Assembly: GCF_003367195.1 (NCBI RefSeq)
Contig: NZ_QRGO01000001.1
Span: forward strand, 411,001-475,000
DNA: 64,000 bases
Reading direction: 5' to 3'
From: Undibacter mobilis
GTDB taxonomy: Bacteria > Pseudomonadota > Alphaproteobacteria > Rhizobiales > Xanthobacteraceae
Both the position numbers and the translations under genes were made by a program. Every line of letters begins with the position of its first letter. Position 1 is the first letter of the stretch. Below, one piece after another: positions 1 through 64,000 of this stretch. The notes under the pieces are model-generated. The model saw only the letters and a list, made by a program, of their open reading frames with translations, was not told where the DNA came from and ran no database searches.

Positions 1-275
1 ATGACGCCATCGTGCTGGTCGGCGACCCGGAATATTACGAGCGCTTCGGCTTCTCGGGCGAGAAGACCGCCGCGCTGTGGATGCCGGGGCCGTTCGAGCG
101 GCGCCGCCTGCTCGGCCGCGAACTCACCGCCGGGGCGCTCGACGGCGCACGCGGCATGATCGCACCGGCCGGCCGTATGGCCCCGACGCCAGACCTCGAC
201 GTGCTGGTGGCGCAGGATGCCCGCGCCAACGGCTCGAAGGTCTTGCGTCTTCGCCGGGTCTCGCGCGCCGCCTAA
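1..275 (+). CDS. GNAT-family N-acetyltransferase, C-terminal part
   Basis: Only the last ~90 codons are present; the reading frame is open to the left edge, so the start lies outside the window. The visible protein contains VLVGDPEYYERFGF, the late beta-alpha element typical of GCN5-related (YhbS-like) acetyltransferases, where the Tyr/Phe-rich stretch closes the acetyl-CoA site. The rest is an Ala/Arg-rich tail ending at TAA. Substrate cannot be told. Two hairpins follow directly, so it is probably a separate transcript from the downstream gene. Confidence 0.7.
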   Translation, partial: DAIVLVGDPEYYERFGFSGEKTAALWMPGPFERRRLLGRELTAGALDGARGMIAPAGRMAPTPDLDVLVAQDARANGSKVLRLRRVSRAA

Positions 276-285
276 CCACAGAAGA

Positions 286-335
286 AGGCCGTTCACGGCC
301 TAACCTTGGGACGCTCCGCCACAGCGGGGCGTCCC
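286..335 (+). terminator. tandem hairpins after the GNAT gene
   Basis: Two adjacent inverted repeats: AGGCCG-TTCA-CGGCCT (286-301) and a 12-bp stem at 308-319/324-335 with one G-U pair, followed by a short T-containing stretch. They separate the acetyltransferase from homospermidine synthase and probably end the upstream transcript. Confidence 0.55.
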
Positions 336-391
336 TTCCGTTTGTCACACAGGGCGGCTATCACGACCTGATTATCTGGAGGAATTTCAAC

Positions 392-1828
392 ATGGCTGAT
401 TGGCCCGTTTACGCCACCATCACCGGCCCGATTGTCATGGTCGGCTTCGGCTCCATCGGCAAAGGCACGCTGCCGATGCTCGAGCGGCATTTCAAATTCG
501 ACAAGTCGCGCCTTGTCGTGCTCGATCCCAAGGACGAGGGCCGCAAAGCGCTGTGCGACAAGCACGGCGTGCGCTTCATCCAGAAGGGCCTGACCCGCGA
601 CAATTACCGCGAGATCCTGACGCCGCTGCTCACCGCGGGCGGCGGCCAGGGCTTCTGCGTCAATTTGTCGGTCGACACCGGCTCGGTCGACATCATGGAG
701 CTGTGCAGCGAAATCGGCGCGCTCTACATCGACACCGTCAACGAACCGTGGCTCGGCTTCTACTTCGACAAATCGAAAGGCGCGGCCGCACGCTCCAACT
801 ACGCGCTGCGCGAGACCACGCTCGCCGCCAAGCGCGCGCGCAAGCCCGGCTCCACCACAGCCGTGTCGTGCTGCGGCGCCAATCCGGGCATGGTGTCGTT
901 CTTCGCCAAGCAGGCGCTGCTCAATGTCGCGGCCGACCTCAAGCTCAACGTCCCCGAGCCGAAGACCAAGGCCGAATGGGCCGACCTGATGCGCCAGGCC
1001 GGCGTCAAGGGCATCCACATTGCTGAGCGCGACACGCAACGTTGCAGGACGCCCAAGGAAGCGGAAGTGTTCGTCAACACCTGGTCGGTCGAGGGCTTCC
1101 TGTCGGAAGGCATGCAGCCGGCCGAACTCGGCTGGGGCACGCACGAGAAGTGGATGCCGGCGAACGCCCATACGCACGAGACCGGCTGCGGCGCGGCGAT
1201 CTATCTGATGCAGCCCGGCGCCAATACCCGCGTGCGCACCTGGTGCCCGACGCGCGGCGCGCAATACGGCTTCCTGGTCACGCACAACGAGTCGATTTCG
1301 ATTTCGGACTATTTCACCGCGCGCGATGCGTCGGGCAAGGTGACGTACCGGCCGACCTGTCATTACGCCTATCACCCGGCGGACGACGCCGTGCTGTCGC
1401 TGCACGAACTATTCGGCTCGGGCAAGATGCAGGAGAAGCATCACATCCTCGAAGAGGACGAAATCGTCGACGGCATCGACGAGCTCGGCGTGCTGCTCTA
1501 CGGCCACGGCAAGAACGCCTACTGGTTCGGCTCGCAGCTCTCTATCGAGGAGACGCGGGCGCTGGCGCCCTATCAGAACGCCACGGCGCTGCAGGTGACC
1601 TCGGCGATCATCGGCGGCATGGTATGGGCGCTGGAGCATCCGAACGAGGGCATCGTCGAGGCCGACGAGATGGACTTCCATCGCCTGTTGGAAATCCAGC
1701 TGCCTTATCTCGGGCCGGTGAAAGGCTATTACACCGACTGGACGCCGCTCGCGAGTCGTCCGGGGCTGTTCCCGGAAGACATCGACACGTCCGACCCGTG
1801 GCAGTTCAGGAACGTGCTGGTTGGGTGA
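392..1828 (+). CDS. hss: homospermidine synthase
   Basis: 478-aa cytosolic enzyme of the bacterial homospermidine synthase family (close in length to the ~477-aa Blastochloris enzyme), which makes homospermidine from putrescine using NAD as hydride carrier. The N-terminus has the Rossmann motif GFGSIGKG (about residues 17-24). Further family blocks include VNLSVDTGS, NEPWLGFY, SCCGANPGMVS and VLLYGHGKNAYW, and the C-terminal block ends DPWQFRNVLVG. The frame is open 105 codons further up, but ATG 392 is preceded by TCTGGAGG at the right distance and matches the family N-terminus MADWPVY. Monocistronic by its flanking hairpins. Homospermidine is a common polyamine in rhizobia and relatives. 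Confidence 0.96.
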   Translation: MADWPVYATITGPIVMVGFGSIGKGTLPMLERHFKFDKSRLVVLDPKDEGRKALCDKHGVRFIQKGLTRDNYREILTPLLTAGGGQGFCVNLSVDTGSVDIMELCSEIGALYIDTVNEPWLGFYFDKSKGAAARSNYALRETTLAAKRARKPGSTTAVSCCGANPGMVSFFAKQALLNVAADLKLNVPEPKTKAEWADLMRQAGVKGIHIAERDTQRCRTPKEAEVFVNTWSVEGFLSEGMQPAELGWGTHEKWMPANAHTHETGCGAAIYLMQPGANTRVRTWCPTRGAQYGFLVTHNESISISDYFTARDASGKVTYRPTCHYAYHPADDAVLSLHELFGSGKMQEKHHILEEDEIVDGIDELGVLLYGHGKNAYWFGSQLSIEETRALAPYQNATALQVTSAIIGGMVWALEHPNEGIVEADEMDFHRLLEIQLPYLGPVKGYYTDWTPLASRPGLFPEDIDTSDPWQFRNVLVG

Positions 1829-1837
1829 CGACATGCA

Positions 1838-1861
1838 AAAGGCGGCCTTCTGGCCGCCTTT
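1838..1861. terminator. bidirectional terminator, hss / lysR
   Basis: Perfect 10-bp stem AAAGGCGGCC / GGCCGCCTTT with a 4-nt loop, flanked by A and T runs, between the convergent hss and lysR genes. It lies just past both stop codons. Confidence 0.85.
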
Positions 1862-1866
1862 CTGCT

Positions 1867-2781
1867 TCAAGCCTGTTTCATCACGTCCGCGACGAAATCG
1901 ACGAAGGCCCGCACCTTGGCCGGCTGCTGGCGGCGTGAGGGAAATTCGACGTAGAGCGGAAAGTGCTCGCCGTTCCAGTCGGGAAACAGATCGACCAATT
2001 TTCCCTTGCGCAGACCGGGCGCGGCGAATTCCAGCACCTGGGCGATGCCGTGACCCTGCTCGCACAGAGTGAGCATGGTCTCGCCGTCGTCGAGCGTAAG
2101 ACGCCCTTTCACCGTGACCTTCTCGACCCGACCCTTGCGGTGAAACTCCCAGGCGAACGGCCGCCCGCTTCCCGCATCGACGTAGTGAATGCATTCATGT
2201 GCGGCGAGTTCGCGCGGATGCGTCGGTCTGCCGTGGCGCTTCAGGTAAACAGGCGAGGCGCAGGTCACGACACGCGTGTCGGTAAGGCGCCGCACGATAT
2301 GACCGGGCCGTTCCGGCTCGCCGAAACGCACGGCGACGTCGAAGCCATCGGCCACCAGGTCGCTCGCCACATCCTGTGCGGCGATGGAAAGTGACAAATC
2401 CGAATACTGCGCGAGGAAAGCGCTAAGCTGGTCCGCCAGCACCATGCGCAGCACCAGCGGATTGACGCTAACTCTCAGAGCGCCGCGCACCGCGGTCGCT
2501 GCGCGGCCGACGTCATTCACCGCTTCATCCAGCTCGGCGAACAGAGGCGCGGCGCGCTCGAAGAAGCGGCGGCCCTCATCGGTCAGCACTACGGCGCGGG
2601 CGTGACGCTCGAAAAGGCGCGCCCCGACGCGCTGTTCCAGCCGCGCGACCGCGCGCGACACACCGGATTGCGTCATGCCGAGCACGCTCGCCGCGCCGAC
2701 AAAACTGCCGGACTGCACCACCGCCGCAACGACACCGATGCCGCTCAACAGCCGTCCGTCGAAGGTCAATTCCGCCTCCAT
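1867..2781 (-). CDS. LysR-family transcriptional regulator
   Basis: 304-aa LysR-type regulator. N-terminal winged helix-turn-helix (about residues 10-70, with SFVGAASVLGMTQSGVSRAV as the recognition region), then a periplasmic-binding-protein-like effector domain (about 95-300) containing DVAVRFGEP, the usual element of the YafC/DsdC-like subgroup. The gene diverges from the SDR gene at 2884 with about 100 bp between the start codons, so it probably controls that gene and itself; no co-inducer can be inferred. Terminates toward hss at a shared hairpin. Confidence 0.93.
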   Translation of the reverse strand: MEAELTFDGRLLSGIGVVAAVVQSGSFVGAASVLGMTQSGVSRAVARLEQRVGARLFERHARAVVLTDEGRRFFERAAPLFAELDEAVNDVGRAATAVRGALRVSVNPLVLRMVLADQLSAFLAQYSDLSLSIAAQDVASDLVADGFDVAVRFGEPERPGHIVRRLTDTRVVTCASPVYLKRHGRPTHPRELAAHECIHYVDAGSGRPFAWEFHRKGRVEKVTVKGRLTLDDGETMLTLCEQGHGIAQVLEFAAPGLRKGKLVDLFPDWNGEHFPLYVEFPSRRQQPAKVRAFVDFVADVMKQA

Positions 2782-2883
2782 GATCTTTAGTCATCTATGG
2801 AGTGACATTAATGCGCTGGAATCATGTCATGTCCAGGCGCATTTTCCGCCCAGAACAAACCCAACGGCAAAGGACTGAAGGCC

Positions 2884-3606
2884 ATGACCACTCTCAACGG
2901 CAAAAAGATCGTTCTGCTCGGCGGAACGTCGGGCATCGGCCTCGCGACCGCGCAAGCCGCGGCGGCGGAAGGCGCAGAGATCGTCGTCGTCTCCAGCCGC
3001 AAGGAGAGCGTCGATCGCGCGCTCAAGGCACTGCCGGCCGGCGCGCGAGGCCACACCGCCGACCTCACCAACGAGGCAGAGTTGAAGGCGCTGTTCGAAC
3101 GCATCGGCGATTTCGATCATCTTGTCTTTACCGCCGGCGAAAATCTCGCGCTAGCGGACCTCGACAAGACCGCGGTCGCCGAGGCGCAGGGTTTCTTCAA
3201 ACTGCGGTTCTGGGGCGCCTTTACCGCGGCCAAATACGGCCACGCTCACATCCGCAAAGGTGGCTCGATCATGCTGACCACCGGCGTTGCCGGGGCGCGG
3301 CCGCAAAAGGGTTGGAGTATCGCGGCAAGTCTCTGCACGGCGATGGAGGGTTTGACGCGCGCGCTCGCGGTCGAACTGGCGCCGATCCGCGTCAACGCCG
3401 TGTCGCCGGGTGTCGTCAGGACGCCGCTGTGGGCTGGCATGAGCGAGGAAGACCGCGAAGCGCTGTATCGCAATGTCGGCGCCGCGTTGCCAGTCGGCCG
3501 CGTCGGCGAAGCCGAGGATGTCGCGCAGACCTATCTCTATCTGATGCGCAACGGCTTCGTCAGCGGACAGATCAGCATCGTCGATGGCGGCACGGTGCTG
3601 GTGTGA
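2884..3606 (+). CDS. SDR-fold protein lacking the catalytic Tyr/Lys
   Basis: 240-aa short-chain dehydrogenase-like protein. The NAD(P) site is intact (LLGGTSGIGLATA, about residues 10-22), as are the acidic/NAG-like region and the late block RVNAVSPGVVRTPLW. However, where classical SDRs have YxxxK this protein reads AASLC before TAMEGLTRALAVELAP, so both catalytic residues are replaced. It resembles a known divergent SDR subgroup (PRK07041-type) that shows the same loss. It may bind nucleotide without classical reductase activity or use other residues. ATG 2884 is chosen because it begins the fold and follows AAAGGACTGAAGGCC. Divergent LysR gene suggests local regulation. Only 9 bp separates its stop from the convergent WD40 gene. 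Confidence 0.85.
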   Translation: MTTLNGKKIVLLGGTSGIGLATAQAAAAEGAEIVVVSSRKESVDRALKALPAGARGHTADLTNEAELKALFERIGDFDHLVFTAGENLALADLDKTAVAEAQGFFKLRFWGAFTAAKYGHAHIRKGGSIMLTTGVAGARPQKGWSIAASLCTAMEGLTRALAVELAPIRVNAVSPGVVRTPLWAGMSEEDREALYRNVGAALPVGRVGEAEDVAQTYLYLMRNGFVSGQISIVDGGTVLV

Positions 3607-3615
3607 CGCAGGTTC

Positions 3616-4626
3616 TTACAGCGTCAGCACCCGCGCATCGCCCTGCTCGGTGCCCATCGCAAGCACCTGCCCCTCCGGGCTCCAGCCGAGCGCGCTGACG
3701 GGCTGGCCATCGGCCTCGCGCGCGAGAATGAGCGCGCCGTCTTCGAGACGCACCATCAGGACCGTGCCATCGGCAAAGCCGGCCGCACAAACCGGCTGCT
3801 TCGGATGGCAAGCAACGCGGGTGCAGCGCGACGGCGATTGCGCGAACATGGTCGGCTGCTTGCCCATCGGGCCATCCTTGCCGTCGAAGGGCCAGAGAAT
3901 GAGTTGCTCGGAGCCGGACGTCGCCAGGAGGCCGCCGTCATGCGTCCACGACACCGAGCGCACGCGCGCCGAATAGCCCGACATGCGCATGTGCTTGGCG
4001 TCGACGAGGCGCCAGCCGTGCAAGGTCGGCTCCTGCATGGTGGTGATGAGGAAGCGGCCGTCGGGGCTCAGCGTGACGCCGAGATGCGAGCCCTTCCACT
4101 CCAGCGCTTCCGGCTTGGCGCCCGCCGCGTTGGGAAACCACAGCGCTACCCCATTGTAGTGCGCGACCGCGAGGCGGAAGCCCTTGGGAAAGAAGGCGAG
4201 CCCACCGACGGTCGAGGCCGCCTGGAATTCGCGCAGTTCGCCCTTACCGGTCTTCACGTGCGCGATCTTGCCGGTGGACCACGCCACCGCGCCATCGGGT
4301 CCCAGCGCGACCTGATCGATCCAGCGCTTGCGCTCGTCGCTCGCCAGCACCTCGGTGTTGCCGTCGCGATCCGTCGCAACAAGTTTGCCGTCATCGCCGC
4401 CGGTGACGATGCGCAACGGGTCCGCGACGCTGGTCAGAATGCCGCCGTCATGCACGGCGACGCGCGTGCGCTTTTCGGCGGGCGCGAACAGCAGCGCCTC
4501 CTCGCCGAGCACAAAGACCGGCGTCTGGCGCAGGAAGTGCACGCCGATGATGGTCGAACCTTCGGCTTCGGAAACGATCCGCGCGCGGTCAGCAAGCGTG
4601 AGCATGGTGGAGGGAGGGTTGGTCAT
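3616..4626 (-). CDS. WD40-repeat protein
   Basis: 336-aa soluble protein made of WD40/beta-propeller repeats. Repeated blocks such as LGPDGAVAWST, LSPDGRFLITT, WTHDGGLLATSGSEQLILWPF and WSPEGQVLAMGTEQGDARVL are spaced about 40 residues apart, giving six to seven blades. It has no signal peptide. It lies directly downstream of the COG0523 GTPase on the same strand, separated by a palindromic repeat, and may be its partner, but this is inference from position. ATG 4626 is preferred; 18 further in-frame codons upstream would come from the repeat itself. Confidence 0.85.
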   Translation of the reverse strand: MTNPPSTMLTLADRARIVSEAEGSTIIGVHFLRQTPVFVLGEEALLFAPAEKRTRVAVHDGGILTSVADPLRIVTGGDDGKLVATDRDGNTEVLASDERKRWIDQVALGPDGAVAWSTGKIAHVKTGKGELREFQAASTVGGLAFFPKGFRLAVAHYNGVALWFPNAAGAKPEALEWKGSHLGVTLSPDGRFLITTMQEPTLHGWRLVDAKHMRMSGYSARVRSVSWTHDGGLLATSGSEQLILWPFDGKDGPMGKQPTMFAQSPSRCTRVACHPKQPVCAAGFADGTVLMVRLEDGALILAREADGQPVSALGWSPEGQVLAMGTEQGDARVLTL

Positions 4627-4633
4627 TTTTTCC

Positions 4634-4735
4634 GTCATTCCGGGGCGCCACGAAGTGGCGAGCCCGGAATCCATAGTCACAGACAGGGGTTATGGATTCC
4701 GGGTTCGCGGTCTAACGACCGCGCCCCGGAATGAC
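4634..4735. repeat. nested palindromic intergenic repeat
   Basis: About 102 bp with perfect outer arms GTCATTCCGGGGCGC (4634-4648) and its reverse complement (4721-4735). Inside are second arms CCCGGAATCCATA (4663-4675) and TATGGATTCCGGG (4691-4703), plus small hairpins. The layout resembles the dispersed REP-like palindromes I know from Bradyrhizobium and Rhodopseudomonas genomes. It lies between two co-directional genes and may lower read-through or stabilise the upstream mRNA. Confidence 0.8.
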
Positions 4736-4743
4736 CAGCAATT

Positions 4744-5802
4744 TTACGCCACGCAGCTCTCGAAACCCTTGCGGATCTTCTCTTCCGGCAAATGACGGCC
4801 GATGAAGACGGCGCGGCTGATGCGCTGCTCCCCATCCTTCCATTTGCGCTGGTGATCGCCATCCAGGATCATGTGGACGCCCTGAAACACGAAGCGCTCC
4901 TCATCGTCCTTGAACGACAGGATGCCCTTGCAGCGCAGGATGTCCTTGCCGTCGGTCTGCACCAATTCCTGAATCCACGGGAAGAACTTGTCCGGGTTGA
5001 GCGGCTTGTCCGATGACAGCGCGATCGATTGCATCTCTTCGTCGTGATAGTGCTTCAGCCCACCATGATGGTGATGATGGCCGTGGCCATGATCGTGGTG
5101 GTGATGATCATGATCGTGGTCGTGATCGTCGGCCTCGAGGAAGGCCGGCTCGATCTCGAGGATGCGGTCGAGGTCGAAGGCGTTGCGGCCGAGCACATCC
5201 TTGATATTCACCTGGGCGCGCTCGGTCCGATGCAGCGTGGCATAAGGATTGATGCCGCGAATGCGCGCCTCGACTTCGTCCAGTTCGGCCGGCGTCACGA
5301 GATCGGTCTTGTTGAGCACGATTACGTCGGCAAAGGCGATCTGGTTCTTGGCTTCCGGCGCATCCTTGAGGCGGTCCTTGAGCCACTTGGCATCGGCCAC
5401 CGTGACCACGGCGTCGAGCTTGGTCTTGGCGCCGATATTCTCGTCCATGAAAAAGGTCTGGGCGACCGGCGCCGGATCGGCGAGGCCGGTGGTTTCGACG
5501 ATGATGGCGTCGAATTTGCCCTTGCGGCGCATCAAGCCGTCGATGATGCGGACGAGGTCGCCGCGCACCGTGCAACAGATGCAGCCATTGTTCATCTCGA
5601 AGACTTCCTCGTCGGCGTCCACCACGAGGTCGTTGTCGATGCCGATCTCGCCGAACTCGTTGACGATGACGGCGAACTTCTGGCCGTGCGGCTCGGTCAG
5701 AATGCGGTTCAGCAGCGTGGTCTTGCCGGCGCCGAGATAGCCGGTGAGCACGGTGACAGGGATCTTGCCGGCCGGCGTGGCCGCGGAATTGGCGTCGGTC
5801 AT
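4744..5802 (-). CDS. COG0523 (CobW/ZNG-type) GTPase metallochaperone
   Basis: 352-aa P-loop GTPase of the G3E/COG0523 family, which delivers metals such as zinc or cobalt to client enzymes. Visible: Walker [10 protein letters not shown] (about residue 20), the family signature [12 protein letters not shown] as Walker B/switch, NKTD for guanine recognition, a very His/Asp-rich loop (about residues 225-255, dozens of His and Asp) and a C-terminal CobW_C domain. The His-rich loop favours zinc. The start at 5802 follows AAGGAGCTCATTTCTC; a longer reading frame upstream would overlap the lipoprotein gene and is rejected. No Zur box was found upstream, unlike znuA at 12004. Confidence 0.92.
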
Positions 5803-5881
5803 GAGAAATGAGCTCCTTAGGGCGCACATATAAGGGCTCGCCGCCGGAGGTGCAAAAGCCCTCTTTAGGAGCTGAAATACA

Positions 5882-5907
5882 AAAAGGCCGCCCGAAGGCG
5901 GCCTTTT
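5882..5907 (-). terminator. terminator after the small lipoprotein gene
   Basis: Perfect 11-bp stem AAAAGGCCGCC / GGCGGCCTTTT with a CGAA loop, 29 bp past the stop of the lipoprotein gene and upstream of the COG0523 gene on the same strand. Confidence 0.85.
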
Positions 5908-5935
5908 AGTCCGTCGAAACGACGGAATATCCGGC

Positions 5936-6205
5936 TTAGCGGCAGCGCACGTAGTGACGGCGGCCGTAACGGTCGTGGTAGTAGCAACGGCCCGGACGGG
6001 TCGCGTCCGCAATGATCGCACCGGCAGCAGCACCGACGAGACCACCGGCGACCGCACCGCCGACCGAATTCGTGGCCAGACCGCCGATCAGGGCGCCACC
6101 GCCGCCGCCGATGAGGGCGCCGCCGGCCATACGATCCTGCCGCGCGGTTTCGCAACCACCGAGTGCGAGGGCCAGGGCACTCACAACCAATACCTTCTTG
6201 AGCAT
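5936..6205 (-). CDS. small glycine-zipper lipoprotein
   Basis: 89-aa secreted protein. A short lipoprotein signal ends in LALGGC, whose Cys (about residue 18) would be lipidated. The mature part is a glycine-zipper segment ([20 protein letters not shown]...[15 protein letters not shown], about residues 27-65) of the YMGG/Gly-zipper type, then a basic tail with two Cys. Such proteins sit in the outer membrane. ATG 6205 is preceded by GGGAGAAAAGAAC. Own terminator follows. Role unknown. Confidence 0.85.
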
Positions 6206-6425
6206 GTTCTTTTCTCCCGGGATGTCCAATTGACGTACAAATCGTAACAGGCTGTCAGGATGACATTATGGCCCGCCCCGGTAATGCCCGAAAGCGTCCT
6301 AAGGTTCCGACCGGCCGTGCGCCGAACAGACGTCATACCGGCCGCTGATTAACGGATTTTGGCGTTAAATGCGAAGTTTGGACGGTATCAAACCACCCGC
6401 TGGCGCCGGAAGCCACAAGACTTCC

Positions 6426-7064
6426 CTACCAGCGTAGCAGAACGCGGCCCAGCAGCGCGCCAGCAATGGTCACGCCTGCGATGGCGATCGGATACCAGAC
6501 AGCAACGAACAGCGGCGAATCGTCGGGACAATGGGTGGCGTAGAGCATAGCCGCCAGTCCGCTGGCGGCGAGACCGGCTACCGCACCCGCAACGGCGCCC
6601 GAGGCCGGCGCGCCGCGCCTGAGCACGACCATGAACGCCGCCAGGAGCGGCAGTGACATCAGCGGAATGGCGGTCAGGCAAACGCGCGAATTGGTACCCA
6701 CCAGCCTGACGAGCCACTGGTTCGAGGGAACGGCGAGCAGCTCGGCAACAACCGTGACAAGCAACAGCGCCGGCGCCGCGGCAAGCGCCACGGTGCGCCA
6801 TCCCCGCGCCGGCACCGGCCGGCCGATCTGCAGGACAAGAGCAAAGGCTGTCGCCGCCAGCAGGATCACTTCGACGATCTTGATGTCGAAACGCACCGTG
6901 GCCACCGCCCGGGCAATGTCGGCACGCGGACCGAGCACCAGCAGAAATCCGGCGGCGGACAGCACAAGGCCGACACCAAGCGCCCAGGCGAACTGAGCGC
7001 CCAGCGGTGATTGGGCCGTCGCGCGATCGGCCACCAAAGCCTGAACCAGATCGTCCGTCCGCAT
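6426..7064 (-). CDS. nrsF: NrsF-type (DUF1109) anti-sigma factor
   Basis: 212-aa integral membrane protein with about six hydrophobic segments, matching NrsF (DUF1109), the membrane anti-sigma factor of SigF in Caulobacter. Both conserved cysteines are present: C129 in RVCLTAIPLMSLPLLAAF and C179 in ATHCPDDSPLFVAVWY; in Caulobacter they are needed for sensing metal stress. It starts 1 bp after the stop of the sigma gene, so the two are translated from one mRNA. It probably holds SigF at the membrane until the cysteines are modified. Confidence 0.9.
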   Translation of the reverse strand: MRTDDLVQALVADRATAQSPLGAQFAWALGVGLVLSAAGFLLVLGPRADIARAVATVRFDIKIVEVILLAATAFALVLQIGRPVPARGWRTVALAAAPALLLVTVVAELLAVPSNQWLVRLVGTNSRVCLTAIPLMSLPLLAAFMVVLRRGAPASGAVAGAVAGLAASGLAAMLYATHCPDDSPLFVAVWYPIAIAGVTIAGALLGRVLLRW

Positions 7065-7065
7065 C

Positions 7066-7605
7066 TCAGTCCTGTCCCAGTTGTCTTGCCAGCGCCGCCA
7101 AGCCGCGATGCAACGCGACCCGGACGGCGCCCGCCGTCATCTTTAGCCGTTCCGCAGCCTCGCCGATCGAATGGCCTTCAACCGCAATCGCTTGCACCAC
7201 CGTGCGCTGACCGGTCGGCAGCTTCGCCAGATGGCGCTCGACCTCGCCCGGCGAGGCCGACGGCTCCGGCGCCTCGGCCGCGAGCGTCTCGGAAAACTCG
7301 TCGATCGACAGATCGAACTTGCCGGTGCGCCGGCGCAACACATCGACAACCTTGTAGCGGGCGATGGCATGCACCCACGGCTCGATGGGACGTTCACTGT
7401 CCCAGGTATGCCGCTTCAGATGCACGGCCAGCAGCACCTCCTGAACCACATCCTCCACATCGGCAGCGGACCGCCCCGCGCGCAAAAGATGACGGCGGAT
7501 CGGCGCGCGCAAAGCAGCCGCTATGGCCCGCAGCAGACGCTCGTAAGCCTCCGCATCGCCGGTATTGGCGGCGCGCATCAGGTCTGACCAGCCGGCGTCG
7601 CTCAA
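7066..7605 (-). CDS. sigF: ECF sigma factor, SigF type
   Basis: 179-aa ECF sigma factor. Sigma-2 region about residues 25-95 (DVVQEVLLAVHLKRHTWDSERPIEPWVHAIARYKVVDVLRR) and sigma-4 region about 115-175 (LPTGQRTVVQAIAVEGHSIGEAAERLKMTAGAVRVALHRGL). The frame is open to an ATG at 7689, but TTG 7605 has GAAGGAG 5 nt upstream, matches the family N-terminus, and lies just downstream of a SigF-like promoter, which would be inside the longer frame. It is co-transcribed with nrsF and diverges from the bufferin operon, which it probably activates. Confidence 0.9.
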   Translation of the reverse strand: MSDAGWSDLMRAANTGDAEAYERLLRAIAAALRAPIRRHLLRAGRSAADVEDVVQEVLLAVHLKRHTWDSERPIEPWVHAIARYKVVDVLRRRTGKFDLSIDEFSETLAAEAPEPSASPGEVERHLAKLPTGQRTVVQAIAVEGHSIGEAAERLKMTAGAVRVALHRGLAALARQLGQD

Positions 7606-7623
7606 ACCCGCTCCTTCATCGTC

Positions 7624-7650
7624 ATTCGTAGGTTTCTGGCGTTTGTTACA
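7624..7650 (-). promoter_or_regulatory. putative SigF promoter of sigF-nrsF
   Basis: Read on the minus strand: TGTAAC (7650-7645), 16 nt, CGAAT (7628-7624). The same two boxes occur before bufA. Position implies a very short leader before the TTG start at 7605, so sigF would be autoregulated. The match rests on two sites within this window plus memory of the Caulobacter SigF motif. Confidence 0.55.
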
Positions 7651-7703
7651 CGCCACATCGAAAAATTCGCATTCATAGCCGCCCAACACAAAAACGTGAG
7701 CGA

Positions 7704-7730
7704 TGTAACGCCGGGGGTCCTGGCCGCGAA
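7704..7730 (+). promoter_or_regulatory. putative SigF promoter of the buf operon
   Basis: TGTAAC (7704-7709), 17 nt, CGAA (7727-7730), about 70 bp before the bufA start. It shares both boxes with the site upstream of sigF, as expected of a common ECF sigma factor. Confidence 0.6.
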
Positions 7731-7798
7731 AGACGGGAAGTGAGCCGGGACACCTCCCGCGCCGCGATTCGTAAACGCCTCACAGGAAGGACCATCTT

Positions 7799-8089
7799 AT
7801 GACAAAGAATGCCATCGCCGCCACGACGCTCGCTGGTTCGCTGGCCGCCGCCTTCGCGATGATCTCGGTCGCTTCGGCTGCGCCGGCCCCCGCCCAACCG
7901 AACGCCGACAAATGCTACGGCGTCTCGCTCGCCGGCAAGAACGACTGCGCCGCCGGCCCCGGCACCACCTGCGCCGGCACCTCCAAGGTCGACTATCAGG
8001 GCAATGCCTGGAAGTACGTCGCCAAGGGCACCTGCGCCGCGATGAAGACGCCGAAGGGCATGGGCTCGCTCATGCCGATCAAGAGCTGA
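7799..8089 (+). CDS. bufA1: bufferin precursor (DUF2282 family)
   Basis: 96-aa exported precursor. Sec-type signal (about residues 1-27, ending ASA-AP), then a core with four Cys in [13 protein letters not shown]...TTCAG...KGTCAAM, the DUF2282 pattern. In characterised bufferins these Cys are modified by a DUF692 MNIO enzyme with its DUF2063 partner and the mature peptide sequesters copper in the periplasm. First gene of bufA-bufB-bufC-doxX; ATG preceded by AGGAAGG. Metal specificity here is inferred from the family. Confidence 0.88.
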
Positions 8090-8153
8090 TCGGCCAACGG
8101 GAGGCGCGTCTCCCCGCGCGCCTCCCGCCTCATCATCCCAAGCGAGATCCGCC

Positions 8154-9011
8154 ATGCCCAGCGCTTCCTCTCTCCCCGCCTCCGCCGGCGTCGGCTTCAA
8201 GCCGCAACACTTCGCCGACATACTGGCCGGCGACGCACCGATTGGATTCATCGAAGTCCACGCCGAGAACTACATGGGCGATGGCGGGCCGCCGCATGCG
8301 CAACTCAACACACTGAGTGAACACTTTGCACTTTCGGTGCACGGCGTCGGGCTATCGATCGGCGGCGACGGTCCGCTCGACCCCGCGCATCTCACACGGC
8401 TCAAGACCTTGTGCGACCGGCATCAGCCGCAGAGCTTCTCCGAGCATCTGGCCTGGTCGTCGCACGGCGAGTTTTTCTACAACGACCTGCTGCCGCTGCC
8501 CTACACGGAAGCGACGCTGGCGCGCGTCTGCGAGCATATCGATAGAGTGCAGAGCGCACTCGGCCGCGAAATGCTCCTGGAAAATCCATCGACCTACGTC
8601 ACCTTCACCGACAGCACGATCCCGGAAACAGAATTTCTCGACGTCGTGGCGCGGCGCACCGGTTGCGGCCTGTTGCTCGACGTCAACAATGTCTTCGTCA
8701 GCGCCACAAATCACGGCACCGATCCAGCGGCCTATCTCGCCGCGTTTCCGCTCAGCCGCGTGAAGGAGATCCATCTCGGCGGTCATGACGCACAGAGCGA
8801 CGACGCCGGCGCGCCGCTCCTCATCGACGCGCATGGCACGGCGGTCGCCGATCCGGTCTGGACCCTTTATGAGGCCGTCATCGCCCGCACCGGCCCCGTC
8901 GCAACCTTGATCGAATGGGACAACGACGTGCCGGCCTGGCCGGTGCTGGCAGACGAGGCACGCGCCGCCTCGCGCATTCTCGCACGCGCCGCGGCGCAGG
9001 AGGCGGCGTGA
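8154..9011 (+). CDS. bufB: DUF692 multinuclear iron oxygenase (BufB)
   Basis: 285-aa TIM-barrel MNIO enzyme of the DUF692 family (MbnB relatives), which oxidises Cys residues of a RiPP precursor. Iron-site segments are in the expected order: [53 protein letters not shown] and LIEWDND. It lies 64 bp after bufA and overlaps bufC by one base (TGATG), so translation is coupled. The probable substrate is the four-Cys BufA peptide. Confidence 0.93.
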
Positions 9012-9805
9012 TGACCGATACCTTCCAGACAGTTCAGGCACAGTTCGCCGGCGCACTGATCGATGCCGAGCGTGCGGTGCCGCCTGCCGTATCGTCGCAT
9101 ACCGCGCGCACGCCACAGAAGCGGTTCGCGGTCTACCGCAACAACGTTATCGTTGGTCTCAGCGAAGCCCTGCGCACGCAGTTTCCGGCAACAGAGCGGA
9201 TCGTCGGCCGGGAATTCTTCGCGGCTCTGGCGCGCGTCTATATCGCCAGCGAACCGCCGCGTTCGCCGGTCATGATGAGCTATGGCCAACGATTTCCCGC
9301 ATTCATCGAGAGGTTCGAGCCGGCCGCAACCCTTCCCTATCTCGCCGATGTGGCGCGGCTCGAATTCGCGCGCACGCAAGCCTATCACGCCGCGGACGCA
9401 GCGCCGCTCGACGCAACCGCATGGCAGAGTATCGATGCGGATGCGCTGGGCCAAGCGCGCGTTGGGCTCCATCCATCATTGCGCATTGTGCGTTCGGCCT
9501 TTCCGGTGGTGACAATCTGGTCGATGAACGCCGGCATCATCGAGCCGGCCTCGATCGAAGACTGCGATGCAGAGGATGCCGTGATTATCCGCCCGCACAC
9601 CGACGTCGAAGTGCGCCGGCTGCCGCCCGGCGGCGCGGCGTTCCTCGACGGGCTGGCCGCCGATCTGCCGCTCGGCGCAGCGGCTGCAGCGGCGGCCGAT
9701 GCCGACGTCGCCTTTGACCTGACCGTCAATCTCGCCGGGCTGATCGGCGCCGGATTGACGATTGAGCTTCGTCCCTCCGCGCCCGTGAAAGGCACCGCAT
9801 CATGA
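9011..9805 (+). CDS. bufC: DUF2063 partner protein (BufC)
   Basis: 264-aa protein with an N-terminal DUF2063 domain (about residues 5-95; KRFAVYRNNVIVGLSEALRTQFPATERIVGREFF) and a C-terminal all-beta/helical part, as in BufC/MbnC-like partners that recruit the precursor to the MNIO enzyme. It starts on the TGATG overlap with bufB and ends in an ATGA overlap with doxX. Ala-rich run near residue 220. Function inferred from family and position. Confidence 0.9.
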   Translation: MTDTFQTVQAQFAGALIDAERAVPPAVSSHTARTPQKRFAVYRNNVIVGLSEALRTQFPATERIVGREFFAALARVYIASEPPRSPVMMSYGQRFPAFIERFEPAATLPYLADVARLEFARTQAYHAADAAPLDATAWQSIDADALGQARVGLHPSLRIVRSAFPVVTIWSMNAGIIEPASIEDCDAEDAVIIRPHTDVEVRRLPPGGAAFLDGLAADLPLGAAAAAAADADVAFDLTVNLAGLIGAGLTIELRPSAPVKGTAS

Positions 9806-10269
9806 GCCAGACCTTGATTGCAACTCCAAGACCCACATCGACCGCGCTGGTCAAGCGCGCCATCTCTTTGATGGAAGCCATCCCTTACTGGGTCGTCGCA
9901 TTGATAACGCGGATCGCAATTGCCGGCGTGTTCTGGCAATCCGGCCAGACCAAGGTCGACGGCTTCCATGTTACGGAAAGTGCGATTGAATTGTTTCGCA
10001 GCGAGTATCGTCTGCCGCTGATTGATCCGGCTGTGGCGGCGCATCTGGCCGCGCTCGCCGAACACCTGTTTCCGGTGCTGCTGCTCATCGGTCTCGCAAC
10101 GCGCTTCTCCGCGCTCGCGCTTCTCGGCATGACGTTGGTCATCCAGATCTTCGTATACCCGGATGCCTGGCCGACGCACGGCACCTGGGCGGCCTGCCTC
10201 CTGATGCTGATGACGCGCGGGCCGGGACTGGTGTCGCTCGACGCGCTGATTGCGCGCCGCCACCCCTAA
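9802..10269 (+). CDS. DoxX-family membrane protein
   Basis: 155-aa DoxX protein with four predicted membrane helices (ALITRIAIAGVFWQSGQTK, VAAHLAALAEHLFPVLLLIG, SALALLGMTLVIQIFVY and a last one near residues 130-145). DoxX genes commonly end buf operons; the role may be redox or quinone linked but is not established. Its ATG overlaps the bufC stop, so it belongs to the same transcript. Confidence 0.88.
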   Translation: MSQTLIATPRPTSTALVKRAISLMEAIPYWVVALITRIAIAGVFWQSGQTKVDGFHVTESAIELFRSEYRLPLIDPAVAAHLAALAEHLFPVLLLIGLATRFSALALLGMTLVIQIFVYPDAWPTHGTWAACLLMLMTRGPGLVSLDALIARRHP

Positions 10270-10308
10270 CCCTTCGTCGCTCGGGGAGCCGATAACCGCC
10301 CAAGAAAA

Positions 10309-10330
10309 AGGCGCCGCGTCAGCGGCGCCT
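10309..10330. terminator. terminator between doxX and the L,D-transpeptidase gene
   Basis: Perfect 9-bp stem AGGCGCCGC / GCGGCGCCT, 4-nt loop. On the minus strand it is followed by TTTTTC, so it best terminates the transpeptidase transcript, but it can also stop the converging buf operon. Confidence 0.8.
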
Positions 10331-10362
10331 CAATCCGGATCAAGACGCTCAAACAGATCGCC

Positions 10363-10983
10363 TCAGATCACTTTCACGGTCGCGCCGACCGGCACGCGCT
10401 CGTAAAGGTCGAGGATGTCCTGGTTGAACAGGCGGATGCAGCCGCTCGACACCGCGGTGCCGATGGTCTCCGGCTCGATGGTGCCGTGCAGGCGGAAATA
10501 GGTGTCCTTGCCGCCGCGGTAGAGATAGAGAGCGCGCGGACCGAGCGGGTTTTCCGGGCCGCCCTGCATGCCGCCGGCAAAGGCGCGGTAGCGCGGAATA
10601 GCCGACATCATGGACGCGGTCGGCGTCCAGTGCGGCCACTTCTCCTTGCGGCCGATGACAGCGGTGCCGCGGAAGTTCGCGCCCTCGCTGCGGCCGACAC
10701 CGACGCCGTAGCGGATCGCACGGCCGCCATCCTGCACCAGGTAAAGCCGACGCTGCCCGATATTGACGACGACGGTGCCCGGCTTTTCGTTGCCGCTCCA
10801 CGACACTTCCGTGCGCATCAGGCTCGGATCGACGTTTTCGACCGCGGAAATGGTGTGGCCACCATCGCTGACATAGCCATAGTTGGCGGTCATGCAGCCG
10901 GCGGCGAAAAGCGGCAAACCCAGGGTAAACGCGCGGCGGGAAAGGCGAACAGCGGATTCGGTCGTGATTTTCGGGCGATTCAT
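10363..10983 (-). CDS. L,D-transpeptidase (YkuD), lipoprotein
   Basis: 206-aa exported enzyme that makes or remodels L,D cross-links in peptidoglycan or anchors proteins to it. N-terminal twin-Arg-like/lipobox signal (RRAFTLGLPLFAAGC; Cys about residue 30). The YkuD catalytic domain (about 70-206) holds HGTIEPETIG and the active-site SSGCIRL motif with Cys near residue 183. Monocistronic, with a terminator just downstream. Confidence 0.93.
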   Translation of the reverse strand: MNRPKITTESAVRLSRRAFTLGLPLFAAGCMTANYGYVSDGGHTISAVENVDPSLMRTEVSWSGNEKPGTVVVNIGQRRLYLVQDGGRAIRYGVGVGRSEGANFRGTAVIGRKEKWPHWTPTASMMSAIPRYRAFAGGMQGGPENPLGPRALYLYRGGKDTYFRLHGTIEPETIGTAVSSGCIRLFNQDILDLYERVPVGATVKVI

Positions 10984-11126
10984 GGGGCACTCTGATGATT
11001 TGCGCGCATATTGCTAACCATCGTCCCGCCATGCAACACGCCGAAGACGAAACCCACACCGGTGTGTCCCGAAAGTGACATCGCTTCCCGCGATTCAGCC
11101 GTTAATTCGGCAGCATCGGCGTCGTG

Positions 11127-11345
11127 CGGCGCTTTACCACGCCGCTTAACCAGCCCGACAGACTTTGAAACGCTTCGGCCCCGGGCCTTGGTAGTCTGTG
11201 GCCAGCCCGACAGATTAGTGATGCCGTTTGTCCGGGCCAGAGGCAGCCGGGCGGGAAACTGTCCGGCTGCCTCGCTAATTTGTGGCCCGTCCGGAGCCAT
11301 CCTGAGCCCCGTCGGCCGCACGGCCAAAGTTTAACGGCCGTTTTT
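11127..11345 (+). ncRNA. candidate structured RNA ending in a terminator-like hairpin
   Basis: In the 443-bp gap between the transpeptidase and the next gene, several stems are visible. They are GCGGCG/CGCCGC (11127-11146); a long stem made of CGGGCCA (11233-11239) plus GAGGCAGCCGG (11240-11250) pairing with CCGGCTGCCTC (11263-11273) and TGGCCCG (11283-11289); and CGGCC/GGCCG near 11320-11340 followed by TTTTT. CCAGCCCGACAGA occurs twice (11150 and 11202). No convincing coding frame. Could be a small RNA or a long leader of the gene at 11427; I do not recognise a family. Confidence 0.35.
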
Positions 11346-11426
11346 CAGGTTTGTTCACTCTTGCGGCCTAGTCTCGATCAGCCACGGGCGTCGCCCGGCG
11401 CGACGTTGTATTGTGTGGGGCCGGCC

Positions 11427-11603
11427 ATGTCGTTATCCGCGATCGAGAACTTCCTGCAGAACGCGCGAGCCCAGATCTCGCAGCGGGACATCAACGAAAG
11501 CTATTTGCGGGCCCTGACCGAGATGACCCGCGAGATCAAACGGCTGGAAGACGAAGTCCGCCGCGTCCAGCGCGATGTGCGCGTGGGCCGCCGTTTCGGC
11601 TGA
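11427..11603 (+). CDS. small coiled-coil protein, unknown function
   Basis: 58-aa soluble protein: MSLSAIENFLQNARAQISQR at the start, then a heptad-like, highly charged helix (REIKRLEDEVRRVQRDVRVGRR). It looks real because of its amphipathic pattern and because the ATG opens a compact domain, while the longer upstream frame crosses the structured segment. A TTAACGGCCG motif lies 96 bp upstream, shared with two other small genes in this window. No function recognised. Confidence 0.6.
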   Translation: MSLSAIENFLQNARAQISQRDINESYLRALTEMTREIKRLEDEVRRVQRDVRVGRRFG

Positions 11604-11618
11604 TTTACTGGACTTTTC

Positions 11619-11837
11619 TCAAGTACGCTTACGCAGCTCGTAGCGCTCTTCCGCGACAATCTGGATCAGATCGCACCCGCATTCGTTGGCGAAGGCGCGC
11701 AAGGCCGCGCGCGCGAACGGGTCAGGCTCCCCGGGGGGAAATAGACCTCCGAACTGCGCATAAGGCAGATCGAAGATGTGCCCCGCCGGCATGTCCGCCA
11801 AGTAGCTCCTGAGCACGTCGCTGGTCAGTTTCGCCAT
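11619..11837 (-). CDS. small hypothetical protein
   Basis: 72-aa protein (MAKLTSDVLRSYLADMPAGH...) with two Cys in NECGCDLIQIVAEERYEL. ATG 11837 is chosen; a 30-codon longer frame would run into a hairpin (11876-11894). Its stop is 15 bp from the convergent 58-aa gene. No family recognised; weak ribosome binding site, so expression is uncertain. Confidence 0.5.
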   Translation of the reverse strand: MAKLTSDVLRSYLADMPAGHIFDLPYAQFGGLFPPGEPDPFARAALRAFANECGCDLIQIVAEERYELRKRT

Positions 11838-11960
11838 GATTTCGATCCAATTGCCCGGCCGGGCACGGCCGTTAGAGGGCGTGATAACGCCCCTTAAGTC
11901 TCTGATCAAAGCCGGAAACCGGAGCATTCTCCTGCAAAGGCCCCGGCGGGCTTGCCAGAG

Positions 11961-11981
11961 GAAATGTTATAATATTACATC
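11961..11981. promoter_or_regulatory. Zur box upstream of znuA
   Basis: GAAATGTTATAATATTACAT is an imperfect palindrome matching the alphaproteobacterial Zur consensus (TGTTATAWTATAACA core). It lies about 25 bp before the znuA start, so zinc-loaded Zur should repress the importer. Confidence 0.85.
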
Positions 11982-12003
11982 CTTCGCGAACCCACCCTCT
12001 GAC

Positions 12004-12912
12004 ATGACGAGTTTGCCCATGCACGCCCGATCCTTTGCTCCTTTCGCGGCTGTCTTCGCGTTGCTTGCGTTGCCCTTTGCGACGGCCCAGGCCCAGACCA
12101 CCGCTTGGCCCCTGAAGGTGGTGGCGGCCGAGAACTTCTACGGCGGCATCGCCGCCCAGATCGGCGGCGCCCATGTCAGCGTCTCCAATATCATCGCCAA
12201 TCCGGATCAGGACCCCCATTCCTTCGAGGCGACGCCCGGCCAGGTGCGCCAGGTGGCCGACGCCAAGATCGTGATTTTCAACGGCGGACACTACGACGAG
12301 TGGATGGAAAAGCTGCTGAAGGCCGCGCCGCGCAAGGACCGCCTCACGGTCAATGCCGCCGCGGTGGTGAAGGCCAAGCACGGCGGCAACCCGCATCTGT
12401 GGTACGCGCCGGCGACCATGCCGGCCGTCGCCAAGGCCATGGCCGCGGCCTTCACCAAGGCCGATGCCGCCCATGCCAGCGATTACGCCGCCAATCTCGA
12501 CAAGGTGCTCGCCGAGCTGGAGCGCGTGACCCAGCGCGTCGGCCAGCTCCGCGAGAAGCACAAGGGCAAGCCCGTGACGGCGACCGAGCCGGTGTTCGGC
12601 CTGATGGCGGAGGCCCTTGGCCTCACCATGCGCAACGAGAAATTCCAGCTCGCACTGATGAATGAATCCGAGCCGAGCGCCCGCGACATTGCCGCTTTCG
12701 AGAGCGACCTCAAAGCCCGCAAGGTGAAGGTGCTGCTCTATAATTCGCAGGTGTCGGAAAAGCTAGCGCAGCGGCTGGTGGACATCGCCAATCAGTCGAA
12801 AGTGCCGGTCGTCGGCGTCACCGAGACCCAGCCGGCCGACAAGTCCTTCGTCGACTGGATGCTCGGCCAGCTCGACGCCCTCGACAAGGCGCTCGACACG
12901 CCCGGCGCGTGA
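12004..12912 (+). CDS. znuA: zinc ABC transporter substrate-binding protein
   Basis: 302-aa periplasmic cluster A-I binding protein. Signal peptide about residues 1-31 (ending AQAQ). Metal-ligand regions: DPHSFEATPGQV (His about 73), NPHLWYAP (His about 136) and the C-terminal VGVTETQP/D region; the His-rich mobile loop of many ZnuA proteins is short or missing. An alternative ATG lies five codons later. Zur box directly upstream and znuC/znuB downstream make zinc the likely cargo. Confidence 0.9.
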   Translation: MTSLPMHARSFAPFAAVFALLALPFATAQAQTTAWPLKVVAAENFYGGIAAQIGGAHVSVSNIIANPDQDPHSFEATPGQVRQVADAKIVIFNGGHYDEWMEKLLKAAPRKDRLTVNAAAVVKAKHGGNPHLWYAPATMPAVAKAMAAAFTKADAAHASDYAANLDKVLAELERVTQRVGQLREKHKGKPVTATEPVFGLMAEALGLTMRNEKFQLALMNESEPSARDIAAFESDLKARKVKVLLYNSQVSEKLAQRLVDIANQSKVPVVGVTETQPADKSFVDWMLGQLDALDKALDTPGA

Positions 12913-12920
12913 TAACGACT

Positions 12921-13072
12921 CCCCACCCCTGCTCCCCTTCGCCGCGAATTGCGGGAAGGCTCAGGGGTGAGGGCTCTTTGCGATTGAAATGCCGGTGCAG
13001 CGGTGACAGCTTCTCCCCCACCCCAGACCCCTCTCAGCCACGCGCAAGCGCGTGTGCGGTGAGGGGAAGACC
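12921..13072. repeat. degenerate GC-rich intergenic repeats
   Basis: Between znuA and znuC lie two C-rich segments and their inverse counterparts (CCCACCCCTGCTCCCC... with ...CAGGGGTGAGGGC; CCCCACCCCAGACCCCTC... with ...GCGGTGAGGGG, the latter enclosing the palindrome ACGCGCAAGCGCGT). They look like dispersed palindromic elements inserted in the operon; they could modulate mRNA stability. Confidence 0.5.
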
Positions 13073-13096
13073 ACCGCATTCGCAGATTGCCATCGG

Positions 13097-13933
13097 ATGA
13101 CCACCAGCGCCGTCATCGAACTCGACCATGCCACCATCGCGATCGGCGGCCGCGCCGTGCTGCGCGAGGTGAGCTTTGCCATTGCGCCCGGCGAATTCAT
13201 CGGCGTGCTGGGACCGAACGGCGCCGGCAAGACGACATTGATGCGCGCGATCCTCGGCCTGCTGCCGCCGGCGGGCGGCGTGCTCCGCGTGTTCGGCGCG
13301 CTCCCGGCGCGCGGCAATGCCACCATCGGCTATCTGCCGCAATTGCGCACCGTGCTGCCCGACCTGCGGATCCGCGGGCTCGATTACATCGCCAGTTCGC
13401 TCAACGGCGAACGCTGGGGCTTGCCGTCGCTGACCGCCGCCGACCGCAACGCCATCGAACAGACGCTGGACGCCGTCGGCGCCGCCGATCTGGCGCGGCG
13501 GCCGCTGTCCGACATGTCGGGCGGCGAACGGCAGCGGCTGCTGCTGGCGCAGGCGCTGATGGGCAACCCGAAACTGCTGCTGCTCGACGAGCCGCTGATC
13601 AGCCTCGACGCCCGGCATCAGGAAGTCGTCATCGAGGTGGTGCGCAAGATCGCGCGCGAACGCGGCATTACGGTTCTGTTCTCGGCGCATGAGCTCAACC
13701 AGTTGCTCGGCGCCATCGACAAGGTGCTCTATCTCGGCAACGGCCACGCCGCGCTCGGCACGGTGGACGAGGTCGTCACGGCGCCGGTGTTGTCGCAGCT
13801 CTACGACACCGAGATCGAGGTCGTGCGCGCCGCCGGCCATATCTTCGTGATGTCGCGCGGCCGCGACGTCGAGCGCGATGCGCATATGCACGATCACGGG
13901 CACGCGCACGACCACCACGGCCATCACCATTAA
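13097..13933 (+). CDS. znuC: zinc ABC transporter ATP-binding protein
   Basis: 278-aa ABC ATPase: Walker A GPNGAGKTT (about 40), Q-loop in YLPQ, signature LSDMSGGERQR, Walker B LLLLDEP, and switch His in FSAHELNQ. The C-terminus adds a His/Asp tail (HMHDHGHAHDHHGHHH) that can bind zinc near the membrane. ATG 13097 is used because the fold starts there; a 15-codon longer frame begins within the repeats. Confidence 0.92.
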   Translation: MTTSAVIELDHATIAIGGRAVLREVSFAIAPGEFIGVLGPNGAGKTTLMRAILGLLPPAGGVLRVFGALPARGNATIGYLPQLRTVLPDLRIRGLDYIASSLNGERWGLPSLTAADRNAIEQTLDAVGAADLARRPLSDMSGGERQRLLLAQALMGNPKLLLLDEPLISLDARHQEVVIEVVRKIARERGITVLFSAHELNQLLGAIDKVLYLGNGHAALGTVDEVVTAPVLSQLYDTEIEVVRAAGHIFVMSRGRDVERDAHMHDHGHAHDHHGHHH

Positions 13934-13945
13934 GGCAACGGCACA

Positions 13946-14746
13946 GTGTTCCAGTACGACTTCGTTATCAACGCCTTCATCGCCGCCGGCATCGTCGCCG
14001 TGGTGTCGGGCGTGACCGGTTACTTCCTGGTGATGCGCGGGCAGACCTTTGCCGGCCACGCGCTGTCGCATATCGGTTTTGCCGGCGCGACCGGCGCGGG
14101 TCTGATCGGCTTGTCGCCGCTGGCGGGCCTTGTCGGCTTCACGCTGATCGCCGGCGTCGCCATGGGGCTGATGGGCGAACGCCTCGCCAACCGCGACGTC
14201 GCCATCGGCGTGGTGCTGTCGCTGGCGCTCGGTTTCGGCATCCTGTTTCTCTATTACTATACGTCGTTCGCCACCCAGGCGACGGCGCTGCTGTTCGGCA
14301 ACGTGCTTGCGGTCGATATGGAGATGATCCGGGCGCTGTCCGCGCTCGGCGCGGCGACACTCATCCTGCTCGCCATCATCATGCGGCCGCTGATCTTCGC
14401 CTCGTTGCAGCCTGAGCTTGCCGAAGCCAAGGGCGTGCCGCTGCGCTTCATCTCGACCGTGTTCCTGGCTTTGGTGGCGCTGGCCGTCGCGGCCTGCGCC
14501 CAGATCGTCGGCGTGCTGATGGTATTCACGCTGATGGTCGGGCCGGCGGCGGCGGCGCAGCGTCTGGTCAACGGCCTGTGGAGTGGGCTCGCGCTCGCTG
14601 CGGTAATCGCGCTGGCCGAGGCCTGGCTCGGCATCGTCATCGCCTACCACACTGACTGGCCGGTGAGCTTCTGCATCGCGCTGCTGAGCGCGACGATCTA
14701 TTTCGCCGCGGCGATGCGGCCGGCGACGGATCGGCACGCTCACTAG
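13946..14746 (+). CDS. znuB: zinc ABC transporter permease
   Basis: 266-aa ABC-3 family permease with about eight hydrophobic helices (for example FIAAGIVAVVSGVTGYFLV, LVGFTLIAGVAMGLMG, AQIVGVLMVFTLMVGPAAAAQRL region). GTG start 12 bp after znuC. Together with ZnuA and ZnuC it forms the high-affinity zinc importer controlled by the Zur box. Confidence 0.92.
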   Translation: MFQYDFVINAFIAAGIVAVVSGVTGYFLVMRGQTFAGHALSHIGFAGATGAGLIGLSPLAGLVGFTLIAGVAMGLMGERLANRDVAIGVVLSLALGFGILFLYYYTSFATQATALLFGNVLAVDMEMIRALSALGAATLILLAIIMRPLIFASLQPELAEAKGVPLRFISTVFLALVALAVAACAQIVGVLMVFTLMVGPAAAAQRLVNGLWSGLALAAVIALAEAWLGIVIAYHTDWPVSFCIALLSATIYFAAAMRPATDRHAH

Positions 14747-14757
14747 GACAAAAGCAA

Positions 14758-14781
14758 ACGGCCCCGCCGAAGCGGGGCCGT
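14758..14781. terminator. bidirectional terminator, znuB / TAXI gene
   Basis: Perfect 10-bp stem ACGGCCCCGC / GCGGGGCCGT with CGAA loop between convergent transcripts; minus-strand side followed by TTGCTTTTG. Confidence 0.8.
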
Positions 14782-14814
14782 CACTGGGTCGATCAAAGGC
14801 GAACTCTCGGCGCC

Positions 14815-15777
14815 TTACATCTTGGCGCCGCGCTCCTTGAAGAACTTCACCGCACCCGGATGCCACGGAACCGGCGAGTTGTCCTTGATCTGGTTCTCGA
14901 CCGAGAAGCTGCTGGCTTCCTTGTGAACGGCGACGAGATCGGCCTTCTTGTCCACGATCAGCTTGACGATGTTATAGGCATCCTGCTCCGACATCTTGTC
15001 GCCGGTGACGAGGATGTTCCACACCGCCGATGCCTTGTTGGCCTTGCCCTGGTTCGGATAAGTGCCGGCCTTGATGTCGACCGCCGCGTACAGGTTGTTG
15101 TACTTGTCGTTCATCTTCTTCACGACGTCGGAGTGATCGACGAGCTTCATCGTGACGCCCGGCGTGGCGCCGAGATCGGTCACGGCCGCGGTCGGCAGAC
15201 CGCCGACCCAGAAGAAGGCGTCGATCTTGCGGTCCTTGATGGCGTTTACCGATTCCGCGACGCCGAGGCGCTCGCGCTTCATGTCCTTGTCCTTGTCCAG
15301 GCCGCCGGCCTCGATGACGCGGAACGCCATCACTTCGGTGGCGCTGCCCGGCGAACCGGTCGAGACGCGCTTGCCCTTGAGATCCGCAATCGAATTGATG
15401 CCGGTGCCATCGATCGTCACGACGTGCATGACGTTCGGATAGAGCACCATCAGCGTCTGCAAGTTGACCTTGCCGCTCTTGAACTTGTCTTCGCCCTTGA
15501 ACGCATCGAGCGCGGCATCGGCCATCGAGAAGCCGATCTCGCTCTGGCCCGAGCCGATGAGCTTGAGGTTGTCGACCGAACCGCCGGTGACCTCGGCAGT
15601 CGCCTGCGTGTTGGGCAGATTCTTCGAGATCAGATTGGCGAGGCCGCCGCCGATCGGATAGTAGACGCCGCCCGTGCCGCCCGTGCCGATGGCGATGGTG
15701 CGCTGCTGCGCCGTTGCGCCCATTGAGAGCGATACCGTGGCCGCGGCCGCCAGTACGCCGACGAAAAACTTGTTCAT
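14815..15777 (-). CDS. TAXI-type TRAP transporter solute receptor
   Basis: 320-aa periplasmic receptor of the TAXI family. Signal peptide about residues 1-24 (MGATAQ), then the family hallmark IAIGTGGTGGVYYPIGGGLA, and GKRVSTGSPGSATEVMA. Start 15777 follows TCGGAGGATACGG. It lies 104 bp downstream of the fused TRAP permease and delivers ligand to it. Ligand unknown; relatives bind glutamate or other carboxylates. Confidence 0.93.
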   Translation of the reverse strand: MNKFFVGVLAAAATVSLSMGATAQQRTIAIGTGGTGGVYYPIGGGLANLISKNLPNTQATAEVTGGSVDNLKLIGSGQSEIGFSMADAALDAFKGEDKFKSGKVNLQTLMVLYPNVMHVVTIDGTGINSIADLKGKRVSTGSPGSATEVMAFRVIEAGGLDKDKDMKRERLGVAESVNAIKDRKIDAFFWVGGLPTAAVTDLGATPGVTMKLVDHSDVVKKMNDKYNNLYAAVDIKAGTYPNQGKANKASAVWNILVTGDKMSEQDAYNIVKLIVDKKADLVAVHKEASSFSVENQIKDNSPVPWHPGAVKFFKERGAKM

Positions 15778-15881
15778 CCGTATCCTCCGATTGCTGATTT
15801 TCAATGCCGGCCGGCTGATCCCGGCTTCTGCTGTCTATTGTGCCGCCTGAAGGCCGTTATTCCAACGCCTTTTTTGAGATG

Positions 15882-18086
15882 TCACGCGAGTGCAGCCGAA
15901 GGCCGCGGCCCCTTCCATTGCCAGAGCAACAGGGCCGCGCCCAAGGCGAGGCCAAATGGCGCCGGATGCGGAATGTCGGCGCCGATGACCTTTTCGATCC
16001 CCGCCTCCAGCAGGCTTGGGAACACCAGCAGCAGGCCGCAAATCGTGAACAGAATGCGCTCGACGACCGTGGTCGCGCGGAGCGCCCAGTTCTGCGCCGC
16101 CGCCGATAGCGCGCCGAGGCCGGCCGCGGTGACGAAGGTAATCCAGACGATGCTCCAGACCGTGCCGTCCTTCGGCATTTTCAGCAGGAGGCCGATGCCG
16201 AGCGGATCGAGCACGAAGACGAAGGGCACGAGGAAGGCCGGCAGCGTATATTTCCAGGCCTGCAACGTCGTCTTGTAGGGATCGCCACCGGTAATGGCCG
16301 CCGCCGCGAAAGGCGACAATGCGGTCGGTGGCGACACTTCCGAGAGCACGGCGTAATAGAAGATGAACATATGCGCGGCGTAGTCCGGCACGCCGAGCTT
16401 GGTCAACGCCGGCGCGGCGATGACCGCGCAGATGATGTAGGACGCCGTCACCGGCACGGCGAGACCGATGATCCAGACCACCAGCGACGTGTAGATCGCC
16501 GTCATCAGCAGGCTACCGCCGGCCATATCGATGACGATCGACGAGAATTTGAGACCAAGGCCGGTCAGCGTCACGACGCCGACGATGATGCCGGCCGCGG
16601 CGCAGGTTGTCGCCGCACTGAGCACGCCGATCGAGCCATCGGCAAGCGCGGAGGTCAGCTTCTTCGCGGAGGGCATCGCCTTCTGGCCACGCTCCGTCAA
16701 CCCCGAGAAAGCAACCACGGCCATGACGATGAGAATGATCATCGGGAACCAGGCCTGAACCAAGCCTCCAATCGCCGAGGAGGAGAAATTCGGAATCATC
16801 TCCAGAACCACCGCAACGATGGCTGCCCCAAGCAGAGCCAGCAAAACGCGTTGCGGGCCGAGAGAGGTTTCCGGCGTCAGCGCGCTCATGCCGAAGGCAA
16901 GCACGGTGGCATAGAACACCGACAGCATCGGCGAGAAGCCGATCACCATAAAAATCACGACCCCGACCAGCGAGACGAAGTGGAAACCGTACCGCTTCGT
17001 CATCTGCCAGACGGTCATCTCCTGATTGAAGGCAACCTCGCGCGCGCCGAAGCGCAGCGCATCGAGTTCCACCATGAACAGCAGCGAGAGGTAGTAGAGA
17101 CAGGTCGGGATGATCGCCATCCAGATAACATCGAGATAGCCGATCTTGAGAAATTCGGCGATCAGGAACGCGGCGGCGCCGAGGACCGGCGGCGAGATGA
17201 TGGCGCCGAGGCCGCCTGCGGCAAGCAGGCCGCCGGCGGCATTCTTTTCGAAGCCGGCTTTCTTCAGCATCGGCCAGGCGACGGTGCCGATCATCACCGT
17301 GGTCGCGACGCCCGAGCCCGACGGGCCGCCAAGCAGGAACGACGAGGCGACAACCGCACGGCCGGCGCTCGACGGCTTGTTGCCCATGACACCGAGCGAA
17401 AAGTCGATGAAGAATTTTCCGGCGCCCGAATGCTGCAGGATGGCACCGTAGATCGTGAACATGATGATCAGCGATGCCGAGACGTCGACCGCGACGCCGA
17501 AAATGCCTTCGAGTGTGATGAAGAGATGACCGACGAGACGCGCGATGTCGAAGCCGCGATGCGTCCACGGCGGCGGCAGATGCGGGCCCAACATCGCATA
17601 GGCGATGAACAGGATCGCCACGATCGGCATGATCGGACCGGTGGTGCGGCGCGCGGCTTCAAGGACGAGCAGAATGAAGATGCCGCCCATGATGACATCC
17701 ATCCGGTCGGGCACCGTGGCGCGGTCGGTGAAGTCTTCGCCGCCCCACAGCGCATAGAGGATGATGACGATGCCGGCGAGCGCGGGAATGATGTCGAACC
17801 ACTGCAGCCGGTTGCGGAAACGATCCGCCATCGGGAACAGCATGAAGCTGAGCAGCAGAACGAAAGCGACGTGGATGTAGCGCAGCGGCTGCGTCGGAAC
17901 GATATCGTAGGCTGCGTAGAGGTGGAACAGGGTCATCGTGATCGCGATGGCGATCACCGCGGTGCCGACCCAGCCGGTCAGGCGGTTCCCCGCGCCTTCT
18001 TCCTGCTGGACGTATTCTTCGGCTTTGCGCAGACCCTCAGCGGAAATGCTGTCATCGGCTACGGCAGATTTTGGATCCGCTGTCAT
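15882..18086 (-). CDS. TRAP transporter fused DctQ-DctM permease
   Basis: 734-aa inner-membrane protein with a small DctQ-like domain (four helices, about residues 40-190) fused to a 12-helix DctM-like domain, as usual in TRAP-TAXI systems. Glycine-rich re-entrant segments such as FLLGGPSGSGVATTVMIGTVAWPM and GLLAAGGLGAIISPPVLGAAAF identify the transport domain. Drives sodium- or proton-coupled uptake with the TAXI receptor encoded next. First gene of a two-gene operon. Confidence 0.94.
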   Translation of the reverse strand: MTADPKSAVADDSISAEGLRKAEEYVQQEEGAGNRLTGWVGTAVIAIAITMTLFHLYAAYDIVPTQPLRYIHVAFVLLLSFMLFPMADRFRNRLQWFDIIPALAGIVIILYALWGGEDFTDRATVPDRMDVIMGGIFILLVLEAARRTTGPIMPIVAILFIAYAMLGPHLPPPWTHRGFDIARLVGHLFITLEGIFGVAVDVSASLIIMFTIYGAILQHSGAGKFFIDFSLGVMGNKPSSAGRAVVASSFLLGGPSGSGVATTVMIGTVAWPMLKKAGFEKNAAGGLLAAGGLGAIISPPVLGAAAFLIAEFLKIGYLDVIWMAIIPTCLYYLSLLFMVELDALRFGAREVAFNQEMTVWQMTKRYGFHFVSLVGVVIFMVIGFSPMLSVFYATVLAFGMSALTPETSLGPQRVLLALLGAAIVAVVLEMIPNFSSSAIGGLVQAWFPMIILIVMAVVAFSGLTERGQKAMPSAKKLTSALADGSIGVLSAATTCAAAGIIVGVVTLTGLGLKFSSIVIDMAGGSLLMTAIYTSLVVWIIGLAVPVTASYIICAVIAAPALTKLGVPDYAAHMFIFYYAVLSEVSPPTALSPFAAAAITGGDPYKTTLQAWKYTLPAFLVPFVFVLDPLGIGLLLKMPKDGTVWSIVWITFVTAAGLGALSAAAQNWALRATTVVERILFTICGLLLVFPSLLEAGIEKVIGADIPHPAPFGLALGAALLLWQWKGPRPSAALA

Positions 18087-18210
18087 CGTCCCCCCTCAAG
18101 TTCACTTCGACCGGCGGGCTTTGTGCCTTCGAGCCGATCGTTCCGACCGCCCATATCACGTTTGCCGACAGGGCAAAACCTCCGGGACGTTGCATCGCAA
18201 AACGGGAAAA

Positions 18211-18237
18211 GGCGCTGCCACAAAATGCGGCAGCGCC
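18211..18237 (-). terminator. terminator after bactofilin
   Basis: Perfect 9-bp stem GGCGCTGCC / GGCAGCGCC with 9-nt loop; on the minus strand followed by TTTT. Lies 39 bp past the bactofilin stop. Confidence 0.8.
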
Positions 18238-18275
18238 CGATCATTAAACTAAAGGCGCAGATGCAACGCTAGGTG

Positions 18276-18785
18276 TCAGGCCAGCACATCATTATCGATG
18301 CCGGCCGGAGCGCCCACATAGTGCTGCGGCACGAGGTCAAGCGGCTCGGCGGCCGGCGCCAGCGGTGCGAAGTCACGATTGCCGCCAACGTCGTTGACGC
18401 TGGGGGCTTCGACCGGCCGCTCAAGGCGGCGCGAGGAGCCTTCGAACACGACGTTCGGCTCGATACTGAGCGACTTGTTGTAGACCTCGCCCTCGATGCG
18501 GGCGCTGCCCTGAAGCTTCACGGTGTTGCCTTGGATCGTGCCCTTGAAGGAACCCTGCACGATGGCGTCGAGCGCAGTGACATTGCCTTCGACATAGGCG
18601 CCCTCGCCGACAATGAGATGCGCGGCGTGGATATCGCCGAGCACGCGGCCGAACACCTGAACGGCGCCGGCGCAAACGACATTGCCGGTCACCAGCATGC
18701 CGGGACCGAATGTGGTGACGATATCGGGCTGCGCCTTGGAAGCGGAACCCAGGCGGGCCTCGGCGGCCGAATAATCCTTGGACAT
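18276..18785 (-). CDS. bactofilin
   Basis: 169-aa cytoskeletal polymer protein. The central part (about residues 20-125) is the right-handed beta-helix of the bactofilin family (VTGNVVCAGAVQVFGRVLGDIHAAHLIVGEGAYVEGNV...). The tails are disordered and Pro/Ala-rich. Bactofilins form filaments at the membrane and help place peptidoglycan or stalk machinery. ATG 18785 is chosen because upstream codons are unlike the family. Confidence 0.92.
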   Translation of the reverse strand: MSKDYSAAEARLGSASKAQPDIVTTFGPGMLVTGNVVCAGAVQVFGRVLGDIHAAHLIVGEGAYVEGNVTALDAIVQGSFKGTIQGNTVKLQGSARIEGEVYNKSLSIEPNVVFEGSSRRLERPVEAPSVNDVGGNRDFAPLAPAAEPLDLVPQHYVGAPAGIDNDVLA

Positions 18786-18964
18786 GAAGCTCACGACATC
18801 ACCTTGCTGGTTGGCGTTCCCGTATCCCGCGCAAAAATACCGCGCCCTTTGAACCGGGCCAGCGCAAAGCCGATTCATCACTAATGCGGGCCGCATTAAC
18901 TTAACGGCCGTCGATTGGCGCAGGCGAACTTGATTAAAGCGCCGCCGAAACGCTTAATGTCGGA

Positions 18965-19210
18965 ATGCGGAGCCCTGTTGTAACCAAGGCGAAAGCCACC
19001 CAGACGGCGCGGGACAAGGCCATCGAGGCCGCGGTCAGCCAGTTCATGAAGTCGATCGATCACGCCACGCGGCGCGAGATCGAGAAGCGCCTGCGCAAGG
19101 CGCTTGCCGACGGCGTTGTTAAGCCGGGCGACAGCATCACCGCCGGCATGGGCCTCAAAAGTCCGGACGCCGATCTCGACGTCGCGGTGTTCGGCAAGAT
19201 CAAGCTGTAG
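18965..19210 (+). CDS. small DUF6494-like protein
   Basis: 81-aa soluble protein. The block AIEAAVSQFMKSIDHATRREIEKRLRKALADG followed by a short beta C-terminus (LDVAVFGKIKL) resembles the DUF6494 family of short proteins. Weak ribosome binding site. The TTAACGGCCG motif lies 64 bp upstream. Function unknown. Convergent with the permease gene (8 bp gap). Confidence 0.65.
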   Translation: MRSPVVTKAKATQTARDKAIEAAVSQFMKSIDHATRREIEKRLRKALADGVVKPGDSITAGMGLKSPDADLDVAVFGKIKL

Positions 19211-19218
19211 CGCCCGAA

Positions 19219-20814
19219 CTACTCCGCCGGCACCGCCGCCGCCGGCACGCGCGCTGTCGCCGGCTGCCGCGACAGCACGAACAGGAAGCCCGACACGATC
19301 AGGTAAGCGAGCGCGATCTGCGGCTGCACGCCGAAGCCTTTGCCGATTCCGATGGCTTCGCCGTGCATGAAGCCGAAATAGGTCAGCACCGCGCCGGCCA
19401 GCGCGAAACCCGCCGCATTGGCGAACTTCTTGTCGATGACGAAGACGCCGATGGCGCCCAGCACCAGGCCGACCAGGATCGAACCGCCGCCCATCAGCTC
19501 AAGGCCGTGGGCGAGCACGCCGTTCTGCGCCATCTTGCCGACGAAGTCCGGCGCGTGCTGTGCACCAAAATTCATGCCGGCGGCGCCGAGCGCGCCGGAG
19601 AGCAGCACGGTCGCCCAGGCGGCCAGATGCGGCGTGGTGGCGAGCGCGATCGCCGGCGCATGCTCGCGCGGCGTCGTCTGGAACGCCTGCGCGCAGATCA
19701 GCATGCCGATGTAGAGAAGGATCGGCGAGATCGCGACTACCGGCACGATGGCGAGCATCAGCGAGATGACGCCGAACCACGACAGCACGATCACCATCAG
19801 CCCGGTCGCCGCCGAATAGCCGATGCGGCCGCCCATCGCCTTCCAGCCGGGATGGCCGATATAGACGGCGTTGATGAACGGATTGCCCATCAGGCAGCCG
19901 ATCAGGCTGACGACGCCGTCGGCGGTGAGCACACGGGTGGTCGGGTATTCGTCGCCCGCCGCTTCCGCGCTTTCGACGTTATCCATCGCCTCGACCAGAT
20001 CGTAGATGCCGTAGGGAATCGCGGTGACGAGGATAACGGCGAGATACTCGAAGCCGGAGAAGACGTGGCCGAAGGCCGGCAGCGGCACCGAGAAGCCGAA
20101 GTTCGAGAACGCCGCCTTGACGCCCGCAACATTGACGCCGCCGATGTCGAGGCCGAACAGGGTCGAACCCCAGGCGATCACCATGCCGACGCCGATGGCG
20201 ACAAGGCCGGCGGGAATGCCTTTCGGGTACTTGTAACCGCCGAACCAGCTCACCAGAATGATGGCGAAGCAGGTCAGACCGATCACCGGCGTCATGAACA
20301 TTTCCAGCGCCGGGCGCATCGAGATGAAGGCGATGGAAACGCCGGCGAGCGTGCCAAGCAGCGCCGCGCGCGGTGTGATCTTGCGGATGACCGGAGCGAT
20401 GAAGCCGCCGATCATCAGGATGAAGCTCTGGAAGAACACCCAGACGAGACCCGCCTCCCAGCCCTTGATCGGATCGCCGGTCGAAATCGTGATCGGCAGC
20501 ATGATCACGAAGGTGACGATGAACATGTGCGGCACGCTGATGCCCGAAGGCAGCGCGCAAACGTCGGAGCGTCCGGTCTTCTTCGCCAGGCTGTAGGCGA
20601 GCCAGGCGTAGTAGAATGTCGACAGGCACATCATCAGGCCCATCGCCGGCAGGATGCGGCCGAACACGATGGCGTCCGGCATCTTCAGCACAAAGCGCAA
20701 CAGGCCGGTGAGCACCAGCATGTTGACCAGAATGTTGGTGCCGAAGCCGAAGAAGGCATTCCAGTCGCCGGGCGTCCACAGCGCCGGTGTCGTCTTGGTC
20801 GTGACCATGTTCAT
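19219..20814 (-). CDS. NCS2-like nucleobase/ureide permease
   Basis: 531-aa membrane protein with 12-14 hydrophobic segments, related to the xanthine/uracil/AzgA permeases (MCLSTFYYAWLAYSLAKKTGR, ALPSGISVPHMF, GDEYPTTRVLTADGVVSLIGCLMGNPF). Second gene of a two-gene operon with an isochorismatase-fold amidohydrolase 14 bp upstream, which suggests uptake of the hydrolase substrate (a ureide, pyrimidine or biuret-like compound). Exact cargo not determinable. Confidence 0.82.
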   Translation of the reverse strand: MNMVTTKTTPALWTPGDWNAFFGFGTNILVNMLVLTGLLRFVLKMPDAIVFGRILPAMGLMMCLSTFYYAWLAYSLAKKTGRSDVCALPSGISVPHMFIVTFVIMLPITISTGDPIKGWEAGLVWVFFQSFILMIGGFIAPVIRKITPRAALLGTLAGVSIAFISMRPALEMFMTPVIGLTCFAIILVSWFGGYKYPKGIPAGLVAIGVGMVIAWGSTLFGLDIGGVNVAGVKAAFSNFGFSVPLPAFGHVFSGFEYLAVILVTAIPYGIYDLVEAMDNVESAEAAGDEYPTTRVLTADGVVSLIGCLMGNPFINAVYIGHPGWKAMGGRIGYSAATGLMVIVLSWFGVISLMLAIVPVVAISPILLYIGMLICAQAFQTTPREHAPAIALATTPHLAAWATVLLSGALGAAGMNFGAQHAPDFVGKMAQNGVLAHGLELMGGGSILVGLVLGAIGVFVIDKKFANAAGFALAGAVLTYFGFMHGEAIGIGKGFGVQPQIALAYLIVSGFLFVLSRQPATARVPAAAVPAE

Positions 20815-20828
20815 TGCTCCCCGTTGCC

Positions 20829-21497
20829 TTACGCCGCCATCGCCTGCAGCAATTGCCGCGAACCCGTAACCCAGCCGAAGATGCCGCCCTGCGCCTTGAT
20901 CATGGCGAGGCCGGCCGCATGAAATTCCGGAAAATAGGACGCGCAGCAGTCCGCCAGCACGATGCAGCGGTAGCCGCGGTCATTGGCCTCGCGAACCGTG
21001 GTGTTGACGCAGACTTCGGTGGTGACACCGGCGACCAGCAAATTCTCGATGCCGCGATTGGACAGGATCAGCCCGAGATTGGTGGCGTAGAAAGCGCCCT
21101 TGCCCGGCTTGTCGACCACCGGCTCGCCGGCGATCGGATAAAGCGCGTCGATGATGTCGTGGCCGGCTTCGCCCTGGATGAGGATACGGCCCATGGGTCC
21201 CGGATCCCCGATGCGTTTCGACGGCGAGCCGCGCTCGACCTTGGCCGGCGGCGCGTCGTGCATGTCAGGCGCGTGGCCTTCGCGGGTATGGATGACGAGA
21301 ATGCCGGCCGCGCGCGCGGCGTCGAGCACCGCCTTGCACGGTGCCACAGCGGCATTGAGCAGCGACACGTCGTTGCCAAGCGTCTCGCCGAAGCCGCCCG
21401 GCTCCATAAAGTCGCGCTGCATGTCGATAATGATCAGCGCGGTACGCGCAAGATCGATGTCGATCGGCGCGGGTTCAGCGGCAATGCGGGTGACCAA
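20829..21497 (-). CDS. isochorismatase-fold amidohydrolase, biuret hydrolase-like
   Basis: 222-aa cysteine hydrolase. Catalytic triad residues are visible: Asp in IIIDMQRDF (about 25), Lys in VDKPGKGAF (about 132) and Cys in GVTTEVCVNTT (about 167). Blocks HTREGHAPDMHDAPPAK, GDPGPMGRIL, DKPGKGAF and REANDRGY closely follow rhizobial biuret amidohydrolase (BiuH), which cleaves biuret to allophanate. A TTG start at 21497 preceded by GGAGGG is used. The adjoining permease supports a nitrogen-scavenging role; ureidoacrylate-type substrates are an alternative. Confidence 0.8.
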   Translation of the reverse strand: MVTRIAAEPAPIDIDLARTALIIIDMQRDFMEPGGFGETLGNDVSLLNAAVAPCKAVLDAARAAGILVIHTREGHAPDMHDAPPAKVERGSPSKRIGDPGPMGRILIQGEAGHDIIDALYPIAGEPVVDKPGKGAFYATNLGLILSNRGIENLLVAGVTTEVCVNTTVREANDRGYRCIVLADCCASYFPEFHAAGLAMIKAQGGIFGWVTGSRQLLQAMAA

Positions 21498-21588
21498 TGG
21501 CTTTCCCTCCCTCGGGGAAAACGACGCCTTGGTTCAACCTCAGCAAGCCGCGTGCCAATCGGTACACAATCGAAAATTACTGCCCGGC

Positions 21589-21609
21589 AATTGGTCAGAC
21601 CGACCAATT
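21589..21609. promoter_or_regulatory. palindromic operator-like site upstream of the hydrolase-permease operon
   Basis: AATTGGTC-N5-GACCAATT, a perfect 8-bp inverted repeat about 92 bp before the hydrolase start. The form resembles GntR/FadR-type operators, but no GntR gene is adjacent. Confidence 0.5.
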
Positions 21610-21739
21610 TGACAAAAAATCCATCGGCTTAACAGCAGGATTGTGCCTGCCGATCAAACAGGCAGCGCTCGGCCGGATCGTATAATGGCAGCCAAAAATT
21701 AGGCGATGACGCGCAAAGCCGCGCCGCCGCACTTGTCGT

Positions 21740-24700
21740 CTACTCCGCCGGCATGCCCTGCTTGGCCAGCCGCCGCGCGGCGCGGCGTTCGCGCCAGCGG
21801 TCACGTTTCGCGGCGAGATTGGCGATGGCCATCAGCGCCGCCGGCGTCACGATCAGCGTCAGCACCGTGGCAAAGCCGAGGCCGAACACGATCGCCGTCG
21901 ACAGGCTGATCCACCACTGCGTCGCCGGGGCGCCGACCGTGATATTGCGATGGACGAATTCGAGGTTGACGCCAAAGGCAATGGGCAACACGCCAAGGAT
22001 CGCCGTCACCGCGGTGAGCACCACCGGGCGCGCACGCTCGCGGCAGGTCTCCAGGATGGCCTCATAGGCCTCCTGCCCTTCGCGGCGCAGCCGGTCGTAG
22101 GTGTCGATCAGAACGATGTTGTTGTTCACGATGACGCCGGCATTGGCGATGATGCCGATGCCGGTCATCACCACGCCGAATGGCTGGCCCATGATCATGA
22201 GCCCGAGCAGCACGCCGATGGTTGAGAGCAGCACGGCCGACAGCACCAGCCCGACCGAAATAAAGCGATTGAACTGCGCCAGCAGGATCGCGAAGATCAG
22301 GAACAGCGCGGTACCGAAGGCCTTGCCGAGGAAGGCGCCGGCCTTGTCGCGCTCTTCGTCCTCGCCCTTGAGCTTGAAGATGACGCCATCGCCGAGATTC
22401 ATCTTGCCGAGCGTGTCGACAATGTTCTTCTGCACCACCGCGTTCTGTACACCGTCGGCGATGTTCGACGACACCGTCATGACGCGATTGCCGTTGACGC
22501 GGTTGATGTAGCCGACGCGCTGCGCCGGCACGCGCTCGACGAAGTTGCCGATCGGCACGTAGCCGGCCGGAGTCTGCACGCGCAGTTCGTCGATCTGATC
22601 GAGGCTGCGGCGGTCTTCCGGGAAGCGGACGATGATGTCGACCGCCTTGTCGTTGTCCGACGGGCGATATTCGGTGACCTTCACGCCGTTGGTGACAAGC
22701 TGCACGGCGTTGCCGACCGCGGTCAGCCCGGCGCCATACTTTGCCGCCTCGGTCTTGTTGACGTTGATCTTCCAGTCGATGCCCGGCAGCGGCAGGCCGT
22801 CGTCGAGGTCGCGAATCTCCGGCATCGCCGCCAGCGCTTCGGCGACCTTCTTGGCCGCGGCCGGTAACTTGGCCGGATCGAGCGCGGCAAGCTGCACCTG
22901 AACCGGCTTGCCGGTCGGCGGACCGCCGCGCGGCGCCGTCACCTCGACAAGCACGCCCGGGATCGACTGCGTGCGTTCGCGGATCTGATCCATGATCACA
23001 TGGGCCGGCGGGCGCTTCTGCCAGTCGGAAAACTCGTACTGAATGACACCGATCGTATCCTCGGTGATTTCGCTGGAGCCGCGCGGCTGCTCGCCGACGC
23101 GAGTGTAGACGGTCTGAAGGCCGTCGGTGGCGAGCACGGTCTTCTCGACCTGCGCCAACGTCTTGTCCTTCTCATCGAGCGACAGGTTGCCGCGCGCATG
23201 GACAATCACCTGGCCGTAGTCCGGCTCCACGTTAGGGAAGAACTCGACGCCGTTGCCGAGCTTGCCGTAAGCGCCGATCACCGCGACCAGCAGGCCAACG
23301 GCGAGACCCAGAATGAGCACCGGCCGGTGCAGCGCGAAACGCACCGTCCTCATATAAGGCCCTGTGTCGGAAGCGCGGTCGTCATGCGGCACCGGAGAGG
23401 CTCGCCCCAGCAGCGCACCGAGAGTCGGCGTGAAGAACAGTGCCACCGCCAGCGACGCCGAGAGCGTCGCGATCAGCGTGATCGGCATGTATTTCATGAA
23501 CTCGCCGACAATGCCCGGCCAGAACAGCAGCGGCGAGAACGCCGCAACGCGGGTCGCGGTCGCCGCGATCACCGGGCCCGACATGCGCACCGCCGCCTGG
23601 GCGTAGGCTTCTTTCGGCGCCATGCCTTCCGACATGCGGCGCTCGGCGTATTCCGAGACGATGATGGCGTCGTCGACCAGCATACCCACCGCCAGGATCA
23701 GCGAGAACAGAACGACGATATTGACGGTCAGCCCCGCCAACTGAAGGCCGAGCACGCCGGCGAGGAACGATGCCGGAATGGCGATGCCGATGAACAGCGA
23801 AGCACGGAAGCCAAGCGCAAACAGGATAATGACAGCGACCAGCAGCACGCCGGTGGCCACCGAGTTCTGCAGGTCGGCCAGCATCTGCCGGATGATCTTG
23901 GATTTGTCCTGCGTGAAGCCGACCTCGACGCCTTCCGGCCAGGTCTTCTGCATCACGGCAACCTGCTTCTTCACCGCATCGACGGTCTCGATGAGGTTGG
24001 CGCCGGTACGCTTCGACACTTCGATAGCCATGGCCGGCCGGCCGTTGACGCGGGTCACCGAGGTCGCGTCCTTGAAGGTCGGACGAACGGTCGCGATGTC
24101 CCCGAGAGCCACCGACGCGCCGGCGGTCGAGGCGATCGGGATATTGAGCATGTCCTGCGGACGCTCGATCAGACCGGGCACCTTGACGGCGAAGCGGCCG
24201 GTCGCGCTTTCCAGCGCGCCTGCGGCAATCAGGCTGTTGGACTGCTGGGTCACCTGAATGAGCTGATCGATCGAAATGCCGTAACTCTTCATCAGCATCG
24301 GCTCGGCGACGACTTCGACGGCTTCGTCGCGCGCGCCGCGCAGCTCCGCCTTGAGCACGCCGGGCTGCTGCTCGATCTGGTTCTTGGCCTCGCGCGCGAT
24401 GCGCAACAGCGTGCGCTCCGGAACGTTGCCGGCCAGCGTCACAATCAGCACCGGATAGAGCGACAGATTGACTTCCTGCACGGAAGGCTCGTCGGCGTCG
24501 CGCGGCAGATCGCGCTTGGCCTGATCGACCTTGGCGCGCACGTCGGCAAGCGCCGCATCGGAATTGAAGCCGGCTTCGAATTCGAGCAGCACATAGCCGC
24601 CGCCCTCATAGCCGGTGGCGCGCATTTCCTTGACGCTAGTCACCGACTTGAGCTGGGTTTCGACCGGGCGGATCAGCAGGCGCTCGGCGTCTTCCGGGCT

Positions 24701-24865
24701 GATGCCCCGCTGCGTCAGCTGCACATAGATGATCGGCACCTTGACGTCGGGCTCGGCCTCTTTCGGGATGGTCTGATAGGCAATGAGCCCCGCGACCAGC
24801 AGAAAGGCCAGCGTCGCCAAGGTCAGGCGCGCATGGGAGATGGCGTAATTGATCAAACCGGTCAT
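21740..24865 (-). CDS. RND efflux pump inner-membrane transporter
   Basis: 1041-aa AcrB/MexB-class (HAE1) transporter: TM1 near residues 10-30, two large periplasmic loops (about 40-335 and 560-870) and a proton-relay motif LVDDAIIVSEY in TM4. A third protein for the outer membrane is not in this operon, so it must borrow a TolC-like channel. Third gene of tetR-MFP-RND, 21 bp after the MFP gene. Substrates unknown. Confidence 0.95.
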   Translation of the reverse strand: MTGLINYAISHARLTLATLAFLLVAGLIAYQTIPKEAEPDVKVPIIYVQLTQRGISPEDAERLLIRPVETQLKSVTSVKEMRATGYEGGGYVLLEFEAGFNSDAALADVRAKVDQAKRDLPRDADEPSVQEVNLSLYPVLIVTLAGNVPERTLLRIAREAKNQIEQQPGVLKAELRGARDEAVEVVAEPMLMKSYGISIDQLIQVTQQSNSLIAAGALESATGRFAVKVPGLIERPQDMLNIPIASTAGASVALGDIATVRPTFKDATSVTRVNGRPAMAIEVSKRTGANLIETVDAVKKQVAVMQKTWPEGVEVGFTQDKSKIIRQMLADLQNSVATGVLLVAVIILFALGFRASLFIGIAIPASFLAGVLGLQLAGLTVNIVVLFSLILAVGMLVDDAIIVSEYAERRMSEGMAPKEAYAQAAVRMSGPVIAATATRVAAFSPLLFWPGIVGEFMKYMPITLIATLSASLAVALFFTPTLGALLGRASPVPHDDRASDTGPYMRTVRFALHRPVLILGLAVGLLVAVIGAYGKLGNGVEFFPNVEPDYGQVIVHARGNLSLDEKDKTLAQVEKTVLATDGLQTVYTRVGEQPRGSSEITEDTIGVIQYEFSDWQKRPPAHVIMDQIRERTQSIPGVLVEVTAPRGGPPTGKPVQVQLAALDPAKLPAAAKKVAEALAAMPEIRDLDDGLPLPGIDWKINVNKTEAAKYGAGLTAVGNAVQLVTNGVKVTEYRPSDNDKAVDIIVRFPEDRRSLDQIDELRVQTPAGYVPIGNFVERVPAQRVGYINRVNGNRVMTVSSNIADGVQNAVVQKNIVDTLGKMNLGDGVIFKLKGEDEERDKAGAFLGKAFGTALFLIFAILLAQFNRFISVGLVLSAVLLSTIGVLLGLMIMGQPFGVVMTGIGIIANAGVIVNNNIVLIDTYDRLRREGQEAYEAILETCRERARPVVLTAVTAILGVLPIAFGVNLEFVHRNITVGAPATQWWISLSTAIVFGLGFATVLTLIVTPAALMAIANLAAKRDRWRERRAARRLAKQGMPAE

Positions 24866-24886
24866 TGTTGAATTCGCCCGTCGAGC

Positions 24887-25984
24887 CTACTTCGCCGCCG
24901 CTTCGGCGGAGACCGCCGACGCATTGACCTTCTGACCTTCGCGCACGAAATCCTGGCCGCGCACGATGACCCGCGCGCCATCGGCAATGCCCGACAGCCA
25001 CATCGTGTCCTGCATGTCTTCGACGATCTTCACCGGCACGAACTGCACCTTCTGTTCGGCATCGACGATACGGACACCGATGTCGCCGGAGGACGCAATG
25101 GTGAGCGCCGAGCGCGGCACCTGCGTCGCCGGCTCCGGCTGCAGCGACACCGCGACTTCGGCGGTGATGCCGTCGGGGATTGTGCCCTGCGCATTGTCCA
25201 TCTCGACCTCGACGCGATAGGTACGCGTCGTCGCGCTGGCCGACTTGGCCACATAACGCACGCGGCCGGTGGCGGTCACGCCGGTGATCAGCTTCACCGC
25301 AGCCGGCTCGCCGACCTTGACGCCGGCGAGCTTGCGCTCGGAGACTTCGACGACCGCCAGCATGGGATCCAGCGCCACGAGGGTCGCAATCTCCTTGCCG
25401 GCCATCGAGAACGCCGCGCCGCCGACTTCCGCCGGCACGTCGGTGATGACGCCCGCCCAAGGGGCACGCACGACACTGCGCTCGAGTTCGGCGCGGGCCG
25501 CGCTGAGCGAGGCTTCTGCCGCCTTGAATTGCGATTCCAGATTGACCATGTCGAGCTTGGGCAGCGCGCCGCTTTGGATCAGCGTGCGCTTGGCATCGAG
25601 CTCGGCCCGGCGTTGCTCGACCAGTGCTTCGGCCTGCGCCAGTTGCGCCTTGCGCGCGTCGTCGGACAATACAGCGACGATTTCGTCCTTTTGGACATGC
25701 TGGCCACGCTTGATGCGCAGCTCGGTCAAGGTGCCGCCAGTGCGCGCCGTGATGGCGACCTTACGGTCGGCTTCGGTACGGCCCGACAAAGTCAGCTTCG
25801 GCGCATGCTGCTCGATCTTGGCCGGCACGACGGAGACGCGAAACAGCGGCTGCTGTTTGGCTTCCCCGGGACGCACGGCCGCCTCGCCCTGCGCACCTTC
25901 ATGCGGCACCAGATAACCGGACGCGATCCAGAGCACCGCGGCTGCGACGATGCCGACAGCAGTAATACGGCTTGATTTCATCAT
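24887..25984 (-). CDS. RND efflux periplasmic adaptor (membrane fusion protein)
   Basis: 365-aa adaptor anchored by an N-terminal segment (about residues 7-25), with split lipoyl/barrel-sandwich domain (GRTEADRKVAITARTGGTLTELRIKRGQHVQKDE ... VVRAPWAGVITDVPAEVGG), an alpha-hairpin between them and C-terminal beta-barrel and MP domains. Start codon overlaps the TetR stop by 4 bp, so it is translated from the same mRNA and repressed with it. Confidence 0.94.
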   Translation of the reverse strand: MMKSSRITAVGIVAAAVLWIASGYLVPHEGAQGEAAVRPGEAKQQPLFRVSVVPAKIEQHAPKLTLSGRTEADRKVAITARTGGTLTELRIKRGQHVQKDEIVAVLSDDARKAQLAQAEALVEQRRAELDAKRTLIQSGALPKLDMVNLESQFKAAEASLSAARAELERSVVRAPWAGVITDVPAEVGGAAFSMAGKEIATLVALDPMLAVVEVSERKLAGVKVGEPAAVKLITGVTATGRVRYVAKSASATTRTYRVEVEMDNAQGTIPDGITAEVAVSLQPEPATQVPRSALTIASSGDIGVRIVDAEQKVQFVPVKIVEDMQDTMWLSGIADGARVIVRGQDFVREGQKVNASAVSAEAAAK

Positions 25985-26616
25985 GACTTGATACCGTTTC
26001 TCGCTTCATTGCCGCCCGCCGCGTTCGTCGGTGCCAGCAGCCCGTGCACCATCCTGAGAACGAGGGGCAGCGAATTTTCCGCGCTGAATTTCGGGTCGAC
26101 CGAACGCCGCCACGACATGCCATCGCCGATGGCGAGCAACAGGCTGGCGATTGAATCGACGTCGAGGTCGCTGCGGATCTCACCGCGCTCGGCGGCGCGC
26201 GCGAGCATCGCGGCCATACGCTCGCGAACCTCGTTCTCGATGGTCTGGTAGAGTTTCGAGATTTCGGGATGACGCCGGCTCTCTGCCATGATCTCGGCGC
26301 AGATCGAGACCTCGTCGTCGGTGCGATCGACAAGGTGATATTGCGCCAGCCCCGCGAGCGCCTCGAAGAAGTCGGGCGCGTCATTGACCTGGTTGAAACT
26401 GTCGACCGCGTCGGCCCGATTGCGCTCGCAGATACCGGCGATCAGCGCCTCTTTCGACGGAAAATAACGATAGAGATTGCCGGGACTCATCTCCGCCTCG
26501 GCGCAAATGTCCTGCATCGAGGCCCGATGAAATCCCGAACGGGCGAAGCAGCGCTCGGCTGCGTCGAGAATTTCTGCGCGGCGATCCGATTGCCGCTGCG
26601 GATTTGGATGGCGCAT
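25981..26616 (-). CDS. TetR-family repressor of the efflux operon
   Basis: 211-aa TetR/AcrR regulator. N-terminal HTH (RAEILDAAERCFARSGFHRASMQDICAEAEMSPGNLYRYFPSKEALI spans about residues 13-57) and a C-terminal ligand-binding domain. First gene of the tetR-MFP-RND operon; a near-perfect palindrome 117 bp upstream is its probable operator, giving autorepression relieved by pump substrates. Confidence 0.94.
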   Translation of the reverse strand: MRHPNPQRQSDRRAEILDAAERCFARSGFHRASMQDICAEAEMSPGNLYRYFPSKEALIAGICERNRADAVDSFNQVNDAPDFFEALAGLAQYHLVDRTDDEVSICAEIMAESRRHPEISKLYQTIENEVRERMAAMLARAAERGEIRSDLDVDSIASLLLAIGDGMSWRRSVDPKFSAENSLPLVLRMVHGLLAPTNAAGGNEARNGIKS

Positions 26617-26732
26617 GACTTGTCCGAATTGACCGTTGCGAAACCGCCTGCCGCGAAGGTGAACCGGGCGAATGGCCCCGCCAGCCCCGTCCCGCGGGCA
26701 GAAGCCCCCACAGATTGCACTGCACTTAAATG

Positions 26733-26750
26733 AGAATGAACGTTCACTCT
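26733..26750. promoter_or_regulatory. TetR operator-like palindrome
   Basis: AGAATGAACGTTCACTCT, an 18-bp inverted repeat with a single mismatched pair and the TGAACGTTCA core found in several AcrR/NalC-type operators. It lies upstream of tetR. Confidence 0.7.
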
Positions 26751-26834
26751 ATAAAGAGCGGGCTACCAGCCGTCAAGCCGGACGAGATCGCACGGCCTGT
26801 CCGCAACCAGACCAGGCAACGCCGCGCGCGGACA

Positions 26835-26863
26835 TTGACCGGCTCGTGGCCGGCTCATAATTT
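26835..26863 (+). promoter_or_regulatory. sigma-70-like promoter of crcB
   Basis: TTGACC (26835-26840) and TAATTT (26858-26863) with 17-bp spacing. Transcription would begin around 26868-26870, right at the first base of the fluoride aptamer. Confidence 0.6.
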
Positions 26864-26867
26864 GAAA

Positions 26868-26990
26868 TCGATGGGGATGGGGTCCCCCGATAACCGCCAA
26901 AACGGCTGATGACTCCTGCCAGATCAAACAACGTGCGGCGCCCGATGGCGCGCGCGGGTGGCAGGATTAGGCCGTTTCAGGCGGTCTTTT
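26868..26990 (+). ncRNA. fluoride (crcB) riboswitch with intrinsic-terminator platform
   Basis: The conserved aptamer elements occur in order: GGGGATGGGGTCCCCC, then ATAACCGCC, then GGCTGATGACTCCTGCC (26872-26920). Downstream, GGCCG (26970-26974) pairs with CGGTC (26982-26986), followed by TTTT, a likely terminator that fluoride binding would prevent. The next gene is the fluoride exporter. Confidence 0.9.
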
Positions 26991-27021
26991 GTTGCCCGGT
27001 GCACAGAAGAGAAGGTGAAAC

Positions 27022-27396
27022 ATGCTCTATGCGATCGTTTTTCTCGGCGGCGGGCTCGGCGCGGCGCTGCGGCACGGCGTCAATGTCGGAACCGCCCGGC
27101 TCTTCGGGACATCGTTTCCCTTCGGCACCCTGACGGTCAACATCGTCGGCTGCCTCGTCATGGGCCTGCTGACCGGCTATTTCGCCTTCAAAGGTGACAC
27201 GTCGCAGCACTGGCGGCTGTTTCTGACCACCGGCATCCTCGGCGGTTTCACGACGTTTTCAGCCTTTTCTCTCGATGTGGCCGCGCTCTACGAGCGCGGC
27301 GAAGTGGCCATGACGGCGGTCTATGTCCTCGCCTCGGTGATTGTTTCCATTGCCGCGGTCTTCAGCGGGCTTGCGCTGATGCGCAGCCTGACGTGA
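27022..27396 (+). CDS. crcB: fluoride exporter CrcB/Fluc
   Basis: 124-aa four-helix membrane protein of the Fluc family; homodimers form the fluoride channel. Typical residues are GGGLGAALRHGVN at the start, PFGTLTVNIVGCLVMGLL, and GILGGFTTFSAFS, which carries the Phe-box and Ser/Thr of the pore. ATG preceded by AGAAGGTGAAAC. Single gene controlled by the riboswitch upstream. Confidence 0.96.
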   Translation: MLYAIVFLGGGLGAALRHGVNVGTARLFGTSFPFGTLTVNIVGCLVMGLLTGYFAFKGDTSQHWRLFLTTGILGGFTTFSAFSLDVAALYERGEVAMTAVYVLASVIVSIAAVFSGLALMRSLT

Positions 27397-27503
27397 TGTT
27401 GGGTCGCGTTGAGCCTCCGGACCGGCCGTGGTATTTTTGCCTTAAATCGGGTGCAAATGGCACCCAACACCAGTTACGGACGACGCTTTCGGGGAGAAAC
27501 GCC

Positions 27504-27764
27504 GTGTTGAGAGTTGCAGTCGCAGGATTGATGGTGGCCGGTTTGCTGGCCGGGATGTGGTCGCAGCCGGCGCTGGCGCAGGGGCGTAAGCCCTTCCATG
27601 CCATGTCCAACGATGAAAAGAACGACGTAAAGACCGCCGAGAGCGTGGATGCGCAGTATCGCAATGCGCTGGCGCGAACCAGCAAAGGCGATGCCAAGCC
27701 GGTACAGGTCGATCCTTGGTCGAACATGCGCGGCGCCGAAACATCGCCTGCCAAGAAAAAGTAG
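27504..27764 (+). CDS. small secreted protein, unknown function
   Basis: 86-aa protein. GTG 27504 is preceded by GGGGAGAAACGCC; a longer frame reaching back into crcB is unlikely. Signal peptide about residues 1-25 (ending ALAQG), then a hydrophilic region (DEKNDVKTAESVDAQYRNALAR) and a Lys tail. No family recognised; periplasmic by its signal. Confidence 0.65.
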   Translation: MLRVAVAGLMVAGLLAGMWSQPALAQGRKPFHAMSNDEKNDVKTAESVDAQYRNALARTSKGDAKPVQVDPWSNMRGAETSPAKKK

Positions 27765-27781
27765 CGGGTTTAGTCCGGCGC

Positions 27782-28186
27782 TTACCAGCGATAGCGCGGT
27801 CCCCAATAGGGGCCGAAATAGTGCCGGCGATAATACGGCCCGTAATAGACCGGCGGCGGCGGTGCCGCGTAATAGATCGGCGGCTCCTCGACATAATAGC
27901 GCGGCCGCGATATGCGCCGCGGCGGCACCCGGCCCGAGAAGTCGATGGCGGTTTCGATGGCGAAACCGCTTTTCTCCTGCCAGGTCACGGCGCACCACCC
28001 GCCGGTGCAATCCCCAACGTCGATGAGGCTGCCGCTCGGAATCTTGCCGAGAATGTCTTTATCCGTGCCGGGTCCCGACCGCAGATTGACGGTCGACGGC
28101 ACGTAAGCGGGCTTGGCCAGCGCCGGTCCCGCAGTCACGGCCAGCACAAGGCCGGCGGCGATCGCCATGAATGCACGCATTACCAT
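27782..28186 (-). CDS. secreted SH3-domain protein
   Basis: 134-aa exported protein. Signal peptide about residues 1-24 (GPALA-K), then a bacterial SH3 domain (about 28-85; VPSTVNLRSGPGTDKDILGKIPSGSLIDVGDCTGGWCAVTWQ) with two Cys that may pair, then a Tyr/Pro/Arg-rich tail (YYVEEPPIYYAAPPPP, YYRRHYFGPYWG). Such proteins bind cell wall. Two ATGs two codons apart are possible starts. Convergent with the previous small gene. Confidence 0.85.
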   Translation of the reverse strand: MVMRAFMAIAAGLVLAVTAGPALAKPAYVPSTVNLRSGPGTDKDILGKIPSGSLIDVGDCTGGWCAVTWQEKSGFAIETAIDFSGRVPPRRISRPRYYVEEPPIYYAAPPPPVYYGPYYRRHYFGPYWGPRYRW

Positions 28187-28324
28187 CGATCCGTTTTCTG
28201 TCAGTCCCAGACCGTCATCGCGGACATCATACCATGTCATCCCCCGAAAGCGGCAGCATCGCGGCATTCGAAAGCCGGGCCGGCCGCGCTTGCAGGCCCC
28301 TTGGTCCTATGAGAGAAGGCGGCC

Positions 28325-28600
28325 ATGTCAGAGACTGAAAACAACACCCCGCCGCCCGCCGCCGACACACTGCCCGACCGGCTGTCAACCGATCCGCGCA
28401 GCCCCTATTTCAACGCCGACATTTTGGCGCGCGACATTGGCATCCGCTTCAAGGGTGTCGAGAAGACCAATGTCGAGGAATATTGCGTCAGCGAAGGCTG
28501 GGTCCGCGTCGCTGCCGGCAAGGCACTCGACCGTTACGGCCAGCCGCTGACCATCAAGCTCACCGGGACGGTCGAGCCGTATTTCCGCAACAAGGCCTAA
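28325..28600 (+). CDS. DUF3297 family protein
   Basis: 91-aa soluble protein matching DUF3297: DTLPDRLSTDPRSPYFNADILARDIGIRFKGVEKTNVEEY, ending in the conserved GQPLTIKLTGTVEPYF. Cytosolic, no known function. RBS AGAAGG. Possibly co-transcribed with the next gene, 36 bp downstream. Confidence 0.85.
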   Translation: MSETENNTPPPAADTLPDRLSTDPRSPYFNADILARDIGIRFKGVEKTNVEEYCVSEGWVRVAAGKALDRYGQPLTIKLTGTVEPYFRNKA

Positions 28601-28636
28601 AGTCCGGCGAACTGCAGTGGGCCCCGGAGCGCGCTG

Positions 28637-28984
28637 ATGAACGACGAGCTCGCCAGTTCCGAGATTGCCCGGCTGGAAGAGCGCATTGACGAACTTCGCC
28701 AGGCCATTGATCGCTGCGACAAGCTCGCCTGGGCCGCGAAAGTCGCCATCGCCGGCGGCGCCCTGTGGTTTGTGCTGGCGCTTGTGAACGTCCTCATCTT
28801 CTCGGCAACCGGATTTACCGGCGCGCTGGCCGCGCTCTTGGGCGGCTTCGTGCTGCTCGGCTCCAACCAGACGACGCGCAACGAAACCGAAGCGGCGCTT
28901 CACGCCGCCGACGAGCGGCGCCGGGCGCTGATCGACACCATGCAGCTCAGGCTGGTTGAAGAATCCGACACCACAATCCACTGA
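28637..28984 (+). CDS. small two-helix membrane protein
   Basis: 115 aa. Charged coiled-coil N-terminus (ELASSEIARLEERIDELRQ), two adjacent membrane helices (about 37-55 and 62-78), and a charged C-terminus. RBS GGAGCGCGCTG. No family recognised; membrane location is the only supported statement. Confidence 0.7.
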   Translation: MNDELASSEIARLEERIDELRQAIDRCDKLAWAAKVAIAGGALWFVLALVNVLIFSATGFTGALAALLGGFVLLGSNQTTRNETEAALHAADERRRALIDTMQLRLVEESDTTIH

Positions 28985-29101
28985 AGCCCGCGCCGAGTGG
29001 TTAATGCGGATTGATAAAATTGAGGCGATCGCTTCCCGAATAATTTAACGGCCGCATTGCAGTATCCCCGCCATGGTGACGAGACGTGGGAGACTGCAGC
29101 A

Positions 29102-29305
29102 GTGATCCGGATTCCAATCAAAAACGGCGATATCGACGCGGCGCTCGACAAGTTCAAAGCAGCCAAAAAAGAGCAGAATCAGAAGTTCGACGAGCAGGTT
29201 GCCGCCTTCTTCGCGCCTAAAGGACAGGACGAGCCTGAGCAGAAGAAGCCGGCCAAAGCGCCGAGCTACCAGAGCATTCTGACGCGCTCGCGCCGCATGG
29301 GCTGA
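29102..29305 (+). CDS. small basic hypothetical protein
   Basis: 67 aa from GTG 29102 (VIRIPIKNGDIDAALDKFKAAKK); 15 further codons upstream are open but less likely. Lys/Gln-rich helix then a Pro/Lys linker and a basic end (ILTRSRRMG). TTAACGGCCG lies 57 bp upstream of the start. Own terminator follows. Function unknown. Confidence 0.6.
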   Translation: MIRIPIKNGDIDAALDKFKAAKKEQNQKFDEQVAAFFAPKGQDEPEQKKPAKAPSYQSILTRSRRMG

Positions 29306-29341
29306 CGCGCAACGCGAAGCCTGACAACAGCGCCAGCGATA

Positions 29342-29370
29342 AAAAATGCCCCGCTCAGCGGGGCATTTTT
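29342..29370. terminator. strong bidirectional terminator
   Basis: Perfect 13-bp stem AAAAATGCCCCGC / GCGGGGCATTTTT with TCA loop between the convergent small gene and fdsA. Confidence 0.92.
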
Positions 29371-29407
29371 CGTTTCCGGTATTGCGGCAAGAGGCCGGCC
29401 CTGCGCC

Positions 29408-32194
29408 CTACTCCGCCGCTTCCATCCGCGGCCGCACGGCCTCGACCTTGGCGGCGCAGAACTTGAACTCGGGAATCTTGCCGAACGGATCGAGCTTCGG
29501 ATTGGTCAAAAGGTTCGCCGCCGCTTCGACATACGCGAAGGGGATGAACACGACGCCGTCCGGCACCGCATCGTCCTGCCGCGCCTGCAACTCGACCTCG
29601 CCGCGGCGGGTCGAGACGCGCACCATATCGCCGGGCTCGATGCCCAGCTTCTCGATGGTGCCGCGCGACAGCTGCGCGATCGCAGTCGGCTCGATCGCGT
29701 CGAGCACCTTGGTGCGGCGAGTCATCGAGCCGGTGTGCCAATGCTCGAGCTGGCGGCCGGTGGAGAGAATGAACGGATAGTCGTGATCCGGCACCTCGTC
29801 CGGCGGCTGCAGCTTCGTCGCGACCAGTTTGGCGAAGCCACCCGGGCGGGGGAATCCGGCATCAAACACGACGTCGCGGCCCGGTACATCCGGCCCATCG
29901 ACCGGATAGGTCACGGCGTGCTGACGCTCGACGCGCTCCCAGGTGATGTTGGCGAGCGCCGGCATCAGCGACGCCATCTCGGTGAAGACCTCGCCGACAT
30001 GCTTGTAATTCCAGCCGCAGCCGAGGCGGTTGGCGATGTCCTGGATGATCCAGAGATCCTGACGCGCATCGCCCGGCAGCGGCACGGCGGCACGGCCCAT
30101 CTGCACCTGACGGTTGGTGTTGGTAACGGTGCCGTCCTTCTCCGGCCAGCCCGAGGCCGGCAAAACGACGTCGGCGTAGACGGCGGTCTCGGTGAGGAAC
30201 AGGTCCTGCACCACCAGATGTTCGAGATCCGCGAGCGCCTGACGCGCGTGATTGAGATCGGGATCGGACATCGCCGGGTTCTCACCCTCGATATACATGC
30301 CCTTGATCTCGCCGGCATGGATCGCGTCCATGATCTCGACGACGGTCTTGCCGCGCTTCGGCGGCAGCTTGACGCCCCACGCGCTCTCGTACTGAGCGCG
30401 AATTTCCGGGTTCTCGACCGACTTGTAATCCGGGAAGAACATCGGAATGAGGCCGGCATCGGAGGCACCCTGCACGTTGTTCTGGCCGCGCAGCGGATGC
30501 AGCCCCGTGCCGGGACGGCCGATCTGGCCGGTGATGAGCGCCAGCGCGATCAGGCAGCGGGCATTATCGGTGCCGTGGGTGTGCTGGGAGACACCCATCC
30601 CCCAGAAAATAATCGCTGACTCGGCACGGGCGTAGGCGCGCGCGACTTCGCGTAAGGTGTCGGCGTCGATGCCGCAGATCGGCGCCATCTCTTCCGGCGT
30701 GAAGTCCTTGACGTTCTCCTTCCAGGCAGCGAAGCCCTCGACATAGGTCTGGATGTACTGCTCGTCATAGAGCTTCTCGGTCACAATCACATTGAGCATG
30801 GCGTTGAGCATTGCCACGTCGGTGCCGTTCTTGAACTGCATCATCTTCCAGGCATGGCGCTTCATCGCCGTGCCGCGCGGATCCATAATGACGAGCTTGG
30901 AGCCGCGCTTGGCGGCCTGCTTGAAATAGGTCGCTGCCACTGGATGGTTTTCGGTCGGGTTGGCTCCGATGACGATGATGACTTCCGAGTTCTTCACTTC
31001 GTTGAAGGTCGCTGACACCGCGGCCGAGCCGACACCTTCCAGCAGTGCCGACACCGACGAGGCGTGACAGAGCCGCGTACAGTGATCGACATTGTTGGTG
31101 CCGAAGCCGGTGCGCACCAACTTCTGGAATAGATAGGCTTCCTCATTCGAACCCTTGGCCGAGCCGAAGCCGGCCAGCGCGTCCGAGCCATCACGATCAC
31201 GGATGGTCTTGAGGCCACCTGCAGCGCGGTCGAGCGCTTCTTCCCAGGTCGCTTCGCGGAAATGCGTCCAAGGATTGGATGGATCGATGAATTCGTGCGG
31301 GACTTTGGGCACGCCTTCCTTGCGAATCATCGGCTTAGTCAGGCGTTGCGGATTGTTGACGTAGTCAAAGCCGAAGCGGCCTTTGACGCAGAGCCGGTTC
31401 TCGTTGGCAGGACCGTTGCGGCCGCTGACCGAAACGATCTTGTCGTTCTTGATCTCGTAAGTGAGCTGACAGCCGACGCCGCAATAAGGACAGACCGAGT
31501 CCACCGTACGATCAGGGGCGCCGAGATAGACGTTGTTGTCGTCGACCATGGTCGAGGGCATCAGCGCGCCGGTTGGGCAGGCCTGCACGCATTCGCCGCA
31601 GGCGACGCAGGTCGAATTGCCCATCGGATCGTCGAAATCGAATACGATCTTTTCGTTGTGACCGCGGCCGGCCATGCCGATGACGTCGTTGACCTGCACT
31701 TCACGGCAGGCGCGGACGCAGAGATTACACTGAATGCAGGCGTCGAGATTGACCGCCATCGCCGGGTGGCTGCGGTCGGGCGCCGGCACGATAATCGCGT
31801 CGCGCCTGGGGAAGCGGCCTGCCTCAACGTTCTGACGCTTGGCGGTCTTCCAGAATTCGCTGTCGCGATCGTGTGCGACTTCCATCGCCGGCTGATCGGT
31901 GACCAGCAGCTCGGCGACCATCTTGCGCGCGGTCTGCGCGCGGTGGGTGTCGGTTTTGACCTTCATGCCCGGCGACGGCGTACGGATGCAAGACGCAGCG
32001 AGCACGCGCTCACCCTCGATCTCAACCATGCAGACACGGCAGTTGCCGTCGGCGCGGTAGCCGGGCTGTGGCGAGTAGCACAGATGTGGCAGCTTGATGT
32101 CGAGGCGGCGCGCGGCGTTGAAGATCGACTCGCCCGCGCGAATGTCGATCTCATGGCCGTCGATAAAGAAAGTGCTGGCCGGCTTGTCGGTCAT
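29408..32194 (-). CDS. fdsA: NAD-dependent formate dehydrogenase, alpha subunit
   Basis: 928-aa cytosolic Mo/W-bis-MGD subunit that oxidises formate to CO2. In order: N-terminal [2Fe-2S] domain (CYSPQPGYRADGNCRVC...C, about 40-70), two ferredoxin-type 4Fe-4S motifs (CIQCNLCVRAC; CVACGECVQACP), a 4Fe-4S near the Mo site (CPYCGVGC) and the catalytic region CTRLCHASS, with Cys (codon TGT) where some enzymes use selenocysteine. The His-Cys3 cluster motif between the first two domains, present in NuoG and many FdsA, is not seen. ATG 32194 overlaps the fdsGB stop by 4 bp. No fdsC/fdsD follow. Confidence 0.95.
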   Translation of the reverse strand: MTDKPASTFFIDGHEIDIRAGESIFNAARRLDIKLPHLCYSPQPGYRADGNCRVCMVEIEGERVLAASCIRTPSPGMKVKTDTHRAQTARKMVAELLVTDQPAMEVAHDRDSEFWKTAKRQNVEAGRFPRRDAIIVPAPDRSHPAMAVNLDACIQCNLCVRACREVQVNDVIGMAGRGHNEKIVFDFDDPMGNSTCVACGECVQACPTGALMPSTMVDDNNVYLGAPDRTVDSVCPYCGVGCQLTYEIKNDKIVSVSGRNGPANENRLCVKGRFGFDYVNNPQRLTKPMIRKEGVPKVPHEFIDPSNPWTHFREATWEEALDRAAGGLKTIRDRDGSDALAGFGSAKGSNEEAYLFQKLVRTGFGTNNVDHCTRLCHASSVSALLEGVGSAAVSATFNEVKNSEVIIVIGANPTENHPVAATYFKQAAKRGSKLVIMDPRGTAMKRHAWKMMQFKNGTDVAMLNAMLNVIVTEKLYDEQYIQTYVEGFAAWKENVKDFTPEEMAPICGIDADTLREVARAYARAESAIIFWGMGVSQHTHGTDNARCLIALALITGQIGRPGTGLHPLRGQNNVQGASDAGLIPMFFPDYKSVENPEIRAQYESAWGVKLPPKRGKTVVEIMDAIHAGEIKGMYIEGENPAMSDPDLNHARQALADLEHLVVQDLFLTETAVYADVVLPASGWPEKDGTVTNTNRQVQMGRAAVPLPGDARQDLWIIQDIANRLGCGWNYKHVGEVFTEMASLMPALANITWERVERQHAVTYPVDGPDVPGRDVVFDAGFPRPGGFAKLVATKLQPPDEVPDHDYPFILSTGRQLEHWHTGSMTRRTKVLDAIEPTAIAQLSRGTIEKLGIEPGDMVRVSTRRGEVELQARQDDAVPDGVVFIPFAYVEAAANLLTNPKLDPFGKIPEFKFCAAKVEAVRPRMEAAE

Positions 32195-33939
32195 GGCGCG
32201 AGGTCCTGAAGCGGCGTTTCGAGATCTTCGGGGAAATACGTGAGCACCGACAGAAGCGGATTGGGCGCGGCCTGGCCGAGACCGCAGATCGAGGCGTCGC
32301 GCATCAATGTCGACAATTCGGTCAGCAGACCGACGTTCCAGGGGCCATGTTCCATTAGCTTGACAGCCTTCTCGGTGCCGACGCGGCACGGCGTGCATTG
32401 GCCGCAGCTTTCATCCTCGAAGAACTTCATGAGGTTGAGCGCGACCGCCTTCATGTCGTCCTTGTCGGAAAGAATGACCACCGCATGCGAGCCGACAAAG
32501 CCGCCGTGCTTTTCGAAGGTGCCGAAATCGAGCGGATGTTCGGCGAATGACGCCGGAAAGATACCGCCCGAGGCGCCGCCGGGCAGGAAGCCCTTGAGCG
32601 TGTGGCCGCCCTGCATGCCTCCGCAATAATTCTCAATCAGTTCGCGGATCGTCGTGCCGGCCGGCGCAACTTTCACGCCGGGATTCTTCACGCGGCCTGA
32701 CACCGAAAAGCTGCGGAAGCCGGTGCGCTCCGGCTTGCCCTGCGAGGCGAACCACTGTGGACCCTTCTCGATGATGTCGCGGATCCAGTACATGGTCTCC
32801 ACGTTCTGCTCGAGCGTCGGACGGCCGAACAGGCCCTTCTGCGCGACATAAGGCGGGCGATGGCGCGGCAGGCCGCGCTTGCCCTCGATCGACTCGATCA
32901 TCGCCGACTCTTCACCGCAAATGTAAGCACCGGCGCCGCGGCGCACATGCACCTTGGTGTGCGGCGACAGACCGGCAGCGGCAACCTTGCCGAGCTCCTC
33001 GATCAGCATCAGCCGGATCTCGGGATACTCGTCGCGTATGTAGAGATAAGTGTCGGCGGCTTCGACCACAAAGGCCGCGATCAGCATGCCTTCGATGAAA
33101 CGGTGCGGATCGCGTTCGAGATAATAGCGGTCCTTGAACGTGCCCGGCTCGCCCTCGTCGCAGTTCACCGCGAACAGGCGCGGCGCCGGCTCGGAGCGCA
33201 CCAGCGACCATTTTCGCCCGGTCGGGAAACCGGCGCCGCCCAGACCGCGCAAGCCGGCATCGCTGACGATCTTGACGAGTTCGTCGATCGTGCGTTTGCC
33301 CGCAGCTAGGTCTTTCAGCAGCGAATAGCCGCCCTTCTGCCGGTAGGTCGCGAGATCGGTCTCGGGATTCCAGGCATGGGGATGCGGATGCGCCTTCACC
33401 GCAGCGGCGATCTTGTCAGCCGTAGCGTTGAAGGTCTGCATGTGGCCGACGGCAACGGCGGGTGCATGATCGCAAGCGCCCATGCAGGGCGCGCGCACCA
33501 CACGGACATCCTTGCCGAGCTTACCCGGCAGTTCGGTGAGCAGCTTGTCAGCGCCGGCCATACAGCACGACAATGAATCGCAAACGCGCACGGTGACCGG
33601 CGCCGGCGGTGCTTCGCCTTCCTTCACCACGTCGAAATGCGAATAGAAGGTCGCAACCTCGTAGACCTCGGCCTGAGCCATGCGCATCTCCTGCGCCAGC
33701 GCGGCAAGGTGCGGCGCGGAGATGTGGCCGTATTGATCCTGGATGAGATGCAGATGCTCGATGAGCAGATCGCGCCGCCGCGGCCGATCAATAAGTAGCG
33801 CCTGGACTTCGCTGAGGGCCCGCGGATCGACCTGACGCCCCTTCGGGGTACGCCGCGCCTTACGCCGACCGCCGTTGCCCGAACCTTGACCCGGACCAGG
33901 GCCATTCCCGCCCGTTTTCGGCGGATTATGGATATTCAT
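32191..33939 (-). CDS. fdsGB: formate dehydrogenase diaphorase subunit, FdsG-FdsB fusion
   Basis: 582 aa joining two subunits that are separate in Rhodobacter and Cupriavidus. After a Gly/Asn/Pro/Lys-rich lead of ~40 residues comes a NuoE/FdsG thioredoxin-like domain with [2Fe-2S] Cys (CDSLSCCMAG... and APCMGACDH), then NuoF/FdsB: NAD/FMN loops (GLRGLGGAGFPTGRKW; FAVNCDEGEPGTFKDR; GEESAMIESIEGKRG) and a 4Fe-4S motif ESCGQCTPCRVG. It passes electrons from FdsA to NAD. ATG 33939 follows GGGAGAACACG. First gene of the operon, divergent from a LysR gene. Confidence 0.94.
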   Translation of the reverse strand: MNIHNPPKTGGNGPGPGQGSGNGGRRKARRTPKGRQVDPRALSEVQALLIDRPRRRDLLIEHLHLIQDQYGHISAPHLAALAQEMRMAQAEVYEVATFYSHFDVVKEGEAPPAPVTVRVCDSLSCCMAGADKLLTELPGKLGKDVRVVRAPCMGACDHAPAVAVGHMQTFNATADKIAAAVKAHPHPHAWNPETDLATYRQKGGYSLLKDLAAGKRTIDELVKIVSDAGLRGLGGAGFPTGRKWSLVRSEPAPRLFAVNCDEGEPGTFKDRYYLERDPHRFIEGMLIAAFVVEAADTYLYIRDEYPEIRLMLIEELGKVAAAGLSPHTKVHVRRGAGAYICGEESAMIESIEGKRGLPRHRPPYVAQKGLFGRPTLEQNVETMYWIRDIIEKGPQWFASQGKPERTGFRSFSVSGRVKNPGVKVAPAGTTIRELIENYCGGMQGGHTLKGFLPGGASGGIFPASFAEHPLDFGTFEKHGGFVGSHAVVILSDKDDMKAVALNLMKFFEDESCGQCTPCRVGTEKAVKLMEHGPWNVGLLTELSTLMRDASICGLGQAAPNPLLSVLTYFPEDLETPLQDLAP

Positions 33940-34008
33940 CGTGTTCTCCCAGACGTCCTTTTTGAAGCCGTTCCAGAGAGTGGACAACCCCGTACCCGGC
34001 ATGGGTTA

Positions 34009-34023
34009 ATAGCTAAAAGCTAT
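34009..34023. promoter_or_regulatory. LysR-type operator between fdsGB and the LysR gene
   Basis: Perfect palindrome ATAGCT-AAA-AGCTAT in the 171-bp divergent region; it fits the T-N11-A rule of LysR regulators. Likely bound by the adjacent regulator. Confidence 0.6.
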
Positions 34024-34110
34024 CGTGGGAGGGGCCATTGCCGCGGAAGTCTGATGTATCCACCCGAGACCCGTAACAAGATAAGCAACTGATTTAGAAG
34101 GATTATTCCT

Positions 34111-35001
34111 TTGATCGACAAGCTTGAGTTCCTGCTGGCGCTGGCACGGGAGAAGCACTTTGGCAGGGCCGCCGAATCCTGCGGTGTCACCCAGCCGACC
34201 TTGTCGGCCGGCGTTAAGCAGATCGAGGAGCAGATGGGCGTGCTGCTGGTCAAACGCGGCTCGCGATTCCAGGGCTTTACGCCGGAGGGCGAGCGCGTGC
34301 TGGAATGGGCGCGGCGCATCGTCGGCGACAGCCGGGCCATGCGCGAGGACATCAAGGCGCTGCGCCACGGCCTGACCGGACGGCTGCGCATCGCCGCGAT
34401 CCCCACGGCGCTGCCTATGGTTGCCGCGCTTACAACACCCTTTCGCGAGCGGCACCCCAACGTGCAGTTCACAGTGCTGTCGCGAACGTCGGTCGAGATT
34501 CTCGACCTGCTGGAAAATCTCGAGATCGACGCCGGTATCACCTACATCGAGAACGAGCCGATTGGCCGCGTCAACATCGTGCCGCTCTATCAGGAGCACT
34601 ACCGGCTGCTGACATCGGCCGATGCCCCGCTAGGCGATCGCACCAGCGTGACGTGGGCGGAGGTGGCGCAGGTGCCGCTGTGCCTGCTGACGCCCGACAT
34701 GCAGAACCGCCGCATTATCGACCGACTTCTGAAAAGCGCCGGCAGTGAGTCGCGGCCCACGCTCGAGTCGAACTCGATGATCCTGTTATACAGCCATGTG
34801 CGCACCGGGCGCTGGGCAAGCGTGATGCCCGAGAAGATCGCGCAAACTCTCGGCCTCACCGAGACGATCCGCGCCATTCCGATCCTGGAACCAGACGCGG
34901 TGCAGACGATCGGCCTTGTCGTACCTCGGCGCGAGCCAATGACGCCGACAACGGCGGCGCTCGTTACCGAGGCCAAGCGTATTGCTCCGTCACTAGCGTA
35001 A
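34111..35001 (+). CDS. LysR-family regulator, probably of formate dehydrogenase
   Basis: 296-aa LysR regulator; N-terminal HTH (LEFLLALAREKHFGRAAESCGVTQPTLSAGVKQIEEQMG spans about 4-43), effector domain about 90-295. Starts at TTG 34111 after AGAAGGA. Divergent from fdsGB-fdsA, the same arrangement as FdsR in Cupriavidus, so formate-responsive control is likely but not shown. Confidence 0.88.
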   Translation: MIDKLEFLLALAREKHFGRAAESCGVTQPTLSAGVKQIEEQMGVLLVKRGSRFQGFTPEGERVLEWARRIVGDSRAMREDIKALRHGLTGRLRIAAIPTALPMVAALTTPFRERHPNVQFTVLSRTSVEILDLLENLEIDAGITYIENEPIGRVNIVPLYQEHYRLLTSADAPLGDRTSVTWAEVAQVPLCLLTPDMQNRRIIDRLLKSAGSESRPTLESNSMILLYSHVRTGRWASVMPEKIAQTLGLTETIRAIPILEPDAVQTIGLVVPRREPMTPTTAALVTEAKRIAPSLA

Positions 35002-35018
35002 GGTTTTTTTGAACGGGC

Positions 35019-35585
35019 CTACTTCTTCGCCGCCGTTTTGGCCGGCTTCTTGCGCGCCTTGCCTTTCGCGCGTTTGATGCCGTCCATGATCAATCCTTCG
35101 GCTTCGCGGGCATCGAGCCAGCGCACGATTGATACCCACTTGCCCTTTTCCAGATCCTTGTAGTGCTGGAAGAAGTGCGCAATCTGCTCGATCATCACAT
35201 CGGGCAGATCGCGATAGCTGGTGACGCCTTTATAGAAAGGATGCAGCTTGTCCACCGGCACGGCGAGGATTTTCTCGTCGCCGCCGGCTTCGTCTTCCAT
35301 CAGCAATGCGCCGACCGGACGCACGCGGATCACCGCACCCGGCACAACCGGCACCTGGGTGATCACCATGACGTCGCAGGGATCGCCGTCGTTCGACAAT
35401 GTATGTGGGATGAATCCGTAATTACCCGGATAGAACATCGCCGTATGCAGAAATCGATCGACGAACAGCGCGCTCGAGGCCTTGTCGAACTCGTATTTGA
35501 CCGGCACGCCGCCGAGCGGCACCTCGATCACGGCGTAGACGTCGTGCGGCGGATTGAGCCCGGTCGGTATCTTGTTAAGGTCCAT
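35019..35585 (-). CDS. ppa: inorganic pyrophosphatase with Lys/Ala-rich tail
   Basis: 188-aa family I pyrophosphatase, hydrolysing PPi to drive synthesis reactions. Catalytic segments: KYEFDK, the DGDPCDVMV signature (Asp cluster about residues 66-71), and DEAGGDEKILAVP. The last ~15 residues (RAKGKARKKPAKTAAKK) are a basic Lys/Ala tail not part of the fold. ATG 35585 begins the family N-terminus MDLNKIPTG. Confidence 0.96.
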   Translation of the reverse strand: MDLNKIPTGLNPPHDVYAVIEVPLGGVPVKYEFDKASSALFVDRFLHTAMFYPGNYGFIPHTLSNDGDPCDVMVITQVPVVPGAVIRVRPVGALLMEDEAGGDEKILAVPVDKLHPFYKGVTSYRDLPDVMIEQIAHFFQHYKDLEKGKWVSIVRWLDAREAEGLIMDGIKRAKGKARKKPAKTAAKK

Positions 35586-35654
35586 GGCGAAGCCTTCATC
35601 GTCTGGCAAAAACGAAGGCTAGACCATTTGTCGTTAAGATGAAATTGCTGCGCT

Positions 35655-35683
35655 CCCCTCGCCCCGCACCGCGGGGCGAGGGG
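35655..35683. repeat. GC-rich inverted repeat / terminator-like stem
   Basis: Perfect 13-bp arms CCCCTCGCCCCGC / GCGGGGCGAGGGG around ACC, between the gst stop and the ppa start. May end the gst transcript or be a dispersed palindrome; no T run follows. Confidence 0.6.
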
Positions 35684-35691
35684 GAAGCCGC

Positions 35692-36378
35692 CTAGGTCAC
35701 CTTCTCTTGCATGTGGCGGAACATGGCCTTCTTGGCCTCATCATCAAATTCTGTCTTGAATGCATGCCGGTCCTTGACGGCGACGGCGCGGGCCGCGGCC
35801 GGACGCGCGTTGATCTCGTCCATCAGGCGCTTGAGGTTCGGAAACTTGGCCCAATAGCTCTCACCGAGCGCCACCGGGATGAGCCGCGCCCAGCCCCACA
35901 GCGCCATGTCGATGATCGTGTAGGTATCGCCGACCATGTACTTCTGCTTACCCAGCCGCGCATCGATGATACCGTAATGCCGCTGCGCTTCGTACATATA
36001 GCGGTTGATGGCGTATTCGATCTTCTCGGGCGCGTAGTTGCGGAAGTGGACCGACTGGCCCGAATAAGGCCCGACGCCCGAAGCGATGAACATCAGCCAG
36101 GACAACAGCTCGCCACGCATCTTGTCGCCGGCCGGCGGCATGAACTTGCCGGTCTTCTCGCCGAGATAGAGCAGGATCGCGTTCGAATCGAACACCGTGA
36201 CGTCGCCATCCACGATTGCCGGCACCTTGGCATTCGGATTGATTGCCAGAAATTCCGGCTTGTGCTGTTCGCCCCTCCGGGTGTCGACCGGGACCGCCTC
36301 ATAGGGCAGACCGGCCTCCTCGAGGAACAGCGCCACTTTCATCGGATTTGGCGCGCCGGAATAATAGAACTTGAGCAT
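35692..36378 (-). CDS. glutathione S-transferase family protein
   Basis: 228-aa cytosolic GST. N-terminal thioredoxin-like domain (LKFYYSGAPNPMKVALFLEEAGLPYE; the cis-Pro turn is in AKVPAIVDGD and glutathione contact in DSNAILLYLGEKTG), helical C-terminal domain from about residue 90. Nu/YfcG-like by look. Located downstream of the fhs terminator, so probably its own transcript. Substrate unknown. Confidence 0.9.
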   Translation of the reverse strand: MLKFYYSGAPNPMKVALFLEEAGLPYEAVPVDTRRGEQHKPEFLAINPNAKVPAIVDGDVTVFDSNAILLYLGEKTGKFMPPAGDKMRGELLSWLMFIASGVGPYSGQSVHFRNYAPEKIEYAINRYMYEAQRHYGIIDARLGKQKYMVGDTYTIIDMALWGWARLIPVALGESYWAKFPNLKRLMDEINARPAAARAVAVKDRHAFKTEFDDEAKKAMFRHMQEKVT

Positions 36379-36503
36379 CTTGCTTTTCCCTTGGGTGACC
36401 CGGTTTCAAATAGGCGCGCAGTCGATCATCCCGTCCGACCTGAGGCAAGCGGGATGGCCGCAAAAATACGTGAGGCAGGTCTGCCGTTTTCCGGGGGAAG
36501 AAA

Positions 36504-36529
36504 AACGGGCGGCCCGAAGGCCGCCCGTT
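36504..36529 (-). terminator. terminator after fhs
   Basis: Perfect 11-bp stem AACGGGCGGCC / GGCCGCCCGTT with CGAA loop, followed on the minus strand by TTTTTC. Ends the long oxalate/C1 transcript unit. Confidence 0.88.
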
Positions 36530-36571
36530 GTGTTCAGTCACGATGAAATCGGCGGCGATGAGTAGCCGGCC

Positions 36572-38269
36572 CTAGAACAATCCGACGATCCGGCCATCGG
36601 CGCCGACATCGATGGTGTCCGCCGACGGCGTCTTCGGCAAACCCGGCATGGTCATGATTTCACCGCAGACGGCGACGATGAACTCGGCACCGGCGGAGAG
36701 ACGCACTTCGCGGACCGGGATATTGAAGCCGGTAGGCGCGCCCTTGGCGTCCGGGTTGGTCGAGAACGAGTACTGCGTCTTGGCGATGCAGACTGGCAGC
36801 TTGCCGAAACCCATCTCTTCCCAGGTCTTGAGCTGATCCTTGACCGACTTGTCGGCGGTCGCATCGTCGGCGCGGTAGATTTCCTTGCAGATGGTGCGGA
36901 TCTTCTCGAACAGCGGCATCTCGTCCGGGTAGAGGAATTTGAGGTTGGCCTTGCCCTCATCGATGGTCTTGACCACCGCCTTGGCCACGTCAGCCGCGCC
37001 CTCGCCGCCCATGGCCCAGTGATCGGCCATCAGCGCCTCAACACCAAGCGCCTTGCACTTCTCCTTGACCAGCTTGATTTCGTTATCGGTGTCAGCCGAG
37101 AAGCGGTTGATCGACACCACCGCCGGCAGTCCGAACTTCTTGAGGTTCTCGATGTGCCGCTGCAGGTTCGACATGCCGGCCTCGAGTGCCTTCAGATCTT
37201 CCTTCTTCAGGTCTTCCTTCTTGACCCCACCGTGCATCTTGAGCGCCCGGATGGTCGCGACGATAACGACGCAATCGGGCTTGAGTCCCGCCTTGCGGCA
37301 TTTGATGTCAATGAACTTTTCGGCGCCAAGGTCGGCGCCGAAGCCGGCTTCGGTCACCACGTAATCGGCGAGCTTCAGGGCGGTCGCCGTCGCCGACACC
37401 GAGTTACAGCCGTGGGCGATGTTGGCGAAGGGGCCGCCATGGATGAAGGCCGGCGTGCCTTCGAGCGTCTGCACCATATTCGGAGCAATCGCGTCCTTGA
37501 GCAGCGCGGCCATCGCACCGTGAGCATTCAGTTCCTTGGCGCGCACCGGCTTACGCTCGCGCGTATAGCCCACGATGATGTTGCCGAGACGGGTCTTGAG
37601 GTCCTCGAGATCCTTGGCGAGGCAAAAGATCGCCATGACTTCGGACGCCACGGTGATGTCGAAGCCAGCCTCACGCGGATAGCCGTTGGCGACGCCGCCG
37701 AGCGAGCAGACGATTTCGCGCAGCGCGCGGTCGTTCATGTCGAGTACGCGGCGCCAGGCGACACGGCGCGTATCGATACCGAGCGAGTTACCCCAGTAGA
37801 TGTGGTTATCGATCAGCGCCGAAAGCAGATTGTGCGCCGAGGTGATGGCGTGGAAGTCGCCGGTGAAATGGAGGTTGATATCCTCCATGGGGATCACCTG
37901 CGCATAACCGCCGCCGGCAGCGCCGCCTTTGACGCCGAAGCATGGGCCGAGCGACGGCTCGCGCAGCGCACACATCGCCTTCTTGCCGATGTGGTTGAGT
38001 GCGTCGGTGAGACCGACCGTGGTTGTAGTCTTGCCTTCGCCGGCTGGCGTCGGGTTGATAGCGGTGACGAGGATCAGCTTGCCGTTCGGCTTGTTGGCGA
38101 GCGACTTGATGTACTCCATCGATACCTTGGCCTTGTAGTGGCCATAGGGCTCGAGGTTGTCGATCGCGATACCGAGCCTTTCCTTGGCCACGTCGGCGAT
38201 GCGACGTGGCTTGGCGGCCTGGGCGATTTCAATATCGGATTTCGGAGACTGGTGCTGCGAAGCAGGCAT
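36572..38269 (-). CDS. fhs: formate-tetrahydrofolate ligase
   Basis: 565-aa cytosolic ATP-dependent ligase making 10-formyl-THF from formate and THF. P-loop [14 protein letters not shown] (about 74-87), [35 protein letters not shown] region and [10 protein letters not shown] are family blocks; length is normal (~560). A small internal duplication, [10 protein letters not shown], lies near residue 355. It closes the oxc-frc-formyltransferase cluster and turns formate from oxalate into C1 units. Confidence 0.97.
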
Positions 38270-38352
38270 GGTGCGTTTCCAACTGATGCGGTGAACCGGC
38301 TATTCGTTACTCTTTGACATGGCCGGGTTTGACCCGGCCTGACGGCATCCAA

Positions 38353-39282
38353 TCAGGCGAACCTCGATTTCAGCGCGAGATTGACCGACTTCGCCCACTC
38401 GCCGGCGCTGACCTTCTTGCCGCCTTCGGCCTGGACACGGGTGACGTTGAAGCGGCCGTCGGCGCAGACGACGGTGATGCTGTTGTCATCCATGGCGACG
38501 ATCTCGCCGAGCTTGCCGGCGATACCTTTCGGATCGCGCGCCGGCAGCGGCTTGGCGTCGAACACCTTGACGGTGGCGCCGTTGAACGTGGTCCAGGCGC
38601 CGGGCGCCGGATTGCAGCCGCGGATCAAGCGGTCGATCTGCTCCCATGGCTTGCCCCAGTCGATCTTCGCGTTCTCGGCGCGGCACAGGCCTTCGTAAGT
38701 CGCCTTGGACTCATCTTGCTTGATCTTCGGCGCCTTGCCGGCCTTCACCAGATCCACGCCTTCAAGCATGGCATCGACGCCCATCGGGAACAGGCGGTCG
38801 AAATAGACGGTGCCGAGCGTGTCGGTGTCGGAGATCGGCGTCTTTTTCTGAATCAGGATGTCGCCGGTATCGAGGCCGTTGTCCGGCCAGAAGATCGACA
38901 GGCCCGTTTCCTTCTCGCCTTTGATGATCGGCCAGTTGATGGCGGAAGCGCCGCGATAGGCCGGCAGCAGAGACGGGTGATACTGGATCGAGCCATGGGT
39001 CGGGATGTTGAGGAATTCCTCCGGCACGAACAACGTCACGAAGGCCATAACCTGCAGATCCGGCTTCAGCGCCTTGAACTCGTCCCAGACTTTCGGATCC
39101 TTGTAGGACGCCGGCTGATGCACCGGCAGGCCGGCGGCAAGCGCGGCCTCCTTGAGCGGATCGGCCTTCGCGCCCTCTTTCTCGGGCGCGACATAGACGG
39201 CAACGACGTTGTCACCGCGTTTGAGCAGCGCTTCCAGCACCGCCTTGCCGAAGGCTTGCTGGCCGTGGACCACAATACGCAT
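38353..39282 (-). CDS. stand-alone 10-formyl-THF hydrolase-like protein (FDH N-terminal domain)
   Basis: 309-aa formyltransferase-fold protein. It matches the N-terminal hydrolase domain of 10-formyltetrahydrofolate dehydrogenase (ALDH1L) rather than ordinary Fmt. Family blocks are HPSLLPAYRGASAINWPIIKGEKETGLSIFWPDNGLDTGDIL, with the catalytic Asn, His and Asp (about residues 104-140), and ATYEGLCRAENAKIDW...RGCNPAPGAW. The aldehyde-dehydrogenase half is absent. Located between frc and fhs on one strand. It could release formate from 10-formyl-THF or move formyl groups between THF and another carrier. Start 39282 follows GGGGAGAG. Confidence 0.82.
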   Translation of the reverse strand: MRIVVHGQQAFGKAVLEALLKRGDNVVAVYVAPEKEGAKADPLKEAALAAGLPVHQPASYKDPKVWDEFKALKPDLQVMAFVTLFVPEEFLNIPTHGSIQYHPSLLPAYRGASAINWPIIKGEKETGLSIFWPDNGLDTGDILIQKKTPISDTDTLGTVYFDRLFPMGVDAMLEGVDLVKAGKAPKIKQDESKATYEGLCRAENAKIDWGKPWEQIDRLIRGCNPAPGAWTTFNGATVKVFDAKPLPARDPKGIAGKLGEIVAMDDNSITVVCADGRFNVTRVQAEGGKKVSAGEWAKSVNLALKSRFA

Positions 39283-39346
39283 CAATGACTCTCCCCGATC
39301 CTTCTTGTTCCGGACGCCGCGCGGCACAAAGTGATGCGCGGCAGAA

Positions 39347-39412
39347 CCGTGACCATTCCAAGCTCAGTGGTCACGACGGTCCCGGCTTTGCAGCGCATCG
39401 CAAGTGCGCTGC
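39347..39412 (-). other. two hairpins in the frc / formyl-THF hydrolase gap
   Basis: GTGACCA/TGGTCAC (39349-39374) and GCAGCGCA/TGCGCTGC (39390-39412) lie in the 143-bp gap within the co-directional cluster. No T run follows, so they are more likely mRNA-stability or processing elements than full terminators. Confidence 0.45.
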
Positions 39413-39425
39413 ACTGCAAATAGGC

Positions 39426-40895
39426 TTACGCCGCTTTCTCTTTCTTCTCCGGCGCGCTGAGAGCGCCCGAGTTCTTGATTTCCGCGATCTCCGCCGCTTT
39501 GAAGCCGAGCACGTCGGACAGAATTTCGTCGGTGTGCTCGCCAAGCAGAGGCGACCTCTTCACCTCGGAGATCGAATCCGACATCTTGATTGGATTGCCG
39601 ACGGTCAGATACTTGCCACGAGTCGGGTGGTCAACTTCGACCACCGTTCCGGTATCGCGCAGCGATTTCTCTTCGGCAATTTCCTTCATCGACAGGATCG
39701 GGCCGACTGGAATATCGACCGCGTTGCACGCATTCATGACCTCAAACTTGGTCATGGTCATAGTCCACTGCTCGATGCGGGCGAAAATCTGGTTGAGCTT
39801 CGGTAGACGCGCCTTCGGCGTCGCGAATTCCGGATCGGTCTTCCAGGTCGGCTCGCCGATGATGTCGCAGATCTCGCCCCAAACCGGCGCCTGGGTGATG
39901 AAGTAGATGTAGGCGTTCGGATCTTCCGGCGCACCCTTGCACTTGAGAATGCGGCCCGGCTGACCGCCACCGGAATCGTTGCCTGCGCGCGGCGTCGCAT
40001 CGCCGAACGGAATGCCCTCGCCATACTGCGAGTATTCGGTGAGCGGTCCGTGCTTGAGGCGCTGCTGGTCGCGCAGTTTGACGCGTGACAGATTAAGGAC
40101 GCCATCCTGCATGGCGCAGAGCACCTTCTGGCCGCGGCCGGTGCGGATGCGCTGATACAAGGCCGACACGATTCCGAGCGCCAGATGAAGACCGGTGCCG
40201 CTATCGCCGATCTGTGCGCCGGTGACGAGCGGTGGCCCATCGCGGAAGCCGGTGGTCGAAGCCGAGCCGCCGGCACACTGCGCGACGTTCTCGTAGACCT
40301 TACAATCTTCATACGGGCCGGGGCCGAAACCCTTCACCGAGGCAACGATCATGCGCGGATTAAGCTTGTGGATGTAGTCCCATGTCAGCCCCATGCGGTC
40401 GAGCGCGCCGGGCGCGAAGTTCTCAACCAGCACATCGCAGGACTTGATGAGCGCGTTGAGCACGCGCATGCCCTGTGGGTGCTTGGAGTCGATTGTGATC
40501 GAGCGCTTGTTATGGTTGAGCATGGTGAAATAGAGCGAGTCCGCACCCTTCACATCGACCAGCTGGCCGCGCGTGATGTCGCCGACTCCGGGGCGCTCGA
40601 CCTTGATAACGTCCGCGCCGAACCAGGCCAGCAATTGGGTGCAGGTCGGACCCGACTGCACATGCGTGAAATCAAGAATGCGCACGCCCTGCAGTGCCTT
40701 GCCGTCCTGACCGAAGGGCTTGGACGACGGCTTGGGATAAGCACCGTTGCCGTTGGCCGCCTTCTTCGACACCGCCTTCTTCGCCGCAAGTTTCACCGCC
40801 TTGCGGGTGGCGGGTTTCGCCGACTTCCTGGCCGATTTTTTGGCGGCTTTTTTAGCCGGCTTTTTGGCGTTCGTCTTCTTGGCTTTCTTGGCCAT
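39426..40895 (-). CDS. frc: formyl-CoA transferase (with basic N-terminal extension)
   Basis: 489-aa class III CoA-transferase that moves CoA from formyl-CoA to oxalate. From about residue 65 it aligns block by block with Oxalobacter Frc: [59 protein letters not shown] and [19 protein letters not shown], with the catalytic Asp in QIGDSGTG and GGGQPG as the glycine loop. The first ~60 residues are an added Lys/Ala-rich, histone-H1-like segment ([20 protein letters not shown]). ATG 40895 follows AGGAGAACAGGACG. 59 bp after oxc. Confidence 0.95.
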
Positions 40896-40954
40896 CGTCC
40901 TGTTCTCCTGTCTCGACCTTGTCCCGGGCGCCGTTAGACGCTTCCGGGCGGGTG

Positions 40955-42682
40955 TCATTTCTTCTTCAATTGGCTCTGCGGATTGAGATTGCCGATCCGG
41001 CCCGACTCGCTGCCGGCGGCCGGATCAAGCACGGCGTTGATCAAGGTCGGCTTGCCCGAATCCATCGCTGCATTAACCGCCCGCTTCAACTCATCCGGTG
41101 AGGTCGCGTTGACGCCGACGCCGCCGAAGGCCTCCATCATCTTGTCGTAGCGCGCGCCCTTGACGAATACGGTGGTCGCCGGATCGTCGCTCGTCTTGTT
41201 GACGTCGGTGCCACGGTAGATGCCGTCATTGTTGAAAACGACGATACAGACCGGCAGGCCGTAGCGGCAGATGGTCTCGATCTCCATGCCGGAGAAGCCG
41301 AATGCCGAATCGCCCTCGACGCACAGCACACGCTGGCCGGTTTCGACCGCGGCGGCGACGGCATAGCCCATGCCGATGCCCATAATGCCCCAGGTGCCGA
41401 CGTCGATGCGCTTGCGCGGCTTGTAGACATCGATAATGCCGCGCGCGAGATCGAGGGTGTTGGCGCCTTCATTGACAAGGATGGCGTCGGGCCGCTCCTT
41501 GACGATGGTGCGCAGCACACCCAGCGCGCCGTGATAATCCATCGGCACATTATTGTTCATCAGACGCGGCGCCATCTTGGCGACGTTCTCCTCGCGCTTC
41601 TTGGCGACCGCCGAAACCCAGTCGGCCGACGGCGCCGGCCACTTGTCGCCCATGCCCTTGAGCAGCGCATCAACGCAGGAACCGATGTCGCCAACCACAG
41701 GCGCCACGATCTCCACGTTCGAATCCATTTCCTTGGGTTCGATATCGATCTGAATGAATTTCTTCGGCGCGTCGCCCCAAGCCTTGCCCTTGCCGTGCGA
41801 CAGCAGCCAGTTGAGGCGGGCGCCGATCAGCATGACAACGTCGGAGTCCTTCAGCACGGTCGAACGCGCCGCACCGGCGCATTGCGGATGCGTGTCTGGC
41901 AGCAGGCCTTTGGCCATCGACATCGGCAGGAACGGCACGCCGGACTTCTCGATCAGCGCCTTCACCGCATCGTCGGCCTGGGCATAGGCCGCGCCCTTCC
42001 CCAGAATGATCAGCGGCTTCTTGGCGCTCTTGAGTACCTCGAGCGCACGCTTGATCGATTCAGGTGCCGGGATCTGCGCGGGCGCAGGATCAATCACCTT
42101 GACCAGCGACTTCCTGCCGGCTTCGGCATCCATTACCTGGCCGAACAGCTTGGCCGGCAGGTCGAGATAAACACCACCGGGACGGCCAGAGACGGCGGCG
42201 CGGATGGCGCGGGCGAGACCGATGCCGATGTCCTGGGCATGCAGCACACGAAACGCCGCCTTGCACAAAGGCTTGGCAATGGCGAGCTGGTCCATTTCCT
42301 CGTAGTCGCCCTGCTGCAGATCGACGATCTCGCGCTCGGACGAGCCTGAAATCAGGATCATCGGAAAGCAGTTGGTGGTGGCATGGGCCAGCGCCGTCAG
42401 GCCATTGAGAAAGCCCGGCGCCGAGACTGTGACGCATATGCCCGGCTGCTTCGTAAGATAGCCGGCGATCGATGCGGCGTAACCCGCGGCTTGCTCGTGG
42501 CGGAACGACAGCACACGCAGCCCCTCCGCCTGCGACATGCGCAGGAAATCCGTGATCGGAATGCCCGGCACAGCATAGAGCGTCTTGACGCCGTTAAGCT
42601 TGAGCGCGTCGATGATGAGATTGAAGCCATCGGTCAGCTCACGCTCACCGCCGGCATCCTGTTTCACCGCTGCTTCTGCCAT
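40955..42682 (-). CDS. oxc: oxalyl-CoA decarboxylase
   Basis: 575-aa ThDP enzyme converting oxalyl-CoA to formyl-CoA and CO2. Catalytic Glu in [18 protein letters not shown] (about 62), [20 protein letters not shown], and the ThDP/Mg motif [23 protein letters not shown]...NN (about 458-490). Close to Oxalobacter Oxc in layout and length. With Frc it forms the oxalate-degradation cycle. 77 bp after gntR on the same strand. Confidence 0.96.
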
Positions 42683-42759
42683 TATTCTCGCTCCCCTCTT
42701 CTTTCATGCTGCGGCCTCCGCTCGCGCCGAGCGCGGCGCGGGACCGCTTCAATCCAATT

Positions 42760-43521
42760 TCAATCCAGGTAATCGGCAAACTTGGCCACGTGATCGGCCA
42801 GGCCGAGCGCATGATCGCGTACGAGCTGTTCGGCGCGCTTGGTGTCGCGCGCTTCCAGCGCCTCGATGATCGCCATATGATCCTTGATCGACCGGTCGGC
42901 ACGATCCTTCTCACCGATGGTGGTTCGGCGAATCATCCGCATGTGCGTGAACAGGTTGGCCGCCAGATCGATCAGCACGCTGTTCTTGCTCAGGCGGATG
43001 ATGGTCTGGTGAAATTCGATATTGGCGTCGGAATATTCATCGAGATGGGCGCGCAGCTCACCGTCGATGAATGCTGCGAACATCTCGCGCAGACCTTCGA
43101 TCTCGTCATCGGTCGCGGCTTGGGTGATCAGGCGCGCCGCCATGCTCTCGAGCGCCGCCCAGGCCGTGATCATCTCGATCACTTCCTGCCTGGTCTTGCG
43201 CACGACATAGATGCCGCGCCGCGGCACCGAACGCACGAAGCCTTCGCTTTCGAGCTGTGCCATGGCCTCACGCACCGGCGTGCGGGAAATGCCAAAGTCC
43301 TGCGCCAGCTTGCGCTCGTCGAGCCGAATTTCGTCGCGGCTATGATAGATGTCCATCGCCACGATGGCGTTCTTCAGCGCCGTATAGGCCTTGTGCTTGA
43401 AGCTCGGCGACTCCTCGATCGGCGCCAAAGACGGCCGCTCAACGCCCGCTGGCGTGCGCACGGCATTGCCGGCGCGGCCGCGCGGGGAAGCACTCCGGGT
43501 ACCGATGCCTTTGACGCTCAT
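42760..43521 (-). CDS. GntR/FadR-family regulator of the oxalate cluster
   Basis: 253-aa GntR regulator. After a ~35-residue basic lead comes the wHTH (KHKAYTALKNAIVAM...LAQDFGISRTPVREAMAQLESEGFV) and a C-terminal all-helical FCD domain with metal/acid-binding His residues. Encoded between tctA and oxc, so it probably senses oxalate or an oxalyl/formyl metabolite and controls both uptake and degradation. ATG 43521 preferred; a longer frame crosses its own operator. Confidence 0.9.
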   Translation of the reverse strand: MSVKGIGTRSASPRGRAGNAVRTPAGVERPSLAPIEESPSFKHKAYTALKNAIVAMDIYHSRDEIRLDERKLAQDFGISRTPVREAMAQLESEGFVRSVPRRGIYVVRKTRQEVIEMITAWAALESMAARLITQAATDDEIEGLREMFAAFIDGELRAHLDEYSDANIEFHQTIIRLSKNSVLIDLAANLFTHMRMIRRTTIGEKDRADRSIKDHMAIIEALEARDTKRAEQLVRDHALGLADHVAKFADYLD

Positions 43522-43539
43522 GATCACCTGAATACCGCT

Positions 43540-43558
43540 CTGGTATACAATATGCCAG
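43540..43558. promoter_or_regulatory. GntR operator upstream of gntR-oxc-frc
   Basis: CTGGTATACAATATGCCAG is a near-perfect palindrome 18 bp before the gntR start. A related site occurs before tctC, suggesting one regulator for both. Confidence 0.65.
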
Positions 43559-43602
43559 AGGGCCAATGGGGCTGCAACCGTGCCTCCCGTCGTCCCTCGT
43601 AA

Positions 43603-45123
43603 TTATTCTGCCGCCCGCGGTTCGGGCGACGAGCCGCGAATGCGCGTCCACGTGTTCTGAATGATCGGCCAGAACAGTGCGATCAGGCCGAGGGTCATGA
43701 TGGTCGAGACCAAGCCGTTCGAGAAAAAGACGTTGAGGCCGCCTTGCGACGCCAACAGCGACTGGCGGAAGGCCTCTTCCGCCTTGTCGCCGAGCACGAT
43801 CGCGAGAACCATCGGCGCGAGCGGGTAGTTCGTCTTTTTCATGAAGTAGCCGGCGACGCCGAACACCATCATCATGATTACGTCGAACGTGTTGTTGTGA
43901 ACGGTGTAGGCGCCAATAGCGCAGAGCACGAGAATGATCGGCGCGATAACGCTGAACGGAATGCGCAGGATGGCGGCGAACAGCGGCACACAGGTCAGCA
44001 CGATGATCAGGCCGACGATGTTGCCCATGTACATGGAGGCGATGAGGCCCCAGACGAAGTCCTTCTGCTCAACGAACAGCAGAGGACCGGGCTGCAGGCC
44101 CCAGATCAGGAGGCCGCCGAGCAGCACCGCCGCCGTCGGCGAACCGGGGACGCCAAGCGAAATCATCGGCAGCAGCGCCGCGGTGCCGGCGGCATGCGCC
44201 GCGGTTTCCGGCGCGATGACGCCTTCGATTTCGCCCTTGCCGAAGTTCTTGCCCCGCTTGGAGATGCGCTTGGCAATGCCGTAGCTCATGAACGAGGCAG
44301 GCGTCGCGCCGGCCGGCGAAATGCCCATCCAGCAGCCTATGAGGCAGGAGCGCAGCGACAACATCCAGTACTTCGGCAGCTCCATCCAGGTTTTCAGCAC
44401 GACCTTCATACTGATCTTGGCAGCTTTGCCGCGGAACGACAGGCCCTCCTCCATCGTCAGCAGGATTTCGCCGATACCGAACAGGCCGATCACGGCGATG
44501 AGGAAATCGAAGCCACCCAGCATCGACTCAAAGCCGAACGTGAGGCGGAGCTGGCCGGTGACTTGGTCGAGACCGACCGCACCGAGCGCGAAGCCGACCA
44601 TCATCGAGGCGACCGTCTTGAACGGCGGTTCTTTCGACAAGCCAACGAAACTACAGAACGCGAGGAAATAGACAGAGAAGATCTCGGGGGGCCCAAAGCG
44701 CAGCGCGAAACTGGCCACCAGCGGCGCGACCAGCGTGATCATGATGACGGCGAACAGCGCGCCAACGAAGGACGACGTGAAAGCAGCGGTCAGGGCCTCG
44801 CCGGCTTTGCCCTGCTGCGCCATCGGATAACCGTCGAATGTTGTCGCGACGGACCATGGCTCGCCGGGTATATTGAACAGAATCGAGGTGATGGCGCCGC
44901 CGAACAGCGCGCCCCAGTAAATGCAGGACAACATGATGATCGCCGATGTCGGCGACATTGAGAATGTCAGCGGCAGCAGGATGGCCACGCCATTGGCGCC
45001 GCCCAGGCCCGGCAGCACGCCGACGATAACGCCGAGCACGATGCCGACTACCATCAGCAACAGGTTGAACGGCTGCACGACAACCGAGAAGCCGTGAAAC
45101 AGATTACCGATATCTTCAAACAT
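43603..45123 (-). CDS. tctA: tripartite tricarboxylate transporter permease TctA
   Basis: 506-aa large membrane subunit with about 12 helices. Conserved TctA blocks: GVLPGLGGANGVAILLPLTF near residue 40, YWGALFGGAITSILFNIPGEP, and SLGVPGSPTAAVLLGGLLIWGL. Cytosolic ATP is not used; transport is ion-coupled. Third gene of tctC-tctB-tctA, followed by the oxalate regulator, hence a likely oxalate or dicarboxylate importer. Confidence 0.94.
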   Translation of the reverse strand: MFEDIGNLFHGFSVVVQPFNLLLMVVGIVLGVIVGVLPGLGGANGVAILLPLTFSMSPTSAIIMLSCIYWGALFGGAITSILFNIPGEPWSVATTFDGYPMAQQGKAGEALTAAFTSSFVGALFAVIMITLVAPLVASFALRFGPPEIFSVYFLAFCSFVGLSKEPPFKTVASMMVGFALGAVGLDQVTGQLRLTFGFESMLGGFDFLIAVIGLFGIGEILLTMEEGLSFRGKAAKISMKVVLKTWMELPKYWMLSLRSCLIGCWMGISPAGATPASFMSYGIAKRISKRGKNFGKGEIEGVIAPETAAHAAGTAALLPMISLGVPGSPTAAVLLGGLLIWGLQPGPLLFVEQKDFVWGLIASMYMGNIVGLIIVLTCVPLFAAILRIPFSVIAPIILVLCAIGAYTVHNNTFDVIMMMVFGVAGYFMKKTNYPLAPMVLAIVLGDKAEEAFRQSLLASQGGLNVFFSNGLVSTIMTLGLIALFWPIIQNTWTRIRGSSPEPRAAE

Positions 45124-45152
45124 TGCCGTCCCCTGCTGCGATCCGCGCGGCG

Positions 45153-45659
45153 TTAAAAACCGAGAAGTTTCTCGACCGGGCCTTTGGGCAGCGGCACGAG
45201 GAACCATTTCTCGAAAATGACGAAGACCAGAATTGGCATGCCGATCGCAATCGGCAATGTCACCTGCGGCCGGTAGCGCCCCAGCCACGTCATGAAGACC
45301 GCGATCAGGATGATCGAGGCGACGTAGATACCGATGTAGGGGATAGCGAACACATAGATGGTCGTCGGTACAACGACCGAGGACACCTGGCGCAGTTGAA
45401 GCCAGGTCGCGAACACTTTGCCGTCACCCTTCGTATTCCAGGCATGCATCAGATTGACGGCGCTGGAGATCAGAATGGAAAGACCGATATAGAACGGAAA
45501 GAATCCAGCCTGCGGTCCGTCGGAGCCCCAACCGGCCCCGACCTGGAGGCTGCCAATAACGGCGATGAGGCCAATCAGGGCCACGAATATCGTCACACCG
45601 ATTTCGACGCCCCGGTGGGACGGCCCTGCGCCGCCCGTTTCATGCATCATGTCGCTCAT
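45153..45659 (-). CDS. tctB: tripartite tricarboxylate transporter small subunit TctB
   Basis: 168-aa membrane protein with four helices (about residues 20-40, 55-75, 95-125 and 135-155) typical of TctB. Start 45659 follows GAGGGCGAT. 29 bp before tctA. Confidence 0.88.
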   Translation of the reverse strand: MSDMMHETGGAGPSHRGVEIGVTIFVALIGLIAVIGSLQVGAGWGSDGPQAGFFPFYIGLSILISSAVNLMHAWNTKGDGKVFATWLQLRQVSSVVVPTTIYVFAIPYIGIYVASIILIAVFMTWLGRYRPQVTLPIAIGMPILVFVIFEKWFLVPLPKGPVEKLLGF

Positions 45660-45808
45660 ATCGCCCTCGACTGGATGTGACGTATCTTTCGCGAGCGGAT
45701 TGGCTCGCGTCGGTAAACTGACGTTCGCTTGTGGACCGGATTTGCTGCCTGCCGACCGGCTCGGACCGGCCTCCATGGCCGGTCCGGCGTGATCGTTAGC
45801 TGGACTCT

Positions 45809-46825
45809 TTAGTTAGATTTGGCGAGGAAACCCGCCTCCTTCATCAGGTCTTCGTGGGTCTTCTCGGCCGCCGCAACCCACTTGGCGTATTCGTCGCCGC
45901 TCATGAAGGTCTGATTGAAAGCGCCGTCGTTCATCAACTTCTTCCATTCCGGCGTCTCCCGCACCTTCTTGAAGAGATCGACGTAGTAGTCGACGACTTC
46001 CTTGCTGACGCCCGCCGGCATGAAGTAGCCACGCAACATCAGATACTCGACGTCGATGCCTTCCGACTTGCAGGTTGGGATCGAATCCCAGGCGAGATCG
46101 CCCGCAATCTTGTCGTGATAGTCGAGCTTCTTGGTATCGAAAACACAGAGCGGGCGCAGCTTGCCGGCACGCCAATGGGCCACCGCTTCGATCGGATTGT
46201 TGACCGACGAGTTGATGTGGTTGCCGACGAGCTGCACGGCGACTTCACCGCCGCCTTTGTACGGAATGTAGGTCATCTTCTTGCCGACGACCTTCTGCAG
46301 CGCCACGGTGATGATCTGGTCTTCCTGCTTCGAACCGGTGCCGCCCATCTTGAACTGACCGTCGGCTCCGGCCTTAATCGCAGCAACATATTCCTTGGCG
46401 GTCTTGTAGGGCGATTCAGCGTTGACCCAGAGCACGAACTCGTCGAGCGCCATCATCGCGACCGGGGTCATGTCCTTCCAGGAGAAGGGGATTCCGGTGG
46501 CCATCGGCGTGGTGAACAGATTCGATAGCGTGATGACCAGCTTATGATCATTGCCCTTCGAGTTTTTGATGTCGAGAAAGCCTTCGCCGCCAGCGCCGCC
46601 GGACTTATTGACGACGACGACAGATTGCTTCGACAGATTGTGCTTGGTGATAATGCCTTGCATCGCGCGGGCCATCTGGTCAGCGCCACCGCCAGTGCCA
46701 GCCGGTACGATGATTTCGATAGGGTGGTTCGGCTCCCATGCCTGGGCCGGCACGGTCGTCAGCGCGAAGACGCCGCTCGTTAGAGCGGCGGTACCGATCG
46801 TCAGAAGCTTTTTGGCAGCGGACAT
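45809..46825 (-). CDS. tctC: TTT solute-binding protein (TctC/Bug family)
   Basis: 338-aa periplasmic binding protein. Signal peptide about 1-29 (AQAW). Family blocks: IEIIVPAGTGGGADQMARAM, NKSGGAGGEGFLDIK, MGGTGSKQEDQI and YIPYKGGGEVAVQLVGNHIN, typical of Bug proteins binding carboxylates through backbone and water. First gene of the co-directional cluster; 149 bp before tctB. Ligand inferred as oxalate from the neighbours only. Confidence 0.93.
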   Translation of the reverse strand: MSAAKKLLTIGTAALTSGVFALTTVPAQAWEPNHPIEIIVPAGTGGGADQMARAMQGIITKHNLSKQSVVVVNKSGGAGGEGFLDIKNSKGNDHKLVITLSNLFTTPMATGIPFSWKDMTPVAMMALDEFVLWVNAESPYKTAKEYVAAIKAGADGQFKMGGTGSKQEDQIITVALQKVVGKKMTYIPYKGGGEVAVQLVGNHINSSVNNPIEAVAHWRAGKLRPLCVFDTKKLDYHDKIAGDLAWDSIPTCKSEGIDVEYLMLRGYFMPAGVSKEVVDYYVDLFKKVRETPEWKKLMNDGAFNQTFMSGDEYAKWVAAAEKTHEDLMKEAGFLAKSN

Positions 46826-47175
46826 CGCATCCTCCCTGTTATATTTTCATTGTGGCCGGGCTTCGCCGCCGGCTCGTGTTCTTGGGCGCCTAATATCTAG
46901 TTGGCGTATATGATATACATAATACCAATATAAACTTGCATGCTCCGCAAGCACAAAACACGCGATTTCGCCGGTGCAATCGCAGCAAACGTCGCTGCGG
47001 CGCAATGGCCACGATCCATAAATGCGATCAAAACCGTTGGAGTTACTACGCGCGTCTCAATCGAGTGGCTTCAGAGCCACCGCTGCGGGCTCAAAACATC
47101 GTCGGAAAACGGTCTTCTTCAAAAAGACGTCGACCGCAGCGCACAAAGCTATGTCGACAGGCGCATTACCCTGAA
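46826..47175. other. 350-bp gap with tctC promoter region
   Basis: Short AT-rich core at 46890-46935 carrying the tctC operator, otherwise unremarkable. Reading frames across 46936-47290 have no family features and overlap the end of the Crp/Fnr gene; I see no gene here. Confidence 0.6.
46906..46918. promoter_or_regulatory. palindromic operator upstream of tctC
   Basis: Perfect 13-bp palindrome GTATATGATATAC, nested in TTGG...CCAA flanks (46901-46927). It resembles the TGGTATAC...-type site before gntR. Confidence 0.6.
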
Positions 47176-48042
47176 TTACCGCCAGTCGGCGACGCGCTGC
47201 AGTTCCGCGGCGTTTAGAATGGTGAGCGTGCGGCCTCCAATTTCGATCATGCCGGCACGCTGCAATTCGCCGAGGATCTTGCTGACATGAACGGGGGTCA
47301 GCCCGGTCGCATCAGCGATATGACGCTGGCGCAGCGGAAAATCGAAGGTCTGCGTACGGACTGTCGAGCGCCGAGCGACCTTCTCCGACAAGCGCAGAAT
47401 GAGGCGGGCGATACGCTCGTCGGCGCGGCGGCGGCCGAGATCAAGCGCGAGTTGGTCGGCGCGTGACTTTGCCTCGTTCCAAAGCTTGAACAGGCGCTCA
47501 AGAAGATCCGAACGCCCAAACAGAAGCTCCTTGAGCTCGTCGCGCTTGAATTTCCGATAGGTGACCTCGGTAATTGCCTCCACGGTGTGACCTGACAACG
47601 GCGCGATCAAGCTGCCGATCGAAACGACATCACCGGGCAACAGAAAGGAAATGATCTGCCGCCTGCCGTCCGGCAGCGCGATCGAGGACATGGCCCAGCC
47701 GCTGCAGACAATCGGTACAAACTCCGACCACTCCTTCGGATGGAGAATGAGGCGGCGCGCCGGGATGGTGTGCAGCGTGCTGGCAACCGGCAAGGACTGC
47801 TGTTCGCTGGCGGACTTGGAAAGCCCCCCGCACAGAAGATTATAGGCCGGGCAAAGTGAGCAGGCCGTGTCGCAGGACACGGCACACATCGTGGCGGCCA
47901 CTTTCGGCTCTTCAGTGGGCTGCGCCGTCGTAGAGCCGATCATCGTATCGGCCATGTGACCGGCGAGTGCGCCGGTACTGCTGCCGAGCATGGGGCTTTC
48001 AATGGACGGTTTGGGGATATTTCGGGTCGCGAGATTTGTCAC
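47176..48042 (-). CDS. Crp/Fnr-family regulator with N-terminal Cys cluster
   Basis: 288 aa from GTG 48042 (later ATGs possible). Five Cys near the start (C53, C57, C61, C64, C71 in TMCAVSCDTACSLCPAYNLLC) could bind an Fe-S cluster, as in Fnr/FixK relatives. A cyclic-nucleotide-like beta domain (about 75-190) and C-terminal HTH (FPLRQRHIADATGLTPVHVSKILGELQRAG) follow. Likely oxygen, NO or redox responsive. Divergent from the receiver gene at 48601 across a 558-bp gap. Confidence 0.88.
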   Translation of the reverse strand: MTNLATRNIPKPSIESPMLGSSTGALAGHMADTMIGSTTAQPTEEPKVAATMCAVSCDTACSLCPAYNLLCGGLSKSASEQQSLPVASTLHTIPARRLILHPKEWSEFVPIVCSGWAMSSIALPDGRRQIISFLLPGDVVSIGSLIAPLSGHTVEAITEVTYRKFKRDELKELLFGRSDLLERLFKLWNEAKSRADQLALDLGRRRADERIARLILRLSEKVARRSTVRTQTFDFPLRQRHIADATGLTPVHVSKILGELQRAGMIEIGGRTLTILNAAELQRVADWR

Positions 48043-48600
48043 AGGATGCAGATCCGGCTGTTAATAACGGAAATCGTTCACAGGAACGCGTTACAACCGC
48101 GGGTGGATTTGCTTGTTTAGTGCAATCTCTACGTCCGCATTCTGAGCACCGGCGCCTGCGATCCAAGACTTCCTCGAATCGCCGCCGGCAAGTTCCCAGT
48201 TAACATACGTCTTCTACATTTGGAGTACAGTACAAAGACATTAAACTAGATTGCCATTCCCTAACTGCGCACCGCAATACAGTCGAAGACCCAGAATAAC
48301 TTGCAGTTGTATGTAGTTGTGGTCCTGGCCTGAGCCGATTTTTGGGCACCGTAAATTTCACGCGAATCTCACGTGTTTTAGGACGGGTTACCATGTGCTC
48401 CTGGCGGGGCGCCATGAACCGAATGTTTATCATTCTAGGTTGTCATACTGAGGCAAAGATTTGCTTAACGGCCCGTTAGCCTGAATCGGCAAAGTTGTGC
48501 GGAACCCGCCGAGATTTCACAACGCACGACCATAGCGGCACTGTTCTGCGTTCCCTGTTTCTGATCGCGCGCGATTGATCGTTCGGTCTCAAGGCCTGGA
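48043..48600. other. 558-bp gene-free region
   Basis: More AT-rich than its surroundings. Contains a TTAACGGCcCG relative of the repeated upstream motif (48464) and the start region of the receiver gene. I see no convincing coding frame, tRNA or terminator; likely long regulatory DNA of the Crp/Fnr and receiver genes. Confidence 0.5.
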
Positions 48601-49188
48601 ATGAAAAACTCCACCATCAATCTGCGCGACCTGCTCATCCTTGTCGCCGACCCGAATTCATATCTGCGCCGTGTCATCAACGGCATGTTGCGCGGATTCG
48701 GCGCCAACAAGGTCATGGAAGTGGACAGCGCCACCGGTCTGTTTCAGGCGCTGTCCAGCCAGAAGGTCGATATTCTGCTGTGCGACATGCGCCTGCCGCC
48801 GCACGGCGGGCTGAAGCTGACCCGCACCATCCGCCGCAATGCCGACAACGAAAACCGGACGATGCCGATTCTTCTGATGTCGAGCGACACCAGCGAGTCG
48901 ACGGTGAAGAACGCACGCGATGCCGGCGCCAATATCGTCGTCGCCAAGCCGATGTCGCCCAGCGGCCTTTATGACCGCTTGGGCTGGATCGTGTTCAACC
49001 CGCGGCCCTTTGTCGATTGTGCGACCTATTTCGGTCCGGACCGCCGCTTCAAGATCGAGGGTTATCCAGGCGGCGTCGGTCGCCGCAAAGGCGATAAGGC
49101 GATCGAGGTCGCAGCGGAAGAAGGCCCCAGTCTCAATCAGAATGACATTGACAGCCTTTTCTCGAACGCCCGGGCAGGACAAGACTGA
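48601..49188 (+). CDS. response-regulator-like protein with C-terminal extension
   Basis: 195 aa. Receiver domain about residues 8-130: LLILVADPNSYLRRVINGML, phosphoacceptor-region DILLCDMRLPPHGG (Asp about 62), PILLMSSDT and VVAKPMSP (Lys). The C-terminal ~60 residues (ATYFGPDRRFKIEGYPGGVGRR...) have no recognised domain and end acidic. Overlaps the next gene by one base (TGATG). Probably a CheY-like signalling output or adaptor. Confidence 0.85.
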   Translation: MKNSTINLRDLLILVADPNSYLRRVINGMLRGFGANKVMEVDSATGLFQALSSQKVDILLCDMRLPPHGGLKLTRTIRRNADNENRTMPILLMSSDTSESTVKNARDAGANIVVAKPMSPSGLYDRLGWIVFNPRPFVDCATYFGPDRRFKIEGYPGGVGRRKGDKAIEVAAEEGPSLNQNDIDSLFSNARAGQD

Positions 49189-49703
49189 TGGCCACCAAGC
49201 AAGGCAACAGCGAAGCCAACATCTTCTATGCCGATACCCGGTTCGAGCGAATGGCCCGCCGTCCCGGCGGCGTCAGCCGCGAGGAAGCGATCGAGCGGGC
49301 ACAAGGCGCGGTCGAAGAGCTCAAGACAGACTTCATCGCCTGGATCGACGAACAGTATAACGAACTCAGCACCACGCTTGCCGACGTCGCCAGGAATCCT
49401 GCCGACAAAGCCGCTCTTGAGCGCGCTCATCAGAAGAGCGCCTATCTGCGCGATGTCGGCGGCACCATGGGCTATACCCTCGTGACATTCGTCGCCACTA
49501 CTCTATGCGACGTTCTCGATGCCTATATCGCTGGCGCACCGTTCGACAAGAACGTCACCGACTGCCACATGGATGCGTTCCTGCTGGCGCGCACCGACGA
49601 ATACCGCCACATGCGCCCTCAGGAAGTGCCGGAGCTGGCCAAGGGGCTGCTGCGCGTCGTTGAAGTGGCGAGCATCGTGCCGCCGGGCGACAGCACCGAA
49701 TAG
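49188..49703 (+). CDS. helical protein next to chemotaxis genes, possibly Hpt-like
   Basis: 171 aa, all helical by composition. The segment ERAHQKSAYLRDVGGTMGY has a His in a helix context reminiscent of Hpt domains, but the standard xHxxKG motif is not kept, so phosphotransfer is only a guess. Translation coupled to the receiver protein upstream, which supports a joint signalling role. Confidence 0.6.
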   Translation: MATKQGNSEANIFYADTRFERMARRPGGVSREEAIERAQGAVEELKTDFIAWIDEQYNELSTTLADVARNPADKAALERAHQKSAYLRDVGGTMGYTLVTFVATTLCDVLDAYIAGAPFDKNVTDCHMDAFLLARTDEYRHMRPQEVPELAKGLLRVVEVASIVPPGDSTE

Positions 49704-49736
49704 CACTCGCTTTGCCGGTTGGCTGGCGCCGACCTA

Positions 49737-50813
49737 TCAGGACGGCCGCCGGCTCCGCTGGAACGCGATAACCTGCGCCGCCGTCTCCGGCTTGAGCTTG
49801 TTGTAGATCGAGCGGCAATTGTCGACCGTGTCAGCGGCTAGTCCGCTGCGACCGGCGCACAGCATTAGAATGGCCCGCGTAGTCGCCCAGGACAGCCCGA
49901 TAGCCTTGGCCACCAGCAGGATCATTTCCTCGCGATCGAAGATCATCGCGCGCTCCACCAGGGTCAGCGGCAGGTCGCCCATCACCGACAACGCCACAGC
50001 CGTCTCCTCGAACTTACCGGCACGCGCGAAGGCGTCGACGTCACGTTCCGTGAGGTTATCGGCCCGCTTCATGTTCTCAATGAGGTCACGCGCGGCGGTA
50101 TAGTCGTGCGAGAGCACAGCTTGCTTCTGGATATCGGAAGCCACCTTGTCGACGACGGTCTCGACATGGCTGGCGATTTCCGGATGCGCGGACTGCAGCA
50201 CCTCGCGCACCGCGTTCGACGCGGTCGAGAGAAGGCGCAAGAAGTGCTGGCGCGGAATTTCCGGACGCGAACCAACCGTGCGGGCCAACTCGTCGTCCCC
50301 CTGCGACCGCCTGATCAGCCGCAGATAGCCGGTGTCCGAGAACCTGGCCCCTCTGTTGCGCGCGACATTAAGGGCAACCTCGCGATCGCCACGCTCGACC
50401 AGGACGTCAGTTACGGTCTCGGCGAGTTCCTTACGGTTCGCGATCGCCATCAAATGCGGCTGGCTCTTGGTGCGTGCGGTTTCGACCAGCGAGACATTGT
50501 CGATGCGGCCGGATTCCACCAGCACTGGCCCGGCCACGGAGATATCGTCATCCATCGCCAGTTCGCGGATTACACCCGGCGGCGCGTTCGAAACGGATTT
50601 GAGACGCTCGGCTAGCGCGGCACGCGCCGACGTCTCGATATCAGCCATCAGGTGTCGAAACACCTGATCGAACATCTTGACGTGATCTTCCGAAAAATGA
50701 CTGGCGCCGAATACGAACAGATCGGTGACCCGGCGCAGCGTCTTGGCGCGTTTGTCGGCCGGCCCGTTGGTGAGCACTTCTTCCAGTTCGGACAGAAAGG
50801 CATTGTTCGACAT
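49737..50813 (-). CDS. DUF2336 protein
   Basis: 358-aa helical-repeat protein (DUF2336). N-terminal block LRRVTDLFVFGASHFSEDHVKMFDQVFRHLM and repeats such as VVDKVASDIQKQAVLSHDYTAARDLIENM; the C-terminus (SWATTRAILMLCAGR) resembles other DUF2336 proteins linked to flagellar or stress signalling in alphaproteobacteria. Last gene of the cheR...cheY co-directional run. A half-length paralogue lies at 62475. Confidence 0.85.
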   Translation of the reverse strand: MSNNAFLSELEEVLTNGPADKRAKTLRRVTDLFVFGASHFSEDHVKMFDQVFRHLMADIETSARAALAERLKSVSNAPPGVIRELAMDDDISVAGPVLVESGRIDNVSLVETARTKSQPHLMAIANRKELAETVTDVLVERGDREVALNVARNRGARFSDTGYLRLIRRSQGDDELARTVGSRPEIPRQHFLRLLSTASNAVREVLQSAHPEIASHVETVVDKVASDIQKQAVLSHDYTAARDLIENMKRADNLTERDVDAFARAGKFEETAVALSVMGDLPLTLVERAMIFDREEMILLVAKAIGLSWATTRAILMLCAGRSGLAADTVDNCRSIYNKLKPETAAQVIAFQRSRRPS

Positions 50814-50841
50814 TCGCGTCTCCTATGCCACAGCCGCAGCG

Positions 50842-51252
50842 TCAGTAAACGACATCACGGCCAATCTCCGCCGCCTGCTCGGGCGAAATTTCCGGCAGCA
50901 TCACGTCATCCAATTCCGGCTGCAGGCGGCTGAGCAACCGTTCTTTCAGGTCGGCAACCGTAATATCGCCGATAACGTCATGGCCAAGCCGCGTGCGTGC
51001 TTCTCCGCTTTCCGGGGTCGAGGAATGCGCCTGCGCATAGCGCGCTAGTGTCTCGGCGAGTGCTTCGAACTCCTGTTTGAGGCGATCGAAGCTCTGTAAA
51101 ACGACAACCGTGTCACGATCCGGCTTGTTGCTCATGACAAAATCCGTGACTCGGCCGACGGTTTCGTCGAGTCTCCAGACGTTGTCGAGCATCATGGCGG
51201 CCAAGACCGCCAGGAAAGCGCTGACATCGTTGTCGGTTTCTTCTCCTGCCAC
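50842..51252 (-). CDS. unknown protein in the chemotaxis operon
   Basis: 136 aa from GTG 51252. Helical N-terminus (DVSAFLAVLAAMMLDNVWRLDETVGRVTDFVMS), charged middle and an acidic C-terminus. No family recognised. Lies between cheY and the DUF2336 gene on the same strand with short gaps (36 and 28 bp). Confidence 0.7.
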   Translation of the reverse strand: MAGEETDNDVSAFLAVLAAMMLDNVWRLDETVGRVTDFVMSNKPDRDTVVVLQSFDRLKQEFEALAETLARYAQAHSSTPESGEARTRLGHDVIGDITVADLKERLLSRLQPELDDVMLPEISPEQAAEIGRDVVY

Positions 51253-51288
51253 GAATTTACCTCAGAACGATCCGTCTTTTCGCCCCGG

Positions 51289-51678
51289 TCACGACAGCTT
51301 GCCGATGACCTGTTCGATCTTGTCGCGCAGAATCGCCGATGTGAACGGCTTGACCAGATAGTTGTTCACACCAGCCTGCGCGGCCTTGACCACCAGTTCG
51401 CGGTCTCCGCGGCCGGTGAGCATGATGAACGGCACCTTGCGGGCGACAGGATGACCGCGAACCGCTCGCAGAAGACCGAGCCCGTCCATCTCCGGCATGT
51501 TGTAGTCGGAAATGATCAGGTCGAGCGGCTGTACCGCCGCCGTTTCCATCGCTTGGACGCCGTTTTCGGCCTCATGAATGTGGCGGAATCCGATTTCCTC
51601 GAGCGCCATGCGGGTCATTTGCCGCACGCTGTTCTGGTCGTCGACGACGAGAACCTTGATAGCTCCGGGTACTGGCAT
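51289..51678 (-). CDS. cheY: chemotaxis response regulator CheY
   Basis: 129-aa single receiver domain: VLVVDDQNSVRQMTRMALEEIGFRHIHEAENG, phosphoacceptor Asp in DLIISDYNMPEMDG (about 58), Thr in FIMLTGRGD and Lys in NYLVKPF. RBS AAGGAGTGTAACAAG. Probably binds the flagellar motor once phosphorylated by CheA. Confidence 0.95.
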   Translation of the reverse strand: MPVPGAIKVLVVDDQNSVRQMTRMALEEIGFRHIHEAENGVQAMETAAVQPLDLIISDYNMPEMDGLGLLRAVRGHPVARKVPFIMLTGRGDRELVVKAAQAGVNNYLVKPFTSAILRDKIEQVIGKLS

Positions 51679-51731
51679 CTTGTTACACTCCTTAAAGCGG
51701 CCTGCGGTCGTTGGTGGACCGCATCTATCCG

Positions 51732-53921
51732 TTAGTTCAACGCGGGCTGAGCCGCTCTGGTGGTAGCGTGGTTCGTAATGGGCGTCTGGGCAGCAAGGTC
51801 GGCCAGCTTCTCGACGTCGAGGATGAAGGCGACCCGGCCGTTGCCGAGGATCGTGGCGGCGGCGATACCGGGCACGGCGCCGTAGCTTTCCTCGATGCTC
51901 TTGATCACGACCTGCTGGTGGCCGAGCAACTCGTCGACCACTAGGCCGATGCGCGAACCATCGCCGTTATCGGTGACGATGACAACGCGCTCGGTATTGG
52001 CACCCGATGCTGCATCGACGCCGAGCAGATCGGACAGCAGGATGATGGGCACGAATTCGCCACGCAACTGCAGCATACCGTGGGTGCCGATCAGAGCGTT
52101 GATTTCACCGCGCGACGGCCGCAAGCACTCGACGATCGCCGACAACGGCATGACATAGGTCTGCGTGCCGACCTTGATCACCATGCCGTCCATTACCGCC
52201 AGCGTCAGCGGCAGCGCAAGCTGGATGGTCATGCCCTGGCCACGCGCTGACTTGAGCGTAATACGACCACCGAGATCCTGAATGTTGCTGCGTACGACAT
52301 CCATGCCAACACCACGGCCCGAAATGTCTGAAATTGTCTCCGCAGTGGAGAAGCCCGGCATCATGATGAGATTGTTGATCTCGTCCTCGGTGAGCTGCGC
52401 GTCAGCGCCAACCAGGCCCTTCTCGCGCGCGATCTTGAGTACCCGCTCGGAGTTGATGCCGGCGCCATCGTCCTTGATCTCGATGACGATACGGCCGCCG
52501 CGATGCTCGGCTGCCAAACGGACCACGCCTTCCTCCGGCTTGCCGGCAGCGATACGCGCGGACGGCGTCTCGATGCCGTGATCAACCGAATTGCGGATGA
52601 TATGCGTGAGTGGGTCGCCGAGACGCTCGATGATCGAGCGGTCCACCTCAGTCGTTTCACCGTGCGTTTCGAGCCGCACCTTCTTGTGCGTCTTGGCCGC
52701 GACTTCGCGGACCAGACGCGGCATGCGCTGGAACACCGAGCCGACCGGCTGGGCGCGCATGGACATTACGCTGTCCTTGAGTTCGCGGGTGTGATGCGCC
52801 ACCTCATCGAGGATCTGGACGAGCCGCATGCTAGTCGACTCCGGCAAATCCTGCACGATCTGGCCCAGCATGGCCTGCGAGATGACGAGTTCACCGACCA
52901 TGTTGACGACGCGGTCGATACGTTCGAGTTCGATGCGCGTCGTGGTCGCAGCCGGCTTGCCGCGGCCGGCGCCGCCACCTGATTCACCTTCGGATTTCGC
53001 CATGTTAGGCTTGGCTTCTGCCTTGGGCGCCGGCATGGCCGGCGCGACGGGGGGCGCCTCGATAACAGGAAGCGCGCCAACCTCGTTCATGGCTGCGGCA
53101 TACGGCACGGGGGCGGGCGAAGCCGGCTCAGCAGCCACCGGCGGAGGCGTGAGATCCTCGATCGACAATTCGCAGTCGCCCATCACGAACTCAAAGACCT
53201 CATCCAAGCTGGCGCGCTTCTCCTGCGTGCGCAGGGTCGCAGTCCACCACAGATAGGGAGCGTCGGTTTCAATGTCGTTCAGCGCCGGCAAGTCGTCGCA
53301 ATTGGCAACAATCTCCGCCTCGCCGAGTTTGCGCAATTCGCGCAGCACGTAGAGCGGCTCGTTAGCCTTCTTCAGCATCTCCGGCTTCGGCCGGAACACG
53401 ATTTTGTAGACATGGCTGCCGTCGCCGGCCGGCACGTCATCCGCGCCCAAGTCGTCGAGATTGACGGCGACCGGCATGAAATCGAGGCCATCAAATTCGG
53501 CCGGCGCGATATCGCCATCGTCGGCCGCGCCACCGCCCTGCTCGATAATGTGTTCGAGCGCGCTGCGCACGTCGGCACCAAAACCCGCTGCAATCGCCTC
53601 TCCGCCGCGAGACATTTGCACCAGATCGGAGAGCACGTCGCTCGCCGACAGAAGAACGTCAAGATTATCCGGCGTAGCCGTCAGGCTGCCGTTGCGCAGG
53701 CCATCGAGCACCGTTTCGAAGACATGGGCGAACCCGACGAGTTGCTCGAAGCCGAATATTCCGGCGCCGCCCTTGACCGAGTGGACCCCGCGAAACACGG
53801 CATTGATTGTTTCGTCATTGCCCTCGCCCGACCGGATGTCGGTGAGACCAATTTCGATCTGCTGCATCGCTTCGTCGCACTCGTCGAAGAATGTCTTCTT
53901 CAGATCGTCCAAGCTTGCCAT
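51732..53921 (-). CDS. cheA: chemotaxis histidine kinase CheA
   Basis: 729 aa. Hpt domain with phospho-His47 in FRGVHSVKGGAGIFGF, P2/linker region about 160-330 (Pro/Ala-rich), dimerisation helix (RIDRVVNMVGELVISQAML), ATPase domain with N-box HIIRNSVDHGIE, DDGAGIN and GRGVGMDVV, and C-terminal CheW-like domain. Receives signals from the two MCPs via CheW and phosphorylates CheY, CheB and probably the STAS-receiver protein. Confidence 0.97.
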   Translation of the reverse strand: MASLDDLKKTFFDECDEAMQQIEIGLTDIRSGEGNDETINAVFRGVHSVKGGAGIFGFEQLVGFAHVFETVLDGLRNGSLTATPDNLDVLLSASDVLSDLVQMSRGGEAIAAGFGADVRSALEHIIEQGGGAADDGDIAPAEFDGLDFMPVAVNLDDLGADDVPAGDGSHVYKIVFRPKPEMLKKANEPLYVLRELRKLGEAEIVANCDDLPALNDIETDAPYLWWTATLRTQEKRASLDEVFEFVMGDCELSIEDLTPPPVAAEPASPAPVPYAAAMNEVGALPVIEAPPVAPAMPAPKAEAKPNMAKSEGESGGGAGRGKPAATTTRIELERIDRVVNMVGELVISQAMLGQIVQDLPESTSMRLVQILDEVAHHTRELKDSVMSMRAQPVGSVFQRMPRLVREVAAKTHKKVRLETHGETTEVDRSIIERLGDPLTHIIRNSVDHGIETPSARIAAGKPEEGVVRLAAEHRGGRIVIEIKDDGAGINSERVLKIAREKGLVGADAQLTEDEINNLIMMPGFSTAETISDISGRGVGMDVVRSNIQDLGGRITLKSARGQGMTIQLALPLTLAVMDGMVIKVGTQTYVMPLSAIVECLRPSRGEINALIGTHGMLQLRGEFVPIILLSDLLGVDAASGANTERVVIVTDNGDGSRIGLVVDELLGHQQVVIKSIEESYGAVPGIAAATILGNGRVAFILDVEKLADLAAQTPITNHATTRAAQPALN

Positions 53922-53961
53922 GTCGTTCAGCCTTATCCGTCAGTCTTGACTCATCGAGCAG

Positions 53962-54714
53962 TTAGGGCGCGACCTTGCGCACCGTGGCGACCAGGCGGTC
54001 CGGGTCAAACGGCTTAACCATCCAGCCGGTGGCTCCGGCATCGCGGGCCAGATTCTTCTTATCGCCATCGCTCTCGGTCGTGAGAACAAGGATGGGTTTC
54101 GACTTGTAGGCCGGGTCCTTGCGCAGGTTGCGAATGACCTCGTAGCCGTCCATGCGCGGCATGTTGATGTCGGTGATGATGACATCGACCTCGGATGTCT
54201 CCTTGGCAAGTACGTCGAGGCCGTCCTGGCCGTCGACCGCCTGAATGACATCGAAGCCCGCTTCGACGAGCGTCAACATCAGCATATCGCGGATCGTCTT
54301 CGAGTCGTCGATGGTGAGAATTCGCTTACTCATGACCTTCTCGCTGATTGGAGGAAGTTCCACTTCGGGTGTGGTCGTGATATCGGCCGGCGCAGCATCG
54401 AGATCGTCGCCGGCGTATTCGTCGGCGTGCTCGGGCTGACCGGGATCGAGAAAGGCCTTCCAGTCCAGGCCGAAATCTTCGAACGCGGCGACGAAAGTCG
54501 CCGACGGATTCTTAATCCTGATGCTGTCGCTACCCCGCACCGCCGCCAGAATGATCTGCGTGCAAGATAAGGTCAGCACTTCGACGTCGGATGCATCGAG
54601 CGAAAGCGGCGTGTCGCCCTTGATGCGCTGTCGCATCTGGTCGAGAAACGACTCTGCCGCGGCCTGATCGAGGGCGCCCGGCAACTTCATCGTATTGTGT
54701 TCGGCGTTGATCAT
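53962..54714 (-). CDS. STAS-receiver fusion protein
   Basis: 250 aa: N-terminal STAS/MlaB-like domain (about 1-95; MKLPGALDQAAAESFLDQM, DVEVLTLSCTQIILAAV), an acidic linker, then a CheY-type receiver (MSKRILTIDDSKTIRDML...DVIITDINMPRMDG...VLTTES...GWMVKPF). In relatives these are often two genes. An internal ATG (54333) preceded by GAGAAGGTC could also yield free CheY of 123 aa. Between cheB and cheA. Confidence 0.9.
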   Translation of the reverse strand: MINAEHNTMKLPGALDQAAAESFLDQMRQRIKGDTPLSLDASDVEVLTLSCTQIILAAVRGSDSIRIKNPSATFVAAFEDFGLDWKAFLDPGQPEHADEYAGDDLDAAPADITTTPEVELPPISEKVMSKRILTIDDSKTIRDMLMLTLVEAGFDVIQAVDGQDGLDVLAKETSEVDVIITDINMPRMDGYEVIRNLRKDPAYKSKPILVLTTESDGDKKNLARDAGATGWMVKPFDPDRLVATVRKVAP

Positions 54715-54725
54715 CTTCGATTCAC

Positions 54726-55778
54726 CTATGCCCGCACGGCCGCCCTGGCGGAGGACTCGCAAGCCTCCATGATGGCGTCGGCCATATGCGAGAGCGAAAC
54801 CTGCTTCATCACGGCGCCGCGCTCGAAGGCAACGCGCGGCATGCCGTAAATGAGCGCCGAGCTCTCGTCCTGGCCGAGCGTGTAGGCGCCGGCCTTGCGC
54901 ATGGCGAGCAGCCCTTCGGCGCCGTCCTTGCCCATGCCGGTCAGGATTGCGCCAACGGCACCACGACCGACGGTGTCGGCGACGGAGCGGAACAGCACAT
55001 CGACGGACGGTCTGTGTCCAGACACCGGCGCCGATTCACTCAGCGTGCAACGATACTGATTAGAGACGCGAACGACCTCGAGGTGATGCGATCCGGGGGC
55101 AATGTAGACATGCCCCGGCTCGATCGGATCGTTATGCTTGGCCTCGGAAACCTTCATTGGGCATTCGCGATTCAATCGCTCGGCAAAAGCCGCCGTGAAT
55201 CGCGGCGGCATGTGCTGCGTGACGACAATAGGCGGGCATTCTGCCGGAAGGTCCATTAATACCGTCTTTAGGGCTTCAACCCCGCCGGTCGACGCGCCAA
55301 TGGCGACGAGCTTTTCCTTGCCAGCGCTGTAGATTCGATTCGTCTTGCGCGGCGCCGCCGCGCCGCGACCAACACGCGCCCGCGCGGCTTGCTTGACCTT
55401 GCTCCGCAATTCGCCGGCGATTTCCGACAGACCTTGTGCAGCGTCGTGGACCGGCTTCGCGATGAAATCGACGGCGCCAATTTCCAGCGCCTCAAGTGTG
55501 GTTTCAGCGCCGGCCTGCGTCAGCGTCGAGACCATGACGACCGGCATAGGCCGCAGTGTCATGATTTTGCGCAGGAACGTCACGCCGTCCATGTTCGGCA
55601 TCTCGACGTCGAGCGTTACGACATCCGGGTTTAGCGCCTTGATACGATCGCGCGCGATCAGAGGATCGCCAGCAGTGCCGACAACCTCGATCTCCGGGTC
55701 CTCCGACAGCAGCATAGATAACAGCTGACGGATGACGGCGGAGTCGTCGACGATAAGAACCTTGATTTTCTTGTCCAT
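54726..55778 (-). CDS. cheB: chemotaxis protein-glutamate methylesterase CheB
   Basis: 350 aa. Receiver domain (KVLIVDDSAVIRQLLSMLL; Asp in PDVVTLDVEMPNMDG) and CheB methylesterase domain with Ser in AIGASTGGVEAL, His in VVTQHMPPRF and Asp in LTGMGKDGAEG. Removes methyl groups from MCPs for adaptation. ATG 55778 follows AGGAAACGCC. Confidence 0.96.
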   Translation of the reverse strand: MDKKIKVLIVDDSAVIRQLLSMLLSEDPEIEVVGTAGDPLIARDRIKALNPDVVTLDVEMPNMDGVTFLRKIMTLRPMPVVMVSTLTQAGAETTLEALEIGAVDFIAKPVHDAAQGLSEIAGELRSKVKQAARARVGRGAAAPRKTNRIYSAGKEKLVAIGASTGGVEALKTVLMDLPAECPPIVVTQHMPPRFTAAFAERLNRECPMKVSEAKHNDPIEPGHVYIAPGSHHLEVVRVSNQYRCTLSESAPVSGHRPSVDVLFRSVADTVGRGAVGAILTGMGKDGAEGLLAMRKAGAYTLGQDESSALIYGMPRVAFERGAVMKQVSLSHMADAIMEACESSARAAVRA

Positions 55779-55793
55779 TGGCGTTTCCTGCAA

Positions 55794-56435
55794 TCAATCG
55801 AACAGCGTGATTTCGCCGCCGGTCTGGCGCTTCGAGATGCGGCTGACGTATTCCTTTTCCTCGCGCGCAACCGCCGGCGACTCGCCGGAACCGAGCAGGC
55901 GACGGATGACTTTGCCGGTCGCCGGCGTGTAATGGATGCGGCGCGGCAGATTGCCACGCAGGTCCTGCGCGACGCAGCGCAGCCCTTCGGCCTCAAGATA
56001 GCGAAGGATGAAGTCCGAGTTATCGGTGCCAATCGCATTTTGCGTATCGGTAACGTTACCGCCGCCGAAAACCTTGATTTCAAGCGAATTGCGCGAGCAA
56101 CCGGCTTTCAGCAATTCGTTGATCAGCTTTTCCATCGCGAAGTTGCCGAAACGCGTCGACTGCATGTCGCCGGCCCAGTTCCCGGCCTTCGAGTGCGGCA
56201 GCATGAAGTGATTCATACCTCCGATGCCGAGTCTCGGATCGCGGATGCAGGCGGCGACACACGAACCGAGAATGGTGACAAGCACCTCGTCCGGCTTGGA
56301 GGTCACGTAGTATTCGCCCGGGAATACCTTGACCATCCAGGTCTGGCTGACGTTGTCGAAGAATTTGCGCGAGGCGAAGGCCGCGCTGGTGTCGGATCCC
56401 GGATCGCTCGGCCGCGCAATCGTGGCGATACTCAT
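55794..56435 (-). CDS. cheD: chemoreceptor glutamine deamidase CheD
   Basis: 213 aa; CheD catalytic Cys-His-Thr region is visible: TILGSCVAACIRDPRLGIGGMNHFMLP (Cys about 58, His about 75), and FGGGNVTDT. Deamidates Gln in MCP methylation helices. Starts on the cheR stop (TGATG), so coupled. C-terminus longer than the ~160-aa Bacillus CheD. Confidence 0.95.
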   Translation of the reverse strand: MSIATIARPSDPGSDTSAAFASRKFFDNVSQTWMVKVFPGEYYVTSKPDEVLVTILGSCVAACIRDPRLGIGGMNHFMLPHSKAGNWAGDMQSTRFGNFAMEKLINELLKAGCSRNSLEIKVFGGGNVTDTQNAIGTDNSDFILRYLEAEGLRCVAQDLRGNLPRRIHYTPATGKVIRRLLGSGESPAVAREEKEYVSRISKRQTGGEITLFD

Positions 56436-57343
56436 CAAACCCTCCGGTAAATGGTGCGGCCGACCAAGCTGATGCCGGGATGCGCGCCGTTGAGCGATTC
56501 CGAATGCCCGATATAAAGGAAGCCGCCGGGCCTGATTTTCTCGGTAAAACGTTCGATCAACTGCGCCTTGGTAGGCCCATCGAAGTAGATCATCACGTTG
56601 CGGCAGAAGATGGCGTCAAATGGCCCCTTGAACGGCCATGTCTCCATGAGATTGAGCCGCTTGAACGCAATCAAACTGCGCACGGCCCGGTCAACGACCA
56701 GTGTGTTGGGCTTGGACGTCCGTTCAAAGTATTCCTGATACGCCCGCGGGACTTCGTCGAGCGAGTTCTCCGGATATTCGCCGCGCGTGCCCCGCGCAAC
56801 CATCTCCGTGTCGATATCGGTGGCGAGGATGCGGACATCCTGGCGTTCGACGTCGCGAATCTCCCGCTTGAGCACCATGGCGATGGTGTGCGGCTCCTCG
56901 CCGCTCGAGCAGCCGGCTGACCAGACGCGCAGGCGGTTCGTTGAGCGATTGCGGCTGAACGGAACTGCGATCTGCTCGCGGAAGTGATCGAAATGATGCG
57001 ACTCGCGGAAGAACTTGGTCAGGTTGGTCGAGATCGCATTGATGAAGTTTTCCCGCTCACTCTCGGTTTCTTCGAGATACTCGCGGTATGTGCTGAAGGT
57101 CTTCATACCGAGGGTGCGGAGCCGGCGCGATAGACGGCTATAAACCAAGTTGCGTTTGCTGTCGGACAGAGCAATGCCTGCAAACTTGTAGGCGAGATCG
57201 ACCAGCCCACGGAAATCCGCGTCCGAAAAATGAAACTCGCGCGCGCCATCCCCGGCGTCAGGCAAAGCAAAAGCCGCCGGAGCTGAGGCGCGCGCTTTGC
57301 CAGCCAGATTCGATGCAGTCGCCTGATTTGCCTTCGTCGCCAT
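56435..57343 (-). CDS. cheR: chemotaxis methyltransferase CheR
   Basis: 302 aa. N-terminal helical domain (about 40-110, FRGLVDLAYKFAGIALSDSKRNLVYSRLSRR) and SAM-binding domain (VWSAGCSSGEEPHTIAM, ILATDIDTEM, FCRNVMIYFD). Methylates MCP Glu residues. First gene of the che operon (cheR-D-B-STASrec-A-Y). Confidence 0.96.
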   Translation of the reverse strand: MATKANQATASNLAGKARASAPAAFALPDAGDGAREFHFSDADFRGLVDLAYKFAGIALSDSKRNLVYSRLSRRLRTLGMKTFSTYREYLEETESERENFINAISTNLTKFFRESHHFDHFREQIAVPFSRNRSTNRLRVWSAGCSSGEEPHTIAMVLKREIRDVERQDVRILATDIDTEMVARGTRGEYPENSLDEVPRAYQEYFERTSKPNTLVVDRAVRSLIAFKRLNLMETWPFKGPFDAIFCRNVMIYFDGPTKAQLIERFTEKIRPGGFLYIGHSESLNGAHPGISLVGRTIYRRV

Positions 57344-57440
57344 CGCTTTGTCCGCACCTCAGAAGCTTCCGGGTTCCCGGTAGTGTTCAGGCCGCTAAGT
57401 TGCGGTCCGAATATTCGTACTCACGCGCCTGACTTGTCCG

Positions 57441-58560
57441 TTCAGAATTCTTTCCAGTCGTCGGCGTTGACGGCCTTGGCGAGCGCGGTCTGCATGTTGC
57501 GCGCCGGACCTGAGTTGACGGTCTTGCGAGCAGGCGCCGCCTTCACCGCCGTGGCTTTCAATGGAGCGGCCTTGGCCATCGCGGCCGCCGTCGGCCTTGC
57601 CGGCTCGGCCCGCATGGCGGCAGCCGGCTTGTAACCCTGGGTGTCGTGGCCGGACGCGATCTGGAAGAACGCAACCTGCTCGTCCATCGATTTCGCCTGA
57701 TGCTCCAGTGTCTTGGCGGTCGCCGCGTTCTCCTCGACCAGCGCCGAGTTCTGCTGCGTCACCTCATCCATCTGGTTAAGCGCCCGGTTGATCTCGTCGA
57801 TGCCGGTAGCCTGCTCCGCCGAGGCATTGGCGATCTCGGACACCACCACCGCGACCTTCTTGATCGACTCGACGATCTCGGTGAGCGACTGACCGGCCCG
57901 GTTGACCAGGTCGACGCCATCCTTCACCTGACCGTTCGAGTTGGTGATCAGGTCCTTGATGTCCTTGGCCGCCTGCGACGAGCGCTGCGCCAGGCTGCGC
58001 ACTTCGGACGCCACGACCGCGAAGCCACGACCGGCCTCACCGGCACGCGCCGCTTCCACGGCCGCGTTCAAGGCCAGCAGGTTGGTCTGGCGGGCGATCT
58101 CGTCGATGACGCCGATGATGTCGGAGATCTTGCGCGAGGACTCCTCGATCTTCGCCATGGCATCGACCGCCTTGGCGACGACCGCGCCGCCGCGATCCGC
58201 CACTTCCCGGGTCGCATTGGCGTCCTGGTTGGCAAGCTGGGCGTTCTCGGCATTCTTGCGCACCGTAGCGGCAAGCTCTTCCATCGCCGCCGAGGTCTCT
58301 TCGAGGCTGGCGGCCTGCTCTTCGGTACGCTGCGACAGGTCAGTGGTCGAGGCGGCGATCTCGGCCGAGGCATTGGTGACCTCACGACCCGAGGCCTTGA
58401 TCTCGCCGATCGTGGCGGAGACCTTCTGCGCCATGACTTCAACCGCATGGGCGATCTGGCCGACCTCGTCCTTGCGGTCTGCGCCCGGTACCTGGATCGC
58501 GAAGTTGCCGTCAGCCACGCTCTCAAGCGGACCGATCAGAGCCCGGAGCGGACGCGCGAT
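57441..58560. repeat. 1.12-kb direct repeat, copy 1
   Basis: The 3' half of the first MCP gene is nearly identical, with scattered single-base differences, to 60174-61293 at a constant offset of 2733 bp. Identity stops abruptly at 58560 within the HAMP region. Confidence 0.95.
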
Positions 58561-59262
58561 CAATATGCTGCCCAGGACGGCCGTGAGGATCATCACGCCG
58601 ATAACCAGAGTGCCGAGTACCATCGTCACAAGGTTCGCGAAGCCAATAACCTGTTGCGCTTGCGCTTGAGACTCTTCGGCTGCCTTGCTCGTCGAGACGA
58701 CAATCTCATCCGTCATCTTAATGATGGATTGAGCGGCTGGAATGGCTCGCTCGGCGCCCTTGGTTGCGGATTCTTCCAACTCGGCGATCCGCGCCTTATC
58801 TGCATCCGACAGCGCGCTGCCTTTGGCTTTGTCCAGAATGCTGATGATATCGCGCCGGCCAGCCTGAAGGTCCGAAACGACTTTCGCGTAAATCTCGCCG
58901 TTTTCCTTCATTTGCTTGGTCTGCTCACGCCGGGACGCAACGGTCGTCGTCGCCGCAATGTGATCGACCTTGGCAATGAACTCGGCGTAGGCCTTCTTGT
59001 ATTCGTCGAACTGTACATCAAGCGCTTTGATGTCGTTCGCCTGGCGGATGTAAGTTGCCGCGATGCGCATACCACGAACGGCGCTCTTAGCTAGCGCAGC
59101 ATCGAGGGCGAGATCGGTTCGGCGATCCGTCGTGAAGTTAGCTTCCTTGACCTGCGCGCCAGTCATCATCTGACTGACAATCAAAACGGCGACGAGGAGG
59201 ATTGTGATACCCGACATAATCGCCAGCTTGGCGCCAATGCGGATATTGGAGAGGCGGAACAT
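57442..59262 (-). CDS. methyl-accepting chemotaxis protein (MCP 1)
   Basis: 606-aa receptor: TM1 about 12-34, periplasmic helical domain, TM2 about 207-232, HAMP ([22 protein letters not shown]), and signalling domain with the hairpin tip [50 protein letters not shown]. The last residues, DDWKEF, resemble CheR/CheB-tethering pentapeptides. Sensor domain of four-helix-bundle type, ligand unknown. Confidence 0.95.
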
Positions 59263-59350
59263 ACTTCAAGTGCTCCTGGAAAATGTACTATCGCTCGGGG
59301 CGGCAACTGTTACGCGAATGATGGCGGCCGCAGCCGCAAGTGTTTTTCCG

Positions 59351-59881
59351 TTAGTGCTCGGTTGCAGCGCCGTCCTGGACCGTCAGCAGGTTGGGCAGGT
59401 CGATCAGCGCGATCATCACGTTGTCGTGGGTCACAAGACCGGAAAGAAAGTCGGTCTGCTGCGCGTTACCGGTGCGCGGCACCTTCTGAATTTGAGAGGC
59501 ATCGACCGAGACGATGTCGAGCACGCGGTCGCCGATCAGGCCGACCTGACGCCCGCCGATCTGCACGATGATGACAATATGCAGCGGCGTGGTTTCGGTC
59601 AGGCCCTGACCGAAGCGACAGCGCAAGTCGACGATTGGCACGATCGCGCCGCGCAGGTTGAGCACGCCGCGCACATATTCGGGCTGCTTCGGTAGGTGGG
59701 TAATGTCCGACCAGCCTTTGATCTCGCGCACCGCCATGATGTCGACGCCGTACTGGTCGTCGCCGATGGCGAAGCTGATGAACTGGGTCTGGTTGCCCGC
59801 GGCTTGAGCGCCGGCCGAACCGTTCCACTCGGTCGGTTGAACGGCGACGGCGGTGTCCTGTGAAACGGCTATCTGGCTCAT
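59351..59881 (-). CDS. cheW: chemotaxis coupling protein CheW
   Basis: 176 aa: SH3-like CheW fold (QFISFAIGDDQYGVDIMAVREIKGW...LPKQPEYVRGVLNLRGAIVPIVDLR). N-terminal ~30 residues are a flexible extension. Links MCPs to CheA. Lies between the two MCP genes and inside the interval bounded by their direct repeats. Confidence 0.96.
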   Translation of the reverse strand: MSQIAVSQDTAVAVQPTEWNGSAGAQAAGNQTQFISFAIGDDQYGVDIMAVREIKGWSDITHLPKQPEYVRGVLNLRGAIVPIVDLRCRFGQGLTETTPLHIVIIVQIGGRQVGLIGDRVLDIVSVDASQIQKVPRTGNAQQTDFLSGLVTHDNVMIALIDLPNLLTVQDGAATEH

Positions 59882-60173
59882 GAGATCGTTACTCGCCCGT
59901 AATGGCCTTCACAAGGCCTATGACCAAGAGCGCCGATCCGGTCTGCTCGCGTAAACGTCCATAAATGTTGGAGATTCACGAGGCGCGGACGGCGATGGAA
60001 ACCGCGCGCGCGATTCCCACACGGTGAGTGTAGTTCCGTGCCGTGAGGAAAGACTTTACGTGATCCTAGATGTGGGCCGATAAATCAGAAATATAAAATA
60101 GATTACGATTTACGAAATAATAACGATTGCGGCAGCGGTCACTTGGACCGCCGCCTGCAATGCAGCCCGTTCG

Positions 60174-61293
60174 CTCAGAATTCTTTCCAGTCGTCGGCGT
60201 TGACGGCCTTGGCGAGCGCGGTCTGCATGTTGCGCGCTGGACCTAAGTTGACGGTCTTGCGAGCAGGCGCCGCCTTCACCGCCGTGGCTTTCAATGGAGC
60301 GGCCTTGGCCATCGCGGCTGCCGTCGGTCTTGCTGGCTCGGCCCGCATGGCGGCTGCCGGCTTGTAACCCTGGGTGTCGTGGCCGGACGCGATCTGGAAG
60401 AACGCAACCTGCTCGTCCATCGATTTCGCCTGATGCTCCAGTGTCTTGGCGGTCGCCGCGTTCTCCTCGACCAGCGCCGAGTTCTGCTGCGTCACCTCAT
60501 CCATCTGGTTAAGCGCCCGGTTGATCTCGTCGATGCCGGTAGCCTGCTCCGCCGAGGCATTGGCGATCTCGGACACCACCACCGCGACCTTCTTGATCGA
60601 CTCGACGATCTCGGTGAGCGACTGACCGGCCCGGTTGACCAGGTCGACGCCATCCTTCACCTGACCGTTCGAGTTGGTGATCAGGTCCTTGATGTCCTTG
60701 GCGGCCTGCGACGAGCGCTGCGCCAGGCTGCGCACTTCCGAGGCCACCACCGCGAAGCCACGACCGGCCTCACCGGCACGCGCCGCTTCCACGGCCGCGT
60801 TCAAGGCCAGCAGGTTGGTCTGGCGGGCGATCTCGTCGATGACGCCGATGATGTCGGAGATCTTGCGCGAGGACTCCTCGATCTTCGCCATGGCATCGAC
60901 CGCCTTGGCGACGACCGCGCCGCCGCGGTCCGCCACTTCCCGGGTCGCATTGGCGTCCTGGTTGGCAAGCTGGGCGTTCTCGGCATTCTTGCGCACCGTA
61001 GCGGCAAGCTCTTCCATCGCCGCCGAGGTTTCTTCGAGGCTCGCGGCCTGCTCTTCGGTACGCTGCGACAGGTCGGTGGTCGAGGCGGCGATCTCGGCCG
61101 AGGCATTGGTGACCTCACGACCCGAGGCCTTGATCTCGCCGATCGTGGCAGAGACCTTCTGCGCCATGACTTCAACCGCATGGGCGATCTGGCCGACTTC
61201 GTCCTTGCGGTCGGCGCCCGGTACCTGGATCGCGAAGTTGCCGTCAGCCACGCTCTCAAGCGGACCGATCAGAGCCCGGAGCGGACGCGCGAT
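60174..61293. repeat. 1.12-kb direct repeat, copy 2
   Basis: Pairs with 57441-58560. The boundary at 61293 coincides base for base with the end of copy 1. Confidence 0.95.
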
Positions 61294-62010
61294 GGCCGAT
61301 ACGCCGAGATAGGCTGTCGCAAGCAAGACAATAGCGGCGAGAATACCAAGGCCGACCGCCAACTGGTTAGCAAAGGTGCGGGCGTTGTCCGCAGCCTCTT
61401 GCGCCGCCTTGCGCGCGACGGCTGCAGACTCGCTCAATTCGTCGAGCAGTTTTTCCGCTTCGGTGGCCGCAGGAGCGGCATCCATCGAGACGCCAATTTG
61501 CTGGGCGTCGAGCATCTCGATATCCATGCCGAACGTCAGATATTCATTGGAATTGTGGATGCCGACCTGCTTCTGCTTCGCTTCGGCGATGAATCGGTCG
61601 GTTTTCACCGGAACGACCTGTTCCATGACCTTCAGATATTTGTCACTCGCCGCGATGAATTTTTCGACTCGCGCGCGATCTTCCGCAGCCGACATGCGCC
61701 CGCCGAGCGGCGTCGCTTCGTCGCGAATTTCCTTCATCCGCGTTTGCGCGACTGCAACCGCCTTTTGCATATCTGCATCGTTACGGGCCACCAGTGTTTG
61801 CTGTCCCGCCAGCTGGAGACCGCGCAGCGACACCTTTGTCGCCATGACGCTCCGACCGATTTCGCTCTGCACATCGGCCGCGGCATCGGATACCGCAACG
61901 GAGTAACTCCCGATCACCTGACCCGCGATCATGCCAGCGACCAACAGGAGGCCAAGGCCGGACATAATCGCCAACTTCATGCCGATGCGGACGTCAGATA
62001 AACGAATCAT
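60175..62010 (-). CDS. methyl-accepting chemotaxis protein (MCP 2)
   Basis: 611-aa receptor. TM1 about 10-32, periplasmic helical sensor unlike that of MCP 1 (contains [22 protein letters not shown]), TM2 about 220-245, then HAMP and signalling domain essentially identical to MCP 1, including C-terminal DDWKEF. Start 62010 follows AAGGAGGGGTGAGT. Two receptors with swapped sensors and shared output. Confidence 0.95.
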
Positions 62011-62474
62011 ACTCACCCCTCCTTGAGCGGAGCCGCCGCTCGATGGCTCCCTGTTCACATCAGGCGCGGATGCCCTCGCGCCTTCTGTGCCACGCCGCCC
62101 GTGCTGGTCGCAGCCGAAGCGATTGCGTACAACGGCCCAACGCTCCCGCCAGACGTGCAATACCTGCGCATTAATTTACGCCCAGTTGATAAGCAAAATC
62201 CTACCTTCTGAAATTTTCTGGCTGCGCTCGATAAGCAAACTGGGTTAGGCGAAATCGAAACCTATCGTTAAGGATTGAGGGCGGTTGCTCGCTAAGGAAC
62301 GCCGGCCGGCGCACACCCGGCAATCGAAGGCCGCTAATTGGCAATACTCCAACGTCGGCAAGGCACTTTATAACAGGGTGTTAATTCAAATTTGCTGTTG
62401 TAGCGACGGCTCCCCACGCGGTTCGCGGGGATGTCGGCCCCTGGACAATAGAGGGTACGCGCGCAGGAACGCAG
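62011..62474. other. 464-bp gap upstream of MCP 2 and DUF2336 gene
   Basis: Divergent promoter region. Contains an imperfect hairpin (CCCC...GGGG near 62412-62430). No coding frame with family features; I see no RNA gene. Confidence 0.45.
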
Positions 62475-63086
62475 ATGACGACGGCAACGCAATCGCTGAT
62501 AATGGAACTCGACGCTGCGCTCAGCGCGGCAACGAACCATCGTCAATTGGAAATCCTGCGCCGGGTCACCGATCTCTTCATTATCGGCGCCGACAGGTAC
62601 AATGACGAACAAGTCGCGATTTTCGACGACGTCATCGCTCGCCTGATCGCAAAGATGGATCAACGTGCCTTGCGTGAACTGTCCGCGCGGCTGGCCGACG
62701 TCGCCAATCCGCCCCGGAGCGTGGTGGCGCAGCTCTCCGGATCAGACGACATTGCGATTTCCGGGCCGGCGCTGGAAAAATCGGAAGGCATCAGCGACGA
62801 AGCTCTGGTGAGCATTGCCAACAACAAGAGTCAGAAGCATCTCAAGGCCATCGCTGGTCGCTCAACGCTAAGCGAGGTCGTTACCGACGTTCTGGTGGAC
62901 CGCGGCGATTCAGAGGTGTCGCGGCGCGTTGGCGCCAATCTCGGCGCGCGTCTGTCGGAGATGGGCTTCGTCAAGCTGATCAACCGCGCCAAAAAAGATC
63001 GCAACCTGGCGGACGCGATCTCGACTCGGGCCGACCTGCCGCCCGAGCTCGTGCCGTTTCTCAAGCTGGCGCTGGAATCCCAATAG
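62475..63086 (+). CDS. half-length DUF2336 protein
   Basis: 203 aa, homologous to the N-terminal half of the 358-aa DUF2336 protein at 49737 (shared LRRVTDLF, SKSQKHLKAIAGR vs TKSQPHLMAIANR, EVVTDVLVDRGDSEV vs ETVTDVLVERGDREV). Ends where the paralogue continues, with no visible frameshift remnant after the stop, so it looks like a short family member rather than a pseudogene. Convergent with tRNA-fMet. Confidence 0.85.
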   Translation: MTTATQSLIMELDAALSAATNHRQLEILRRVTDLFIIGADRYNDEQVAIFDDVIARLIAKMDQRALRELSARLADVANPPRSVVAQLSGSDDIAISGPALEKSEGISDEALVSIANNKSQKHLKAIAGRSTLSEVVTDVLVDRGDSEVSRRVGANLGARLSEMGFVKLINRAKKDRNLADAISTRADLPPELVPFLKLALESQ

Positions 63087-63242
63087 GGAGCCCCTCTACC
63101 GGTGCTTTTAGCCGCGGAGCGTAGGCCCCCGCCGGCGAGGCCCTTCATGTCGGGTTTGGGGGACGCCTGCCGCGCGCTTTGCCGCGGAAACCAGCCATGG
63201 CTGGTCCGTCGGACCCGTGCTCATATCGGCTGGAAGTTCGAG

Positions 63243-63320
<78 letters not shown>

Positions 63321-63471
63321 TTAAAACCTGCTCGAATTGAGCTGGAAGCGGCGCGCCCGCCTTTGGCTTGGCGCGTGCTGGCGGGTATGTAGCAATGGCT
63401 GGGCCCAATGGGAAGGGCGAAAATGGCCTTATTTCATCAACTTGACACTTAATCACGGGAAAAGACCCGGC

Positions 63472-64000
63472 ATGGTACGGACCGCTGCACGTAATCCCAG
63501 AGCTCTCCGGAACAGCCTCGGGAAGGCGGGCCAAAAGGCCGGCAGAGCCACGGCCGGGGGATATTTCGGCGATGGCCTCGCCATCGCCGCCCGGGCCATC
63601 CTCGATGACGCCCGGATCGCCTTGACGGACGACAGACTGACGGACGCCGAGGCTGTTCACGACCTGCGCAGGGCATTCAAACGCTGGCGCAGTCTCATGC
63701 GGCTTCTCACCGGACCGCTTGGTGAGCCGGCTGACCGCATGCGGGTTGGGGCCCGCGATCTGATGCGCGCCTTGTCGAGTAGCCGCGACGCCCAGGCCGC
63801 ACTCGATGCGTTGGCCGATGTTGGCAAATCCGACCTGCCGTTCTCAGCTACGTCGCGGAAGACCATCGAGACGCGGCTCACACATTTGCGCGGCGAAGCC
63901 GAGGCCGCAGGCTTCACGCCGGAGCTTCGCCGAAGCGCGACGCACTACATCGAGCAAGCTGCGCTGTCGCTTACGCAATGGCCGCTCGCAGCGCTCAGGT
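63472..64000 (+). CDS. CHAD-domain protein, N-terminal part
   Basis: 176 codons visible, frame open to the window edge. The segment EAVHDLRRAFKRWRSLMRLL is the conserved His-containing helix of CHAD domains (polyphosphate-binding helical bundles); further on DLMRALSSSRDAQAALDAL continues the pattern. ATG 63472, weak RBS (GGGAAAAGACCCGGC). Presumably binds polyphosphate; whether a CYTH domain is attached cannot be seen. Confidence 0.85.
   Translation, partial: MVRTAARNPRALRNSLGKAGQKAGRATAGGYFGDGLAIAARAILDDARIALTDDRLTDAEAVHDLRRAFKRWRSLMRLLTGPLGEPADRMRVGARDLMRALSSSRDAQAALDALADVGKSDLPFSATSRKTIETRLTHLRGEAEAAGFTPELRRSATHYIEQAALSLTQWPLAALR

Follow-up and report, generated by a model that had tools for sequence, protein, structure and literature searches.

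Genes of the locus and their families

The window analyzed here, a stretch of 64,000 nucleotides (nt) from Undibacter mobilis (NZ_QRGO01000001.1, positions 411,001 to 475,000), contains one complete Buf1-type cluster, consisting of bufA, bufB, bufC, and doxX with a divergent sigF-nrsF pair. Its features, in window coordinates, are as follows.

6426 to 7064, minus strand: nrsF, membrane anti-sigma factor (PF06532, 178.7 bits, cut-off 26.8) with Cys129 and Cys179
7066 to 7605, minus strand: sigF, ECF sigma factor with Sigma70 r2 and r4 (PF08281, 44.2; PF04542, 40.2), start probable
7625 to 7649, minus strand: possible sigma-F promoter of sigF, GTAAC-N16-CGAA, weak, read from the sequence, its spacing one shorter than that before bufA
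7705 to 7730, plus strand: sigma-F type promoter sequence before bufA, GTAACG-N16-CGAA, one letter off the Caulobacter motif
7799 to 8089, plus strand: bufA, DUF2282 (Buf1) precursor of 96 amino acids (aa) (PF10048, 84.6 bits, cut-off 22.4)
8098 to 8127, plus strand: intercistronic hairpin of 12 pairs with a loop of 6, lying 8 nt past the bufA stop and 26 nt before bufB
8154 to 9011, plus strand: bufB, MNIO (DUF692) bufferin maturase, 285 aa (PF05114, 355.8 bits; NF050167 MNIO_BufB, 382.3, cut-off 310)
9011 to 9805, plus strand: bufC, DUF2063 partner, 264 aa (PF09836, 92.1 bits, cut-off 27.2, residues 8 to 99)
9802 to 10269, plus strand: doxX, DoxX membrane protein, 155 aa (PF07681, 67 bits, cut-off 23.6)

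The bufA-bufB-bufC order is that of Buf1 bufferin clusters, and PF05114, PF10048, and PF06532 each have a single match in the whole genome. Scores fell below the NCBIfam equivalog cut-offs for HvfC (NF050145, 46.9 versus 142), HvfX, and NrsF (NF042994 AntiSigF_NrsF, 97.6 versus 300), and the BufA2 model gave the precursor 19.6, under its cut-off of 60. Among the best 80 of at least 567 confirmed relatives (L004 to L083), BufA is present in 79, BufC in 80, and DoxX in 67; the stretches examined, which extend as far as 4 kb from bufB in either direction, include SigF in 51 cases and NrsF in 53. The gene set with its sigma/anti-sigma pair has already been published (PMC12452194), and the operon is a further example from a known and extensive family of copper-buffering peptides.

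A first-pass annotation had proposed a bufferin-type operon with its own sigma/anti-sigma pair, with which the gene families and their arrangement, the conserved residues, and the promoter sequence all agree. Its description of the genes as tightly overlapping holds for the bufB-bufC and bufC-doxX junctions, which touch or overlap, but not for bufA and bufB, which are separated by 64 nt containing a strong hairpin. The divergent sigF and nrsF genes and both NrsF cysteines are likewise as it described, but nrsF lies outside the interval of 7066 to 10269 that it assigned to the operon.

The four cysteines that it recognized in the precursor are at positions 39, 50, 58, and 79, the four conserved Cys that Buf1 requires, and residues 1 to about 27 resemble, by eye, a Sec-type signal peptide. 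The same annotation suggested that the Cys spacing and a "GGKND" context might signal a different modification or metal preference. That motif is absent from BufA, which reads LAGKND, and the 10-7-20 Cys spacing recurs in 79 of 80 precursors (the window included, relatives drawn from the best 80 of at least 567), which makes this precursor an ordinary one and leaves the suggestion without support. The stretch from first to last Cys is letter-identical in a Pseudorhodoplanes metagenome-assembled genome (L005). With Cys spacing and context both matching the consensus and nothing found in its favor, a new modification or a preference for another metal is extremely improbable.

In BufB, which is related to PDB 3BWW (E = 2e-40), 38 residues of the types H, E, D, N, C, R, W, and Y are each conserved in 95% or more of the relatives compared, which number up to 80 (the best of at least 567); D225, H227, and D256 are among them. 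N178/N179, D225, and H227 are conserved among relatives and, when aligned through 3BWW, seem to correspond to N175, D242, and H244 of HvfB, which an excerpt of PMC13419390 reports to be essential. A sequence search of BufC against the PDB returned no match up to an E value of 1, and its fold was therefore predicted (pLDDT 89.5). Over its whole length the predicted fold matches chain A of 8HCI, the TglHI complex (E = 7.6e-6, TM 0.58), and it also matches 3DEE (E = 6e-4); these matches support a partner fold for BufC. The RRE protein TbiB1 reached only E values of 2.8 to 5.5 against the same model.

Proposed SigF control and the metal

The listed sigF reading frame begins with GTG at 7689. Because a TTG at 7605 to 7603 has GGAG upstream (read from the sequence) and the family match (NF009165, 248.6 bits, cut-off 198) begins at residue 31 when counted from the GTG, the gene probably starts at the TTG instead. 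No aligned copy of NrsF lacks either of its two cysteines (53 of 53 and 54 of 54; the window included, relatives from the best 80 of at least 567).

The sigma-F motif of Caulobacter is given as GTAACC-N16-CGAA in an excerpt of PMC3511200. Of 77 loci, 20 have the form GTAAC-N17-CGAA ahead of bufA (the window and 19 of 76 relatives, these from the best 80 of at least 567), against 0 to 3 of 77 for other spacings and 0 in the reversed control; the remaining 57 of the 77 lack the exact form there. Genome-wide, the motif shows no enrichment (16 matches versus 16 in the reversed control), leaving a wider SigF regulon unsupported. It is also absent from the stretches of about 3.5 kb around four genes of the Oxidored_molyb family, to which the Caulobacter SigF target YedY belongs. 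One match at 55594 to 55619 lies inside a frame that resembles, by eye, a chemotaxis methylesterase and was taken as chance. No sigma-70 promoter pattern occurs within 6300 to 10400.

By analogy with Caulobacter, periplasmic metal stress would act on the two NrsF cysteines and free SigF, which would then transcribe bufABC-doxX from the GTAACG-N16-CGAA sequence. Production of the peptide under metal stress is a reasonable expectation from the Caulobacter system; survival of dichromate or cadmium there needed neither sigF nor the MNIO genes, according to passages of PMC3511200. As expected from family membership, BufB and BufC would act in the cytoplasm, oxidizing the central Cys50 and Cys58 of BufA to thiooxazoles, a disulfide would link Cys39 and Cys79, and the modified peptide would be exported by Sec to buffer copper in the periplasm. 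For a relative, PMC13097082 reports that each modified Cys lowers the mass by 4 Da, and the same shift would be expected of BufA.

Service to zinc rather than copper comes into question because genes of zinc-uptake type flank the operon: a CobW-type GTPase at 4744 to 6057, a ZnuA-type protein at 11836 to 12912, and frames at 13052 to 14746 that look, by eye, like an ABC ATPase and permease. But the CobW-type and ZnuA-type genes occur in none of the 80 related loci (the best of at least 567; as far as 4 kb to either side of bufB). Among nine same-genus stretches, both are present only in the two closest (L183 and L184), with neither in L185 to L189 (16 to 20 kb) and L190 and L191 too short to tell. 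Over these stretches, a zinc role read from the neighbors was rejected, and zinc as the metal served is highly improbable.

The hairpin between bufA and bufB

The first reading of the locus passed over the hairpin. An Rfam search of 6000 to 11000 returned no known RNA family up to an E value of 1, and no earlier report of a bufA-bufB hairpin was found in the literature covered, outside of which lay the founding bufferin paper.

Strong stems are the rule in this gap. With relatives from the best 80 of at least 567 and the window included, a stem score of at least 20 is reached in 77 of 79 gaps, compared with 17.6% of shuffles (excluded are L068, whose stretch contains no bufA, and L043, which has Ns). 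When each gap is set against its own shuffles, 51 of the 79 are reached by none of 100 and 8 by five or more. At matched length, 73 of 74 bufA-bufB gaps have a strong stem versus 18 of 67 control gaps, which were defined by a crude ORF caller, and scores of at least 25 occur in 62 of 74 versus 7 of 67 (Fisher P = 1e-19). The operon's other junctions rarely carry a strong stem. Such stems do occur elsewhere, scores of at least 20 being reached in the 67 nt beyond doxX in 24 of 65 cases and beyond nrsF in 12 of 54. Throughout, gap ends depend on the bufB starts chosen, and the rows include near-copies (L032/L042 and L064/L138).

A wider set of 91 loci (L092 to L182) includes 40 that were hand-picked from same-phylum matches without a locus (L140 to L179); L107, L109, and L132 were dropped for want of a precursor. 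With precursor classes assigned by our own patterns rather than by models, a hairpin scoring at least 20 precedes the enzyme gene in 13 of 14 Buf2 gaps and 16 of 20 EGKCG gaps of at least 40 nt, and 47 of all 66 gaps of that length are reached by no more than 1 of 100 shuffles. None of the 22 gaps below 40 nt has a hairpin, including that of Cupriavidus metallidurans (L180). Nor is there one in an operon from an E. coli plasmid (L182); the script placed its bufB start later than the annotation does, giving a gap of 85 instead of 31 nt, and it is hence counted among the long gaps without a hairpin. The hairpin is therefore not required everywhere.

The stems differ in sequence among loci, with 111 of 127 hairpins falling below 70% ungapped identity with the ones tallied earlier. 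Compensatory changes occur in the Rhizobiaceae gaps (15 of 18 taken; L019, L026, and L034 left out) and in same-genus gaps, although the structure scored was read off the same sequences, so these counts favor it. Covariation in six same-genus gaps (the window and five loci, from a genus with six further matching genomes) is modest, its score being reached by 35 of 500 shuffles. Among opposed bases in stems, G-U outnumbers A-C by 23 to 6 (P = 0.002; from 142 gaps, the 127 with a stem above the cut-off were used, with L098 and L138 left out). Differing stems, compensatory changes, and the G-U excess together point to a hairpin acting as coding-strand RNA. Operators, too, typically show perfect inverted repeats, but a DNA palindrome serving as a binding site would be hard to reconcile with so little common sequence and with the G-U excess, and is very unlikely.

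Such an RNA hairpin may favor bufA mRNA over bufBC mRNA, so that the bufA part of the transcript outnumbers the bufBC-doxX part. It would either shield the 3' end of bufA against exonucleases or halt a portion of transcripts; substrate would then exceed enzyme. More broadly, there is perhaps an even chance that the hairpin is a selected RNA part common to the Buf1, Buf2, and EGKCG operons of Pseudomonadota, turning over in sequence, setting the ratio of peptide to enzyme, and possibly even serving as an autoregulatory site for BufBC or metal.

A plain leaky intrinsic terminator, at which most transcripts end after bufA and read-through yields bufBC-doxX, would account for stems lying just past the bufA stop (median, 10 nt) and for the TTTT that follows within 8 nt in 5 of 62 strong stems. 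But no U-tract follows as a rule, with a mean of 2.0 T in the 8 nt after those 62 stems; in the window, the stem is succeeded by CCTCATCA, with no U-tract of the kind that marks an intrinsic terminator, and it is absent from the list of terminator-like sites. This account is possible but rather doubtful. The hairpin might instead govern translation or processing of bufB, through 5'-end protection or ribosome access, and leave bufA mRNA unaffected. The median distance from stem end to bufB start is 26 nt, and in the window the predicted Shine-Dalgarno pairing is weaker for bufB than for bufA (-4.2 versus -6.5 kcal/mol); against this, the window stem, ending 26 nt short of the start, leaves the ribosome-binding site uncovered, and the median bufB pairing across loci is -6.55. 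Control of bufB is an unlikely role.

If confirmed, favoring of bufA mRNA by the hairpin would explain how a bulk, stoichiometric metal buffer is paired with a scarce iron enzyme. The hairpin would also offer a simple experimental handle, being one stem that can be broken and restored, and might help locate precursor genes beside MNIO genes. The reading as a whole (a Buf1 operon under SigF control, maturation of BufA, copper buffering, and a hairpin that favors bufA mRNA) is, in our estimation, probable.

Resemblance to known systems

The Buf1 cluster of Caulobacter vibrioides (sigF-nrsF, CC3254 to CC3257) has the same gene set and four-Cys precursor family as the window, and its sigma-F promoter, as excerpted from PMC3511200, is one letter away. 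Caulobacter has a second MNIO operon, whereas the genome of the window has one cluster only. On plasmid 3 of Nitrobacter hamburgensis X14 (L181), genes annotated as DUF1109, sigma factor, DUF2282, DUF692, DNA-binding partner, and DoxX are arranged as in the window, and the 67-nt gap holds a similar hairpin (score, 31); this cluster differs in being plasmid-borne and in its longer divergent region. L180 of Cupriavidus metallidurans CH34, which we take to be the gig operon, shares the MNIO and DUF2282 precursor with the window but has a 31-nt gap and no hairpin. The name gig is used for the operon of that strain in PMC12452194 and PMC8224329. In the Buf2 and EGKCG (oxazolin) clusters, an MNIO gene follows a Cys-rich precursor with the hairpin mostly present, as in the window, but the precursors belong to families other than DUF2282.

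The gene unit and the hairpin after its precursor gene

The unit lies in the window, which belongs to contig 1 of a 4.1-Mb genome, and comprises six genes:

6426-7064, minus strand: nrsF
7066-7605, minus strand: sigF, probable TTG start at 7605 (the listed frame begins with GTG 7689)
7799-8089, plus strand: bufA, the DUF2282 precursor gene
8154-9011, plus strand: bufB, the MNIO (DUF692) gene, 382.3 bits against the BufB model (cut-off, 310)
9011-9805, plus strand: bufC, the DUF2063 partner
9802-10269, plus strand: doxX

Profile searches returned one match each for PF05114, PF10048, and PF06532, and this is therefore the only such cluster found in the genome. The true start of sigF is probably TTG 7605 and not GTG 7689, because the family match to the frame starting at GTG 7689 sets in only at residue 31, and the TTG has GGAG upstream and yields a protein of the usual length. 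The tightly overlapping order described in the first-pass annotation holds for bufB-bufC and bufC-doxX, which overlap by a few bases, but not for bufA and bufB, which are separated by 64 nt. Converging on doxX is a YkuD-type L,D-transpeptidase gene (10363-10983), for which a terminator-like minus-strand stem with a T-run (10308-10331) is positioned.

The bufA-bufB gap has a folding energy of -31.6 kcal/mol (70 nt folded; z = -3.6; 0 of 200 shuffles as good), with a predicted hairpin of 12 pairs and a loop of 6 at 8098-8127. Stems scoring 20 or more are present in 77 of 79 such gaps (the window and 78 relatives from the best 80 of 567). Dinucleotide shuffles reach this score in 17.6% of cases, and among comparison stretches it is reached by 9 of 79 lying upstream of bufA, 10 of 79 from within bufB, and 63 of 395 taken at random. 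For strong stems (score of 25 or more), the corresponding values are 66 of 79 versus 3.2%, 1 of 79, 0 of 79, and 14 of 395. With length matched (40 to 130 nt), strong stems occur in 62 of 74 bufA-bufB gaps but in only 7 of 67 other same-direction gaps within the same loci and window (P = 1e-19, Fisher exact test). Their median start is 10 nt past the bufA stop, and their median end is 26 nt ahead of bufB. Elsewhere in the operons, few gaps measure at least 40 nt (bufB-bufC, 7 of 81; bufC-doxX, 15 of 66), with stems scoring 20 or more in 3 and 2 of them, respectively. At unit ends, such stems (24 of 65 after doxX and 12 of 54 after nrsF) are above chance frequency, yet far from general.

In a wide set (88 of 91 further loci, those with a recognizable precursor), stems scoring 20 or more, which longer gaps attain more readily by chance, occur in 0 of 22 gaps shorter than 40 nt. 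Where the gap is at least 40 nt, they occur in 25 of 27 Buf1, 13 of 14 Buf2, 16 of 20 EGKCG, and 2 of 3 Buf1-like loci and in both loci with other precursors. For 47 of these 66 gaps, no more than 1 of 100 shuffles scores as high. In these loci the hairpin is common but dispensable, because it is absent from the short gaps, from Cupriavidus metallidurans (gap of 31 nt), and from an operon on an E. coli plasmid (L182). Six loci (L143, L148, L160, L161, L163, and L175) encode precursors of the MEKCYGINAAYKNDC...SPGHSCAGQ type; their MNIO gaps are 4 to 36 nt, with no strong hairpins.

Apparent selection on the RNA and possible action

The hairpin sequences are mostly dissimilar: 111 of 127 have less than 70% ungapped identity to the hairpins already counted. 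In an alignment of 15 Rhizobiaceae gaps, both sides have changed at 4 of 9 pairs. The covariation score was reached in none of 500 shuffles, and that many two-sided pairs appeared in 4 of 500; only 0 or 1 such pairs remained when the partner was slid by 1 to 3 columns. In six same-genus gaps, one pair runs G-C, G-U, A-U; the sequences are few, however, and 35 of 500 shuffles attain the covariation score. Stems picked without favoring G-U contain 23 G-U and 6 A-C oppositions (P = 0.002), an excess that would be expected of an element acting as coding-strand RNA. By these figures, which are optimistic because the rows share ancestry and the same sequences supplied the structures, the hairpin resembles an RNA element under selection.

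Protection of the bufA 3' end, by which bufA RNA would outlast bufBC-doxX RNA, is the more likely action. A plain terminator after bufA is less likely, since the stems as a rule lack a T-run (mean of 2.0 T per 8 nt; TTTT in 5 of 62 strong stems) and the window stem is absent from the terminator-like sites found. Control of bufB by the hairpin is less likely still than plain termination.

Some other RiPP operons, lantibiotic operons among them, are known to have hairpins downstream of the precursor gene; a literature search on these returned nothing useful. None of the main texts of PMC12452194, PMC13097082, PMC3511200, and PMC12538549 uses the words hairpin, stem-loop, or terminator, and PMC8224329 has neither hairpin nor terminator. 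Papers naming both MNIO and DUF692, among the matches listed, do not mention a stem-loop, and one listed review that names MNIO (PMC11002830) mentions a hairpin once. No earlier report of this hairpin was found in the literature searched; the founding bufferin paper, outside this search, may describe it.

Regulation, neighboring genes, and protein folds

The Caulobacter sigma-F motif is GTAACC-N16-CGAA (Kohler and colleagues, PMC3511200), and GTAACG-N16-CGAA lies ahead of bufA at 7705-7730. With the window's spacing, GTAAC-N17-CGAA occurs in 20 of the 77 loci with sufficient upstream sequence, window included (26 with the end relaxed to CG[AT]A), versus 0 to 3 at other spacings from 13 to 20 and 0 for the reversed control. 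Two results count against the promoter reading: the exact form is absent from 57 of 77 loci, and the motif alone is not enriched genome-wide (16 matches versus 16 in the control). According to PMC3511200, chromium and cadmium are the inducers in Caulobacter, loss of sigF or of the MNIO genes does not heighten sensitivity to them, and changing the NrsF cysteines partially releases SigF; according to PMC8224329, copper induces the SigF regulon and a sigF mutant is copper sensitive.

Zinc-uptake type genes flank the operon: a CobW-type GTPase with a His-rich stretch (4744-6057) and, at 11836-14746, a ZnuA-type binding protein with, by eye, an ABC ATPase with a His-rich end and a permease. A zinc role inferred from these neighbors is unsupported, because, of nine same-genus stretches, only the closest two (L183 and L184) share them and, within the stretches examined, none of the other 80 loci (best 80 of 567) does.

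BufB is alignable to PDB 3BWW. No PDB chain matched BufC by sequence; its predicted fold (pLDDT, 89.5; 29 sequences) matches 8HCI chain A, taken to be the TglI partner because chain D is the MNIO, and 3DEE, named as a PME1 partner protein in PMC13097082.

Relation to known bufferin clusters

The BufB search confirmed at least 567 stretches. Among the best 80, BufA is present in 79, BufC in 80, DoxX in 67, SigF in 51, and NrsF in 53, the misses arising partly from stretches that end at contig ends. In wider samples, 27 of 60 relatives carry PF10048 and 97 of 299 genomes from the phylum carry PF05114. Both NrsF cysteines occur in every aligned copy (53 of 53 and 54 of 54). Cysteine spacing is 10-7-20 in 79 of 80 precursors (the window and 79 relatives, from the best 80 of 567), and the window's first-to-last-cysteine stretch is identical, letter for letter, to that of a Pseudorhodoplanes metagenome-assembled genome (L005).

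In L041, L082, and L083, sigF-nrsF follows doxX in the same orientation rather than lying divergently upstream. The L182 stretch (CP091408.1, 2750-6120) holds a Buf1 operon without sigF-nrsF and with a TetR/AcrR-type regulator annotated upstream; an MNIO relative occurs in 355 plasmid records.

Antoine and colleagues (PMC12452194) report Buf1 clusters that combine a DUF2282 precursor, MNIO, DUF2063, and DoxX, accompanied, unlike Buf2, by sigma factor and NrsF genes; of four conserved precursor cysteines, modification affects the central ones and a disulfide links the first to the last, and the thiooxazoles sequester copper. Both the gene set and the greater part of the mechanism are thus already known, and only this organism's copy is new.
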